Shown here in pieces: positions 1 to 43,892 of a stretch of 43,892 nucleotides of DNA; positions within the stretch are counted from its first letter, which is position 1; every line of letters begins with the position of its first letter. The notes beneath the pieces were generated by a model, which was given only the letters and a program-made list of their open reading frames with translations, made no database searches and was not told where the DNA came from. The position numbers were made by a program, and so were the translations under genes. The DNA is from Helicobacteraceae bacterium (lineage in GTDB: Bacteria > Campylobacterota > Campylobacteria > Campylobacterales > SZUA-545), in contig JAIRNH010000054.1 of the NCBI GenBank assembly GCA_031258155.1, forward strand, positions 1 through 43,892, in the 5' to 3' direction.

Positions 1-233
1 AGCTTGAAGGCGTCGTCGTAAAAATTGTAGAGTTTGGACTGTTTGTCGAATTACCGGACGGATCGCAAGGGCTTATTCATATCTCCAAAGTCGGAGCCGG
101 CGGCAAGCGGATCGCAAAAATAAGCGATCATTTCAAAGAGGGCGATCGTATTGTAGTTATTTTTGAGGGACAGGACGAGAGAAAAAAGATCGCGCTTAAT
201 TTGCGAGATAAGATCGCGCCTAACGCGACTTAA
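1..233 (+). CDS. pnp: C-terminal end of an S1 RNA-binding protein, probably polynucleotide phosphorylase (partial)
   Basis: The gene runs in from the left edge; the frame begins at base 3 and ends at TAA 231-233, giving 76 residues. They form one S1 (OB-fold) RNA-binding domain: a GVVVKIVEFGLFVELPDG strand, then GLIHISKV, then RIAKISDHFKEGD, ending almost directly after the domain. Position at the extreme C-terminus and the R-x-x-K-x-x-D...EGD pattern fit PNPase, the 3'-5' phosphorolytic exoribonuclease of the RNA degradosome, whose last domain is S1. RNase R and ribosomal protein S1 also carry this fold, so the assignment is by resemblance only. The catalytic RNase PH domains and the KH domain lie outside the window. 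Confidence 0.65.
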   Translation, partial: LEGVVVKIVEFGLFVELPDGSQGLIHISKVGAGGKRIAKISDHFKEGDRIVVIFEGQDERKKIALNLRDKIAPNAT

Positions 234-567
234 AACGCCCAACCAAACTAGCGGCGCGAGATCGCGATCTAATCATATAACCGTCGATCGCGAATCTAGA
301 TCGCCCGCTACATTTTTTGCGCAATTTCGCTTTGTCGCGATGCAAACCTATCGCTATAGGTTATTAGCGCAAAGCGCCTCAAAGAATAAGGCGGGACAGA
401 GAGGCTAAAGCTCTTGATCGCCATTGCGATATTAACTCAGTAACGCCGTTATCGCCCCGCGTATAGATCGATCGCGCCTATCGTTTCGTTCTAATCGCCG
501 CAAGATCGCCCTGCCCTCTAATTTGCCGCTTCGCGAGAAGCGATCTAAACGCTAACGCCGACAGAGC
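234..567. other. Intergenic stretch without a recognisable gene
   Basis: About 330 bases between the S1-protein stop and the end of the minus-strand PepSY gene. The only sizeable ORF overlaps the S1 gene in another frame and encodes an Arg/Ser-rich string with no family resemblance, so it is treated as spurious. The stretch is rich in GATC. No terminator with a clear T-run, no tRNA and no repeat unit were seen. Confidence 0.5.
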
Positions 568-1710
568 TTATCGAATAGGCGCTAAGACGCTTGGGCGCCT
601 AGCGTTTCTTTTATTCGAGCGCGTTCGCCTATAAAACATCATCGCCCCGCTTACTCCAAACAACGCCATAGACAGAGACGATACGCACCACAAGGCTTTG
701 CCTACCTCTCCGAAAAACTGCCCGCTATGCAGCGCGTAAATATTGGCTATAAACTTCTCGCCTAAAGTTTTATCGTCGTATAGCTCGTAAGATACGATCG
801 CGCCGTCGTTAGGATCGATATTCAAGCGATTAAAACCCCCGTATTGCCGCTCAACGTAAAATATCTCGTATGGATCGCCCTCGAACGGGATTTCAATATA
901 GTAATCGTAACTACCCTCTATAGCCTCTTTCGCCGCGTCGAACGCCTGTTGAAGCTCTTGCGGAGCGGCTTTCGCGTATGTTCGATCTTCCTCTTGCGCA
1001 TAGACGGGCTTCTCTACTCACGCCAAGTCATACAGCATATCTCTATACCAATCATACGACCACCAAAGCCCCGTTAAACACATCGTCAAAACAAACAGGC
1101 AGGTATAAACGCCGACGACGCTATGGAGCTTATACCAAAAGCCGTAACCTTTTGCTTTCAGATCAAGTTTCATATTTCTTGAAAAATTATGCTTTAGCAT
1201 TGGAATGTAGAAGTAAAGCCCCGTTATCGTCAAAACAATAATCGCTATAGTAGTAGCGGCGACTATATGTCTGCCCGTTGCGTTTTGCGCCTCAAAATCC
1301 AACGAAGTATGAAGCAAAACAATCGCCCAAAAGACACGCTCGGCTATAAAGCTATGCTCCGCTATATCGCCCGAATACATGTCGATATGATAAAACGAAT
1401 ATTTGCCGTCGTTAAACGTCGTAAATGTTAAACTCTTCAAATTATCGCCAAGAGTTAAACCTCTTATATACCTAATATCCGCGTCCGGTCGTTGCCGATA
1501 GAACCGCTCGCTTAACTCCCGCAAACTCAAAGGTTCGGCGTTTGGTTTATAGCGCGCGCGCAGATAACTCTCTTTTTCATAATTGGTTATAACGTCGGAA
1601 TACGAATAGAGCGCGCCCGTTACGCCGATTATAACGATCGTAATACAAAACAGCAATCCAACTATTTTATGGATATTGCGCAACTGCCTCTTGAACGATT
1701 TAATTTTCAT
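568..1710 (-). pseudogene. PepSY-associated transmembrane protein, interrupted by an in-frame TGA
   Basis: Reading 1710 to 568 gives one continuous frame of 381 codons with a single internal stop, TGA at 1018-1020. The first 230 codons contain an N-terminal TM (about residues 15-38), a periplasmic PepSY-like region and further TM helices, ending SYDWYRDMLYDLA. After the stop the same frame continues VEKPVYAQEED and on to a final TM helix near GKALWCVSSLSMALFG. No indel is needed, so this looks like one substitution (for example GGA to TGA before VEKP, where the family often has Gly). PepSY-TM proteins sit in the inner membrane and often accompany siderophore or heme receptors, sometimes as reductases. 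The gene lies 138 bases downstream of the TonB receptor and may be co-transcribed. TGA is a normal terminator elsewhere here (uvrC, DUF1538), so a changed code is unlikely. Confidence 0.8.
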
Positions 1711-1848
1711 CTCCCGTTAAACTAGTTTGAACTCGTTCCTATGCGCCGCGCCCAATAAACGCATGGAGAGGGAAACGGCGTTTAATCGCTCTAGCGCATA
1801 GGAAAAAATCCAAAGTCGCCGCTTCCGCAACAAGAAGCGGCAAAAGGG

Positions 1849-4562
1849 CTAATACTCGTATTTCACATTAGCGTAGAACTGTCTGTCCATAGCGTAACCT
1901 TCAATGTTGCTCGAACTCGTCGAATAGCTGGCGTCGTTTTTACGATTTAGCAGGTTTAATACTTCAACGCCAAGCGTCAGTTTGTTTTCTCCATACTTCA
2001 GCGTATAATCAAGGTTTAGATCGACGTTAAAAATATCGCCGAAATGTTTGGATTCATACTCTTTAGTGGTTAAACCGTTGGAATCTTTCAATACGCTATC
2101 GCCAATATATTTATACCCGTCAACGCCTTTTTCATATCTAGCGTTTAATCCTAAACGCAAAAAGTCGCTAAGCGCCATATTATGCGCGTAGGTTATCACC
2201 CACGGGGCGTTATAATCGGGAGACGGCATCTCTTCGGCTTTTTTTAACGCGCCGTCATAGGTTACGTGCGTTCGAGAATATGACGGATCGTCGGCGCTTG
2301 AGAATCTTAACCCGTTCATATTGGTTTTCGCTTCAGAATTAGTAATGGATAACTCTGAAAAATGCCTTGTCGCGCCTAATTCATACTCTTTAGCGGCGCT
2401 AATGGTAACGCCCCAATAACTGCTTTTGCCGTCGTTGGTATTATAATACTCCCATAAGCCGGTAGTTACCGCGCTTTTTTGCGCTTGCTTTAGCTGATCT
2501 TTGTGCTCTCTATTTACAAAATCAAGCTTAAATAAAGTATCCCATTTTGCCAACGACGAACCTACGCTAAACTCGTCCGAATAGGGCGTTTCTATCCCAT
2601 CTAGGCTATAAGTTTCATCTCCGCCCCAACCGGGAATAACAACTGTCGCCCACGGGGCGCTAGCGGCGCTTCTTCTGCGCGTATAAGAGCCGTATTCGTA
2701 AATGGAGTTGTAAAGCAACAACCCGCCGTAATATCTATTGTAACCGCCGTATAAGTTCCAAACCTTATCGTTGAAAATATCGGCGTTAGCGTATAGTCTT
2801 GGCGCTATATCGGTATTATCCGTAACCGTATCTGTAGAGACTCTAACTCCCGGGCGAATAGTAAAGCGATCGACGCCTATACTATCCTCAAAAAACAGAG
2901 CCGCCGTTGTATAGCTTTTTTTATTGTCGATCGGTTCATATACGTATAGCGTGCCAGCCCACTGCTCGCCGTCTATAATACCGTCCTCTTTGCTTCCCGT
3001 AACGCCCGCGTTGAGTCCGCCGCCGCACCATGAGCCGTCAATGTCGGCGCAGAAGTAATAGGCTTCGTCTCTTTTATATTGCGCTTTGCCAAACTCGGCT
3101 TCCGCGCCCGTTTTGATCAAATGGGTAAAAGCGCCTGATTTTATCTCGTCAAAATCAAGAACGCCTTTGTAGATGATAGCGCTTTCAAGAAACTTCTGAT
3201 CGCCCGTATTACCTTCGCGCGTTCCCCAACCGTTAGAGGTATCCCAATTGGCGTATCCCAGCGTATGTATCCATAAATAATAGTAGTTTGTGTCGCTATC
3301 TGCGGCAAACTCGTCTTGTTTATACGCAAGCGTATTTTTAAGCGTAGCGAAATTAAGCGTATTTTTTACGTCCAAAGCGATATTTAATCCGCCGCCCTTT
3401 TGGTCGAAATCGCTGTTATATCTCGTTTCGGGATAATACATAGCGGCGGTATAAGGAGCGTATATAGCGGTTAAACTCGCCTCAAGGTTATCTATATTGC
3501 GCGTATTAAGCTTAACAAGATAATTATCGTTATCTCTATATTGCGTCCTATGCTCTTTATAGGTTGTCGTAGCCGAGCTGTTTATATCATATAACGACCA
3601 AAGCGGTATCTTTGAATGCTGTTTGCTATAGCTTAGCATTAAGCCTAAATGATCGCTTATGGGTCCGTCGGCGGCAATTGCGTATTCGTATTTATTAAAC
3701 TCGGGCTGATAGCTAATATCGGTGGATTTATCGGTATTTTTCTGATCGTCGGTAAGATGAAACTGCGCCCAATCGTCTTTGGTATAGCGGTATTTAGCCA
3801 TAAAATGCCATCTGTCCGTTCTAGCGTCCTTTAACTTTGCGTCGATTACGCCTCCCGTAAAGCCGCCGTATTCGGCTGAAATAGCTTGAGAGCGAACGAC
3901 GACGCTTTCGAGCAAAGAGGGATCGATAAACAGCGATTGCGCCTCGCCCGACATGTTGCTCCAAACGTCTGCGTCAAGCCCGCCCGGGTTTAGGTTGTTG
4001 TTGTTGCTTACGCCGTTTATCATGAAATTATTTTCATAATGTTGAGCGCCATAAATAGATATTCTTGGAGGGGCGATCTCGCCGCCTGTCGCGGAACTTC
4101 TGAAATTTCTGGAAAATTGAACGCTGGAGTCGGATCGAAGGGAATCGGTTATAGAGCTACTAGGAGCAAAAGCCCCCCCCGCTCGTCGGTTATTAGAATT
4201 TCGCCCAGCTTCTGCGCGTCGGAACGATTCAGATCGCTCGCCGCCGCTTGATCGCCAATCGCTTGCGTCTGATCGCTGGCTATCTGATCGCTCCCCGCCT
4301 CATTAACCGCCAACCTTTGATCGCCGTCGCCAAGCGCGATCGTCTGCCCGCTCGCCGCCTCATTGACCGCTAACCTTTGTTCGCCGCCGCTAAAAACCAG
4401 CGTCTGATCGCCAATCGCCAACATTTGGCTACCGCTTATCTGATCGCCCGTCGCCGTTTGAGCCTTAACCCTTTGCGTCTGATTAAGGACTTGTTCGTCC
4501 GCTTGAGCGGATAAAAAGAGAGCCATAGAGAGAACTAAAGCTCTAGTTGCCGTTGATAACAT
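1849..4562 (-). pseudogene. TonB-dependent outer-membrane receptor, out of frame at a poly-G tract (probably phase-variable)
   Basis: Starts at ATG 4562 after an AAGGA ribosome site. Codons 1-21 are a signal peptide (MLSTATRALVLSMALFLSAQA), followed by about 90 residues of low-complexity, Gln/Asp-rich imperfect repeats (QRLAVNEA occurs twice), then LGEILITDERGG leading into the plug. The frame breaks at eight consecutive G on the coding strand (4173-4180) and terminates soon after. The other frame is open from the tract onward and reads plug sequence PRISIYGAQHYENN-FMINGVSNNNNLNPGG, then a long beta-barrel ending YANVKYEY with an aromatic terminus as in outer-membrane proteins. Nine or six G would join both parts into a protein of about 904 residues, normal for TonB receptors. 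Substrate unknown; the PepSY-TM neighbour suggests chelated iron or another metal. An alternative is permanent loss or an indel error. Confidence 0.85.
4173..4180 (-). repeat. Homopolymeric G tract (8 G on the coding strand) in the TonB receptor gene
   Basis: Eight C on the plus strand, i.e. eight G in the receptor mRNA, between codons GAG and CTT/GCT at the start of the plug domain. Tract length decides the reading frame: at eight the receptor is truncated within 10 codons; at nine or six it is full length. Poly-G tracts of this size inside genes are the classical phase-variation device of Campylobacter and Helicobacter. Confidence 0.85.
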
Positions 4563-4961
4563 CGGTTTGTCCTTTTTTTTGATTTGATGTTTTTGAAATT
4601 ATCTATTCCGAACCTATCCCTAACGCTTCTCGCGATCCGTAAGAACCCAAAAGAACAAGAACCGCGTCCTTGTCCTCTCGATCTCCCCCGAACCGCTCTG
4701 CGCGCAAGGACATTTGATAGATAAAGTCAAAATCGTTTGCAATTCTAATACGCTTTCCTTAAATTATTATCTTGACGGCGCTGTTTTTTTGAGCGCAAAT
4801 TGATTTTTTCAAGGTTTTTTATTGATTTTCGCTGTTTCTAACCTCGCGCAAATGGAGAACGGCGAAAAGCGCCGTAAGTTTGCCTTCGCTTTTACAAATC
4901 AAGATTAGGCGCGACATTTAATCCGTTTATGCGTGATATAATTCAGGTAAAGGAACTAAGA
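4563..4961. promoter_or_regulatory. Divergent intergenic region upstream of the TonB receptor
   Basis: About 400 bases separate the receptor start (minus) from the coiled-coil protein start (plus). It contains an 8-T run (4573-4580), which is poly-A just ahead of the receptor ribosome site, and an AT-rich stretch around 4755-4830 (TTAAATTATTATCTT) suitable for promoters. This stretch bears a weak resemblance to an AT-rich Fur box, but no convincing 19-base palindrome was found. No gene was recognised. Confidence 0.4.
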
Positions 4962-5282
4962 ATGTCCATAATGAAGTTTGATACGTTTAACGTTATCAAA
5001 GAGTTGCAAGGCTACGGTTTTGAACCAAGACAAGCCGAAGGAGTTGTGGAAGCGCTAAAGAAGGCTACGGAAGCGGGAAGCGAAGATTTAGCTACAAAAG
5101 GCGATCTAGCTATGGTAAGAGGCGAAATTAAAGACCTTGACGCGAAGATCGACAAGGTAGAGCTTTCGCTAAGCGGCAAGATCGATACGCTAAGAGCCGA
5201 AATGACAAGCCTTAAATGGATACTTGGCGTTCTTACCGCCGCGGTCTTTTCGCTTGTAGCGAAAGCGTTTTTATTTCCTTAA
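4962..5282 (+). CDS. Small coiled-coil protein with C-terminal membrane anchor (DUF1640-like)
   Basis: 106 residues from ATG 4962, chosen because AGGA lies seven bases upstream; an ATG at 4929 would add 11 residues but lacks a ribosome site. The N-terminal 35 residues (KFDTFNVIKELQGYGFEPRQAEGV) look like a helical segment with a QAE pair as in DUF1640/CCDC90-type proteins. Residues 40-85 form a heptad-like coiled coil (DLATKGDLAMVRGEIKDL). The last 20 residues are a hydrophobic anchor (WILGVLTAAVFSLVAKAFLF). Such proteins are common small genes of unknown role, probably anchored in the inner membrane. The family link is by pattern only. Confidence 0.75.
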   Translation: MSIMKFDTFNVIKELQGYGFEPRQAEGVVEALKKATEAGSEDLATKGDLAMVRGEIKDLDAKIDKVELSLSGKIDTLRAEMTSLKWILGVLTAAVFSLVAKAFLFP

Positions 5283-5379
5283 TCCTCGTTTTTAAATCCC
5301 GAATAGGTTTGTAACTTATTGTCCTTACGGCGCTTGAAAAACCAAAATCGTATAATGGCGCAAAGAGGAGGAACGCGAA

Positions 5380-5862
5380 ATGAGCAAGACATTGGTAGCG
5401 TATTTTTCGGCAAGCGGCGTAACCGCTAAGGTAGCTAGGACGCTGGCTAAGGCGGCAAACGCCGACCTTTACGAAATCAAGCCGAAAACGCCATACGCGC
5501 AAGCCGATTTAAATTGGCAAGACGAGAAATCCCGTAGCGCCGTCGAGATGAATAACAAATCCTTCCGGCCGGCTATTGCCGATAAGAACGCAAACGTCGC
5601 CGCTTACGAGGTTGTATTCGTCGGCTTTCCGATTTGGTGGTATATCGCGCCGACTATCATCAACACGTTCCTTGAAAGTTATGACTTTGCCGAAAAGACC
5701 GTCGTGTTGTTTGCTACATCCGGCGGTAGCGGCTTTGGTAATACCGTAGAGAACTTGAGAGATAGCGTCCCCGCTTCGACCGTCGTCAAAGAGGGAAAAC
5801 TCCTAAATGGCGAACAGACAAAGGAAGGCTTGGCGGCATGGGTCGCGAGTCTTAAAATTTAA
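5380..5862 (+). CDS. Flavodoxin family protein
   Basis: 160 residues with a strong ribosome site (AGAGGAGG) ahead of ATG 5380. The N-terminus [17 protein letters not shown] is the FMN phosphate-binding loop, here S-A-S-G-V-T rather than the T-x-T-G-x-T of long-chain flavodoxins. [20 protein letters not shown] carries the W-W-Y isoalloxazine-stacking segment, and [13 protein letters not shown] the third flavin loop. This is the short flavodoxin-like oxidoreductase type often annotated as flavodoxin_4, not a classical electron-transfer flavodoxin. It probably binds FMN in the cytosol and may act in quinone or nitro reduction. It stands alone, convergent with guaA. Confidence 0.85.
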
Positions 5863-5945
5863 TACTTTTTTGACTATTTCTCGCGGCGGCGAAAAGAATA
5901 TGCGCGTTTATATTGTTTTATAAGATTTTATAGTTTTTACCCATT

Positions 5946-7481
5946 CTATTCCCATTCGATTGTGGCGGGCGGTTTGGAACTTATATCATAAACGACGCGA
6001 TTAACGCCGAGCGCCTCGTTAATAATTCTCGCGCTAATCGCTTCAAGCAGATCAAACGGCAGTTTGGCAAACGCCGCCGTCATGCCGTCGGCGCTCTCTA
6101 CGGCGCGAACGGCGATCGCGTTGTCGTAGGTGCGGTTATCGCCCATCACGCCGACGCTTTGCACGTTAAGCAGCACGCAAAAACCCTGCCATATCTTGCG
6201 GTAATACCCGCTTTTTTTAAGCTCCTCAAGCAAGATCGCGTCGGCTTTTCTTAGCAACTCCAGACTTTCTCGCGTAATCTCGCCCATGATTCTGACGGCT
6301 AAACCTGGTCCGGGAAACGGGTGGCGGTAGATCATCTCTTCGGGCAAGCCAAGCTCCAAGCCAAGCGCTCTTACCTCGTCCTTGAAAAGCTCCCTCAAAG
6401 GCTCGATCAGCTCAAACTTCATAAAATCGGGCAGACCGCCCACATTGTGGTGGCTCTTGATCGTCTTAGACGGACCCTTAACGCTTACGCTCTCTATCAC
6501 GTCGGGATAGAGCGTCCCTTGCGCCAAAAACGCTATGCCGCTATGTTTTTTAGCCTCCTCCTCAAAGACCTTTATAAACGTATGTCCGATAATTTTGCGC
6601 TTTTGCTCGGGATCGCGAACGCCTTTCAACGCGCTCAAAAAGACCTCCGAAGCCTCCGCGACAATCAGCGGGACCTTCAGCCGCTCGCTAAAAACCTCGC
6701 GCGTCTTTTGCGCTTCGTTTAGGCGCAAAAGCCCGTTATCGACAAAAACGGGAATCAGCCTATCGCCGATCGCGCGGTGCAAAAGCGCGGCTACGACCGA
6801 GCTATCCACGCCGCCGCTTAACGCGCAGAGAACCTTGCGATCGCCGACTTTCGCGCGCAAAGCGTCGATCTGCGTCTGCGCGAACGATCGCATAGACCAG
6901 TTGGCGCTTGCGCCGCATATATCGATCGCGAAAGCTCGTAATATATCCGCGCCGTAATCGGTGTGCGCCACTTCGGGGTGAAACTGAAGGGCGTATATGC
7001 GCCGCGATTCGTCGGCGATCGCCGCGTAGGGCGCGTTGCGCGAGGAGGCGAGCGCGACAAACCCTTCGGGCAGGCGCGTAACGCGATCGGCGTGGCTCAT
7101 CCACACGATCTGCTCTTTTGGCGTTCCCAAAAAAAGCGGCGAGCTTTCCGCGATTATCTCCGCTTTGCCGTATTCGCTGGCGTTGGAGCGCGATACCTCG
7201 CCGCCAAGCAGATACGCGATCAGTTGCATGCCGTAGCAAACGCCCAAGATCGGAACGCCTAACTCCAAAACGGCTCTATCGATCAGATACGCGTCCTTAT
7301 CATATACGCTAGCCGGACCGCCGCTCAATATAATCCCCTGCGGCTTTCGCGCCTCTATCTCCCCGATCGGCGTAGAAAACGGGACGATTTCGCAATATAT
7401 CTTAGCCTCTCTAACGCGCCTGGCGATCAGTTGCGTATATTGCGATCCAAAGTCCAAAATTAAAATAGGCGTTTGGTTCAA
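5946..7481 (-). CDS. guaA: GMP synthase (glutamine-hydrolysing)
   Basis: 511 residues, full family length. It converts XMP to GMP using glutamine and ATP, the last step of guanine nucleotide synthesis. The N-terminal class I glutamine amidotransferase has [18 protein letters not shown], the nucleophile C82 in GVCYGMQ and the FHPEV histidine/glutamate. The ATP pyrophosphatase domain has [14 protein letters not shown], and the C-terminal dimerisation domain ends [14 protein letters not shown]. The start is TTG at 7481 (leading to [11 protein letters not shown]), preceded by GGAG; no ATG is available upstream of the amidotransferase motif. The first 40 or so codons also exist as a decayed duplicate at 8729-8848. 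The gene lies 55 bases downstream of the membrane protein at 7537 and may share its transcript. Confidence 0.97.
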
Positions 7482-7536
7482 CAGGTCTCCTTTTTGATAT
7501 GGCGCTTTACGCGAATTCGGTTTAATGTCCAGCTTA

Positions 7537-8532
7537 CTATCCGTTATATAAATACAAAACCAATCTTTTGGCGGGGCATACGATAATCAAGCCTATTCGT
7601 CCGTAAGCGTAGTAAGAGCCTTCGCTATTGATAATCTCATTCGCCTCTTTTACGATCGCAGGGTCGATATAAATGCGGAAGCCGTAAACGCCAAGATAGT
7701 CGTCAATATCAAGGCGCCCCTCTTCATTGACTTTCCAGCTAAAATCGCTCGTCGGGCTTATCGGCGTTTGCCGCCATATTTCGTATTTGCCGCGCCAATC
7801 TCGATCGCGTTGATTTTTATTTGGCGGCATATTATTGAAAAACTCGATACCGCGCCGCTCTATCTCGTCCGCAACCTGTTTGGGAAGCGGGAACGCCCTG
7901 ACGCCCGTTTCATTACCGCCCGGACCAAACCCCCATGATTCCTCTTTGCTATATGAAATGTCGGTTACATGTAAAGCGTCCGGAACAACGCTCAATTTGA
8001 AAGCGGCGTCTGGCAAGGCGCGTAGATCGGAGGTTCCAAAAACCGTAAAAAAGCCAATCGGCGGAACGGCTACGGACGCGACAAGTATTAACAAAAGCCA
8101 AAAGCGCGAAAACTTCATGTAAGCGAAGATGAGAGAAACGAGCGCCGCCGTTTGTATTAGTTGAACGCTAACGAGGGCGACGCTTAATTTGAAATCGCCA
8201 AAAACAACGAAGGAGCCGACCGCTAAAGCGGCTATAAGCGCGACAAGTATTAACAAAAGCCGAAAGCGCGAAAGCCTCATGTAAGCGAAAATGAGAGAAA
8301 CGAGCGCCGCCGTTTGTATTAGTTGAACGCCAATGATGGCGACGCTTAATTTGAAATCGCCAAAAACAACGAAGGAGCCGACCGCTAAAGCGGCTATAAG
8401 CGCGACAAGTATTAACAAAAGCCAAAAGCGCGAAAGCTTCGTATATGCTAACGCGATAGCGGCGGCTACCACAACCGGCGCCAACGTTAGCATATAGAAA
8501 AAAGTCATGAAATAAGATATGACATATGACAT
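7537..8532 (-). CDS. Membrane protein of unknown function with internally repeated TM segments (paralog A)
   Basis: 331 residues. The N-terminal half is a run of hydrophobic helices, including a 54-residue unit (from FAYM-x-LSRF, through [21 protein letters not shown], to QTAALVSLI) present twice and a third time in part. The C-terminal 150 residues are soluble and shared with the paralog at 8904: [35 protein letters not shown]-x-YE-x-WRQTPIS and a final [18 protein letters not shown]. No catalytic motif or known family was recognised. It lies 55 bases upstream of guaA. Repeat expansion changes the number of membrane helices relative to the paralog, so topology may differ. The start ATG 8532 is provisional. 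Confidence 0.75.
8116..8439 (-). repeat. Two direct 162-base repeats coding a 54-residue membrane segment
   Basis: 8116-8277 and 8278-8439 are nearly identical direct repeats with only a few substitutions; 162 is a multiple of three, so the frame is kept. Part of the unit (GACAAGTATTAACAAAAGCC) occurs a third time at about 8081. The paralog at 8904 lacks this near-identical pair, so the expansion followed the gene duplication or was lost there. Confidence 0.9.
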
Positions 8533-8728
8533 TCGTCGACTCGATTCCTAAATTGCGGGGCGATCCTAACATAATCCGCTTTTGGCGGAACCGGCGCGGG
8601 CAGACCCGCGTTTTCCAACTCGCCCAAACCTTGAACGAGCGGATTCAAGTAGCGTCCGCGCCTTAAACGCGCAAACGGCGATTAAAGCGCAAGTTAGCAG
8701 TCTTTGGGCGGCTTTCGCGCCTCTACTC

Positions 8729-8848
8729 CTAGATCGGCGTAGAAAACGGGACGATTTCGCAATATATTTTAGCCTCTCTAACGCGCCTGGCGATCAGTTG
8801 CGTATATTGCGATCCAAAGTCCAAAATTAAAATAGGCGTTTGGTTCAA
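8729..8848 (-). pseudogene. Truncated duplicate of the guaA start (39 codons)
   Basis: From TTG 8848, with the guaA ribosome site still present, the frame reads [20 protein letters not shown] and continues through EIVPFSTPI as in guaA, then meets TAG (8729-8731) where guaA has GGG. Homology continues in a shifted frame to about 8710 and then stops at the duplication junction. It lacks the catalytic Cys82 and everything after it, so it cannot be a functional amidotransferase. It is a by-product of the tandem duplication. Confidence 0.88.
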
Positions 8849-8903
8849 CGGGTCTCCTTTGTGATATGGCGCTTTACGCGAATTAGGTTTAATGTTCGGC
8901 TTG

Positions 8904-9695
8904 CTATCCGTTATATAAATACAAAACCAATCTTTTGGCGGGGCATACGATAATCAAGCCTGTTCGTCCGTAAGCGTAGTAAGAGCCTTCGCTATTGATA
9001 ATCTCGTTCGCCTCTTTTACGATCGTCGGGGCGACGTCGATGCAAAACCCGTAAGCGCAAATATAGTCGTAAATATCGAGAAGCCCCGTTTTTTCATTCG
9101 TTTTCCACCAGTTGCTTATTGGCGTTTGTCGCCACTCTCCGTATATTCCGCGCCAATCTCGACGAGTTCGATTTGGCGGCATATTATTGAAAAACTCGAT
9201 ACCGCGCCGCTCTATCTCGTTTGCGACCTGTTTGGGAAGTTGGAACGTCCTGATACCAGCTTCATTGCCGCCCGGACCAAACCCCCATGACTCCTCTTGG
9301 CTATACGTCATAACGTTTACATGGAGAGCGTCTGGAACGACGCTCAGCTTGAAGCTCGTAAGGACCATTAAAAAGACGAATATAGGGGCGATCGCGAGCG
9401 CCAAAAATGGCGTCGCAAATCGAGAGCTGGAAAGTTTCATATACGCGAATACAAAAGCGGCGGTCGCTATAGTAGGCGTTAGTAGAAAACCGACGATTAC
9501 GGCGGACATAACGCTCATCTTGAAATCTCTAGTAACGATAAAAGCGCCAACCGTAGCGCAGATCATAGGGACGGTTACGATCGCGAAACATATTAACCTA
9601 AACCAAAAGCGCGAAAGTTTCTTACGCGCGAATACAAGAGCGGCGGTTACCGTAGCCGGTATCAACAGAAAAACAATAAGTATTAAGTATGCCAT
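8904..9695 (-). CDS. Membrane protein of unknown function (paralog B)
   Basis: 263 residues. The first 115 or so contain four hydrophobic stretches (for example [20 protein letters not shown]). The rest is the soluble domain shared with paralog A, beginning [12 protein letters not shown] and ending [20 protein letters not shown]. Conserved between copies: [18 protein letters not shown][17 protein letters not shown], [27 protein letters not shown]. Preservation of the soluble domain while the TM part diverges suggests the soluble part is under selection. Function and localisation of the domain are unknown. It lies between nadB and the guaA fragment on the same strand. Confidence 0.75.
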
Positions 9696-9887
9696 TAGAG
9701 CGCCAATATTAGGGCAAATAGCGCGAAGTTGAAGTCTAGCATTTATCCTCCGGTCTCAAAATTGCGGGGTAATCCTAACATAATACGATTTTGACGAAAT
9801 TGCGCGGCGGATGACCGCGCCTTAAACGCGAAAACGGGGATTAAAGCGCAAATTAGCCAACTTTAGGCGCCCGCGGCGAATGTCGTT

Positions 9888-11330
9888 TCAGGCGGCTTCC
9901 TCGCCGATATAATGCGCGCCGACGCTGGTTTTTGCCTCGATCGCGCGCGAAACGACGGCTCGCGCCGTTATAAGCGATCGCCGCGTCAAAAGCCCGATCT
10001 CTCTGTCGGCAAGCTCGTCTAAAATAGCGGCGGCTTTGTTCAGCGATCCGCTCTCGCGGACGACGCCCGCGTAGCTCCAAAGCGTTTTTTTGATTGTATT
10101 CAAAACCTCCGCGTCCTCTTTTTGCGAAAGCGGCTCTTTGATCGTCTCAAACTCGACGCTTTTCGCGCCGCCCTGATCGCTGGTAATCGACTCGGCGGCG
10201 ACAGCGCCAAAAACCAACGCCTCTAAAAGGCTATTGCTCGCCAGCCTATTCGCGCCGTGCGCGCCGTTCATAGCCGCTTCGCCAATCGCGTAAAGCCCCT
10301 CTACGCCAAAAACCCTCGCCTCTTTATCGACGGCGATCCCGCCCATCGCGTAGTGAAAAGCGGGCGAAATCGGCGCTTTGCTAAACGGCGGTTTTAGCCC
10401 AAACTCGATCAGCCGCCGCCGCGCGGCGGGAAAACGCTCGGCGAAATAGTCGTTATCAAAGCCGCTTAGATCCAAATACGCGCGCCGCTTAGATTTAATA
10501 TGCATAAATATGGCGCGGGAGACCTGATCGCGCGGGGAAAGCTCGTTCGCGCCGTAATCTTCCAAAAAGCGCCGATCTCTATCGTCGATAATAGTCGCGC
10601 CTTCGCCGCGAAGCGCTTCGCTTAACAGCGGCTTGCTACCCGCGCCGACGCAATCGAGAGCGGTGGGGTGAAACTGCGTGAAGTGCATATCCGCCAGCCT
10701 GCAGCCGCGAAAAGCGGCGATTCCGTGCAGCTCGCCCAAAATAGCGGGCGGATTGGTGGTAACCTCGTATAACGCGCCGAAACCGCCGCTCGCGATAATC
10801 GTCCGACGCGCGTAGATATTCTCCCGTTTGCCCTCTCTAGCGATCGTCGCGCCGTAACAGCGCCCCTCTTTAATCAGCAGGTCTATTATGTCGCCAAACG
10901 CGATCGGGTAGCGCAGGCGTTCCATTAGAAACGATCGTATCCGCGCGCCCGTCTGATCGCCGCTAGATCGCAAAATACGCGCTCTCGCGTGAGCCGCCTC
11001 GTTCGCGCGAAGCAGCGCGCCGTTTTCGTCGCGATCGAGCGGCGCGCCCATTTTGATCAGCCTTTCGGTTAGCAGGTAGCCTTCGGATACCAGCTTTCTT
11101 ACGACCGCCTCGTCGCAACGTCCCGCGCCCGCCTTCAAGGTGTCGGCGATATGGCTTTCTATGTCGTTTTGATCGATCGCGCAGGCGATTCCTCCCTGCG
11201 CGAACTCCGTGCCGCAACCAAGCTCCGGCGGCTTTGAAACCAAAAGCGCGCGGACGTTTTCGGGCAGGAAAAGCGCCGCGCTTAACGCCGCCGCGCCGCT
11301 TCCAATAATTAAAGCGTCAATTTGCGCCAA
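9888..11330 (-). CDS. nadB: L-aspartate oxidase
   Basis: 480 residues. It oxidises L-aspartate to iminoaspartate with FAD, the first step of de novo NAD synthesis. The N-terminal FAD-binding motif is LIIGSGAAALSAALFLPE, followed by AQGGIACAID and HIADTLKAGAG, typical of the succinate dehydrogenase/aspartate oxidase flavoprotein family. LADMHFTQFHPTALDC, SEALRGEGATIID, DQVSRAI and FHYAMGGIAVD are substrate-pocket and FAD motifs; the EA-x-x-GAHGANRLASNSLLEALVFG segment is diagnostic. The C-terminal helical domain is shorter than in E. coli NadB. No nadA or nadC is adjacent. Confidence 0.95.
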   Translation of the reverse strand: MAQIDALIIGSGAAALSAALFLPENVRALLVSKPPELGCGTEFAQGGIACAIDQNDIESHIADTLKAGAGRCDEAVVRKLVSEGYLLTERLIKMGAPLDRDENGALLRANEAAHARARILRSSGDQTGARIRSFLMERLRYPIAFGDIIDLLIKEGRCYGATIAREGKRENIYARRTIIASGGFGALYEVTTNPPAILGELHGIAAFRGCRLADMHFTQFHPTALDCVGAGSKPLLSEALRGEGATIIDDRDRRFLEDYGANELSPRDQVSRAIFMHIKSKRRAYLDLSGFDNDYFAERFPAARRRLIEFGLKPPFSKAPISPAFHYAMGGIAVDKEARVFGVEGLYAIGEAAMNGAHGANRLASNSLLEALVFGAVAAESITSDQGGAKSVEFETIKEPLSQKEDAEVLNTIKKTLWSYAGVVRESGSLNKAAAILDELADREIGLLTRRSLITARAVVSRAIEAKTSVGAHYIGEEAA

Positions 11331-11409
11331 CGACCAACGCCTCCTCAGACCAAAACGGCGCGCCCTGCTTCGCGCACCCGCACAGCAAAATAAGGGCTAA
11401 AATAACGAT

Positions 11410-11847
11410 ATGAAAAACGGCGAAGCGATTATTCATAAACTTTTCGGCTCCAATTCAAGGTATAAAAACCAACGTATTATCCGCGCCCTTATCGCCCCGT
11501 TTCCGCCGATAATGCGCCAAGCGTTGCGGCGGGGCTACATTAGCGGCGACACTCTTGTTTTGACTCTATCTAGCCAAGCGATGAAGGCTGAATATTATAT
11601 CAAACGCGATCAGATCAGGGCGTTTTTCAAGGCGCTAAAGCGCGAAACGTCAATATGCGACGGCGTAGAGATCAACAACTTCAAATTTTATGTCGATCGC
11701 AAGACAGACCTAATCGCCGCGGAGCCTGCCGATCTTATCTACGAGGAGCGCGCCGTCGGACGATTTGAGAACCGCTGCCAAAACCGCGTCGTATTTGAGG
11801 CGATCGAAAGCATTCGCGCTGTTATACGCTCGCGCGCTCTAGCTTGA
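11410..11847 (+). CDS. DUF721/DciA-like protein
   Basis: 145 residues from ATG 11410. The central part (LRRGYISGDTLVLTLSSQAM, then AEYYIKRDQIRAFFKAL) resembles the DUF721 (DciA-like) fold, in which a GDTLVL strand is followed by a helix with many charged residues. DciA proteins load replicative helicase in many bacteria; that role is only suggested here. The 3' end overlaps the convergent PAP2 gene by 26 bases (11822-11847). No signal peptide or TM segment. Confidence 0.6.
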   Translation: MKNGEAIIHKLFGSNSRYKNQRIIRALIAPFPPIMRQALRRGYISGDTLVLTLSSQAMKAEYYIKRDQIRAFFKALKRETSICDGVEINNFKFYVDRKTDLIAAEPADLIYEERAVGRFENRCQNRVVFEAIESIRAVIRSRALA

Positions 11848-12520
11848 GGCGATCAAACATAACGTAGAAAAGAATCTTTGCCGTCAGATAGACAAAGATA
11901 AAGCTAAATACCACGTCGCTGAAAAAATGCCCGCCCTGCGCGATCCTAGCAAAGCCTATCAAAGAGCCGTAAAGAACCGCGAAAACAAAAACCGCCCTCG
12001 ACGCGCCGCCTTTAAGAACCATAGCCGCCGAAACAAAATAGAAGCCTACCGTCGCGTGTCCGCTAGAAAACGAGCAGTTTTTTTCGCACTCGTTGGCGAT
12101 CGTCATCGGCGGCGTAAATCGCTTATCCCCGCCAAACTCGACGATCTGGGACGGACGGGCGCGTCCGAATTGATCCTTAAAAAGCGTATTGACGATCAGC
12201 CCCGCTCCAAGCGCGTAACTCAAAACCAAAAAGATCAGCAGATAGCGCCGCGCGTAGAAAAATCCCGCCTCGCCGCCTCGCCTCATGCGAGCGCCCCATA
12301 TCGCTCCAAGCGCGGCGGCAAAACAGCAAGAGACGAAAAACGCCGTCCCCAACGGCGCGTAATCGTATAAAAACCGCAAAAAAGGGTTGGTTTTCCAGCG
12401 CCAAACGCCGTTTTCGTAGAAAAACGAGCTTACCCAAATATCCGCGTAGGGAAACGATATTAAAAATAGCGCGACGACGACGGCGCCGCTCCAAAACCGC
12501 CAAGAAACGCCCAAAAACAT
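11822..12520 (-). CDS. PAP2-family membrane phosphatase
   Basis: 232 residues with about six TM helices. All three phosphatidate-phosphatase motifs are visible: KDQFGRARP (C1, KX6RP), FSSGHA (C2, PSGH-type) and RIAQGGHFFSDV (C3, RX5HX3D). Substrates of the family include lipid A phosphates, phosphatidylglycerol phosphate and undecaprenyl pyrophosphate. In related bacteria such enzymes remove lipid A phosphates, which is possible but unproven here. The active site would face the periplasm. The convergent 3' overlap with the DUF721-like gene may allow antisense interference. Divergent from uvrC with a 67-base spacer. Confidence 0.88.
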   Translation of the reverse strand: MFLGVSWRFWSGAVVVALFLISFPYADIWVSSFFYENGVWRWKTNPFLRFLYDYAPLGTAFFVSCCFAAALGAIWGARMRRGGEAGFFYARRYLLIFLVLSYALGAGLIVNTLFKDQFGRARPSQIVEFGGDKRFTPPMTIANECEKNCSFSSGHATVGFYFVSAAMVLKGGASRAVFVFAVLYGSLIGFARIAQGGHFFSDVVFSFIFVYLTAKILFYVMFDRLKLERASV

Positions 12521-12587
12521 ACAAAACCTCGCAAATATAAAGTCGGCAGTGTAGCATTATGAGTTTAGAAAGGACTCGAAGGCTTAG

Positions 12588-14393
12588 ATGAAATCCCTTG
12601 AGGCGACCATAAAGCGGCTGCCGCCAAGCGCGGGCGTGTATCAGTATTTAGACCAAAACGGGCGGTTGCTCTACGTCGGCAAGGCGAAAAATCTCAAAAA
12701 CCGCGTAAAGCAGTATTTTGCTTTCACGCCGACGCTCGCGCCCGATCCGCGCCTAAGCGCGAGGATAGCCAAAATGATCGGCGAAACGCGCTTTTTGGAG
12801 TATATCGTCGTGGAGAGCGAAAGCGACGCGCTTATACTTGAAAATTCGCTGATCAAACAGCTTAAACCAAAATACAACATATTGCTTCGCGACGATAAAA
12901 CCTATCCGTATATATATGTAGATTTAGCGTTAGATTTTCCGCGCTTCGAGATCACTCGCAAAGTGATCGCGCAAAAAAACGTAAAGTATTTCGGACCCTT
13001 TGCAAGCTCGGTTAGAGATATATACGACGCGCTCTATTCGATCTTTCCCCTCGCGCAAAAACGAAGTTGCCTTAAAGAAAAAAAAGCCTGTCTATTTTAT
13101 CAGATCGGCAGATGTTCCGCGCCGTGCGAAGGACTGATAGACAAAGTTTCATATCGCGCCATGATCGACGAAGCCGCGCTACTTATCAACCACAAGGAGA
13201 GACTGGCTAAAGCGCTGGAATCAAAGATGATCGCATACGCGCAAGCGGAACATTACGAGGAGGCGGCGAAAATACGCGATCAGATACGCGGTATTTTATC
13301 GGCGGCTACGCTAAGCGGAGTCGATCTGGCTAGAAAAGAGAACTTTGACGTTTTGGCGCTAAGCGATCAGGGATCGAGCGCGGCGGCGGTGCGGCTGTTT
13401 ATCCGCGAAGGAAAAATCATATCAAGCTCCGCTCAAAGTTTTAGATTTTCGCAAGGTTACGACGAAGACGAAGCGTATAAGCGATCGTTTATCTCGTTTT
13501 ATCTACCCGATATTCCCGTTACCGCGACGACGATCTACGTCGCTAAGCGTTTTGCCGAAGCGGACGCGATTGTCGAATGGTTAAATAACGCGTATAAACG
13601 AAGTTTTGAAATAATAGTTCCTAAAATCGGCGCGAAAAAAGCGCTTGTCGATCTGGCGATTAAAAACGCGAAAGAGCTATTAAAAAAAGACGCGCAAAAC
13701 TTGTCGATAGAAACAGCTGTAAAAGAGTTGTTAAAACTTGAAAATACGCCTAAACGATTGGAGATTTTCGACAACTCGCATATAATGGGCGAAGCGCCCG
13801 TTGGCGCGATGGTCGTTTTTGATAATAACGAGTGGGTAAAGAGCGACTATAGGCATTACAATTTAACCGCGAAAAACGAGTATGAGCAGATGTTGGAAAC
13901 ATTGAGCAAGAGAGCCGAAAAGTTTGGCGAAAACCCGCCGCCCGACTGCTGGGTGATCGACGGCGGCGAAACGTTAAGAAAATTAGCGCTAAACGTGCTT
14001 AGTAGCGTCGGCGTGAAAATCGACGTAGCGGCGATCGGCAAAGAAAAACTCGACGGCAAAACCCGCCGCGCCAAGGGCGCGACAAAGGACATACTATACG
14101 CGAACGAGGAAGCGTTTAGACTAGAGGCAAGCGACAAACGTCTGCATTTTTTTCAAAAACTGCGCGACGAGGCGCACCGCTTCGCGATCGCTTTTCACCG
14201 CAAGCAAAAACGAAAAGCCGACGCTAAACTAAAAATACTGAAGGTAAAAGGCGTAGGCGAGGCGACGTTAAAACGGCTAATTCAAGTTTTCGGATCGTTT
14301 GAGGCGATCGAAAACGCAAGTTACGACGAAATTGCTAAGGCGGCGGGGCAAAAAGCGGCGAACGCGCTAAAGGGAGGCAATGAAAGTCGTTGA
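12588..14393 (+). CDS. uvrC: UvrABC excinuclease subunit C
   Basis: 601 residues, full length. It makes the dual incisions in nucleotide excision repair after UvrAB damage recognition. Domains in order: GIY-YIG nuclease (residues 15-95, GVYQYLDQNGRLLYVGKAKN), Cys cluster and UVR motif (about 205-235, EHYEEAAKIRDQIRG), RNase H-like endonuclease (about 370-540, with IFDNSHIMGEAPVGAMVVF and VIDGGETL), and the C-terminal double helix-hairpin-helix (VKGVGEATLKRLIQVFG). The stop TGA (14391-14393) lies inside queE, overlapping it by 14 bases, so the two are translationally linked. Confidence 0.97.
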   Translation: MKSLEATIKRLPPSAGVYQYLDQNGRLLYVGKAKNLKNRVKQYFAFTPTLAPDPRLSARIAKMIGETRFLEYIVVESESDALILENSLIKQLKPKYNILLRDDKTYPYIYVDLALDFPRFEITRKVIAQKNVKYFGPFASSVRDIYDALYSIFPLAQKRSCLKEKKACLFYQIGRCSAPCEGLIDKVSYRAMIDEAALLINHKERLAKALESKMIAYAQAEHYEEAAKIRDQIRGILSAATLSGVDLARKENFDVLALSDQGSSAAAVRLFIREGKIISSSAQSFRFSQGYDEDEAYKRSFISFYLPDIPVTATTIYVAKRFAEADAIVEWLNNAYKRSFEIIVPKIGAKKALVDLAIKNAKELLKKDAQNLSIETAVKELLKLENTPKRLEIFDNSHIMGEAPVGAMVVFDNNEWVKSDYRHYNLTAKNEYEQMLETLSKRAEKFGENPPPDCWVIDGGETLRKLALNVLSSVGVKIDVAAIGKEKLDGKTRRAKGATKDILYANEEAFRLEASDKRLHFFQKLRDEAHRFAIAFHRKQKRKADAKLKILKVKGVGEATLKRLIQVFGSFEAIENASYDEIAKAAGQKAANALKGGNESR

Positions 14394-14991
14394 GATTTTT
14401 CGCTCTATCGAAGGCGAAGGCGCTTTAATAGGACAGGCTACGACCTTTATCCGCCTTTTTGGTTGTAATATGCGTTGCTTTTGGTGCGACAGCGCATATT
14501 CATACGAAGGCGAATATAAAGAGATCGCTATTGAAGCGATCGCGGCAAAAGCGGCGCTGTTGGGCGGCGCGGTTTTCAGCGTAACGGGCGGCGAGCCGTT
14601 TATTCATAGCGAGCTTGGCGCGCTATGCGACGCGTTATTAAAGTTAAACAAAAAAGTTAAAATAGAGACTAATGGAACGCTCTGGCAAGAGATAGACAAG
14701 CGCGTTTATATCGTCGTTTCGCCAAAACCGCCGAAATATGAGATTTGCGAACCTATCGCGCAAAGGTTAAACGAGCTAAAGTTTGTCGCGGACGACGATC
14801 TTAAAATCGAAACGCTAATGCGAGAGCCGTTTCTATCCGCCTATAAACGCGGAGCGATCGCGACGCTGCAGCTTGAATCCAATAAATCCCAATCGCTTAA
14901 ACGCGCTTTGGCGCTACAAAACGAGGCGCTCTCCTCGGGCGGGATTTTTCGCGTTTTACCGCAACTTCATAAACTGCTTGATCTGCCGTAG
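14380..14991 (+). CDS. queE: 7-carboxy-7-deazaguanine synthase
   Basis: 203 residues. A radical SAM enzyme of queuosine/preQ0 synthesis, converting 6-carboxytetrahydropterin to 7-carboxy-7-deazaguanine. The N-terminus VEIFRSIEGEGALIGQATTF is the substrate-binding signature; the iron-sulfur motif is CNMRCFWCDS (CX3CX2C). SVTGGEPFIHSELG is the SAM-binding GGEP and KIETNGTLW follows. The C-terminus contains the Campylobacterota-type IFRVLPQLHKLL. The start overlaps the end of uvrC; other que genes are not in the window. Confidence 0.93.
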   Translation: MKVVEIFRSIEGEGALIGQATTFIRLFGCNMRCFWCDSAYSYEGEYKEIAIEAIAAKAALLGGAVFSVTGGEPFIHSELGALCDALLKLNKKVKIETNGTLWQEIDKRVYIVVSPKPPKYEICEPIAQRLNELKFVADDDLKIETLMREPFLSAYKRGAIATLQLESNKSQSLKRALALQNEALSSGGIFRVLPQLHKLLDLP

Positions 14992-15001
14992 ATATTCTGG
15001 C

Positions 15002-15020
15002 GCGGTTTTATAAAAACCGC
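15002..15020 (+). terminator. Hairpin after queE, terminator-like
   Basis: A perfect 8-base stem GCGGTTTT/AAAACCGC with a 3-base loop starts 11 bases after the queE stop. It is followed by TAAAAAATTATTT rather than an uninterrupted T-run, so it is a weak intrinsic terminator at best. Confidence 0.45.
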
Positions 15021-15244
15021 TAAAAAATTATTTATTATATGCTAAACGCAACCTCTTGCAAATCGCCGCGAAAGCGCGATTAAAACTAGCGCGGTTATTA
15101 TTGGCTTAGCAGCGAAGAATATTTTCATTTTGATACCCGTAACAGATGAAACCGACAAGTTACAACCGCGCTAAAATAAAACCGCTAACCTTAACGCAAA
15201 CTCAATCGGCTTTCGCTCGTAAAATCATCATTTCCGCCTCTCTC

Positions 15245-15447
15245 GTCATACCCGCGAAAACGAGTATTCGTCTCGGCGTAAACTTTAAAAAAAGATAAAA
15301 TTGGCGACTTGTTATTCCCGCGTAGCTCGTCATACCGCGAAGCTCGCATGCGGATAGGAGCGGGCGCTTCGCGGGAATAACGGAAGCGCGGATACCCGCC
15401 TTCGATTACGGGCGGCAAACCGCCCTATCGCTCCGCGCGGGTATGAC
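15245..15447. repeat. Nested inverted repeats (REP-like cruciform region)
   Basis: The outer arms are GTCATACCCGCG (15245-15256) and its exact complement CGCGGGTATGAC (15436-15447). The inner arms are GTTATTCCCGCG (15311-15322) and CGCGGGAATAAC (15370-15381). A further CCGCGAAGC/GCTTCGCGG pair lies at 15335-15343 and 15366-15374. The arms are variants of one theme, so this looks like several REP-type palindromes or one compound element. No transposase is nearby. It lies in the 850-base gene-free stretch between queE and the tRNA. Confidence 0.7.
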
Positions 15448-15505
15448 AAAAGGGCGAAGGCCGATCGGGCGTCGTCGTTTAGATTTTCGTTTGCATTAAG
15501 ATTAG

Positions 15506-15800
15506 CGGTTTGATCGCGACGCGGCGATCAAACAATACGATTAGGCGATTAGGATCGATCTAAATAATGCGAGCGTTTACAATAATCGCGGGATCGCTTA
15601 TGGAAGTTTGGGCGATACAAGCAAAGCGATCGCGAATTACGCCCAAGCGATTAAGATCAATTAAACTTAGCGAGGGCTTACAATAATCGCGGGGAGATTT
15701 ACGTTGAATTAGGCGATCTAAAAAGCGTTGCGAAGGACGCTCGTAAGGCGCGCTAACTTGGCGATTGCGAGGCGTTGCGATATATGGGCGGGATAAACTA
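15506..15800 (+). pseudogene. Decayed TPR-repeat gene fragment
   Basis: Around 15518-15662 the frame reads D-AAIKQYD-stop-AIRID then NNASVYNNRGIAYGSLGD and AIANYAQAIKIN before a stop. After a frame change, 15682 onward reads NNRGEIYVELGDLKS, KDARKA, a stop, then LGDCEALRYMG. These are recognisable tetratricopeptide repeats (Y-NNRG-x-Y-x-x-LGD, A-AI-x-D-Y-x-x-A-I) with at least three stops and one frameshift. No start codon was found. Probably a remnant of a longer TPR/Sel1-type gene. Confidence 0.75.
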
Positions 15801-15837
15801 TAGCGCGATTAACCGCGCCGCTTTTCAAACTCGGCGC

Positions 15838-15915
15838 TGGTCGGGATGAGAGGATTCGAACCTCCGGCCTTGTCGTCCCGAACGACACGCGCTAACCAGA
15901 CTGCGCCACATCCCG
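15838..15915 (-). tRNA. tRNA-Pro, anticodon CGG
   Basis: 78 nt on the minus strand with encoded CCA (TGG at 15838-15840). Acceptor CGGGATG pairs with CATCCCG; D-stem GCGC/GCGC with loop AGTCTGGTTA; anticodon stem TGTCG/CGACA with loop TTCGGGA (anticodon CGG, Pro CCG codons); T-arm GGAGG-TTCGAAT-CCTCT. It matches the general pattern of bacterial proline tRNAs with CGG anticodon. Confidence 0.95.
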
Positions 15916-16057
15916 CAAAAGAAGCGCAATTGTATCAAACAAACTATGAAGCGTTTAATGCGCGTAGCCGTTGATTGGGCTTTGATAAAAGTCGGCGATC
16001 GCCTCCAAATAACCGCGCGAAAACGACGACGACGTTTGGATCGCAAAGGCGATTCGT

Positions 16058-16978
16058 TTAGAAATGCGAAAAACCGCGCGGTTTAAACGGTTTGCCGCCA
16101 ATCCTCGCCGTTTTGCCCGCCGTCGCGCGTCCAAGCAAGATAGCGCCGACGCTCGCAAAGCGCTCGCGCGCGTCGATTGGCGCGGTAAAAAGCAATTTAT
16201 ACTCTTCGCCGCTGTTTAGCGCAAAATCTAAAGCCTTATCAAAATCGCCTAGCGCCGCTAACGTTTCGCTTGAAATTAGCGCTTTTGGATCGTCTATCTC
16301 AAAACCGACGCCGCTTGATCGCATCAAATGACCAATATCGCCCAAAAAGCCGTCGCTAATATCGATAGCGCCGGAAGCAAACGCGGCGATCAACGGCTGA
16401 AAATTAAGCGCGAGCTTCGGATACAGGTGCTTATTGGCTAACGTTTCGTTATTTTCGCCTTTAAGTAGCGACTCCAATCCCAAACGGCTACCGCCAAGCG
16501 GCGCGGAGAGCCACAGATCGTCGCCAATTTTCGCGCCGTCGCGGGAGACAAACCGAGCCGTAGTTCCAAGTATCGCGCCGCCGAGCTGAACGCGATCGCA
16601 ACGCGACAGATTGCCGCCAGTAAGGGCGACGTTAAACTCGTCGAGCGCAAGCGCCATTCCGTCGTATAGCTCGATCAGCCAACTTTCGTTTAAATCGGGC
16701 GGAAAGCCTATAGAGACGTTGAACCACTTAGGCGCGCCGCCGCAGGCGAGAATATCGCTTACATTAGCGGCAATCAGTTTATAGCCGATTCCGCGCGGCG
16801 GAAAATCGCGTTTGAAATGGACGTTTTCGCGCAGATCGTCGTTGCTAATCAGCAAAAGCTCGTCGCCGATCGTCACGCAAGCGCAATCGTCGCCGATACC
16901 GCGTATTACGCCGCCGCCTCGCGGTTTAAGACGCTTAGCCAATCTATTTATAATATCAAACTCGTTGCTCGCGCGCAT
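16058..16978 (-). CDS. thiL: Thiamine-monophosphate kinase
   Basis: 306 residues. It phosphorylates thiamine monophosphate to the active cofactor TPP with ATP. The N-terminal IRGIGDDCACV (metal-binding Asp pair), LLISNDDLRENVHF, KLIAANVSDILACGGAPKWF and LTGGNLSRCD are ThiL/AIR-synthase-fold motifs. AIDISDGFLGDIGHL and LNSGEEYKLLFTA complete the active site. Length is close to other ThiL proteins. Divergent from the DUF502 gene; the 70-base spacer probably contains both promoters. No TPP riboswitch was seen. Confidence 0.95.
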   Translation of the reverse strand: MRASNEFDIINRLAKRLKPRGGGVIRGIGDDCACVTIGDELLLISNDDLRENVHFKRDFPPRGIGYKLIAANVSDILACGGAPKWFNVSIGFPPDLNESWLIELYDGMALALDEFNVALTGGNLSRCDRVQLGGAILGTTARFVSRDGAKIGDDLWLSAPLGGSRLGLESLLKGENNETLANKHLYPKLALNFQPLIAAFASGAIDISDGFLGDIGHLMRSSGVGFEIDDPKALISSETLAALGDFDKALDFALNSGEEYKLLFTAPIDARERFASVGAILLGRATAGKTARIGGKPFKPRGFSHF

Positions 16979-17048
16979 AGCGGCAGAATGCCATTGTCGA
17001 GCTTAAACGCCGGTTTGTTAGAATGTAACAAAACGCGAGGATAAATCT

Positions 17049-17675
17049 ATGAGCGAAACAAACGAGCGCAAAAATAAGCAGTCCCTACCTAAGCGAATGT
17101 TCCTGCTGGCTATACAGGGAATCTTGACCATATTTCCGCTTGTCGTTACTATCTATCTTGTCTATTGGTTTACCACCTCCGTCGAAAGCGGCATTCACAA
17201 GCTGCTAAACCTGATATTTCCAAGCGTCGATTATTTTCCCGGACTTGGCATAATCGTTGGGCTTGCGGCGTTGCTCGGCGTAGGCTGGCTGGTGAACGCC
17301 TATTTTATCCGTAGGCTAATCAAGCTCGGCGAAACGATTTTAGAGCGCATTCCCGTAGTCAAAACCGTTTTTGTAGGGCTGCGCGATTTTGTCGGATTTA
17401 TGTCAACCACAAAAAAACAGACCGACGGCTCGGCGGTTTTGGTTACGATCGGCGATAAAAAGTTTATCGGCTTCATTACCGATCACAACGCGGGCAAAAC
17501 GTTGGGGACGGGCGATCCCGATTTGGTGGGCGTATATATGCCGCTTGGTTATATGATCGGCGGTTATGTCGTTTACGTCGATCGAAACGAGTTGACGCGC
17601 CTAACCATCGGTTCGGAAGAGGCTATGCGGATCGCGCTGACCGGCGGTATGACGGCGGAAAAAAGCGAAAAATAA
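17049..17675 (+). CDS. DUF502 family membrane protein
   Basis: 208 residues. Two TM helices: residues about 18-42 (FLLAIQGILTIFPLVVTIYLVYWF) and 62-85 (GLGIIVGLAALLGVGWLV). A family-typical stretch follows: RIPVVKTVFVGLRDFVGF, then TITD-type FITDHNAGKTLG and VYMPLGYMIGGYVVYVDR, then a C-terminal MRIALTGGM. Function is unknown for most bacteria; the protein is expected in the inner membrane with a cytosolic soluble domain. Good length match to DUF502. Confidence 0.88.
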   Translation: MSETNERKNKQSLPKRMFLLAIQGILTIFPLVVTIYLVYWFTTSVESGIHKLLNLIFPSVDYFPGLGIIVGLAALLGVGWLVNAYFIRRLIKLGETILERIPVVKTVFVGLRDFVGFMSTTKKQTDGSAVLVTIGDKKFIGFITDHNAGKTLGTGDPDLVGVYMPLGYMIGGYVVYVDRNELTRLTIGSEEAMRIALTGGMTAEKSEK

Positions 17676-17723
17676 CGGAACGGCTATTGCTTCCCGACGG
17701 CAACTTAGCGTTAGGAAGGTTTA

Positions 17724-18347
17724 ATGCGAAACCTTGTCGCCATTGGGGCGTTAGCGATCCTGTTGCGCGGCGAGGAGATCGCGCGTTTTAATCTGCCGCT
17801 CGCGAAGCCGTTTAGCGGCGAAGCGCAAACGCTTCAATCTAAAAAAGACGATTTCGCCCGCGTAACCTACAACGACTCTTTTTTAACGTTCGTAAAAACT
17901 TACGCCAACGCGCCGATCGAACACGAGCGGCTTAAAGCGGTAACGCTTGCGATGATGATGCTGGAGTCCGGGCGCGGCTCGTCTGATTTGGCAAAGAAAT
18001 TCAACAACTACGGCGGCTTGAAATACCGCCGAGAGATGGCTTCGCTCGCGCAAAAGATACGTTATAACGCGTCGGACGGCTACGATTATTATTGCGAGTT
18101 TGACTCGGTAGAGGCGTTTATCGGGGGCTTCTGGGCGTTTTTAGATCGCAAACCTTACGAGGGGTGGCGCAAAAAGGCGCTTAGCGAAGAGGAGTTTTTG
18201 GCGTTTATCGCGCCGATCTACTGCCCGTATAATAAAAATTACGCGACGCAGGTAACGTCGCTAATTCCGGAAGCGCGCGCGCTGTTAGACAGATACAAAA
18301 GCGACAACGCGCGTTTCGCTATGACAAAAACGCTAAAGAACTTCTAA
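17724..18347 (+). CDS. Glucosaminidase (GH73-like) cell-wall hydrolase
   Basis: 207 residues. After a short hydrophobic N-terminus (LVAIGALAILLRGEE) that may direct export, residues 75-170 carry the glucosaminidase pattern: AMMMLESGRGSSDLAKKFNNYGGL, in which the Glu of LESG is the expected catalytic acid, then YYCEFDSVEAFIGGFWAFL and YCPYNKNYATQV. Family members (FlgJ C-domain, Bax-like) cut the glycan chain between N-acetylglucosamine and N-acetylmuramic acid. It lies 48 bases after the DUF502 gene. The last 15 bases overlap the convergent HAD gene. Confidence 0.82.
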   Translation: MRNLVAIGALAILLRGEEIARFNLPLAKPFSGEAQTLQSKKDDFARVTYNDSFLTFVKTYANAPIEHERLKAVTLAMMMLESGRGSSDLAKKFNNYGGLKYRREMASLAQKIRYNASDGYDYYCEFDSVEAFIGGFWAFLDRKPYEGWRKKALSEEEFLAFIAPIYCPYNKNYATQVTSLIPEARALLDRYKSDNARFAMTKTLKNF

Positions 18348-18953
18348 TAGCTCTAAGGGTTTTTGGATCGCTCGATCGGCAAATTCGCCTTTTTTTCCGT
18401 AGCCCCACGCGGCAAATACGCCGGTTATGCCCGCCGCGTCCGCCGCTTTCATATCTTTGACGCTATCGCCTAAAAATACCGCCTCTTTAGTATCTCCTTT
18501 TATGCTTTGTAACGTCAGATTGAGCATATCGGGCGCCGGTTTCGGATTTGCGACGCAATCCGCGCCGACTATCGCCGTAAAATAACGCGAAACGCCCGCG
18601 TAATCGAGCATCTTTCGCGCGAACGCGCTTGTGGCGTTTGTGGCTACCCCCATTTTCACGCGCCGATCGTTTAGCGTTTTCAATAGCGCGGCTATCCCGT
18701 CGTATAGCCTCAGATCGTTTAGGCACGCTTTTTCGTAATGCGTTTTAAAAACTTTATGATCCGCCGCGTTCGCGTCGTCGCCGTAAAAGTTTTTAATCGA
18801 TTGAAAGGTAAGCGCGTTGACGTTTTCGATAATATCCGCGCGGCTTAGCGCCGACAAGCCTTTGCGCGCTCTTACGTAGTTGATCGACGAGCCGATATTG
18901 TCTTTGCTATCGACAAGCGTGCCGTCTAGATCGAATATAACGATTGATTTCAT
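18333..18953 (-). CDS. HAD-superfamily phosphatase (phosphoglycolate phosphatase-like)
   Basis: 206 residues. Motif I is FDLDGTLVDS with nucleophile Asp, motif II GVATNAT, motif III with Lys in NPKPAPDM and motif IV FLGDSVKDMKAAD. The cap between motifs I and II is small and helical. This is the Gph/PGMB-like subgroup; the substrate could be phosphoglycolate or another small phosphate ester and cannot be told from sequence. Convergent with the glucosaminidase gene. Confidence 0.88.
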   Translation of the reverse strand: MKSIVIFDLDGTLVDSKDNIGSSINYVRARKGLSALSRADIIENVNALTFQSIKNFYGDDANAADHKVFKTHYEKACLNDLRLYDGIAALLKTLNDRRVKMGVATNATSAFARKMLDYAGVSRYFTAIVGADCVANPKPAPDMLNLTLQSIKGDTKEAVFLGDSVKDMKAADAAGITGVFAAWGYGKKGEFADRAIQKPLELLEVL

Positions 18954-19029
18954 ACCGCAATAATAGCCAACGTTTAACGCCGCTTCAATTAGGCGGATAA
19001 ATTGTAGAAATCAAACGACGCTCGCGCGG

Positions 19030-19860
19030 TCAAAAAAAACGCGCGCCGCCCGATCGCTCGCTAAGCGCCCACTCGATAACGGCGCTCGGCGGCGCTTTGG
19101 CTAATTTCTTTGGCGGCGAAAAACCTAGAAAAATTAGCGCGGCGACAAGCGTTTGCGAAGCGTTATCAACCCCGATCGCTTTGGCTAAGTTTTGCTTGGA
19201 TAGCTTCGCGCCGTCGAGTCCGATCGCCAAAGGCAGGTGCGCGTAAGAGGGCGACGAGTAGCTAAGCGCGCGCCGCAGATATATTTGACGCGGCGTAGAA
19301 TCTAGCAGATCGCGCCCGCGAACAATCTCCGTTATGCCGCTGAACTCGTCGTCTATTACTACCGCGAGTTGATATGTCGGCTCGTTATTCGCATTAAACA
19401 GGACAAAATCGCCGACGTCTTTTCGCAGGTTTTGGCATAAGCGCCCGCACAAGCGATCGTTAAACTCAATTGTTTCGTCCGTAACGCGAAGGCGCAAAGC
19501 GGCGTTGGCGCCGCCGTTTTTAGCGAGGCATACCGGCGGGTGAACGCCGCCAAACGCAAGCAGATCGGCGCGAGAGCAGCGGCAGGGATAAACCAGATCG
19601 CCTAGCGAAACGATCGCCTCGCGGTAGGCTTCGATCCGTTTGCTTTGGTATAGGATTTCACCGTCCCATATAAGCGCGCAAGCCTCTAACTGCCGTAAAA
19701 TCTCCGCGTCAGCCCCTTTGATCGTTCGCGCTTGATCTATATCTTCCATTCTAACGAGCCACTTTCCGCCGCGCGATTTCGCGCTTATGTAGCTTCCCAG
19801 CGCCGCGATCAGCGATCCGAAATGCATCGCGCCGCTTGGCGTGGGCGCGAAACGTCCGAT
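19030..19860 (-). CDS. gluQ: Glutamyl-Q tRNA(Asp) synthetase, start codon uncertain
   Basis: It resembles a truncated glutamyl-tRNA synthetase without the anticodon domain, which loads glutamate onto queuosine of tRNA-Asp. The HIGH-type motif RFAPTPSGAMHFGSLIAALG is complete only if translation starts upstream of ATG 19827; that ATG falls inside the motif and would delete RFAPTPSGA. The upstream frame is open only to 19887 and contains no ATG, GTG or TTG. I set the start at ATC 19860, giving IGRFAPTPSG; ATA 19884 is the alternative. DUF475 stops at 19865, so coupling is plausible. Zn ligands CRCSRADL...HPPVCL and KLSKQN (KMSKS loop) are present. queE in this window supports queuosine synthesis. 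Confidence 0.85.
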   Translation of the reverse strand: MGRFAPTPSGAMHFGSLIAALGSYISAKSRGGKWLVRMEDIDQARTIKGADAEILRQLEACALIWDGEILYQSKRIEAYREAIVSLGDLVYPCRCSRADLLAFGGVHPPVCLAKNGGANAALRLRVTDETIEFNDRLCGRLCQNLRKDVGDFVLFNANNEPTYQLAVVIDDEFSGITEIVRGRDLLDSTPRQIYLRRALSYSSPSYAHLPLAIGLDGAKLSKQNLAKAIGVDNASQTLVAALIFLGFSPPKKLAKAPPSAVIEWALSERSGGARFF

Positions 19861-19864
19861 TACG

Positions 19865-20848
19865 CTATGCGAGGCGTTTTCTATTGGCTACCACCGATCG
19901 CCAAAACGCCAGCAAGATAAACGCGGCGCTAATCGTGCCGGTAACGAATTCGCCCACGTGCCAAAAAATTTTAGCGAGCATAATAAGCGCCAGCGCGAAG
20001 ATCGCGTAATACGCGCCGTGTTCGAGGTAGCGATATTCGGCAAGCGTTCCTTTGCGGACGAGAAATAGCGTGATCGAGCGCACAAACAACGCGCCGACGC
20101 CAAGCCCCAGCATAATCACAAATATATTTTCGCTCAAAGCAAACGCGCCTACCACTCCGTCGAGCGAGAAACTAGCGTCAAGCGTTTCGAGATACATAAA
20201 GCCGATCGCTCCGTTTCTAACGCCGCCGTTAGTCGAGAGTAGCGCGTCCGCTTTGTGGATAATTTCGTAGAGTAACACGCCGAAAAAATACGCGATCCCA
20301 ATCGACGCGTCCTTAGTAACGTATAACAAAATCATACCGCCGAGCGTGGAGAAAATCAGCGAAATAGTGTTGATCTGCTTAGCCATTCGCACAAAACGGT
20401 TGTTTTCCCAGAACTCAAGCCAATGCACTTTGCGCGAATTGTCAAAATAAAAGCTCTGCGCTACCATAAGCAAAAACGCGCCGCCAAAGGCGAATATCAG
20501 ATCTTCGCCGCCCTTTAACTCTTCGGCGTAGCGCCCCGGATCGCTAAAAGCGTAAGCGAAAGTCTGCCAAAGCGTCATCGAGCTAACCGCCCACACAAGC
20601 GCGACGGGGATTAAAAAGCGCATGCCAAACACGGCGATCGGAATACCCCATACGATAAAACGCCGTCGCCATATAGGGTCCATTTGCAATAGTATTTTCG
20701 CGTTCACCACCGCGTTGTCAAACGACAGAGAAACCTCCAAAAGCGTCAGTAGCGCCACGACGTAAAGTCCTGAAACGCCCCAGAAAATTAGCGCGGCGAT
20801 CAGCGCGATCGCAAGGGCTAGATACGAACCCCAAAAGTGTTTAATCAT
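19865..20848 (-). CDS. TerC-family (DUF475) integral membrane protein
   Basis: 327 residues with about nine TM helices. LLEVSLSFDNAVVNAKIL carries the TerC family Asp-Asn-Ala signature, and EVSLSFDNA and DASFSLDGVVGAFAL form the two acidic TM motifs. TerC/DUF475 proteins are linked to metal-ion homeostasis (Mn or similar export) or tellurite response, but the cargo here is not determined. Overlaps the HIT gene by 8 bases upstream; its stop abuts the likely gluQ start, so the three genes form an operon. Confidence 0.88.
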   Translation of the reverse strand: MIKHFWGSYLALAIALIAALIFWGVSGLYVVALLTLLEVSLSFDNAVVNAKILLQMDPIWRRRFIVWGIPIAVFGMRFLIPVALVWAVSSMTLWQTFAYAFSDPGRYAEELKGGEDLIFAFGGAFLLMVAQSFYFDNSRKVHWLEFWENNRFVRMAKQINTISLIFSTLGGMILLYVTKDASIGIAYFFGVLLYEIIHKADALLSTNGGVRNGAIGFMYLETLDASFSLDGVVGAFALSENIFVIMLGLGVGALFVRSITLFLVRKGTLAEYRYLEHGAYYAIFALALIMLAKIFWHVGEFVTGTISAAFILLAFWRSVVANRKRLA

Positions 20849-21332
20849 TGAAATACTTGCCCGCCTCGTTTAACGTTTTTTCGTAAATCTCGTCGAAATC
20901 GCGCCCGAATACGCGCGCGTTCGCGATCGTAGTGATGAAGTTTGTATCGCCGATCCAGCGCGGAACAAGATGCAGATGAATATGCTCCGAAATACCCGCG
21001 CCGCCCGCGACTCCAAGATTCATTCCCATATTAACCCCTTTGGCGCCCATACGCTCTTTTAGCAATCGAACGCCTTGCCGCGCAAGATAGGAGATACGCA
21101 GCCAAGCGCTTGCCTCTAGCTCCTCTAAAGCGTCGGTATGTTTATGCGGGATAATCATAAAATGACCCGGCGCGTATGGATACAGATTCATCACGATAAA
21201 ACAAGCCTCGTCGCGATATAACACGCGGTTTTGGCGATCGTTTTCAGGGCGCGAGGAGATGTCGCAAAACGCGCAACCGTTTGGTTTAGACAGATGATAA
21301 CCGCTTCGCCACGGCGCGTAAAGACGATCCAT
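20841..21332 (-). CDS. HIT-family nucleotide hydrolase/transferase
   Basis: 163 residues. The histidine triad is HIHLHLVPRW near residue 118. CAFCDI near residue 20 supplies a zinc-type Cys pair, and PYAPGHFMIIPHKHTDALEEL is the family core. It matches the longer HIT branch related to diadenosine tetraphosphate phosphorylase/hydrolase. Probably cytosolic and acting on dinucleoside polyphosphates or AMP conjugates. First gene of the HIT-DUF475-gluQ operon. Confidence 0.9.
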   Translation of the reverse strand: MDRLYAPWRSGYHLSKPNGCAFCDISSRPENDRQNRVLYRDEACFIVMNLYPYAPGHFMIIPHKHTDALEELEASAWLRISYLARQGVRLLKERMGAKGVNMGMNLGVAGGAGISEHIHLHLVPRWIGDTNFITTIANARVFGRDFDEIYEKTLNEAGKYFND

Positions 21333-21602
21333 TTATTGCCTCAAAAGCGCTACTTAAAGCCTAAGCATAACAAAACGGAGCTATGTAGCGGCGACGTTGA
21401 CGAATATAGCGCGACCGCAAAAAAACTAAGCGATAAGCCGAGTAACTTTGGCAAACGAAAAATATAGACGAGCGACCGCTTTAATCGGCGCGGGCTATCG
21501 GTAAAAACGCCGACGCGTTAAAGGACGAATTAACGCGGCGGCGGCGCGACATAGCGCTTTTAGCGTAACCGTCGTTTTAGCTTTGTTTGTTAAACTGCCG
21601 TT

Positions 21603-23111
21603 ATGCGCGAGTTTGTAATATCGATCCTTAACGCCTGCAAAAGCCTGCTGCCCATTATCGGCGTGATCGTTTTTTTTCAGCTTGTAGTTTTTACGGCGGT
21701 TCCCGAAAACCTTAGCTCCATCGCGATCGGAATGGTTATCGTGGTGATCGGAATCGCGCTACTACTACAAGGGCTGGAGCTTGGCGTATTCCCGATCGGC
21801 GCGACTCTGTCCGACGAGCTAACCCGAAAGGGCAATCTGTTCTTGCTGTTGCTATTTGGTTTCTGCTTAGGTTTCGCGGCGGTGATCGCCGAACCCGCGC
21901 TAATCGCCGTGGCGGATCAGGCGCAGACGATCAGCTTTGGGCGCATAAACGCTTTTACGCTTCGCATGGTTATCGCGGTAGCGGTGGGGCTGGTGATGAC
22001 GATCGGCATTTTGCGTATCGCGCTTGGGCATCTGGTCTCGTGGTATATGATCGGCGGTTACGCGATTATTTCGGTCGTTAGTTTTTTCGCGCCCGACGAG
22101 GTTATATCGCTTGCCTACGACAGCGGGGCGGTAACCACAAACGTCGTAACCGTCCCGCTGATCGCCGCGTTTGGCGTGGGGCTCGCGGGCGCTATCAAAG
22201 GGCGCGACACCTTAGCCGACGGCTTTGGTTTGGTGGCGATGGCTCTGCTTGCGCCGACGATTAGCCTGCTGTTTTACGGGATTGTCGTTTATAGCGGCGA
22301 GCCGAGCGCGGCGATCGAGATCGCAAACCAAGCGGTCGAGACGACGGAAGAGTTTGTCTCGCAAGAGGAGATTGCGACCTTTGCCCTTAGCGCGGCGGCT
22401 TTCGAGCTGATTGGAATGTTTAGAGACGTGCTTCCGATTATAGTAACGGCGCTGTTTTTCCAGTTTGCGGTTTTGCGCCGCCCGCTTGCTAGAGCGCACC
22501 ATGTGGCGGGCGGTTTTTTGATGGTTATATGCGGGTTATACGCTTTTGTGGTCGGTTTGAAGCTAGGGCTTTTTCCGATCGGAACGGCGATGGCAAATCA
22601 GCTGATTGTAAGCGAGGTAAACGTTTTTTTCGTCTATCTATTCGCCTTCGCGCTGGGCTTCGCGGCTACAATGGCGGAGCCGGCGCTGGTAGCGGTGGGC
22701 AAACAAGCCGAAGAAGCCGCCAAAGGACGGGTAAAAGCTAGTATCATTCGCTTGATGGTCGCGTTGGGCGTGGCGATTGGCATTACGATCGGCGCGCACA
22801 GAATACTATGCGGCGATTCTATGAGATGGTTTGTGATTGTCGGATTTACGATTACGGCTTTTTTGTCGCTGGCGACGCCGCGATACATCGTCGCGCTTGC
22901 CCTCGATATGGGCGGCGTCGCGTCGAGCGTGATTAGCGTGCCGCTTATTACCGCGCTTGGGATCGGGCTCGCGGAGAATATTGACGGGCGAAGCGCGCTG
23001 ATCGACGGGTTTGGATTGCTTATTTTTGCCTCGTTCTGCCCCGCGATCACCGTTATGATCTACGCGCTTGCGGTGGAGTGGAGAACAAAACGGATAAAGG
23101 AGGGTGAATGA
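21603..23111 (+). CDS. DUF1538 membrane protein with internal duplication
   Basis: 502 residues, about 12-14 TM helices. Two homologous halves: GLELGVFPIG (57-66) and GLKLGLFPIG (318-327); GFAAVIAEPAL (91-101) and GFAATMAEPAL (352-362); and near 174-220 and the end of the protein, G-x-V-x-x-x-V-x-x-VPLI-x-A-x-G-x-GLA ... GR-x-x-L-x-DGFGL. Gly/Pro-rich FPIG and AEPAL segments with a fold duplication are typical of secondary transporters with inverted or tandem repeats, but the substrate is unknown. The stop overlaps the PII-like start by 4 bases (ATGA). The start ATG 21603 has no strong ribosome site. Confidence 0.88.
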   Translation: MREFVISILNACKSLLPIIGVIVFFQLVVFTAVPENLSSIAIGMVIVVIGIALLLQGLELGVFPIGATLSDELTRKGNLFLLLLFGFCLGFAAVIAEPALIAVADQAQTISFGRINAFTLRMVIAVAVGLVMTIGILRIALGHLVSWYMIGGYAIISVVSFFAPDEVISLAYDSGAVTTNVVTVPLIAAFGVGLAGAIKGRDTLADGFGLVAMALLAPTISLLFYGIVVYSGEPSAAIEIANQAVETTEEFVSQEEIATFALSAAAFELIGMFRDVLPIIVTALFFQFAVLRRPLARAHHVAGGFLMVICGLYAFVVGLKLGLFPIGTAMANQLIVSEVNVFFVYLFAFALGFAATMAEPALVAVGKQAEEAAKGRVKASIIRLMVALGVAIGITIGAHRILCGDSMRWFVIVGFTITAFLSLATPRYIVALALDMGGVASSVISVPLITALGIGLAENIDGRSALIDGFGLLIFASFCPAITVMIYALAVEWRTKRIKEGE

Positions 23112-23455
23112 AATTTTCCGCGTTAGTCGCTATTTTAGCCGACGAATTGGAGGAAAAGGCTATCAAGGTCGCCAAAGAGGCGGGCGCGGAGGGCGTAACG
23201 ATTATGTCCGCGCGCGGTATCGGCGCGATCGAGAAAAAGATATTTTTCGGGCTTACGCACGAAGGGAGTCAATCTGTGCTAATTTTTATTTTGGAGCGCA
23301 AACTTTCGGTCGCCGTTCTAAAAAGCATATCCAAAGAGTTAGAGCTTGGCAAACACTCGAAAGGGGTGGTTTTTACGCTGCCGCTAGAGCATATCGCGGG
23401 GATCGATCCCGTGCAGATTCAGCGGTTTGAACAACGCATAAAGGACGAGTTATGA
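23108..23455 (+). CDS. PII-like nitrogen-regulator-type protein
   Basis: 115 residues. It follows the PII/GlnB fold: strand LVAILADELEEKAIKVAKEAG, GVTIMSARGIG at the T-loop base, then LIFILERKLSVAVLKSISKEL and GVVFTLPLEHIAGI, the usual C-terminal PII strand. The T-loop is short (GIGAIEKKIFFGLT) and the uridylylated Tyr of GlnB is not evident, so this is a PII-related sensor and not GlnB itself. PII proteins bind adenine nucleotides and gate membrane transporters such as AmtB. Flanking 4-base ATGA overlaps with DUF1538 and the CBS gene argue for one complex or pathway. Confidence 0.82.
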   Translation: MKFSALVAILADELEEKAIKVAKEAGAEGVTIMSARGIGAIEKKIFFGLTHEGSQSVLIFILERKLSVAVLKSISKELELGKHSKGVVFTLPLEHIAGIDPVQIQRFEQRIKDEL

Positions 23456-23859
23456 AAGAAACTAGCCTTCTAGTTAAGGATATTATGATGCGCGACGTGG
23501 TGATGGTTTCGCCGTTTGCGACATTGCGCGAGGCGATGGCGCTTATGAATAAGCATAAGCTCAAAGCTCTCGTGATGGAAAAACGCCACGAACACGACGC
23601 TTACGGCATTTTGACCTATACGACGCTTTTGCGTTACATTGTGGCGGAGGAGGGCGATATAGACCTAATTAACGTCTATGACGTAGCCGCTAAACCCGCT
23701 ATGACGGTTAGCCGAGAGCTTGAGATTAAGCATGTGGCTAGACTGATGGTAAATCAGGGCATTAGACGAATCGTCGTAACGTTAAACAACAAAATCGAGG
23801 GCTTGATCACAATGGACGATATTGTCGGCGTTATATTAAAATCCGTCGAAGAGGAGTAA
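23452..23859 (+). CDS. CBS-domain pair protein
   Basis: 135 residues made almost entirely of two CBS motifs (about 8-62, DIMMRDVVMVSPFATLREAM, and 78-132, KPAMTVSRELEIKHVARLM followed by GIRRIVV and GLITMDDIVGVIL). CBS pairs bind adenosyl ligands such as ATP, AMP or SAM and act as energy sensors. There is no catalytic domain. It starts 4 bases inside the PII-like gene. With two nucleotide-type sensors, the operon probably couples transport by DUF1538 to cell energy or nitrogen status; this is inference from gene order. Confidence 0.88.
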   Translation: MKETSLLVKDIMMRDVVMVSPFATLREAMALMNKHKLKALVMEKRHEHDAYGILTYTTLLRYIVAEEGDIDLINVYDVAAKPAMTVSRELEIKHVARLMVNQGIRRIVVTLNNKIEGLITMDDIVGVILKSVEEE

Positions 23860-23976
23860 CGCTTAACGGCAATCAATCGCCCGCGACGTTTTCGCTTTCG
23901 GCGAATGCGCTAAGGCGTTTGTCTGTCGATAGTTAAGCCGCGGCTCGCTTTGAATTTGCCGCGATTGGGCGCTAAC

Positions 23977-23997
23977 GCGGCGTGTTAAATACGCCGC
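23977..23997. terminator. Hairpin between CBS gene and radical SAM gene
   Basis: Perfect 7-base stem GCGGCGT/ACGCCGC with loop GTTAAAT, between two convergent genes. No T-run follows on either side, so termination is only a possibility. Confidence 0.3.
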
Positions 23998-24072
23998 CGA
24001 TTAGAGCGGGGGAGGGGGATAAGAGCCTTTTAAGCGGCTTAAGCGCATAACTTCTTTAGGCAAACCCGCCGA

Positions 24073-24981
24073 TTACTCGTTTATCGCGTAGAAGGTTTTG
24101 CCGCCTTGCGTTTTTGCCGCGATCGCGCCTTCCGCGACAAGCGCGTTTAGCAGCTCTAGCGTCGGCTCGTCAAAAAGCGCCGCGACTTCGGCGACGCTTA
24201 ACGATCGCCGCTTCAGCAGATCGAGTAACGCGGCGCGATCAAACGAGCGTTTAGCGATCTCGTGCCTCAAAGGAATAAGGCGCGCGTTCAACCCGATCAG
24301 CCGATCGGCAAGCAGACGCATCGTTTCAAGCGAGGCGGCTTGAACTTTGTAGGCGCTTGGACGCTCGATAGCGCCTATATCGATCCGATCGGGCTTGATC
24401 CTCTCTAAGGCGAGCGCGAGCGCGTCAAAGTTTTCTCGCGTGTCGTTCGCGCCCGCGACTAGCAATATCTCTATCACAAGCTCGCCTCTGTAGCGCGCCC
24501 TGAAACTCGCCATGCTCTCTATTATCGCGTTCAGATCGCTAAAAGAGCTTTCGGGGCGATCTACCTTTTTGAACGCCTTGCTTTCCGCCGCGTCCAGCGA
24601 GAGCTTTACAATGTCCAGTTTCGCAAGCGCGTCCGCCACGCTTGGAACGCCGATCGCCGCGCCGTTTGAAAGTATCGTCAGCTTCGCGCCGCCCTTAATC
24701 GCGTTTAACTCGTCGATTAGCGCGTTTAGATACGGATAGAGCGTCGGCTCGCCGTTCGCGGTGATCGTGAGTTTGTCGGGCGAACAGGTTTTTAGCGCCT
24801 CTTTAACCTCGCTCGCGATCTCGCGCCAATCGACGGGGTCGTCAAAAACGGCGATCGGTTTTGCCTTGCTAAGCTCGCAATAGAGGCAGTCGTAGTTGCA
24901 ACGCTTGCGATCGGGCGAAAGATCGATGCCGAGCGATAAGCCAAAGCGCCTGCTCGCGACGGGACCGAAAACAAATCTCAT
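24073..24981 (-). CDS. Radical SAM protein
   Basis: 302 residues. The FeS motif is CNYDCLYCE near residue 28 (CX3CX2C), preceded by FGPVASRRFGLSLGIDLSP, and LTITANGEPTLYP follows. This is the uncharacterised radical SAM branch whose relatives are annotated as wyosine-synthetase-like; the substrate is unknown here. The C-terminal 50 residues (RSLSVAEVAALFDEPTLELL) form a small winged-helix-like segment. Its start overlaps hemE by 4 bases, so the pair is co-translated. Confidence 0.85.
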   Translation of the reverse strand: MRFVFGPVASRRFGLSLGIDLSPDRKRCNYDCLYCELSKAKPIAVFDDPVDWREIASEVKEALKTCSPDKLTITANGEPTLYPYLNALIDELNAIKGGAKLTILSNGAAIGVPSVADALAKLDIVKLSLDAAESKAFKKVDRPESSFSDLNAIIESMASFRARYRGELVIEILLVAGANDTRENFDALALALERIKPDRIDIGAIERPSAYKVQAASLETMRLLADRLIGLNARLIPLRHEIAKRSFDRAALLDLLKRRSLSVAEVAALFDEPTLELLNALVAEGAIAAKTQGGKTFYAINE

Positions 24982-26000
24982 CGCGCGAAAATCTCATGAA
25001 CTAAATCAACCAAAAACTTAGCGTTTTCACGCGGAAAATCCGGTTGCATTCCGTGTCCGAGATTAAAGATATAGCCGTTTTCTTTGCCCATTACCCGCGC
25101 GATCTCCCTCGCTCCGCTTTCGATCGTCGCTTTGTCGTAAAGTCTCGCGGGCTCCATATTGCCTTGAAGCGCGTAACGATCAAACAAAACGCGCTTAGCG
25201 CGCTCGATCGGCGTGTTCCAATCTACGCCAAACACGTCAAAATCGCCGTCGATCGCCTCCAAATAACCGCCCGCGCCTTTGCTAAAAAGTATTACGGGGA
25301 CATGCCCTCTCTCGGATTTAACGCGCTTTGCAATTTGCTTCATATAGTTCCAACTAAACTCCAAAAACGCGCTTTGCTCCAACGCGCCGCCCCAGCTGTC
25401 GAATATCTGAACCGCGTTCGCGCCCGCGTCGATCTGCCGCAATAGATAATCGCAGATCGCCTCGCTTAGTTTATGTAGTAGATTATGCAGTAATTTTGGC
25501 GCGCTGTAAGCCATTTTTTTAACGCTCGCGTAGTTTTTGCTCCCGCCGCCCTCGATCATATAGGTAGCCAGCGTCCAAGGACTGCCCGCAAAACCTATTA
25601 ACGCCTTGTCGGGCGCTAACGCCGCGCGAACCGTTTTTAGCGCGTTATAGACATATTCTAGCCGATCGGCGCAACCGCTTGATAGGCGATCTATATCGTC
25701 TTGATTTTTGATAGGATCGGGCAATATGGGTCCGCGGTTTTCGACAAACTCGACCCTCATTCCCATCTCTAGCGGCACGACGAGAATATCGCTAAAGATA
25801 ATAGCCGCGTCAACGCCTAAAATCTCTATCGGCTGAAGCGTCGCTTCGGCGGCAAGATCGCTTCGGCGGCAGAAGTCGATAAAGTTTTTGGCTTTGGCGC
25901 GAGTGGCGCGATACTCGCTTAGATAGCGTCCCGCTTGGCGCATAAGCCATACGGGCGCGGTCGGCGTCGGTTTTTTGAAACAGGCGTCTATAAAGATCAA
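24978..26000 (-). CDS. hemE: Uroporphyrinogen decarboxylase
   Basis: 340 residues. It decarboxylates the four acetate chains of uroporphyrinogen III to coproporphyrinogen III in heme synthesis. The N-terminus MIFIDACFKKPTPTAPVW, typical of Campylobacterota HemE, leads to LMRQAGRYLSEYR, the substrate Arg/Asp loop. IIFSDILVVPLEMG, GFAGSPWTLATYMIEGGGSK and the C-terminal YIFNLGHGMQPDFPRENAKF are family signatures. The start is TTG at 26000 with AAAGG six bases upstream. Followed with a 4-base overlap by the radical SAM gene. Confidence 0.95.
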   Translation of the reverse strand: MIFIDACFKKPTPTAPVWLMRQAGRYLSEYRATRAKAKNFIDFCRRSDLAAEATLQPIEILGVDAAIIFSDILVVPLEMGMRVEFVENRGPILPDPIKNQDDIDRLSSGCADRLEYVYNALKTVRAALAPDKALIGFAGSPWTLATYMIEGGGSKNYASVKKMAYSAPKLLHNLLHKLSEAICDYLLRQIDAGANAVQIFDSWGGALEQSAFLEFSWNYMKQIAKRVKSERGHVPVILFSKGAGGYLEAIDGDFDVFGVDWNTPIERAKRVLFDRYALQGNMEPARLYDKATIESGAREIARVMGKENGYIFNLGHGMQPDFPRENAKFLVDLVHEIFAR

Positions 26001-26190
26001 CGAAAGCCTTTACGCGGTGATTTTTTTAAAAATTGTAACATAACCAAACGGCGTATTGCGAATGTAACAAGAACGAGGACGGGTATGACGCGTTGTCGTT
26101 TTAGCGTGGCGTTAAGCGCGATCTAGGCGAAGAAACGATAAGAAAACAAACTCCCGAATCAAACTATGCGCTTTGCCTATCAAGATAGCG

Positions 26191-27303
26191 CTACATCTTA
26201 TCAGACTCAAGCGGTTTTTCGATGATTATGATATCGCTGTGCCCTCTGTCGCCTTTAGGAACAGACATTCCATAGGGAATTATCAATGTAATTGAGTGCG
26301 CCCCGGTAAGACCGTTTGGAAATTCAAATTCAGGGTCTATGAGAATATATCCATTACGAAAACGATCGCAACCGCTATTAGTAGTTGCTTTTTTACAATC
26401 TTCCGCTGTGGCTACCTTAAGTTGTCCTTTTTTTACCGCTTCTGCTATAGCCAGCTGCCCGTGTAGCTTAGTTGTCGCGTATTTTTCAGGTTTAAATTTT
26501 TCATATGTAATTAATTTTGAGGAGATTCCTCCGATATTAGCATAACCGTTTTGCGAATATATAAAAGCCGAGATAGGTTTTTTAAAAGTTGCGAGCGAAA
26601 ATTCATTTAACGCGTATTCGGCGGCAGATTCGATATACCTAAAATTGCATTGCGATAAATAAACCCTATCCGTATCAATTCCAGTAACGATTTGCTTATG
26701 ATACCCGCTGAAAAGAACCGCCGCTATTTTTGTTTTATTTGTCCAAGAGAGATGCCATATTGTCGGTTGATAAGCGCCTAGTAATAAAATTACCGTTTCG
26801 TCCGGTAAATTCACGCTTATCTCAACCGAGCCCGCGTTCTTTCCGCTGTCGTCAATCTGCATTAGTAACTCTTTTCCCCCGCTACCAACGGCATATACCG
26901 TCGCGTTTTTTGGGATGTTAAACTTTGGAAGGCTACAGGGCGGGATGGGAGTAAATTTTGGGATAGTTCCAAAAACCTCATTCTTATATATTACGGAGGA
27001 GTGTCCCCAATCTCCGGCAGGCATAGACATATTGTCCGGCGTTATCAGAACTATAGAATTCGCCCCATATAAAGGGAAGAAAACAAACTCATCGCTTAAA
27101 AGGATGTATGGATCGCGAATGTGCCGCAAATATCTTTTATCTTTAATAGAGTCGTTTAACTCTTTATCCGTCGCTTTTCTTATATGTCCCTTTTGCACGG
27201 CTTCCGCTAAAGCGGCAACGGCATCCTCTCTATCGCCCGCATAAGCGCATACGCACATAAATAGCGAGATGAATAATAATATTGTTATTTTTAACGCTTT
27301 CAT
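26191..27303 (-). CDS. Exported protein of unknown function with a duplicated domain
   Basis: 370 residues from ATG 27303 (GGAGG just upstream; a longer frame to 27372 lacks this). Signal peptide: MKALKITILLFISLFMCVCAYAG. Residues about 25-100 and about 290-365 are copies of one domain: ALAEAVQKGHIRKAT against AIAEAVKKGQLKVAT, PYILLSDEFVF against GYILIDPEFEF, GANSIVLITPDNMSMPAGD against GAHSITLIIPYGMSVPKGD, and RGHS/WGHS. Between them is a beta-rich region with IAAVLFSGYHKQIVTGID. No known catalytic motif. The coding sequence looks visibly more AT-rich than its neighbours, a hint of transfer. Divergent from creD. Expected in the periplasm. Confidence 0.75.
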   Translation of the reverse strand: MKALKITILLFISLFMCVCAYAGDREDAVAALAEAVQKGHIRKATDKELNDSIKDKRYLRHIRDPYILLSDEFVFFPLYGANSIVLITPDNMSMPAGDWGHSSVIYKNEVFGTIPKFTPIPPCSLPKFNIPKNATVYAVGSGGKELLMQIDDSGKNAGSVEISVNLPDETVILLLGAYQPTIWHLSWTNKTKIAAVLFSGYHKQIVTGIDTDRVYLSQCNFRYIESAAEYALNEFSLATFKKPISAFIYSQNGYANIGGISSKLITYEKFKPEKYATTKLHGQLAIAEAVKKGQLKVATAEDCKKATTNSGCDRFRNGYILIDPEFEFPNGLTGAHSITLIIPYGMSVPKGDRGHSDIIIIEKPLESDKM

Positions 27304-27557
27304 AATCTTGCCTCCTATCACAACATGCTGCAGGGCGCCATAATGATTGATTAGCCGCCCTAAGGGTAACAAATTTGTCTTTGCAATTACCTGATATTAT
27401 ATCTTGCAAATTATTAATAAACCGCCCCGTTTGCTCGCTCAAAACTTCGTTTTCGGAGAGCGTTCCCTGCGGGTTATTTTACAACGGCAAATAGCGAAAG
27501 CCGAAATTAAGAAAAATTAGGCTATGATCAAGCCATTTCTTATAACGGGGGCGATCG

Positions 27558-28886
27558 GTGTTTAAGCGTTTATTCGAGGGCTATACTTTTCGGGTTATCC
27601 TGCTGGTTTTTTTAGCGCTTATACTGCTGATACCGCTTAATCTAATCATAAACATTGTCGAGGAGCGCGCGGACACGGCGAATTACGCCGAACTCGATAT
27701 TATGTCCTCGTGGGGCGGCGAATTGACGATGATTGGACCCATAATTTCGCTCGAGGGCGTCAAAAACGAGGACACAATCTCCATAAACGACAAGGGCGAA
27801 AGACGAATCGACAGAGTTAGAAAGCCGTTTAATCTGATTATCGCGCCTAAAGATCTGCGGATTGCGAGCGAGCTCAAAACCGAAACGCGCAAACGCGGCA
27901 TATTTTCAGTTCCGCTGTTTTCCGGAACAATCTCGCTTAAAGGCAGCTTCGATCCGTCGGCGGCGCTCTCGATGATCGCGATCGCGCCCGACGAAAAAAT
28001 CAACGACGGCGTTAAACTTGTGATTTCGCTAAACGATCTAAAAGGAATCCGCAAAGTAATCAGCGCGAAGCTTGGCGATAAAGAGCTGTTTTTACAACCC
28101 TCTAAAAGCAATACTTTTTCGTATCCAGCCAAGGATATTTTCGCGTTTGTCGATACGTTGCCAAAAGGCGAAACGGATTTTGAAATTATTTTAGAAATTC
28201 AAGGCGGCAGAAGCGCGCACTTTGCGCCGATCGGACAGAATACCCACGCCGAAATCGCGTCCGACTGGGGTTCGCCGTCGTTTCAAGGCAATTTTTTGCC
28301 CGCGAGTTCGACGATCGCGGACGATCGCTTTAGCGCCTCGTGGAATATCCACTATTTAAGCCGCGATATTCCGCTTGCGTGGCGGCAAAACAACGCCGCT
28401 TCTATGACGTTTTTTGGCGTCAATTTCTTTCGCGCGATCGATACCTACGCGCTGAACACCCGCGCCGTGAAATACGCGATTTTGATTCTGATTGTGCCGT
28501 TTTTGACGCTGTTTTTGCTGGAGATCGTAGTCAAAACGCGCGTTCATCCCGTGCCGTATATGCTTTGCGGGATTGGCAACGCCGTCTTTTATCTGCTACT
28601 TTTGTCGCTTTCGGAGCAGATTCCCTTTTTCGCGGCGTATGCCATCGCCGCGTTTGCCGTAACCGCTATGCTGGCGCTATACGCCCGCTCCCTGCTTTCG
28701 TCAAAACGCGAAGGTCTGTTTATGGGCGTGGTAGCCGCCGTAGCGTATCTGGTTCTTTACGCGCTACTAAACGCCGAAAGTTACGCGCTACTAATTGGCT
28801 CGATTGTAACGTTTTGCGTGATCGCGCTGATTATGTTCTTGACGCGCAAGCTCGATTGGTATGAGCGCCGAAGCGAAAATCAATAA
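27558..28886 (+). CDS. creD: CreD-family inner-membrane protein
   Basis: 442 residues starting at GTG 27558. One N-terminal TM helix (VILLVFLALILLIPLNLIINIVEER), a periplasmic beta-rich domain (about 45-300, with FSGTISLKGSFDPS and SPSFQGNFLPASS), then five or six C-terminal TM helices beginning YAILILIVPFLTLFLLEI. In enterobacteria CreD belongs to the CreBC regulon and its loss alters envelope and colicin sensitivity; the molecular role is unclear. There is no creBC two-component pair here. Matches the CreD family length. Confidence 0.85.
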   Translation: MFKRLFEGYTFRVILLVFLALILLIPLNLIINIVEERADTANYAELDIMSSWGGELTMIGPIISLEGVKNEDTISINDKGERRIDRVRKPFNLIIAPKDLRIASELKTETRKRGIFSVPLFSGTISLKGSFDPSAALSMIAIAPDEKINDGVKLVISLNDLKGIRKVISAKLGDKELFLQPSKSNTFSYPAKDIFAFVDTLPKGETDFEIILEIQGGRSAHFAPIGQNTHAEIASDWGSPSFQGNFLPASSTIADDRFSASWNIHYLSRDIPLAWRQNNAASMTFFGVNFFRAIDTYALNTRAVKYAILILIVPFLTLFLLEIVVKTRVHPVPYMLCGIGNAVFYLLLLSLSEQIPFFAAYAIAAFAVTAMLALYARSLLSSKREGLFMGVVAAVAYLVLYALLNAESYALLIGSIVTFCVIALIMFLTRKLDWYERRSENQ

Positions 28887-28969
28887 GCCGTCGCCGAATA
28901 CAAAGAGTATTCGCGAAGCAGAACTTATCGACGCGGGACAAATACGTTGGCTATTATTGGTAAAAGCGA

Positions 28970-29299
28970 CTATTTAAGCGTTTCGCAAATTGCGTTCAAA
29001 AGGCTTTTATCGGCAATATCCGTATCTTGCGAAAGCTCCCAAATTATTGTCTTTATACCGTTACGGTAGAACAAATCTATATTATCTTTAAGGCGAGCGT
29101 TCTGATTTGGAAAATGACCTAATCCTGTATCTATGCCGTTCAAATCAAAATCATTTATGGCTTTAACTAATGCGCCAACTATCCAATATTACTATACGCC
29201 GTTTTGAAACGCCAGACTCGTTTTCGTTTGTTTTGTCGTCCGCGCATCCTAACGCCAATATAGACGCGCATACAATTGTCCATAGTATTTTTTATACAT
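28970..29299 (-). pseudogene. Decayed lipoprotein gene
   Basis: Minus-strand remnant from ATG 29299. It reads MYKK, then after a one-base shift at an A6 run ILWTIVCASILALGCADDKT, a lipoprotein signal with lipobox LALGC. After ESGVSKRRIVILD a second shift leads to IVGALVKAINDFDLNGIDTG and continues through YRNGIKTIIWELSQDTD to TAG 28970-28972. At least two frameshifts, so no intact protein is made; if both were sequencing errors the product would be a lipoprotein of about 110 residues. It lies 9 bases after the YqhA-type gene stop at the other end. No known family recognised. Confidence 0.7.
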
Positions 29300-29309
29300 A
29301 TCGGCAAAT

Positions 29310-29819
29310 TTAATGCGCGTTCTTATTCATAAAATATAGCGCCACGCCCAGAGCCAAAATAGCCAGCGCTAGATAGAGCATTTCAAGCGGCGTCGCGAAC
29401 GTCATATGCAAAACGCGCTGAAAAAAGCTGACTACCAGCACCATAATGATCACCTTGCCCAGCTTGTCTTTAAGCTGATCAAGCGATTTGATCGTAAGAA
29501 TGCTTACGTCTTTTAGCTCTATATCGTCTAGCTTCTCGATCCGCGAGATAAAGAGTTCGTATAGCCCGAAGCTAAATATCAGCAGCACGACGGCGATCAG
29601 GTAGAGATCGACCGCGCCGATAATGATCGACACTCCGTCGGCGTGCAGATCCACGTCGGCGTTATGGACGTAATACTGCCAAGTGATAATCGTCGCCTTC
29701 ACCACGTCGTAGCTTGCGATAATAAACAGCGCCGTCGCCCCTAGCAGGCTAAAAACCACCGAAAGCATAACGAGAAGGCGGCTTTTTACCAGCGCGCTTT
29801 CAAATAGCCTCTCTAACAC
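29310..29819 (-). CDS. YqhA (UPF0114) family membrane protein
   Basis: 169 residues, four TM helices (residues about 13-37, 64-88, 115-135, 140-160). LERLFESALVKSRLLVMLSVVFSLLGA and AVDLYLIAVVLLIFSFGLYELFIS with SRIEKLD are UPF0114 patterns. Function unknown. It lies 21 bases downstream of asd on the same strand and close to flgR; a similar asd/flgR neighbourhood with a small membrane protein is recalled in Campylobacter. Confidence 0.88.
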   Translation of the reverse strand: MLERLFESALVKSRLLVMLSVVFSLLGATALFIIASYDVVKATIITWQYYVHNADVDLHADGVSIIIGAVDLYLIAVVLLIFSFGLYELFISRIEKLDDIELKDVSILTIKSLDQLKDKLGKVIIMVLVVSFFQRVLHMTFATPLEMLYLALAILALGVALYFMNKNAH

Positions 29820-29840
29820 CGTTTTCCTCTTTAAATAAAA

Positions 29841-30866
29841 TCAGTTTGTCTCGATCCACTTTTGCGCTATTCTCACCGCGTTTGTAGCCGCGCCCACGCG
29901 CAGATTATCCGCTACGATCCACAGGTGCAAAACGCGCTTGTCGTAAAGGTCCTCGCGTATTCGCCCCACAAAAACCTCGTCCCTTTCGCCGACGAGAATC
30001 GGCATAGGGTAGATGTTTTTAGAAGGATCGTCGAGCGTTACGATATGCTCGCCTTTTTTGAGCGCCTTTATCGCCTCTTTGGCGCTAATCTCTTTGGAAA
30101 ATCGCGCCGCGATCGCCTCGCTATGCCCGCGCAAAACGGGAACGCGCGCGCAGGTGGCGGCGATTTGGATTTTCGCGCCGAGAATTTTTTGCGTCTCGTT
30201 GATCATCTTTAATTCCTCTTTCGTAAAGCCGTTATCCGTAAAGCTATCGATATGAGGAATAACGTTCAGCGCGATCTTATGCGGGAACTTTTTAGGCTCG
30301 ATCCGATCGTAATCAAAGTTAAAAACCGCTCTGTTTTGCTCCATTAACTCGTCCATAGCCTTCGCGCCCGCGCCGCTTACCGCCTGATAGGTCGCTATAT
30401 CGAGACGTTCCAAGCCAAAAGCGTCGTGTAGCGGTTTAAGCGCGATAACCATCTGAATAGTAGAACAGTTGGGATTGGCGATAATCCCTCTGTTTTTCCA
30501 CAATTTAATATCGTCGGGATTGACCTCCGGCACGATAAGCGGAACGTCCTCGTCCATTCTGAAATGGCTGGTATTGTCGATCACAACCGCGCCAGCCTTC
30601 GCCGCGCTTGGCGCGAACTCCGCCGAGATCGCGCCGCCCGCGCTAAACAGCGCGATCTCTACTCCCTCCCGCGCGAAAACGTCGCGTTCTAAGGCTTTGA
30701 CCTTGATTTTCTCGCCATTATACTCGACGTTTTTGCCCGCGCTCTTTTCGCTCGCCAACGGCGTTAGCCGAGAAACGGGAAACTTCTGTTCCTCCAAAAC
30801 GCGGATCATCTCCGCGCCGACCGCGCCGGTCGCGCCAACAACGGCGACAACATACTTTTTCAACAT
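29841..30866 (-). CDS. asd: Aspartate-semialdehyde dehydrogenase
   Basis: 341 residues. It reduces beta-aspartyl phosphate to aspartate semialdehyde with NADPH, for lysine/diaminopimelate, threonine and methionine. NADP-binding VVGATGAVGAEMIRVLEEQ at the N-terminus; catalytic Cys in NPNCSTIQM; AVSGAGAKAMDELMEQ; RVPVLRGHSEAI with the substrate Arg and His. Length is standard. It lies 17 bases downstream of the flgR-type regulator and likely shares its transcript. Confidence 0.96.
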   Translation of the reverse strand: MLKKYVVAVVGATGAVGAEMIRVLEEQKFPVSRLTPLASEKSAGKNVEYNGEKIKVKALERDVFAREGVEIALFSAGGAISAEFAPSAAKAGAVVIDNTSHFRMDEDVPLIVPEVNPDDIKLWKNRGIIANPNCSTIQMVIALKPLHDAFGLERLDIATYQAVSGAGAKAMDELMEQNRAVFNFDYDRIEPKKFPHKIALNVIPHIDSFTDNGFTKEELKMINETQKILGAKIQIAATCARVPVLRGHSEAIAARFSKEISAKEAIKALKKGEHIVTLDDPSKNIYPMPILVGERDEVFVGRIREDLYDKRVLHLWIVADNLRVGAATNAVRIAQKWIETN

Positions 30867-30883
30867 TGTTTCCTTTATAAAAA

Positions 30884-32191
30884 CTAGAGGCTAATTTTAT
30901 ATTTAGAGCGTTTAGTTTCAAAATCTTTGATCGGCATTCCTATCAGTTTCGCCGCTTCGACCGCGTCGCCTCGCGCTTCGCTTAGCGCCTGCGAGATCAA
31001 CTCTTTTTCTAAGTTCTCAACGCTCTTTGCCCCGCTACGCGCGCGCAAAAACAGATCGTTTGGCTCTATTACCTCGCCGTCGCTTATGATCGCGCTCCGT
31101 TCGCAGACGCTAATAAGCTCTCTTACGTTGCCGTGCCAGCTATAACTTAAAAGCTCCTCTTTAGCCGCGTCCGAAAAACGTTTTTTAGCGAAACCGTATC
31201 GCTCGCATACGTTCATCAGGGCGGCTTCGGCAAGCGGCAAAATCTCCTCTTTGCGCTCTCTTAACGGCGGAATGGCGATCTCGATCGTGTTTAACCGGTA
31301 GTAAAGGTCCCCTCTAAAACGCCCCTCCTTGATCGCCTCGCCGATATTTTGGTTGGTAGCCGCGATCAGGCGCACGTCGATCTCTATATCTTTTAATCCG
31401 CCCAGTCTTCTGATCTTTTTTTCTTGGATAACGCGCAGCAATTTCGCCTGTAAGCCGTATGGCATTTCGGCGATCTCGTCTAAAAACAGCGTCCCGCCGT
31501 CCGCCTCCTCGAAGCGCCCCGGTTTTGCCGCTTGCGCGTCGGTAAAAGCGCCTTTTTCAAAGCCAAACAGCTCGCTTTCAATCAGCGCGTCGGGCAACGC
31601 CGCCATATTGATCGGGACAAACGGCTTTTCGCTGCGCGGCGAGTTGAAGTGAATAAATCCCGCGAATATCTCCTTGCCAACGCCGCTTTCGCCCAAAAGC
31701 ATAACCGCCGCGTCGGTTTTGGCGGTTTTTAGCGCCACTTGGCGCGGGCGTTCAAGCGCGGTCGAGCTAACGATAAAGAACTCGTTTTTTGCCGTCTCTT
31801 TGTGCTTCGCCGGCTCGATACGCGTCGCTTTTTTGATCGCTTGAGCAGCTTTTTTAGCGCGGCTGATCGCCTCGATCAGCGTTTCGATCTCAAATGGCTT
31901 TTGCAAAAAATCCTTAGCGCCCAGCCGCATAGCCTCGATCGCCTTACTCAGCGTGGCGTTACCGGTAATCACGATCGCCTCGTATCTGCCGTTTAGCTCG
32001 CGCAAAAACTCCAGCCCGTCCATAAACGGCATCGTTAGATCGGTTATCACCAGCTCGAAACTATCGTCAAGTTTTTTAAGCGCGTCTTTGGCGTTTTTGA
32101 AGCTGACTACCTCGTAATCGGCGCGCTCCAAGAAGGCGGCTTCAAGCGATTTGCGCAGGTTAATATCGTCTTCAACGATCGCTATTTTCAT
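30884..32191 (-). CDS. flgR: Sigma-54-dependent response regulator, FlgR-like
   Basis: 435 residues starting with MKIAIVEDDINLR; a longer frame to TTG 32233 overlaps the upstream gene and would spoil the receiver start. Receiver domain with phospho-acceptor D51 in ITDLTMPFMDG and Lys in DFLQKPFE. AAA domain with LLGESGVGKEIFAG (Walker A) and DGGTLFLDEIAEMP (Walker B). The sigma-54 contact loop is GAFTDA rather than the canonical GAFTGA. The C-terminus (LISQALSEARGDAVEAAKLIGM) is a short Fis-type helix. Position next to asd and the lineage support FlgR, activator of sigma-54 flagellar genes, with FlgS as expected kinase (not in the window). The start lies inside the upstream gene, implying coupling. 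Confidence 0.85.
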   Translation of the reverse strand: MKIAIVEDDINLRKSLEAAFLERADYEVVSFKNAKDALKKLDDSFELVITDLTMPFMDGLEFLRELNGRYEAIVITGNATLSKAIEAMRLGAKDFLQKPFEIETLIEAISRAKKAAQAIKKATRIEPAKHKETAKNEFFIVSSTALERPRQVALKTAKTDAAVMLLGESGVGKEIFAGFIHFNSPRSEKPFVPINMAALPDALIESELFGFEKGAFTDAQAAKPGRFEEADGGTLFLDEIAEMPYGLQAKLLRVIQEKKIRRLGGLKDIEIDVRLIAATNQNIGEAIKEGRFRGDLYYRLNTIEIAIPPLRERKEEILPLAEAALMNVCERYGFAKKRFSDAAKEELLSYSWHGNVRELISVCERSAIISDGEVIEPNDLFLRARSGAKSVENLEKELISQALSEARGDAVEAAKLIGMPIKDFETKRSKYKISL

Positions 32192-32573
32192 ATACGAGGA
32201 TTGTAACCATATCCTCTTTAACAAAAACTCCAATTCGCGCCGACGGAAACGTAAGCACGGTCTTAGAACCGACGTCGCGCCGCCTCGACTCCGCCGCGTC
32301 GCTTAGCAACACCCCGTTTTTAAACAGGTTTTCAAGCAGTTCGTCTTGATGGGCTTCCAACAGTTTCGTTACGCTAAGCTCGCTCTCTCGCGGCTCTATC
32401 TCAAAAGAAAAACCGTTTTTAACGCGCGCGGATTTAGAGACGACCATCGCTTTGGCGATTGTAAGTTTCTCGCTTAAAATCGCGTGTTTCGCGCTTGATT
32501 GCCGATAACCGATAAGGTATTCGTCCGCGCCGGCAATCGTGGCGATAAGCAGTAAGCGAATAAAAATTCCCAT
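32172..32573 (-). CDS. Small exported protein of unknown function upstream of flgR
   Basis: 133 residues. A short signal peptide (MGIFIRLLLIATIAGA) precedes DEYLIGYRQSSAKHAILSEK, a pattern I associate with conserved hypothetical Campylobacterota proteins. The rest is mixed alpha/beta (ESELSVTKLLEAHQDELLEN, then VLTFPSARIGVFVKED) without Cys. Its last 20 bases overlap the flgR start, so translation of the two is probably coupled and a link to motility is possible. No motif supports a specific function. Confidence 0.75.
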   Translation of the reverse strand: MGIFIRLLLIATIAGADEYLIGYRQSSAKHAILSEKLTIAKAMVVSKSARVKNGFSFEIEPRESELSVTKLLEAHQDELLENLFKNGVLLSDAAESRRRDVGSKTVLTFPSARIGVFVKEDMVTILVYENSDR

Positions 32574-32661
32574 ACCGCCAAAAAAGCAACGCGCGTTCCT
32601 ATGTAATTATAAGAGTTAGGCGGTATAATAACGGCTAACGCCAATTTTAAGAGTTATCGCA

Positions 32662-33600
32662 ATGGCAATGAAAGCAGTAGACGATCGCGCCAAATTAACG
32701 CTTCGCAACCAACTAGAGTTGCTTTGTTTTCGCGTTTTACCCGACGGCACGCGATTTTCCATTAACGTATTCAAAGTGCGCGAAACCGTCAAATATAAAA
32801 AACTTACCGATCTGCCGGAGTCCGATAAGGTAATCTGCGGTCTTTTGACGCTTCGCAAAGAGATAATCCCCGTCGTCGATCTTAAAGAGTGGCTTTACGG
32901 CGGCTCTCACAAAGCGAACGCGATTAGAGCCGCCGTCGCGTCGATCGATCCGATGGACACTCAAATTATCGTGTGCGAGTTTGACAACGTAACGATCGGG
33001 CTGTGGGTCTATCGCGCCGACTACATTATGCGTAGAAATTGGGAAGAGATAAAGGTGCCGGTATCCAGCGAGTTTGGCAACAAAACCAACAATTACACTA
33101 AAAGCGACGGCGGCGATATAGTCTATATTGTCGATGTGGAAGGAATGTTGTCCGAACTATTTCCGATGGTCGCCGCGCGCGATAAGGACGAGATCGAGGC
33201 GCTCGCGCCCCTGTCGTTAAGAAAAGATTTGAACGTGCTGATCGCCGACGATTCCAAGAGCGCGCTAAAAGGGCTGACAAACGTGCTAGATAAATACGGG
33301 GTCGCTTACGTGGCGTTTGAAAACGGACGCAAGCTCCTAAACTATATCGCCGAAAACGGCATAGAGCATACGGGGCTAATCATCACCGATCTAGAGATGC
33401 CCGAAGCCAGCGGCTTTACCGTGATAAAAGAGTTAAAGGGCAATCCGCGCACCGCCAAAGCTCCGATCGTAGTCAATACCTCGATGACCGCCGAAAGCAA
33501 CGTGGAGTTAGCGAGGAATCTAAACGCGCAAGGGTTTATCGGCAAAACCAACCCGCGCGAGATTTCGCGCTATCTGAAAACCTATCTTGGCGCGAATTAG
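32662..33600 (+). CDS. cheV: Chemotaxis coupling protein CheV
   Basis: 312 residues. CheW-like domain (about 20-165): ELLCFRVLPDGTRFSINVFKVRE, GLLTLRKEIIPVVDLKEWL and IIVCEFDNVTIGLWVY. C-terminal receiver (about 185-310): VLIADDSKSALKGL with the acidic pair, phospho-acceptor Asp in LIITDLEMPEASG, Thr/Ser in VNTSMTAE and Lys in FIGKTNP. The CheW-plus-receiver order defines CheV, which couples chemoreceptors to CheA and adapts by phosphorylation. Campylobacterota commonly rely on CheV. Divergent from the flgR gene group; no che cluster is adjacent. Confidence 0.95.
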   Translation: MAMKAVDDRAKLTLRNQLELLCFRVLPDGTRFSINVFKVRETVKYKKLTDLPESDKVICGLLTLRKEIIPVVDLKEWLYGGSHKANAIRAAVASIDPMDTQIIVCEFDNVTIGLWVYRADYIMRRNWEEIKVPVSSEFGNKTNNYTKSDGGDIVYIVDVEGMLSELFPMVAARDKDEIEALAPLSLRKDLNVLIADDSKSALKGLTNVLDKYGVAYVAFENGRKLLNYIAENGIEHTGLIITDLEMPEASGFTVIKELKGNPRTAKAPIVVNTSMTAESNVELARNLNAQGFIGKTNPREISRYLKTYLGAN

Positions 33601-33660
33601 CGCGGAGGAGTAGAACGTTTTCGTCGTCTATGCGATCTTGGCGGCGATTGCGAAGCGGGG

Positions 33661-34335
33661 TTAGTCGCCGATCTCTAGTTTCAAGCGTTTCAGGTAGGCT
33701 TCGCGCGATATTTCTACGCCGCCCAAAGAGGCTAAGTGCGCGCTGGGAATCTGACAGTCAATCATATCGATCTCGCCAAAGGGCGTATTTTTGCTCAAAA
33801 AAGCGAGCGCCGCTTTGGACGCGTCCGGCTTAAAGGCAAACATCGATTCGCCAAAGAATACGCGCCCGATCTGCAAACCGTATAGCCCTCCGACAAGCTC
33901 GCCGTTTTGCCAAGACTCTACGGAGCGCGCGTAGCCTAACTTATGCAGATCGCGGTAGCTTTTGATAAAATCGCCCGTAATCCACGTTCCTTTCTCTCGT
34001 TTGCGTTTTATATTGGCGCAGGCTTCGATCGTTTGCTCGAAAGCGTAATCGGTTTTAATTTCAAAGCGATTATTTTTGATCGTCCGCGCCAAACTTTTAG
34101 ATAAGCGAAACTTGGAAGGCTCCAAAATCATACGAACTCGCGGCGAATACCAGTGCGGCATACGGCATTCTATAAACCAAGGAAACAAGCCGATTTTATA
34201 CGCGTTGAGAATTCGATCCGTCGATAGATCGCCGCCTATTGCGACGAGATCGTCGAAATCTTCGGCGTCAAGGTTAGGAAACGGTTCCGACACGCCGATA
34301 ATATACAGCGGGGGATTTTTATGAACTAAAATCAA
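33661..34335 (-). CDS. aat: Leucyl/phenylalanyl-tRNA-protein transferase
   Basis: 224 residues. It adds Leu or Phe to N-terminal Arg/Lys of proteins, making N-degrons for ClpS/ClpAP. IGLFPWF and MPHWYSPRVRMIL form the family core, followed by FRLSKSLARTIK, TWITGDFIKSYRDLHKLGYARSVE, LVGGLYGLQIGRVFFGESMFA and IDCQIPSAHLASLGGVEISR. The start is TTG 34335, 17 bases inside clpA, so it is the third gene of clpS-clpA-aat. Confidence 0.95.
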   Translation of the reverse strand: MILVHKNPPLYIIGVSEPFPNLDAEDFDDLVAIGGDLSTDRILNAYKIGLFPWFIECRMPHWYSPRVRMILEPSKFRLSKSLARTIKNNRFEIKTDYAFEQTIEACANIKRKREKGTWITGDFIKSYRDLHKLGYARSVESWQNGELVGGLYGLQIGRVFFGESMFAFKPDASKAALAFLSKNTPFGEIDMIDCQIPSAHLASLGGVEISREAYLKRLKLEIGD

Positions 34336-36520
34336 ACTCTAACTCGTCGGCTTTGAGCCTGACAACCGCTTTGCCGCCTTTCGCGAGTTTGCCAAAGAGC
34401 GCCTCGTCGGCGATTTTATCCTTAATCTTCGCTTGAATTAGCAATCCTAGCGGTCTTGCGCCCATATCCTTGTCGTAGCCGTTTTTCGCAAGATACTCTC
34501 TAGCTTCGGCGCTAAGATCGATCGCGATCTTTCGTTCGGCAAGTTGCGAGGCAAGCTCGCCGATAAACTTATCTACTACGAAACTCATCGTTTCTTGGCT
34601 AAGCGGCGCAAAGTGCGCGATCGCGTCGAGACGGTTTCTAAACTCAGGCGAAAAGAACGCGCCGATCGCCTCCTCCGTCCGATTTACCGCGTTGTTTCCA
34701 AAGCCGACCACGCCCGCTTCGCGCGCGCCTAAATTGCTTGTCATAATAAGAACCGTGTGGCGAAAATCCGCTTCCGCGCCGTTATTGTCGGTTAATTTCG
34801 CCGCGTCCATCACTTGTAAAAGGATATTGATTAGATCGGGGTGCGCCTTTTCGATCTCGTCGAGCAAAATCACGGATCGCGGGTGTTTACGCGCGCATTC
34901 GACGAGCGCTCCGCCTTGATCGAAGCCGACATAACCGGGCGGCGCGCCGACAAGACGGCTAACGCTGTGTTTTTCCATATACTCGCTCATATCAAAACGA
35001 GCGAAATGAACGCCAAGACTCTCCGCAAGCTGCTTTGCCGTTTCGGTTTTGCCCACGCCCGTAGGTCCCGTAAATAGAAACGAACCGATTGGGCGCGTCG
35101 GGGAGCCAAGTCCGGCGTAAGAGCGCTTGATCGCTTTAACCAACTGCTCTATGGCGCTATCCTGCCCGAAAACCCGATGTTTAAGATCGAGTTCCAACGC
35201 GCGCAGCCGATCCAAATCGTCGTCCGCGCCGGCTTTGATTGGCGCGCCTATCATCTTTGAAACGACGCGCTCTATATCGGCTATGCCGACCTGCGTTCGT
35301 TTTTTCGACTCTTTTAATAGATGAAACGACGCGCCAACCTCGTCGATTACGTCGAGCGCCTTATCGGGCAGAAAGCGATCGTTGACGTATTTTGCGGACA
35401 ACTCGACGGCGGAACGCAAAACCGCGTCCGAATAGCGAACGCCGTGATACGCTTCGTATTTGGATTTCAATCCGCGTAGAATCCGCACGCTCTCTTCGGC
35501 GCTAGGCTCGTTTACCACAATTTTCTGAAAACGGCGGCTTAAAGCGCGATCTTTTTCAAAAAACTGTCTATATTCGTTGTGCGTGGTCGCCCCTATGCAG
35601 CGCAGTTTGCCGCCGGCGAGCGCCGGTTTTAGGATATTTCCGGCGTCCAACGCGCCGCCGCTAGCGCTTCCCGCGCCGACAAGCGTGTGTATCTCGTCTA
35701 TAAATAAGATAACGCCCTCTTTCGAGGACAACTCGTCGATCACTCCTTTTAAACGCTTCTCAAAGTCGCCGCGATATTTGGTGCCGGCTACCAAAGCTCC
35801 CATATCCAGCGCGTATATCCGCGAACCTTCTAGCATTTTTGGCGCTTTGTTTTCGGCGATCAACATCGCTAACCCTTCGGCGATCGCGGTTTTACCCACG
35901 CCCGGTTCTCCCGTAAGGATCGGATTATTTTTCTTGCGGCGGCAGAGCGTCTGAAGCGAGCGCGTCATCTCGTCGGCGCGTCCCACGATGGGATCGATCG
36001 CGCCCTTTTTCGCCAGCGCGACAAGCTCTACGCAAAATTGTTCCAAATAGGTTTTCGCTTTGTTCGGTTCATATTGCGTCTGCGATTTGTTCTCTTCCGA
36101 CGTTTCGATCTGGCTGATCTCCTCTAGGATATTGATCCGCTCGATTCCCTGCAAACGCATTAGATACACGCCGTAACTGTTTCCGTCCTCAAAGATGCTC
36201 GCGAGCAGATCGCCCTGATCGGCTTCGGTTCGTCCCGCGCCCTCTACGTGCATAAGCATCGTCTGCATAACCTTCTGCGCCGCTACCGTCTGCGTAGGCT
36301 CCGCGCCTTCGGGCGCGATCTCGATTTCGCGCGAGAGATACGCGTCGAGCCCGATCTTTAGCGATCCGACGTCGGCGCCGCACCGCTCCAATATCTTTTG
36401 CGTCGTCGGATCGAATAGGGCGGCGTAGGAGAGGTGATCGACGGTGATAAACTCATGGCGGCGGCGTTTGGCTTCGCGTATCGCGGCGACGATCACCTTG
36501 TTTAACGATCTGCTAATCAT
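34319..36520 (-). CDS. clpA: ATP-dependent Clp protease ATP-binding subunit ClpA
   Basis: 733 residues. N-domain (1-145) for ClpS binding; first AAA module with GEPGVGKTAIAEGLA and VILFIDEIHTLVGAGSASGG; second with FTGPTGVGKTETAKQLA and VILLDEIEKAHPD. Between them is a short linker without the long ClpB coiled coil. The ClpP-docking loop appears as VGFGNN near residue 605. It unfolds substrates and feeds them to ClpP, which is not in the window. Overlaps clpS by 8 bases and aat by 17. Confidence 0.97.
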   Translation of the reverse strand: MISRSLNKVIVAAIREAKRRRHEFITVDHLSYAALFDPTTQKILERCGADVGSLKIGLDAYLSREIEIAPEGAEPTQTVAAQKVMQTMLMHVEGAGRTEADQGDLLASIFEDGNSYGVYLMRLQGIERINILEEISQIETSEENKSQTQYEPNKAKTYLEQFCVELVALAKKGAIDPIVGRADEMTRSLQTLCRRKKNNPILTGEPGVGKTAIAEGLAMLIAENKAPKMLEGSRIYALDMGALVAGTKYRGDFEKRLKGVIDELSSKEGVILFIDEIHTLVGAGSASGGALDAGNILKPALAGGKLRCIGATTHNEYRQFFEKDRALSRRFQKIVVNEPSAEESVRILRGLKSKYEAYHGVRYSDAVLRSAVELSAKYVNDRFLPDKALDVIDEVGASFHLLKESKKRTQVGIADIERVVSKMIGAPIKAGADDDLDRLRALELDLKHRVFGQDSAIEQLVKAIKRSYAGLGSPTRPIGSFLFTGPTGVGKTETAKQLAESLGVHFARFDMSEYMEKHSVSRLVGAPPGYVGFDQGGALVECARKHPRSVILLDEIEKAHPDLINILLQVMDAAKLTDNNGAEADFRHTVLIMTSNLGAREAGVVGFGNNAVNRTEEAIGAFFSPEFRNRLDAIAHFAPLSQETMSFVVDKFIGELASQLAERKIAIDLSAEAREYLAKNGYDKDMGARPLGLLIQAKIKDKIADEALFGKLAKGGKAVVRLKADELEFDFSS

Positions 36521-36824
36521 CGAGCCTCTTCATAGAACATCTAAGAGGATAGCCGTTTGCTTTTGCCGTCGAATGCACCTGCAACACTTTCATCTGCGCT
36601 ATCTCGCGGCTGTATTCCCCGCACACGCCCACGCCGCGATGATGAACGGAGTAGGTGATCTGTTCGGCTTCCGTCTGATTTTTATGAAAGATCCGCTCCA
36701 ACACCTTGACCACAAAATCCCATGTGGTGTAGTGGTCGTTGTGGAGTAAAACCTGATATTTGCGAGGAGGTCGCAAATGCGTCTGGCGCTCTAACTCCTG
36801 CTCGCGTTCCTCTTTCGTGGTCAC
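36513..36824 (-). CDS. clpS: ClpS adaptor
   Basis: 103 residues from GTG 36824. The core is PPRKYQVLLHNDHYTTWDFVVKVLERIFHK, where N-D-x-x-T-T lines the N-degron pocket, then VHHRGVGVCGEYSREIAQMK with the usual His. It delivers proteins with N-terminal Leu, Phe, Tyr or Trp to ClpA. First gene of clpS-clpA-aat. Confidence 0.96.
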   Translation of the reverse strand: MTTKEEREQELERQTHLRPPRKYQVLLHNDHYTTWDFVVKVLERIFHKNQTEAEQITYSVHHRGVGVCGEYSREIAQMKVLQVHSTAKANGYPLRCSMKRLDD

Positions 36825-36881
36825 CGCCGCTTAACCTTTCGTCTGTTATAAGACGGACATATTACTAAAAGGCGTCTAATT

Positions 36882-38327
36882 TTGCAAACATTTTTGCCCG
36901 TTTTTGAATCGACGTCGCGCGTTTTGTTGCTTTTGACGCTTGGTTGGTATATTATATTAAATCTTCAATGGTTCTCCTATCGCTTTGATCGGCTGGTTTT
37001 TCATCATACGAAACCGTGGTGGAACGTCGCTAACGTTGTTATGCCGATCGCGCTTTTTTACGCGGCGGGCGCGTATTTTTGGCTGTTTTTTTATCTCGTA
37101 TATCTGCCGACGTTATTTTTGTGGTATCGCAAAATTGATAAAAAGTTGGTCGTTACCGCGCGCGTTAAGCGGTTTTTCGCGCTGTTGGCGTTTGCCGCCG
37201 CGCTGAGCGAATCTCTGCGTTTTTGGGGCGCGGCGCAGGATAGCGGAACGCTCTCGGCGCTGCTTTTAACCTTTGTTTGTTCGCAGGTACTGGAAAACTT
37301 TCTTCGCTTCCGCTTCAAAAAACGAGCTTCGCGCAAACTGCTCGCCCGTCGGGAACTGATCGTAATCCTTTTGACGGCAAGCTACGGCAAAACTAGTTTG
37401 AAACATTTTCTGCTGGATATATTAAAGCCGCGTTTCAAGGTTTACGCCACGCCCGGCAACGTCAATACCGATCTTGGAATCGCCGCCGACGTCAACAACG
37501 CTCTGCCAAGCGACGCGCAAATCTATATAGTCGAAGCCGGCGCGAGAGAAATAGGCGATATTCTAACGATCGCGGCGATGACGCGACCGCACTACGCGAT
37601 CATAGGCAAGGTCGGCAAACAGCATATCGAGTATTTCAAAACCGAAGAGAACGTCAAACGCGCTAAACGCGAAGCGCTGGTTTCGCCGAGAATGCGGCGC
37701 GCGATAGTCCATGAAAGCGCCGACGTAACGCCAAGCGAATCGATCGTAACGCTAAAAGACGGGCAAATAGAAAACCTTGAGGCGACGCTGGAAGGGACGC
37801 GGTGGGATTTAGTTTTGAACGATCGGCGGGTTCGGTTTGAAACGCCCGTCTTGGGCGGTTTTAACGCCGTCAATATATCGCTGGCGTTCCTTGCCGCGCG
37901 CGAACTTGGCGTAAGCGAGGAGGAGATTGTAAGGGCGGCGGGCAAGTTAGCCAATTTCGCCCACCGTTTGCAGCCGATCAAAAATAAATACAAGTTTATC
38001 CTAGACGACAGCTATAACGGCAATCTGGAGGGAATGTTAAGCGCGATCGAGCTTTGCTCGTCGTGGAAAGATCGGAAGGTTATCGTTACGCCGGGCATAG
38101 TGGAAAGCGACGAGGAGAGCAATATTGCGCTCGCGACGAAGATCAACGAAGTTTTCGATCTCGCGCTGATCACCGGAGCGCTAAACGCCGATCTGCTATG
38201 TTCTCGCATCGATCGCGCCAAACGCAAACGAATCTACGATAAACGCGGATTAGAAGCCATACTCGCCAAAGAGACGCGATCGGGCGATCTGATACTGTTC
38301 GCCAACGACGCGCCAAGCTATGTTTAA
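36882..38327 (+). CDS. murF: MurF-type Mur ligase with N-terminal membrane domain
   Basis: 481 residues from TTG 36882 with AAAGG upstream. Residues 1-110 contain three or four TM helices (LLLLTLGWYIILNLQWF, VVMPIALFYAAGAYFWLFFYLVY), an arrangement known in Campylobacterota MurF. The ATP site is VILLTASYGKTSLKHFLLD, the TGTNGKT-type loop changed to ASYGKT. YATPGNVNTDLGIA, IYIVEAGAREIGDI, VLGGFNAVNISLAFLAARELG and FILDDSYNGNLEGM follow the Mur-ligase order. It should join D-Ala-D-Ala to UDP-MurNAc-tripeptide at the inner membrane face. Confidence 0.87.
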   Translation: MQTFLPVFESTSRVLLLLTLGWYIILNLQWFSYRFDRLVFHHTKPWWNVANVVMPIALFYAAGAYFWLFFYLVYLPTLFLWYRKIDKKLVVTARVKRFFALLAFAAALSESLRFWGAAQDSGTLSALLLTFVCSQVLENFLRFRFKKRASRKLLARRELIVILLTASYGKTSLKHFLLDILKPRFKVYATPGNVNTDLGIAADVNNALPSDAQIYIVEAGAREIGDILTIAAMTRPHYAIIGKVGKQHIEYFKTEENVKRAKREALVSPRMRRAIVHESADVTPSESIVTLKDGQIENLEATLEGTRWDLVLNDRRVRFETPVLGGFNAVNISLAFLAARELGVSEEEIVRAAGKLANFAHRLQPIKNKYKFILDDSYNGNLEGMLSAIELCSSWKDRKVIVTPGIVESDEESNIALATKINEVFDLALITGALNADLLCSRIDRAKRKRIYDKRGLEAILAKETRSGDLILFANDAPSYV

Positions 38328-38475
38328 CGCCTTTTCGCCGCTAAAACGCGCGCTAGAACATTTGGGGCAAACGCCTCGCTAGGCGGCTTCGGACGACCGC
38401 GCGGTAAAAAATCGGCGCTCGTATCATAAATAACACGCTATGATATTGGCTAGTATTTTTGACGGGGAATTTACC

Positions 38476-39489
38476 ATGCAGGTTAAACGCTACGTATTGT
38501 TTTCGGTTTTGCTCTTGGTCGCGCTAACGATTTTTATATACATCAGCGACAGCTCCAACTACTCTCTTACTATCGGCGAAGAGAAATACGACGTCCCGAT
38601 TGCCATCTGCGCTATGTTGCCCGCGTTGGTTGTGTTTCTGGTCTCCTTTTCGCATATCGCCTTCTATTCGGCGGCGACGTTTTTCGCCAGATCCGCGTTG
38701 GACAAAGATTTCAAAACGTTGAAAAAATTGGCGATCAACGCGCTTTTAGGGCAGACCAGCGTTCTTACCGTGAAACGTTCGGAGTTAGCGCCGATCGGGC
38801 GCGTTTTAGCCGACGCGCGGCTTAAACCGCGTTCCAACGACGAAAAGACGGGCGATAGCGAGATTGACGCGGTTCTAGACTTGCTAGCCAAGCTCGAAAA
38901 AGGCGAAATAGCGGAGTTAAGCGAGCTGAAGCTCATTAAAAATAGCCCCGTCTGGGTGTCGTTTCAGCTTATAAAGATGAAAGGCGATCCAAAGATTAGC
39001 GAGGAGCTGCTCGCGTTCGGCGAAGCGGGAAGCGACGTTTACTTTCAAGCGTTGGAAACATACGCCACATACGGCGATAAAAAGCGGTTTATGCGCGCCG
39101 ATATGAAAATAAACGCAAAGACCATTCTTAACCTGCTGTCGCGTTACCGCGCGCCGATTCAGAGTTTAGAATTTGAGACGAGCGAGATAATCAGCCTGAT
39201 TGGCAGAACCTCCTTCGAGGAGAGGGATTTCGTAGCGTTAGCGCGAATTATGAAAGAGCGAGCGTCGCCCGATTTGCTGTTGGAGATTTTCGCGCAGCTT
39301 AAAAACTCTTTTGAGGCGGCTCAGAGCGCGTGGTTGTATATCAATATAGAGCTTGAAAGACAGGATAACACGAGAGAGATTTTAGACGCCAGCGCGCGCG
39401 ACGAATATATAGCGTTCAAATACTATTTCGCGCTGAAAGAGGCGGGATTATCGCCAAATCTCGATTCGCTGATTGATCGCGCCTTTTGA
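38476..39489 (+). CDS. Conserved membrane protein of unknown function upstream of dus
   Basis: 337 residues from ATG 38476 (GGGGAA upstream); an earlier ATG at 38440 has no ribosome site. Two N-terminal TM helices (YVLFSVLLLVALTIFIYIS and VPIAICAMLPALVVFLVSF) flank a short periplasmic loop. The remaining 270 residues are soluble, helix-rich and charged (ELAPIGRVLADARLKP, EISEL-type repeats), presumably cytosolic. No catalytic motif seen. It overlaps dus by 17 bases. I associate it with conserved hypotheticals of Campylobacterota, without function. Confidence 0.78.
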   Translation: MQVKRYVLFSVLLLVALTIFIYISDSSNYSLTIGEEKYDVPIAICAMLPALVVFLVSFSHIAFYSAATFFARSALDKDFKTLKKLAINALLGQTSVLTVKRSELAPIGRVLADARLKPRSNDEKTGDSEIDAVLDLLAKLEKGEIAELSELKLIKNSPVWVSFQLIKMKGDPKISEELLAFGEAGSDVYFQALETYATYGDKKRFMRADMKINAKTILNLLSRYRAPIQSLEFETSEIISLIGRTSFEERDFVALARIMKERASPDLLLEIFAQLKNSFEAAQSAWLYINIELERQDNTREILDASARDEYIAFKYYFALKEAGLSPNLDSLIDRAF

Positions 39490-40414
39490 TTTTGCGCGGA
39501 AACGTTTTGTCTTAGCGCCGCTCGCGGGTTGGAGCGACCCGCCTTTTCGCGCCGCCGTTAAACGTTTCGGAGCCGATCTAACGGTAAGCGAGATGATCAG
39601 CGCCAACGCGCTTATTCGCAATCCGCTTAAAACAAAAAAGCTATACGCAAAAAGTCCGCTTGAAACGCCTTACGCGGTTCAGATTGCGGGCGCGCGCGCA
39701 AGAGAGATCGCAGAAGCGGCTAAGGCGCTCTCGGACGACGACGAGGTCGATATTATCGATCTTAACGCGGGTTGTCCAGCGCCTAAAATAACGCGCGGCG
39801 GCGGCGGAAGCGCTCTGCTGAAAACTCCGTCGGCGCTTGGAGAGCTTGTCGGCGCGATCAAAAAAAACGGCGGTCAAAAACTAACCAGCGTAAAAATTCG
39901 CTTAGGTTTTAACGAGAATAACGGCGTTTCTCTCGCGAAGATTTGCGAGGAGGAGGGCGCGGATTTTATAACCGTTCACGGTCGCACAAGAGCGGGAGGC
40001 TTTAGCGCGCCTGTGGATTACGAAGCGATTGGAGAGATTAAATCGCGGCTTAAAATCCCCGTGATCGCAAACGGCGACATAGACTCGCGCGAGAAAGCGC
40101 TGAGCGTTTTTAGGATTACAAACGCCGACGGCGTAATGATCGGACGCGGCGCGACAGGCGCTCCTTGGATCTTCGCGCAATTAACAAACAATCCGCCTTT
40201 TGCCGACGGCTTGTTAAAGCGATCGGTAGTTTTGGAGCATTTTGATCAAACGATAGCGTTTTACGGCGATCGCGGCGCGATTATTTTTCGTAAACATCTG
40301 CACAGATACTCCAAAGGCTACGCGCAATCGTCGGCGTTTCGGGCGGAGATCAATAAGCAAAGCGAGCCGTCGATCATAAGAAAGGCAATCGAGACGTTTT
40401 TCGACGCTCAATAA
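39473..40414 (+). CDS. dus: tRNA-dihydrouridine synthase
   Basis: 313 residues from TTG 39473, inside the previous gene. FMN barrel: VLAPLAGWSDPPFRAAVKRF and VSEMISANALI at the N-terminus; DLNAGCPAPKITRGGGGSAL with catalytic Cys; FITVHGRTRAGGFSAPVDY; IPVIANGDI; ADGVMIGRGATGAPWIF for phosphate binding. It reduces uridines in the tRNA D-loop. Most like DusB by the overall pattern, but the subclass is not certain. Confidence 0.93.
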   Translation: MIAPFDFARKRFVLAPLAGWSDPPFRAAVKRFGADLTVSEMISANALIRNPLKTKKLYAKSPLETPYAVQIAGARAREIAEAAKALSDDDEVDIIDLNAGCPAPKITRGGGGSALLKTPSALGELVGAIKKNGGQKLTSVKIRLGFNENNGVSLAKICEEEGADFITVHGRTRAGGFSAPVDYEAIGEIKSRLKIPVIANGDIDSREKALSVFRITNADGVMIGRGATGAPWIFAQLTNNPPFADGLLKRSVVLEHFDQTIAFYGDRGAIIFRKHLHRYSKGYAQSSAFRAEINKQSEPSIIRKAIETFFDAQ

Positions 40415-40452
40415 GCAAAACTCGCTAAGCGATCCAACGGCGCTTTTGTCTT

Positions 40453-40692
40453 ATTCGCCGCGCACGGTTTTTGTCTTTTTGCGCGATCGCGGCGGCGAAT
40501 AAATATGCGCTAGATTTCTTAACCTATTTTTGCGCGAAACCTCGCCTTTTAAGCATGGCATAACAGCAGGAAGCGGGGTAGGGCGGGGCAAATAAAGGTT
40601 TTAATCTTTTTGGCTTTCGCTAACGCCGTTTTGCCCCCATAGCGATAAACCCATAGAGAATACCGCTAAAAGCGCTTTATAAGATTTTAGCG
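40453..40692. repeat. Two inverted repeats in the gap after dus
   Basis: ATTCGCCGC (40453-40461) pairs with GCGGCGAAT (40492-40500), the loop containing GCGATCGC. CGCTAAAA (40664-40671) pairs with TTTTAGCG (40685-40692), close to the end of the minus-strand LprI-like remnant, where it could serve as its terminator. Otherwise 40415-40700 has no gene that I could recognise. Confidence 0.4.
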
Positions 40693-40700
40693 CGGCGCAA

Positions 40701-40993
40701 TTATCTAGGCGAGCAAGTCGTATCGCCCTCTTCGCAAACGCCTAGCTTTTTGATCTCTTCTGTTCTAACTCGCGTTTTGTCGGCGATGCAGAGGTTTAAC
40801 GCCATAGCGCGAGCGCTGCCGCCCTTAGCGCCTAAACTTTATTTAGCTCTTTATCGGCGGCTTTATACTCGTTTGCGGCGCATATATTAAGCTCCGTTTG
40901 CGTTTTTGCGTCGTCGCAACTTGGCGCGGCGAAACACAAGCCTGCCGCGCACGAGAAAATAAACGCGCCTTTTACAACCGTTAGGTTTTTCAT
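40701..40993 (-). pseudogene. Small LprI/DUF1311-like exported protein gene, frameshifted
   Basis: From ATG 40993, overlapping the MmcQ gene by ATGA. Signal peptide MKNLTVVKGAFIFSCAAGLC, then CDDAKTQTELNICAANEYKAADKELNKV, which is the DUF1311 pattern (TQ-x-ELN-x-CA-x-x-EY-x-x-ADKELN). A stop (TAG 40832-40834) follows at a point where relatives have Tyr. With a one-base shift the sequence continues LGAKGGSARAMALNLCIADKT, then EEIKKLGVCEEGDTTCSPR to TAA 40701-40703, so a single indel would restore a protein of about 97 residues with six or more Cys. Related proteins include periplasmic lysozyme inhibitors. A degenerate copy of the last codons lies at 43622. Confidence 0.72.
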
Positions 40994-41355
40994 AACTCTC
41001 CTTTCAGAGTCGATTTTTGCTTTATTGTAAGCGAATCAAAAACAATCTCATACGACTGCCGTATAAGCAGCTCCAGAAAATCCTCGCCGATCGTAGTATG
41101 TTTATAATAGAGCGTATTCCAGTGTTTTTTATTCATATGATAGGCGGCGGTAATATCGCTATACTTTTCGCGCAGATGAAGATTGACGAACGGATCGTTT
41201 TTGAAGTTCATCATCGGCGTTTTTGGATCGCGCATAAGAAGAACAAATATCTTGCCGCCAATACGATAAAGCATGGAATCCCAGCTAGGTTTATACTCTT
41301 TTATCGCGCCTCGTTGTTTAAGCGCGGCTTTTTCTATCGTCCGTTCCGTAATCAT
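40990..41355 (-). CDS. MmcQ/YjbR-family protein
   Basis: 121 residues from ATG 41355 (AAGGAAAA upstream); a frame extending to 41409 overlaps crcB and is rejected. YSDITAAYHMNKKHWNTLYY is the family hallmark (AYHMNK-x-HWNT), with IGGKIFVLLMRDP and NFKNDPFVNLHLREKY. YjbR-like proteins have a double-wing DNA-binding-like fold but no firmly established role. It lies 11 bases after crcB in the same operon. Confidence 0.87.
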   Translation of the reverse strand: MITERTIEKAALKQRGAIKEYKPSWDSMLYRIGGKIFVLLMRDPKTPMMNFKNDPFVNLHLREKYSDITAAYHMNKKHWNTLYYKHTTIGEDFLELLIRQSYEIVFDSLTIKQKSTLKGEL

Positions 41356-41366
41356 CGCCGTTTTCC

Positions 41367-41744
41367 TTATGTGATCGCCCGCGCGAGGGATACGCCTAAC
41401 GCGCCGCATAAAAGCGCGAGAGAGTTATTTAACAAAACATTTGCGATCGTCTTAATCCAAGCGCCGCTTTGAGCCAGCGCGATCGTCTCGTAAGCAAACG
41501 CCGAAAAGGTGGTAAAAGCGCCCAAAAAACCTACGATCGCAAACGCTCTAAACTGCGGCGTTACGGCGGCTTTTTGCGAGATCGTCGTCAGTAAAAACAG
41601 CGCGGCAAACGCGCCGATCGCATTAACAATCAACGTTGCGTAGGGAAAGCCGCCGCCTAAAAACCGCGTTGAAGCGACGCCAACGCCGTAACGCGCCAAC
41701 GCCCCTAACGCGCCGCCTAGAGCGATATATAAAACCTCTATCAT
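41367..41744 (-). CDS. crcB: Fluoride ion exporter CrcB
   Basis: 125 residues from ATG 41744, overlapping the preceding small gene by ATGA. Four TM helices. GGALGALARYGV, TLIVNAIGAFAALFLL with the channel Asn, and GFLGAFTTFSAFAYE with the Phe pair of the fluoride pore are Fluc/CrcB signatures. Forms dimeric channels exporting F-. No fluoride riboswitch was recognisable upstream of the operon. Confidence 0.95.
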   Translation of the reverse strand: MIEVLYIALGGALGALARYGVGVASTRFLGGGFPYATLIVNAIGAFAALFLLTTISQKAAVTPQFRAFAIVGFLGAFTTFSAFAYETIALAQSGAWIKTIANVLLNNSLALLCGALGVSLARAIT

Positions 41745-42043
41745 CGTCGCTTTAACCCTTTTTGAACGTAGCCTTTCATTAACGGCGAACGCGAGAAAGA
41801 GGGAGATAACGATATGTTCGTCCCCTCGATAATAGAAGACCATAAACGCCAAACGCGCCGCGAATACCAAAAAATGATCGACGCGATCAGAGCCGCCTCC
41901 GCAATAAACGTCGTTTTAATAAACGCGTTAATAGCTTGATTATTCGCCGCGCCAACGCGAATCGCCCATATCGACGCAAGGGCGATCGCGAGGACAAAGG
42001 GCGTTGCGCCTAACCCCGCGCCTCTAACTTTGCGCCCTTCCAT
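41741..42043 (-). CDS. Small membrane protein co-translated with crcB
   Basis: 100 residues from ATG 42043 (GGAG five bases upstream; another ATG directly precedes it). Two hydrophobic segments (TPFVLAIALASIWAIRV and TTFIAEAALIASIIFWYS) followed by a basic tail ending QKGLKRR. The stop overlaps crcB's start (ATGA), so a role beside the fluoride channel is possible, though no family was recognised. Confidence 0.65.
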   Translation of the reverse strand: MEGRKVRGAGLGATPFVLAIALASIWAIRVGAANNQAINAFIKTTFIAEAALIASIIFWYSRRVWRLWSSIIEGTNISLSPSFSRSPLMKGYVQKGLKRR

Positions 42044-42192
42044 CATTTCTCCTTTTCGCACCGCCAAGAATGGCAAAGGGCAAGATTATAGCAAAGCGTC
42101 GATATAACGCGCCTCGCCGCGCGCGACCCAACTATCTCAAAACGCCTCTTACGCGGCGCGTTAATCGCGGCGAAACAGGTTTGTCGTCCGCG

Positions 42193-43584
42193 CTACGCGA
42201 CGTCAAAACGCCAAATTTCGTTCGTAACGTTAGATAAAAAACGACGGTCGTGGCTTACTAACAGCAGCGCTCCGTTATAGGCTTTTAGCGCGTTCTCCAA
42301 CGCCTCGATCGACGCTATGTCCAGATGGTTGGTAGGCTCGTCCATCACTACGATCGCCGGCTTTTGCGTCAGCCCGAACGCAAGCAGCAGTTTTCGCGTT
42401 TCGCCCGGACTCGGCGACGCGCTTTGCAGTAAAGCGTCTGGATCGCCGCTTAAACGGACGATCAAACTCATAAGCCAGCCCTTTTCGTCGTTTTTCATCG
42501 TTTGAACGTTTCTGAGCAGTTTTATCGATTCGCTCGCGCTGATCTCCTGCGGTATATAGAGCGCTTCGTCTTCGAGCCAATCGCGGCTTTTTATAAAACG
42601 CTCGATAAACCTACTTTTACCGCAACCGTTTCGCCCTGAAATACCTATGCGGCTACGCTCGTCGATTCTGCGCGTTTCAAAAACAATCGGAAATAGTTTT
42701 GGGTAACGCGCCGCCTCGATCTTAACGCCGGTTTCATAACGCGGCGCGATCGTCTCTAGCTTATTTTTCGCCTGTTCTAGTCGGCTCTGAAACCGTCTTA
42801 ATATATTTGTATCCGTCGCGTCTTTACTTGTTACGATCGCTCTGTCTATCCGTCCTTTTTTATCGCTATCTTTGGGATTTATATCGCGTTTTGAAATGCG
42901 TTTGCGGCTTTGCTCCGCCTTCTCGCGCCGCGCCTGCGTTATTTTTTCTAACTTTCTAATCTCTTTGGATTGCAGATCGCGGCGCTTAACGGCGTAATCT
43001 ATCTCGCGATCGCGTTCGATCGCGGCGGTTGAATAAGAGGAGCCTCGCGCGATCGCGCCGCCGTTTTCCACAAAAATTGTTCGTTGGCATAAGCGATCTA
43101 AAAGCTCTCTATCGTGGCTTATCAACAGACCAAATCCGTCGTATTTTTCTAGCGCGCCTATTAAATACTCCCTCGCCTCGCCATCAAGATGGTTTGTCGG
43201 TTCGTCTATGATAAGCAACTCCGGATTTTTGTATAGCGCGATCGCTATCTGCAAACGTTTGCGCTCGCCATAACTTAATCTGTGCCATCTATCGAGCCAA
43301 TCGCTTTCTATATTTAGCCGATCGCGTAACAAAAACGCCTCTTTATTGGAGGCGTTTATAAAATCTCTCGCGTTTTGCGGCGCGTCGTCCGCGCGTTGCT
43401 CGGCGTAATAAACGGAGATTTTGACCTTTTGAGCGATCAGTTTCGCTAAGGTCGTTTTGCCCGCGCCGCTTTTACCTACAATGCCCGTCCAACCGCGATA
43501 AACTTGCAAAGATATATCGCTAAAAACGGGCTGGCTCGCTTTGTCGTAAATAAACGAAAGATTATGAAAAACAAGCGAATTCAT
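42193..43584 (-). CDS. ABC-F family ATPase
   Basis: 463 residues with two nucleotide-binding domains and no TM segments. First: [52 protein letters not shown]. Second: [48 protein letters not shown]. The linker (about 195-270) is basic and helical ([15 protein letters not shown]), as expected of the P-site tRNA interaction motif. It is shorter than common housekeeping ABC-F proteins (about 530-640) and resembles the compact ribosome-protection type; whether it gives antibiotic resistance cannot be told. Start ATG 43584. Confidence 0.88.
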
Positions 43585-43621
43585 AGGCGTTCCTTTGTAA
43601 GACTTAGCGCGGATAAGGTCG

Positions 43622-43672
43622 TTTGATAAGCAAATTATATCGCCCTTTTAGCAAACGCCTAGCCTTTTTACG
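43622..43672 (-). pseudogene. Decayed copy of the LprI-like gene's 3' end
   Basis: On the minus strand this reads K-RLGVC-stop-KGDIIC, matching the KKLGVCEEGDTTC end of the broken gene at 40701-40993; GCAAACGCCTAGC is identical on the plus strand. Too short and interrupted to code. Confidence 0.5.
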
Positions 43673-43699
43673 GACGATCAAACTCATAAGCCAGCCCTT
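43670..43699. repeat. 30-base exact match to the ABC-F gene
   Basis: Identical to 42454-42483 inside the ABC-F gene and in the same orientation; on the minus strand it encodes [10 protein letters not shown] as in the second nucleotide-binding domain. The flanks do not match. Together with the neighbouring LprI-like debris it suggests gene remnants copied from within this locus. Confidence 0.75.
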
Positions 43700-43770
43700 C
43701 TTGGATAAGACGCGGCTTCCCGCCTCAATAAAGCGCGAAAAAGCTACCGTTTTGCCTTTTTACGACATAC

Positions 43771-43892
43771 TTAATCGTTACTCTCTTTACTTTTTGCAAA
43801 CGGCGGCGTAAAAACGCCGATCAAAAATATTCCTAATGGTATCAGCAAATATATGAAAGGAGAAAATATTTTAAATAGATTTTTATAAGTGT
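43771..43892 (-). CDS. C-terminal end of an unidentified minus-strand protein (partial)
   Basis: Open from the right window edge to TAA at 43771-43773, about 39 residues: a membrane-like stretch IYLLIPLGIFLIGVF followed by TPPFAKSKESND. It could be the end of a membrane protein; there is too little to identify a family, and a chance frame is possible. Confidence 0.35.
   Translation of the reverse strand, partial: TYKNLFKIFSPFIYLLIPLGIFLIGVFTPPFAKSKESND

Follow-up and report, generated by a model that had tools for sequence, protein, structure and literature searches.

The stretch of DNA analysed here (43,892 nucleotides, GC content about 50%, hereafter the window) is contig C54 of an assembly of 1.94 Mb in 71 contigs that is 97% complete. 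Its minus strand carries a receptor gene in two pieces lying in different reading frames, with a PepSY-TM gene directly downstream. The first piece is a leader ORF of 137 aa (positions 4149–4562, ATG at 4562), preceded by what may be a Shine-Dalgarno motif (GGA after A8, 4570–4572, 7 nt before the ATG); a search upstream of the receptor for a sigma-70-like promoter gave none, a result of little weight in this bacterial group. As read from its translation, the leader begins with a putative signal peptide (MLSTATRALVLSMALFLSAQA, 4500–4562) and ends at a TonB box, LGEILITDE (4182–4208), assigned by its motif and corresponding to LDEIVVTD in homologues. The two are joined by a Gln/Asp/Ala-rich, low-complexity linker (4229–4483) made of 60-nt and 17-nt repeats, including two 60-nt direct repeats that are 78% identical (4283–4402). 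The length of this linker is highly variable among homologues, the leader ranging from 59 to 133 aa. Immediately after the TonB box comes a tract of eight G on the coding strand (4173–4180), seen on the plus strand as C8 (CCCCCCCC) in the context AAAAGCCCCCCCCGCTCG. The second piece (1849–4170) encodes the plug and beta-barrel of a FusA-like TonB-dependent receptor in 773 stop-free codons. The PepSY-TM gene (568–1710) is intact but for one codon, an in-frame TGA at 1018–1020; a locus in another species, L006, has glycine at this site and a further one, L007, is also open.

With G8, the leader frame reads LGEILITDE-RGGLLLLVAL up to its stop, ten codons beyond the point where the tract begins. 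No stop interrupts the plug and barrel frame from upstream of the tract down to 1849, and this frame lacks a start codon that connects with the leader. The earlier note had located the break between the leader frame and the plug and barrel frame at G8, and had calculated that nine or six G would rebuild a receptor of about 904 residues. We find the same break in the sequence and the same arithmetic and size, and the orthologue at L006 is intact and in phase, with 904 open codons. In phase, the tract would form part of a glycine run. It is unique in the window, since no second G/C run of six or more occurs anywhere in the 43.9 kb. Markov models of the window, of second and third order, predict 0.17–0.20 runs of at least eight; a chance origin of G8 was considered and rejected. 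An insertion sequence or recombination break at the tract was likewise rejected, as both flanks align to homologues.

With regard to the identity of the receptor, the downstream frame matches Pfam Plug (2.8e-07) and, among solved structures, aligns end to end with the Pectobacterium ferredoxin receptor FusA (4zgv, E 8.4e-76), with 6ofr as the second match. Together with the signal peptide and TonB box recognised by motif, these matches place the gene among the TonB-dependent receptors, whose hallmarks are a signal peptide, a TonB box, a plug and a 22-strand barrel. No NCBIfam family matched, heme and haemoglobin receptor models included, and an AlphaFold prediction for the downstream frame, with three homologues in the input, gave a pLDDT of 25, too low to be informative. 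The likeness to FusA covers both plug and barrel, but FusA and its wider clade are not known to be phase-variable. The Fus system combines FusA with the M16 protease FusC and with a TonB of its own, FusB, whereas the M16 members of the present genome lie on contigs C45 and C21 and none stands beside any of its three FusA-like receptors; the window receptor thus stands outside a Fus-type neighbourhood, which gives no support to a role in ferredoxin import.

To place the tract in a wider context, homologues were collected by a protein search over 100 relatives, with one genome per species; close homologues came from the window's own genus, g1, and one related genus, g6. Nine FusA-like receptors in five genomes, the window gene and two paralogues in its own genome (C53 and C12) included, carry a G tract at the identical site, in the order TonB box, tract, plug, with TonB boxes such as LDEIVVTDQ and LDEILVTEK before it. 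The tract lengths are 8, 11, 12, 14, 14, 14, 14, 15 and 16. When phase was called by comparing the frame of the leader ATG with that of the plug, three of the nine were in phase (G14 in genome G006, G15 in C53 and G11 in C12) and six were out of phase (G8 in the window, G14 twice in G011, G16 in G003, and G14 and G12 in G004). All three phase sums are thus represented, both out-of-phase states among them, and three of nine in phase is the one third expected under drifting length. The variation is seen within sets of orthologues as well: the window set (67–74% identical) contains the window G8, G14 in G011, G14 in G006 and G16 in G003, and the C53 set (76–80% identical) contains C53 itself with G15 (on), G004 with G12 (off) and G001 with an interrupted run.

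Interrupted runs bear on the role of the glycines. In L008 (GGGGGAGGGGGAGGA) and L103 (GGAGGAGGAGGGGGA) the glycine run is kept in A-interrupted codons, which indicates that the glycines belong to the protein; such codons would be less slippable. The receptor at L101 has neither tract nor glycine run, and the more distant homologues in the order are without a tract at this site. From its presence in g1 and g6 homologues and its absence from the distant ones, the switch arose in this lineage, with the run becoming interrupted in some copies. L103, with its interrupted glycine run, also shows (4300–4420) a frameshift at a C7 run within the plug (APPK); this may be an error or else a further site of slippage.

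Length change on a short time scale is illustrated by two CirA-like receptor genes of G004 (L106 and L118). Their leaders are identical over about 200 nt, their tracts are G14 and G8, and identity then falls to about 70%. The tract length has therefore changed before any substitution accumulated in the identical flank. The pair also suggests that a leader with its tract can be transferred from one paralogue to another, gene conversion being the probable route.

The tract in the window is also one of many. G/C runs of at least eight number 62 in addition to that of the window, a count taken from 260 kb of stretches chosen around such runs and not from the whole genome. Within these sampled stretches, internal runs number 91 at length 5, 10 at length 6, none at length 7 and 37 at lengths 8–19 (38 with the window G8), so that the runs of 8–19 form a separate, expanded class. 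About 19 G-coding tracts, the window's included, lie inside or at the start of long frames; nine of them continue a frame opened by an ATG, another nine are out of phase, their ATG leader lying in a different frame, and the state of the last one is unclear. Glycan and surface functions are represented by an O-antigen ligase, two acyltransferases, FkbM/TylF methyltransferases and a glycosyltransferase, and the other tract genes include a subtilase, a TetR regulator, an RCC1-repeat protein and two CirA-like TonB receptors; in all, at least five TonB receptor genes of this genome bear tracts. MutS1 and MutL, searched for as MutS_I and MutL_C, were not detected in the genome, although both were found in 11 of 14 control genomes, and their absence fits unstable homopolymers, as expected. 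Runs of at least ten number 21–52 per genome in all seven genomes of g1 and in the three of g6, whereas no such run occurs in five other genera of the family, indicating that the phasome was gained or lost inside the family. About 25 of the runs of at least eight, one of them G72, lie within 150 bases of contig ends (for example the end of C52, the start of C5 and the end of C48); these are in part assembly artefact and in part, perhaps, places where assembly broke at tracts of mixed length.

Taken together, we consider it probable, at about 0.86, that G8 is a slipped-strand on/off switch in the gene of a FusA-like TonB-dependent outer-membrane receptor, and that the assembled copy is OFF. The tract has the properties of poly-G phase-variable genes: it is an intragenic homopolymer that reaches the usual minimum of 7–8 G/C and exceeds chance, a change in its length toggles the frame between intact and truncated (as judged by the window frames and by homologues in both phases), and its length varies at the same site among related copies, namely G8–G16 in the nine homologues and also in the G004 pair. 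The earlier note had proposed phase variation, a reading that calls for length differences among relatives. These were found, in-phase and out-of-phase copies alike, and the proposal gains further support from the set of tracts in the genome and from the absence of MutS1/MutL. Replication slippage at the run would gain or lose Gs. In one phase of three, the signal peptide, linker and TonB box would be joined via the glycine run to plug and barrel to give a receptor of about 900 residues, whose imported ligand is presumably metal-bearing or a protein. Each of the two remaining phases would end translation within about 20 codons and leave a short secreted leader peptide as the sole product; the assembled G8 copy, being out of phase, would be in such a state. 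We infer a useful rate of slippage in the population and continued reversibility of the OFF copy. G8, shorter than the other eight tracts, is expected to slip the slowest, so that the window copy is probably the least switchable.

That same short length, along with the PepSY stop, favours a different interpretation, in which a former switch has contracted to an out-of-phase G8 in a dead or dying gene, the locus is decaying, and the stop in the PepSY partner is a second lesion. The PepSY stop may indeed mark a locus in decay or idling. However, the PepSY gene is otherwise intact, and in G011 an open receptor frame has no PepSY gene adjoining, from which the partner seems dispensable. Against its orthologues the frame gave dN/dS values of 0.12–0.15, which are rough since dS is about 1.6 and near saturation, and the window branch carries 32 silent and 13 replacing changes, much like its sister branches, so that its replacement rate is not raised. 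The frame is stop-free over 773 codons and without a second frameshift, and these substitution patterns indicate that it has been under purifying selection, which disfavours an old dead gene; a recent loss of selection would stay invisible at a dS this near to saturation. On balance we regard a dead or dying gene as unlikely.

Still less probable is that ribosomal or transcriptional slippage on the G run, whether programmed or incidental, allows the out-of-phase gene to make some receptor at full length. Slippage can be promoted by runs of G, and leaky expression is compatible with the data, but programmed frameshifting needs one fixed phase, and the tracts range from 8 to 16 in length over all three phases and include in-phase copies; programmed frameshifting was rejected for this reason. 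That the tract is an assembly or sequencing error in a gene truly in phase we consider hardly credible: homopolymers are error-prone and some contig ends of this assembly are clearly artefactual, as the G72 run illustrates, but a run of eight bases is not long for Illumina reads, independent assemblies of several species contain out-of-phase tracts as well, and about half of the intragenic tracts of the genome are out of phase.

Returning to the on/off switch, the three in-phase lengths G11, G14 and G15 might in addition represent glycine hinges of differing length, slippage then both switching the receptor and tuning its coupling to TonB, so that a single cell line could vary which of its three FusA-like receptors are on and the strength with which they couple. 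We put this forward tentatively, as a rather doubtful extension. The tract site, a glycine hinge that follows the TonB box, is tolerant of changes in length, and this may explain why the tract became fixed in several paralogues.

Switching of TonB receptors by poly-G is already known from HmbR of Neisseria, for which lengths of G8 to G15 have been reported (PMC3786947). The Neisseria HmbR and HpuAB systems resemble the present gene in that poly-G lies within coding sequence of a TonB-dependent receptor system and its length modulo 3 decides between on and off, but they belong to another bacterial class and another receptor family. The glycines that the HmbR tract encodes fall in the barrel's periplasmic loop T4 (PMC3068627), and the HpuAB tract lies in the lipoprotein gene hpuA, whereas the present one stands between TonB box and plug. 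The window gene does not group with the HmbR-type haemoglobin receptors, as its tract precedes the plug and NCBIfam gave no match. The new element appears to be a tract in this position that is conserved across paralogues. Our search of the open literature returned no papers on a homopolymer switch associated with a TonB box and none on poly-G phase variation in insect-gut Campylobacterales, both of which count as weak evidence.

Also comparable are the phasomes of Campylobacter and Helicobacter as catalogued by PhasomeIt, which likewise contain many tracts in surface-modification genes. In a Campylobacter phasome the customary criterion is a G/C tract of at least seven, and every such tract of at least eight in C. 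jejuni NCTC 11168 varies between longitudinal isolates (PMC6321876). Tract-bearing genes common to the Campylobacter phasomes and the present genome are a DUF2172 gene of the Cj1295 type, methyltransferases and glycosyltransferases. In contrast, TonB is unmentioned in the text of the Campylobacter survey, which lists the heme/hemopexin transporter HxuB (PMC6321876), while tract-bearing TonB receptors recur here.

The host is most likely a termite. The close homologues come from Helicobacteraceae or Campylobacteraceae bacterium MAGs named Kf353_bin5, Nm470_bin46, Cc175_bin116 and Gx481_bin170. Campylobacterales MAGs are reported by a survey of termite guts (PMC9137090), and these isolate names seem to be of the sort that such a survey would give. 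The immune exposure that the earlier note had offered as one selective pressure thus needs rewording. With an insect-gut host, mammalian antibody is excluded as the driver, and phages, bacteriocins or nutrient competition become the candidates; entry of phages or bacteriocins through the receptor may be the selective agent, being a common fate of TonB receptors. Phase variation of receptors by poly-G, best known in human-adapted Neisseria, would thereby be extended to uncultured Campylobacterales that probably live in insect guts, and a general test becomes accessible, namely whether, in a group with no detectable mismatch repair, one kind of switch is recruited repeatedly to one and the same site in its receptors.

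Three further loci of the genome, C17:2209, C11:2317 and C1:11297 (L105, L117 and L052), share a common leader (LLALITAL..), with tracts of G11, G14 and G12 immediately preceding the hydrophobic stretch of the signal peptide. Two of these are CirA-like TonB receptors, and the third, of 672 aa, is without a match to a Pfam family or a solved structure. At C20:3143–3155 (L066), a C13 tract marks the end of a DUF2172/DUF4910 gene; Cj1295, a member of the gene's family, is listed as phase-variable in C. jejuni, which suggests shared phasome content. Finally, out-of-phase tracts start the RCC1-repeat protein at C10:8364 (G16) and the TetR-family regulator at C52:6705 (G15), a few hundred bases from a tract-free TonB receptor gene; a switchable TetR-family regulator would be unusual.
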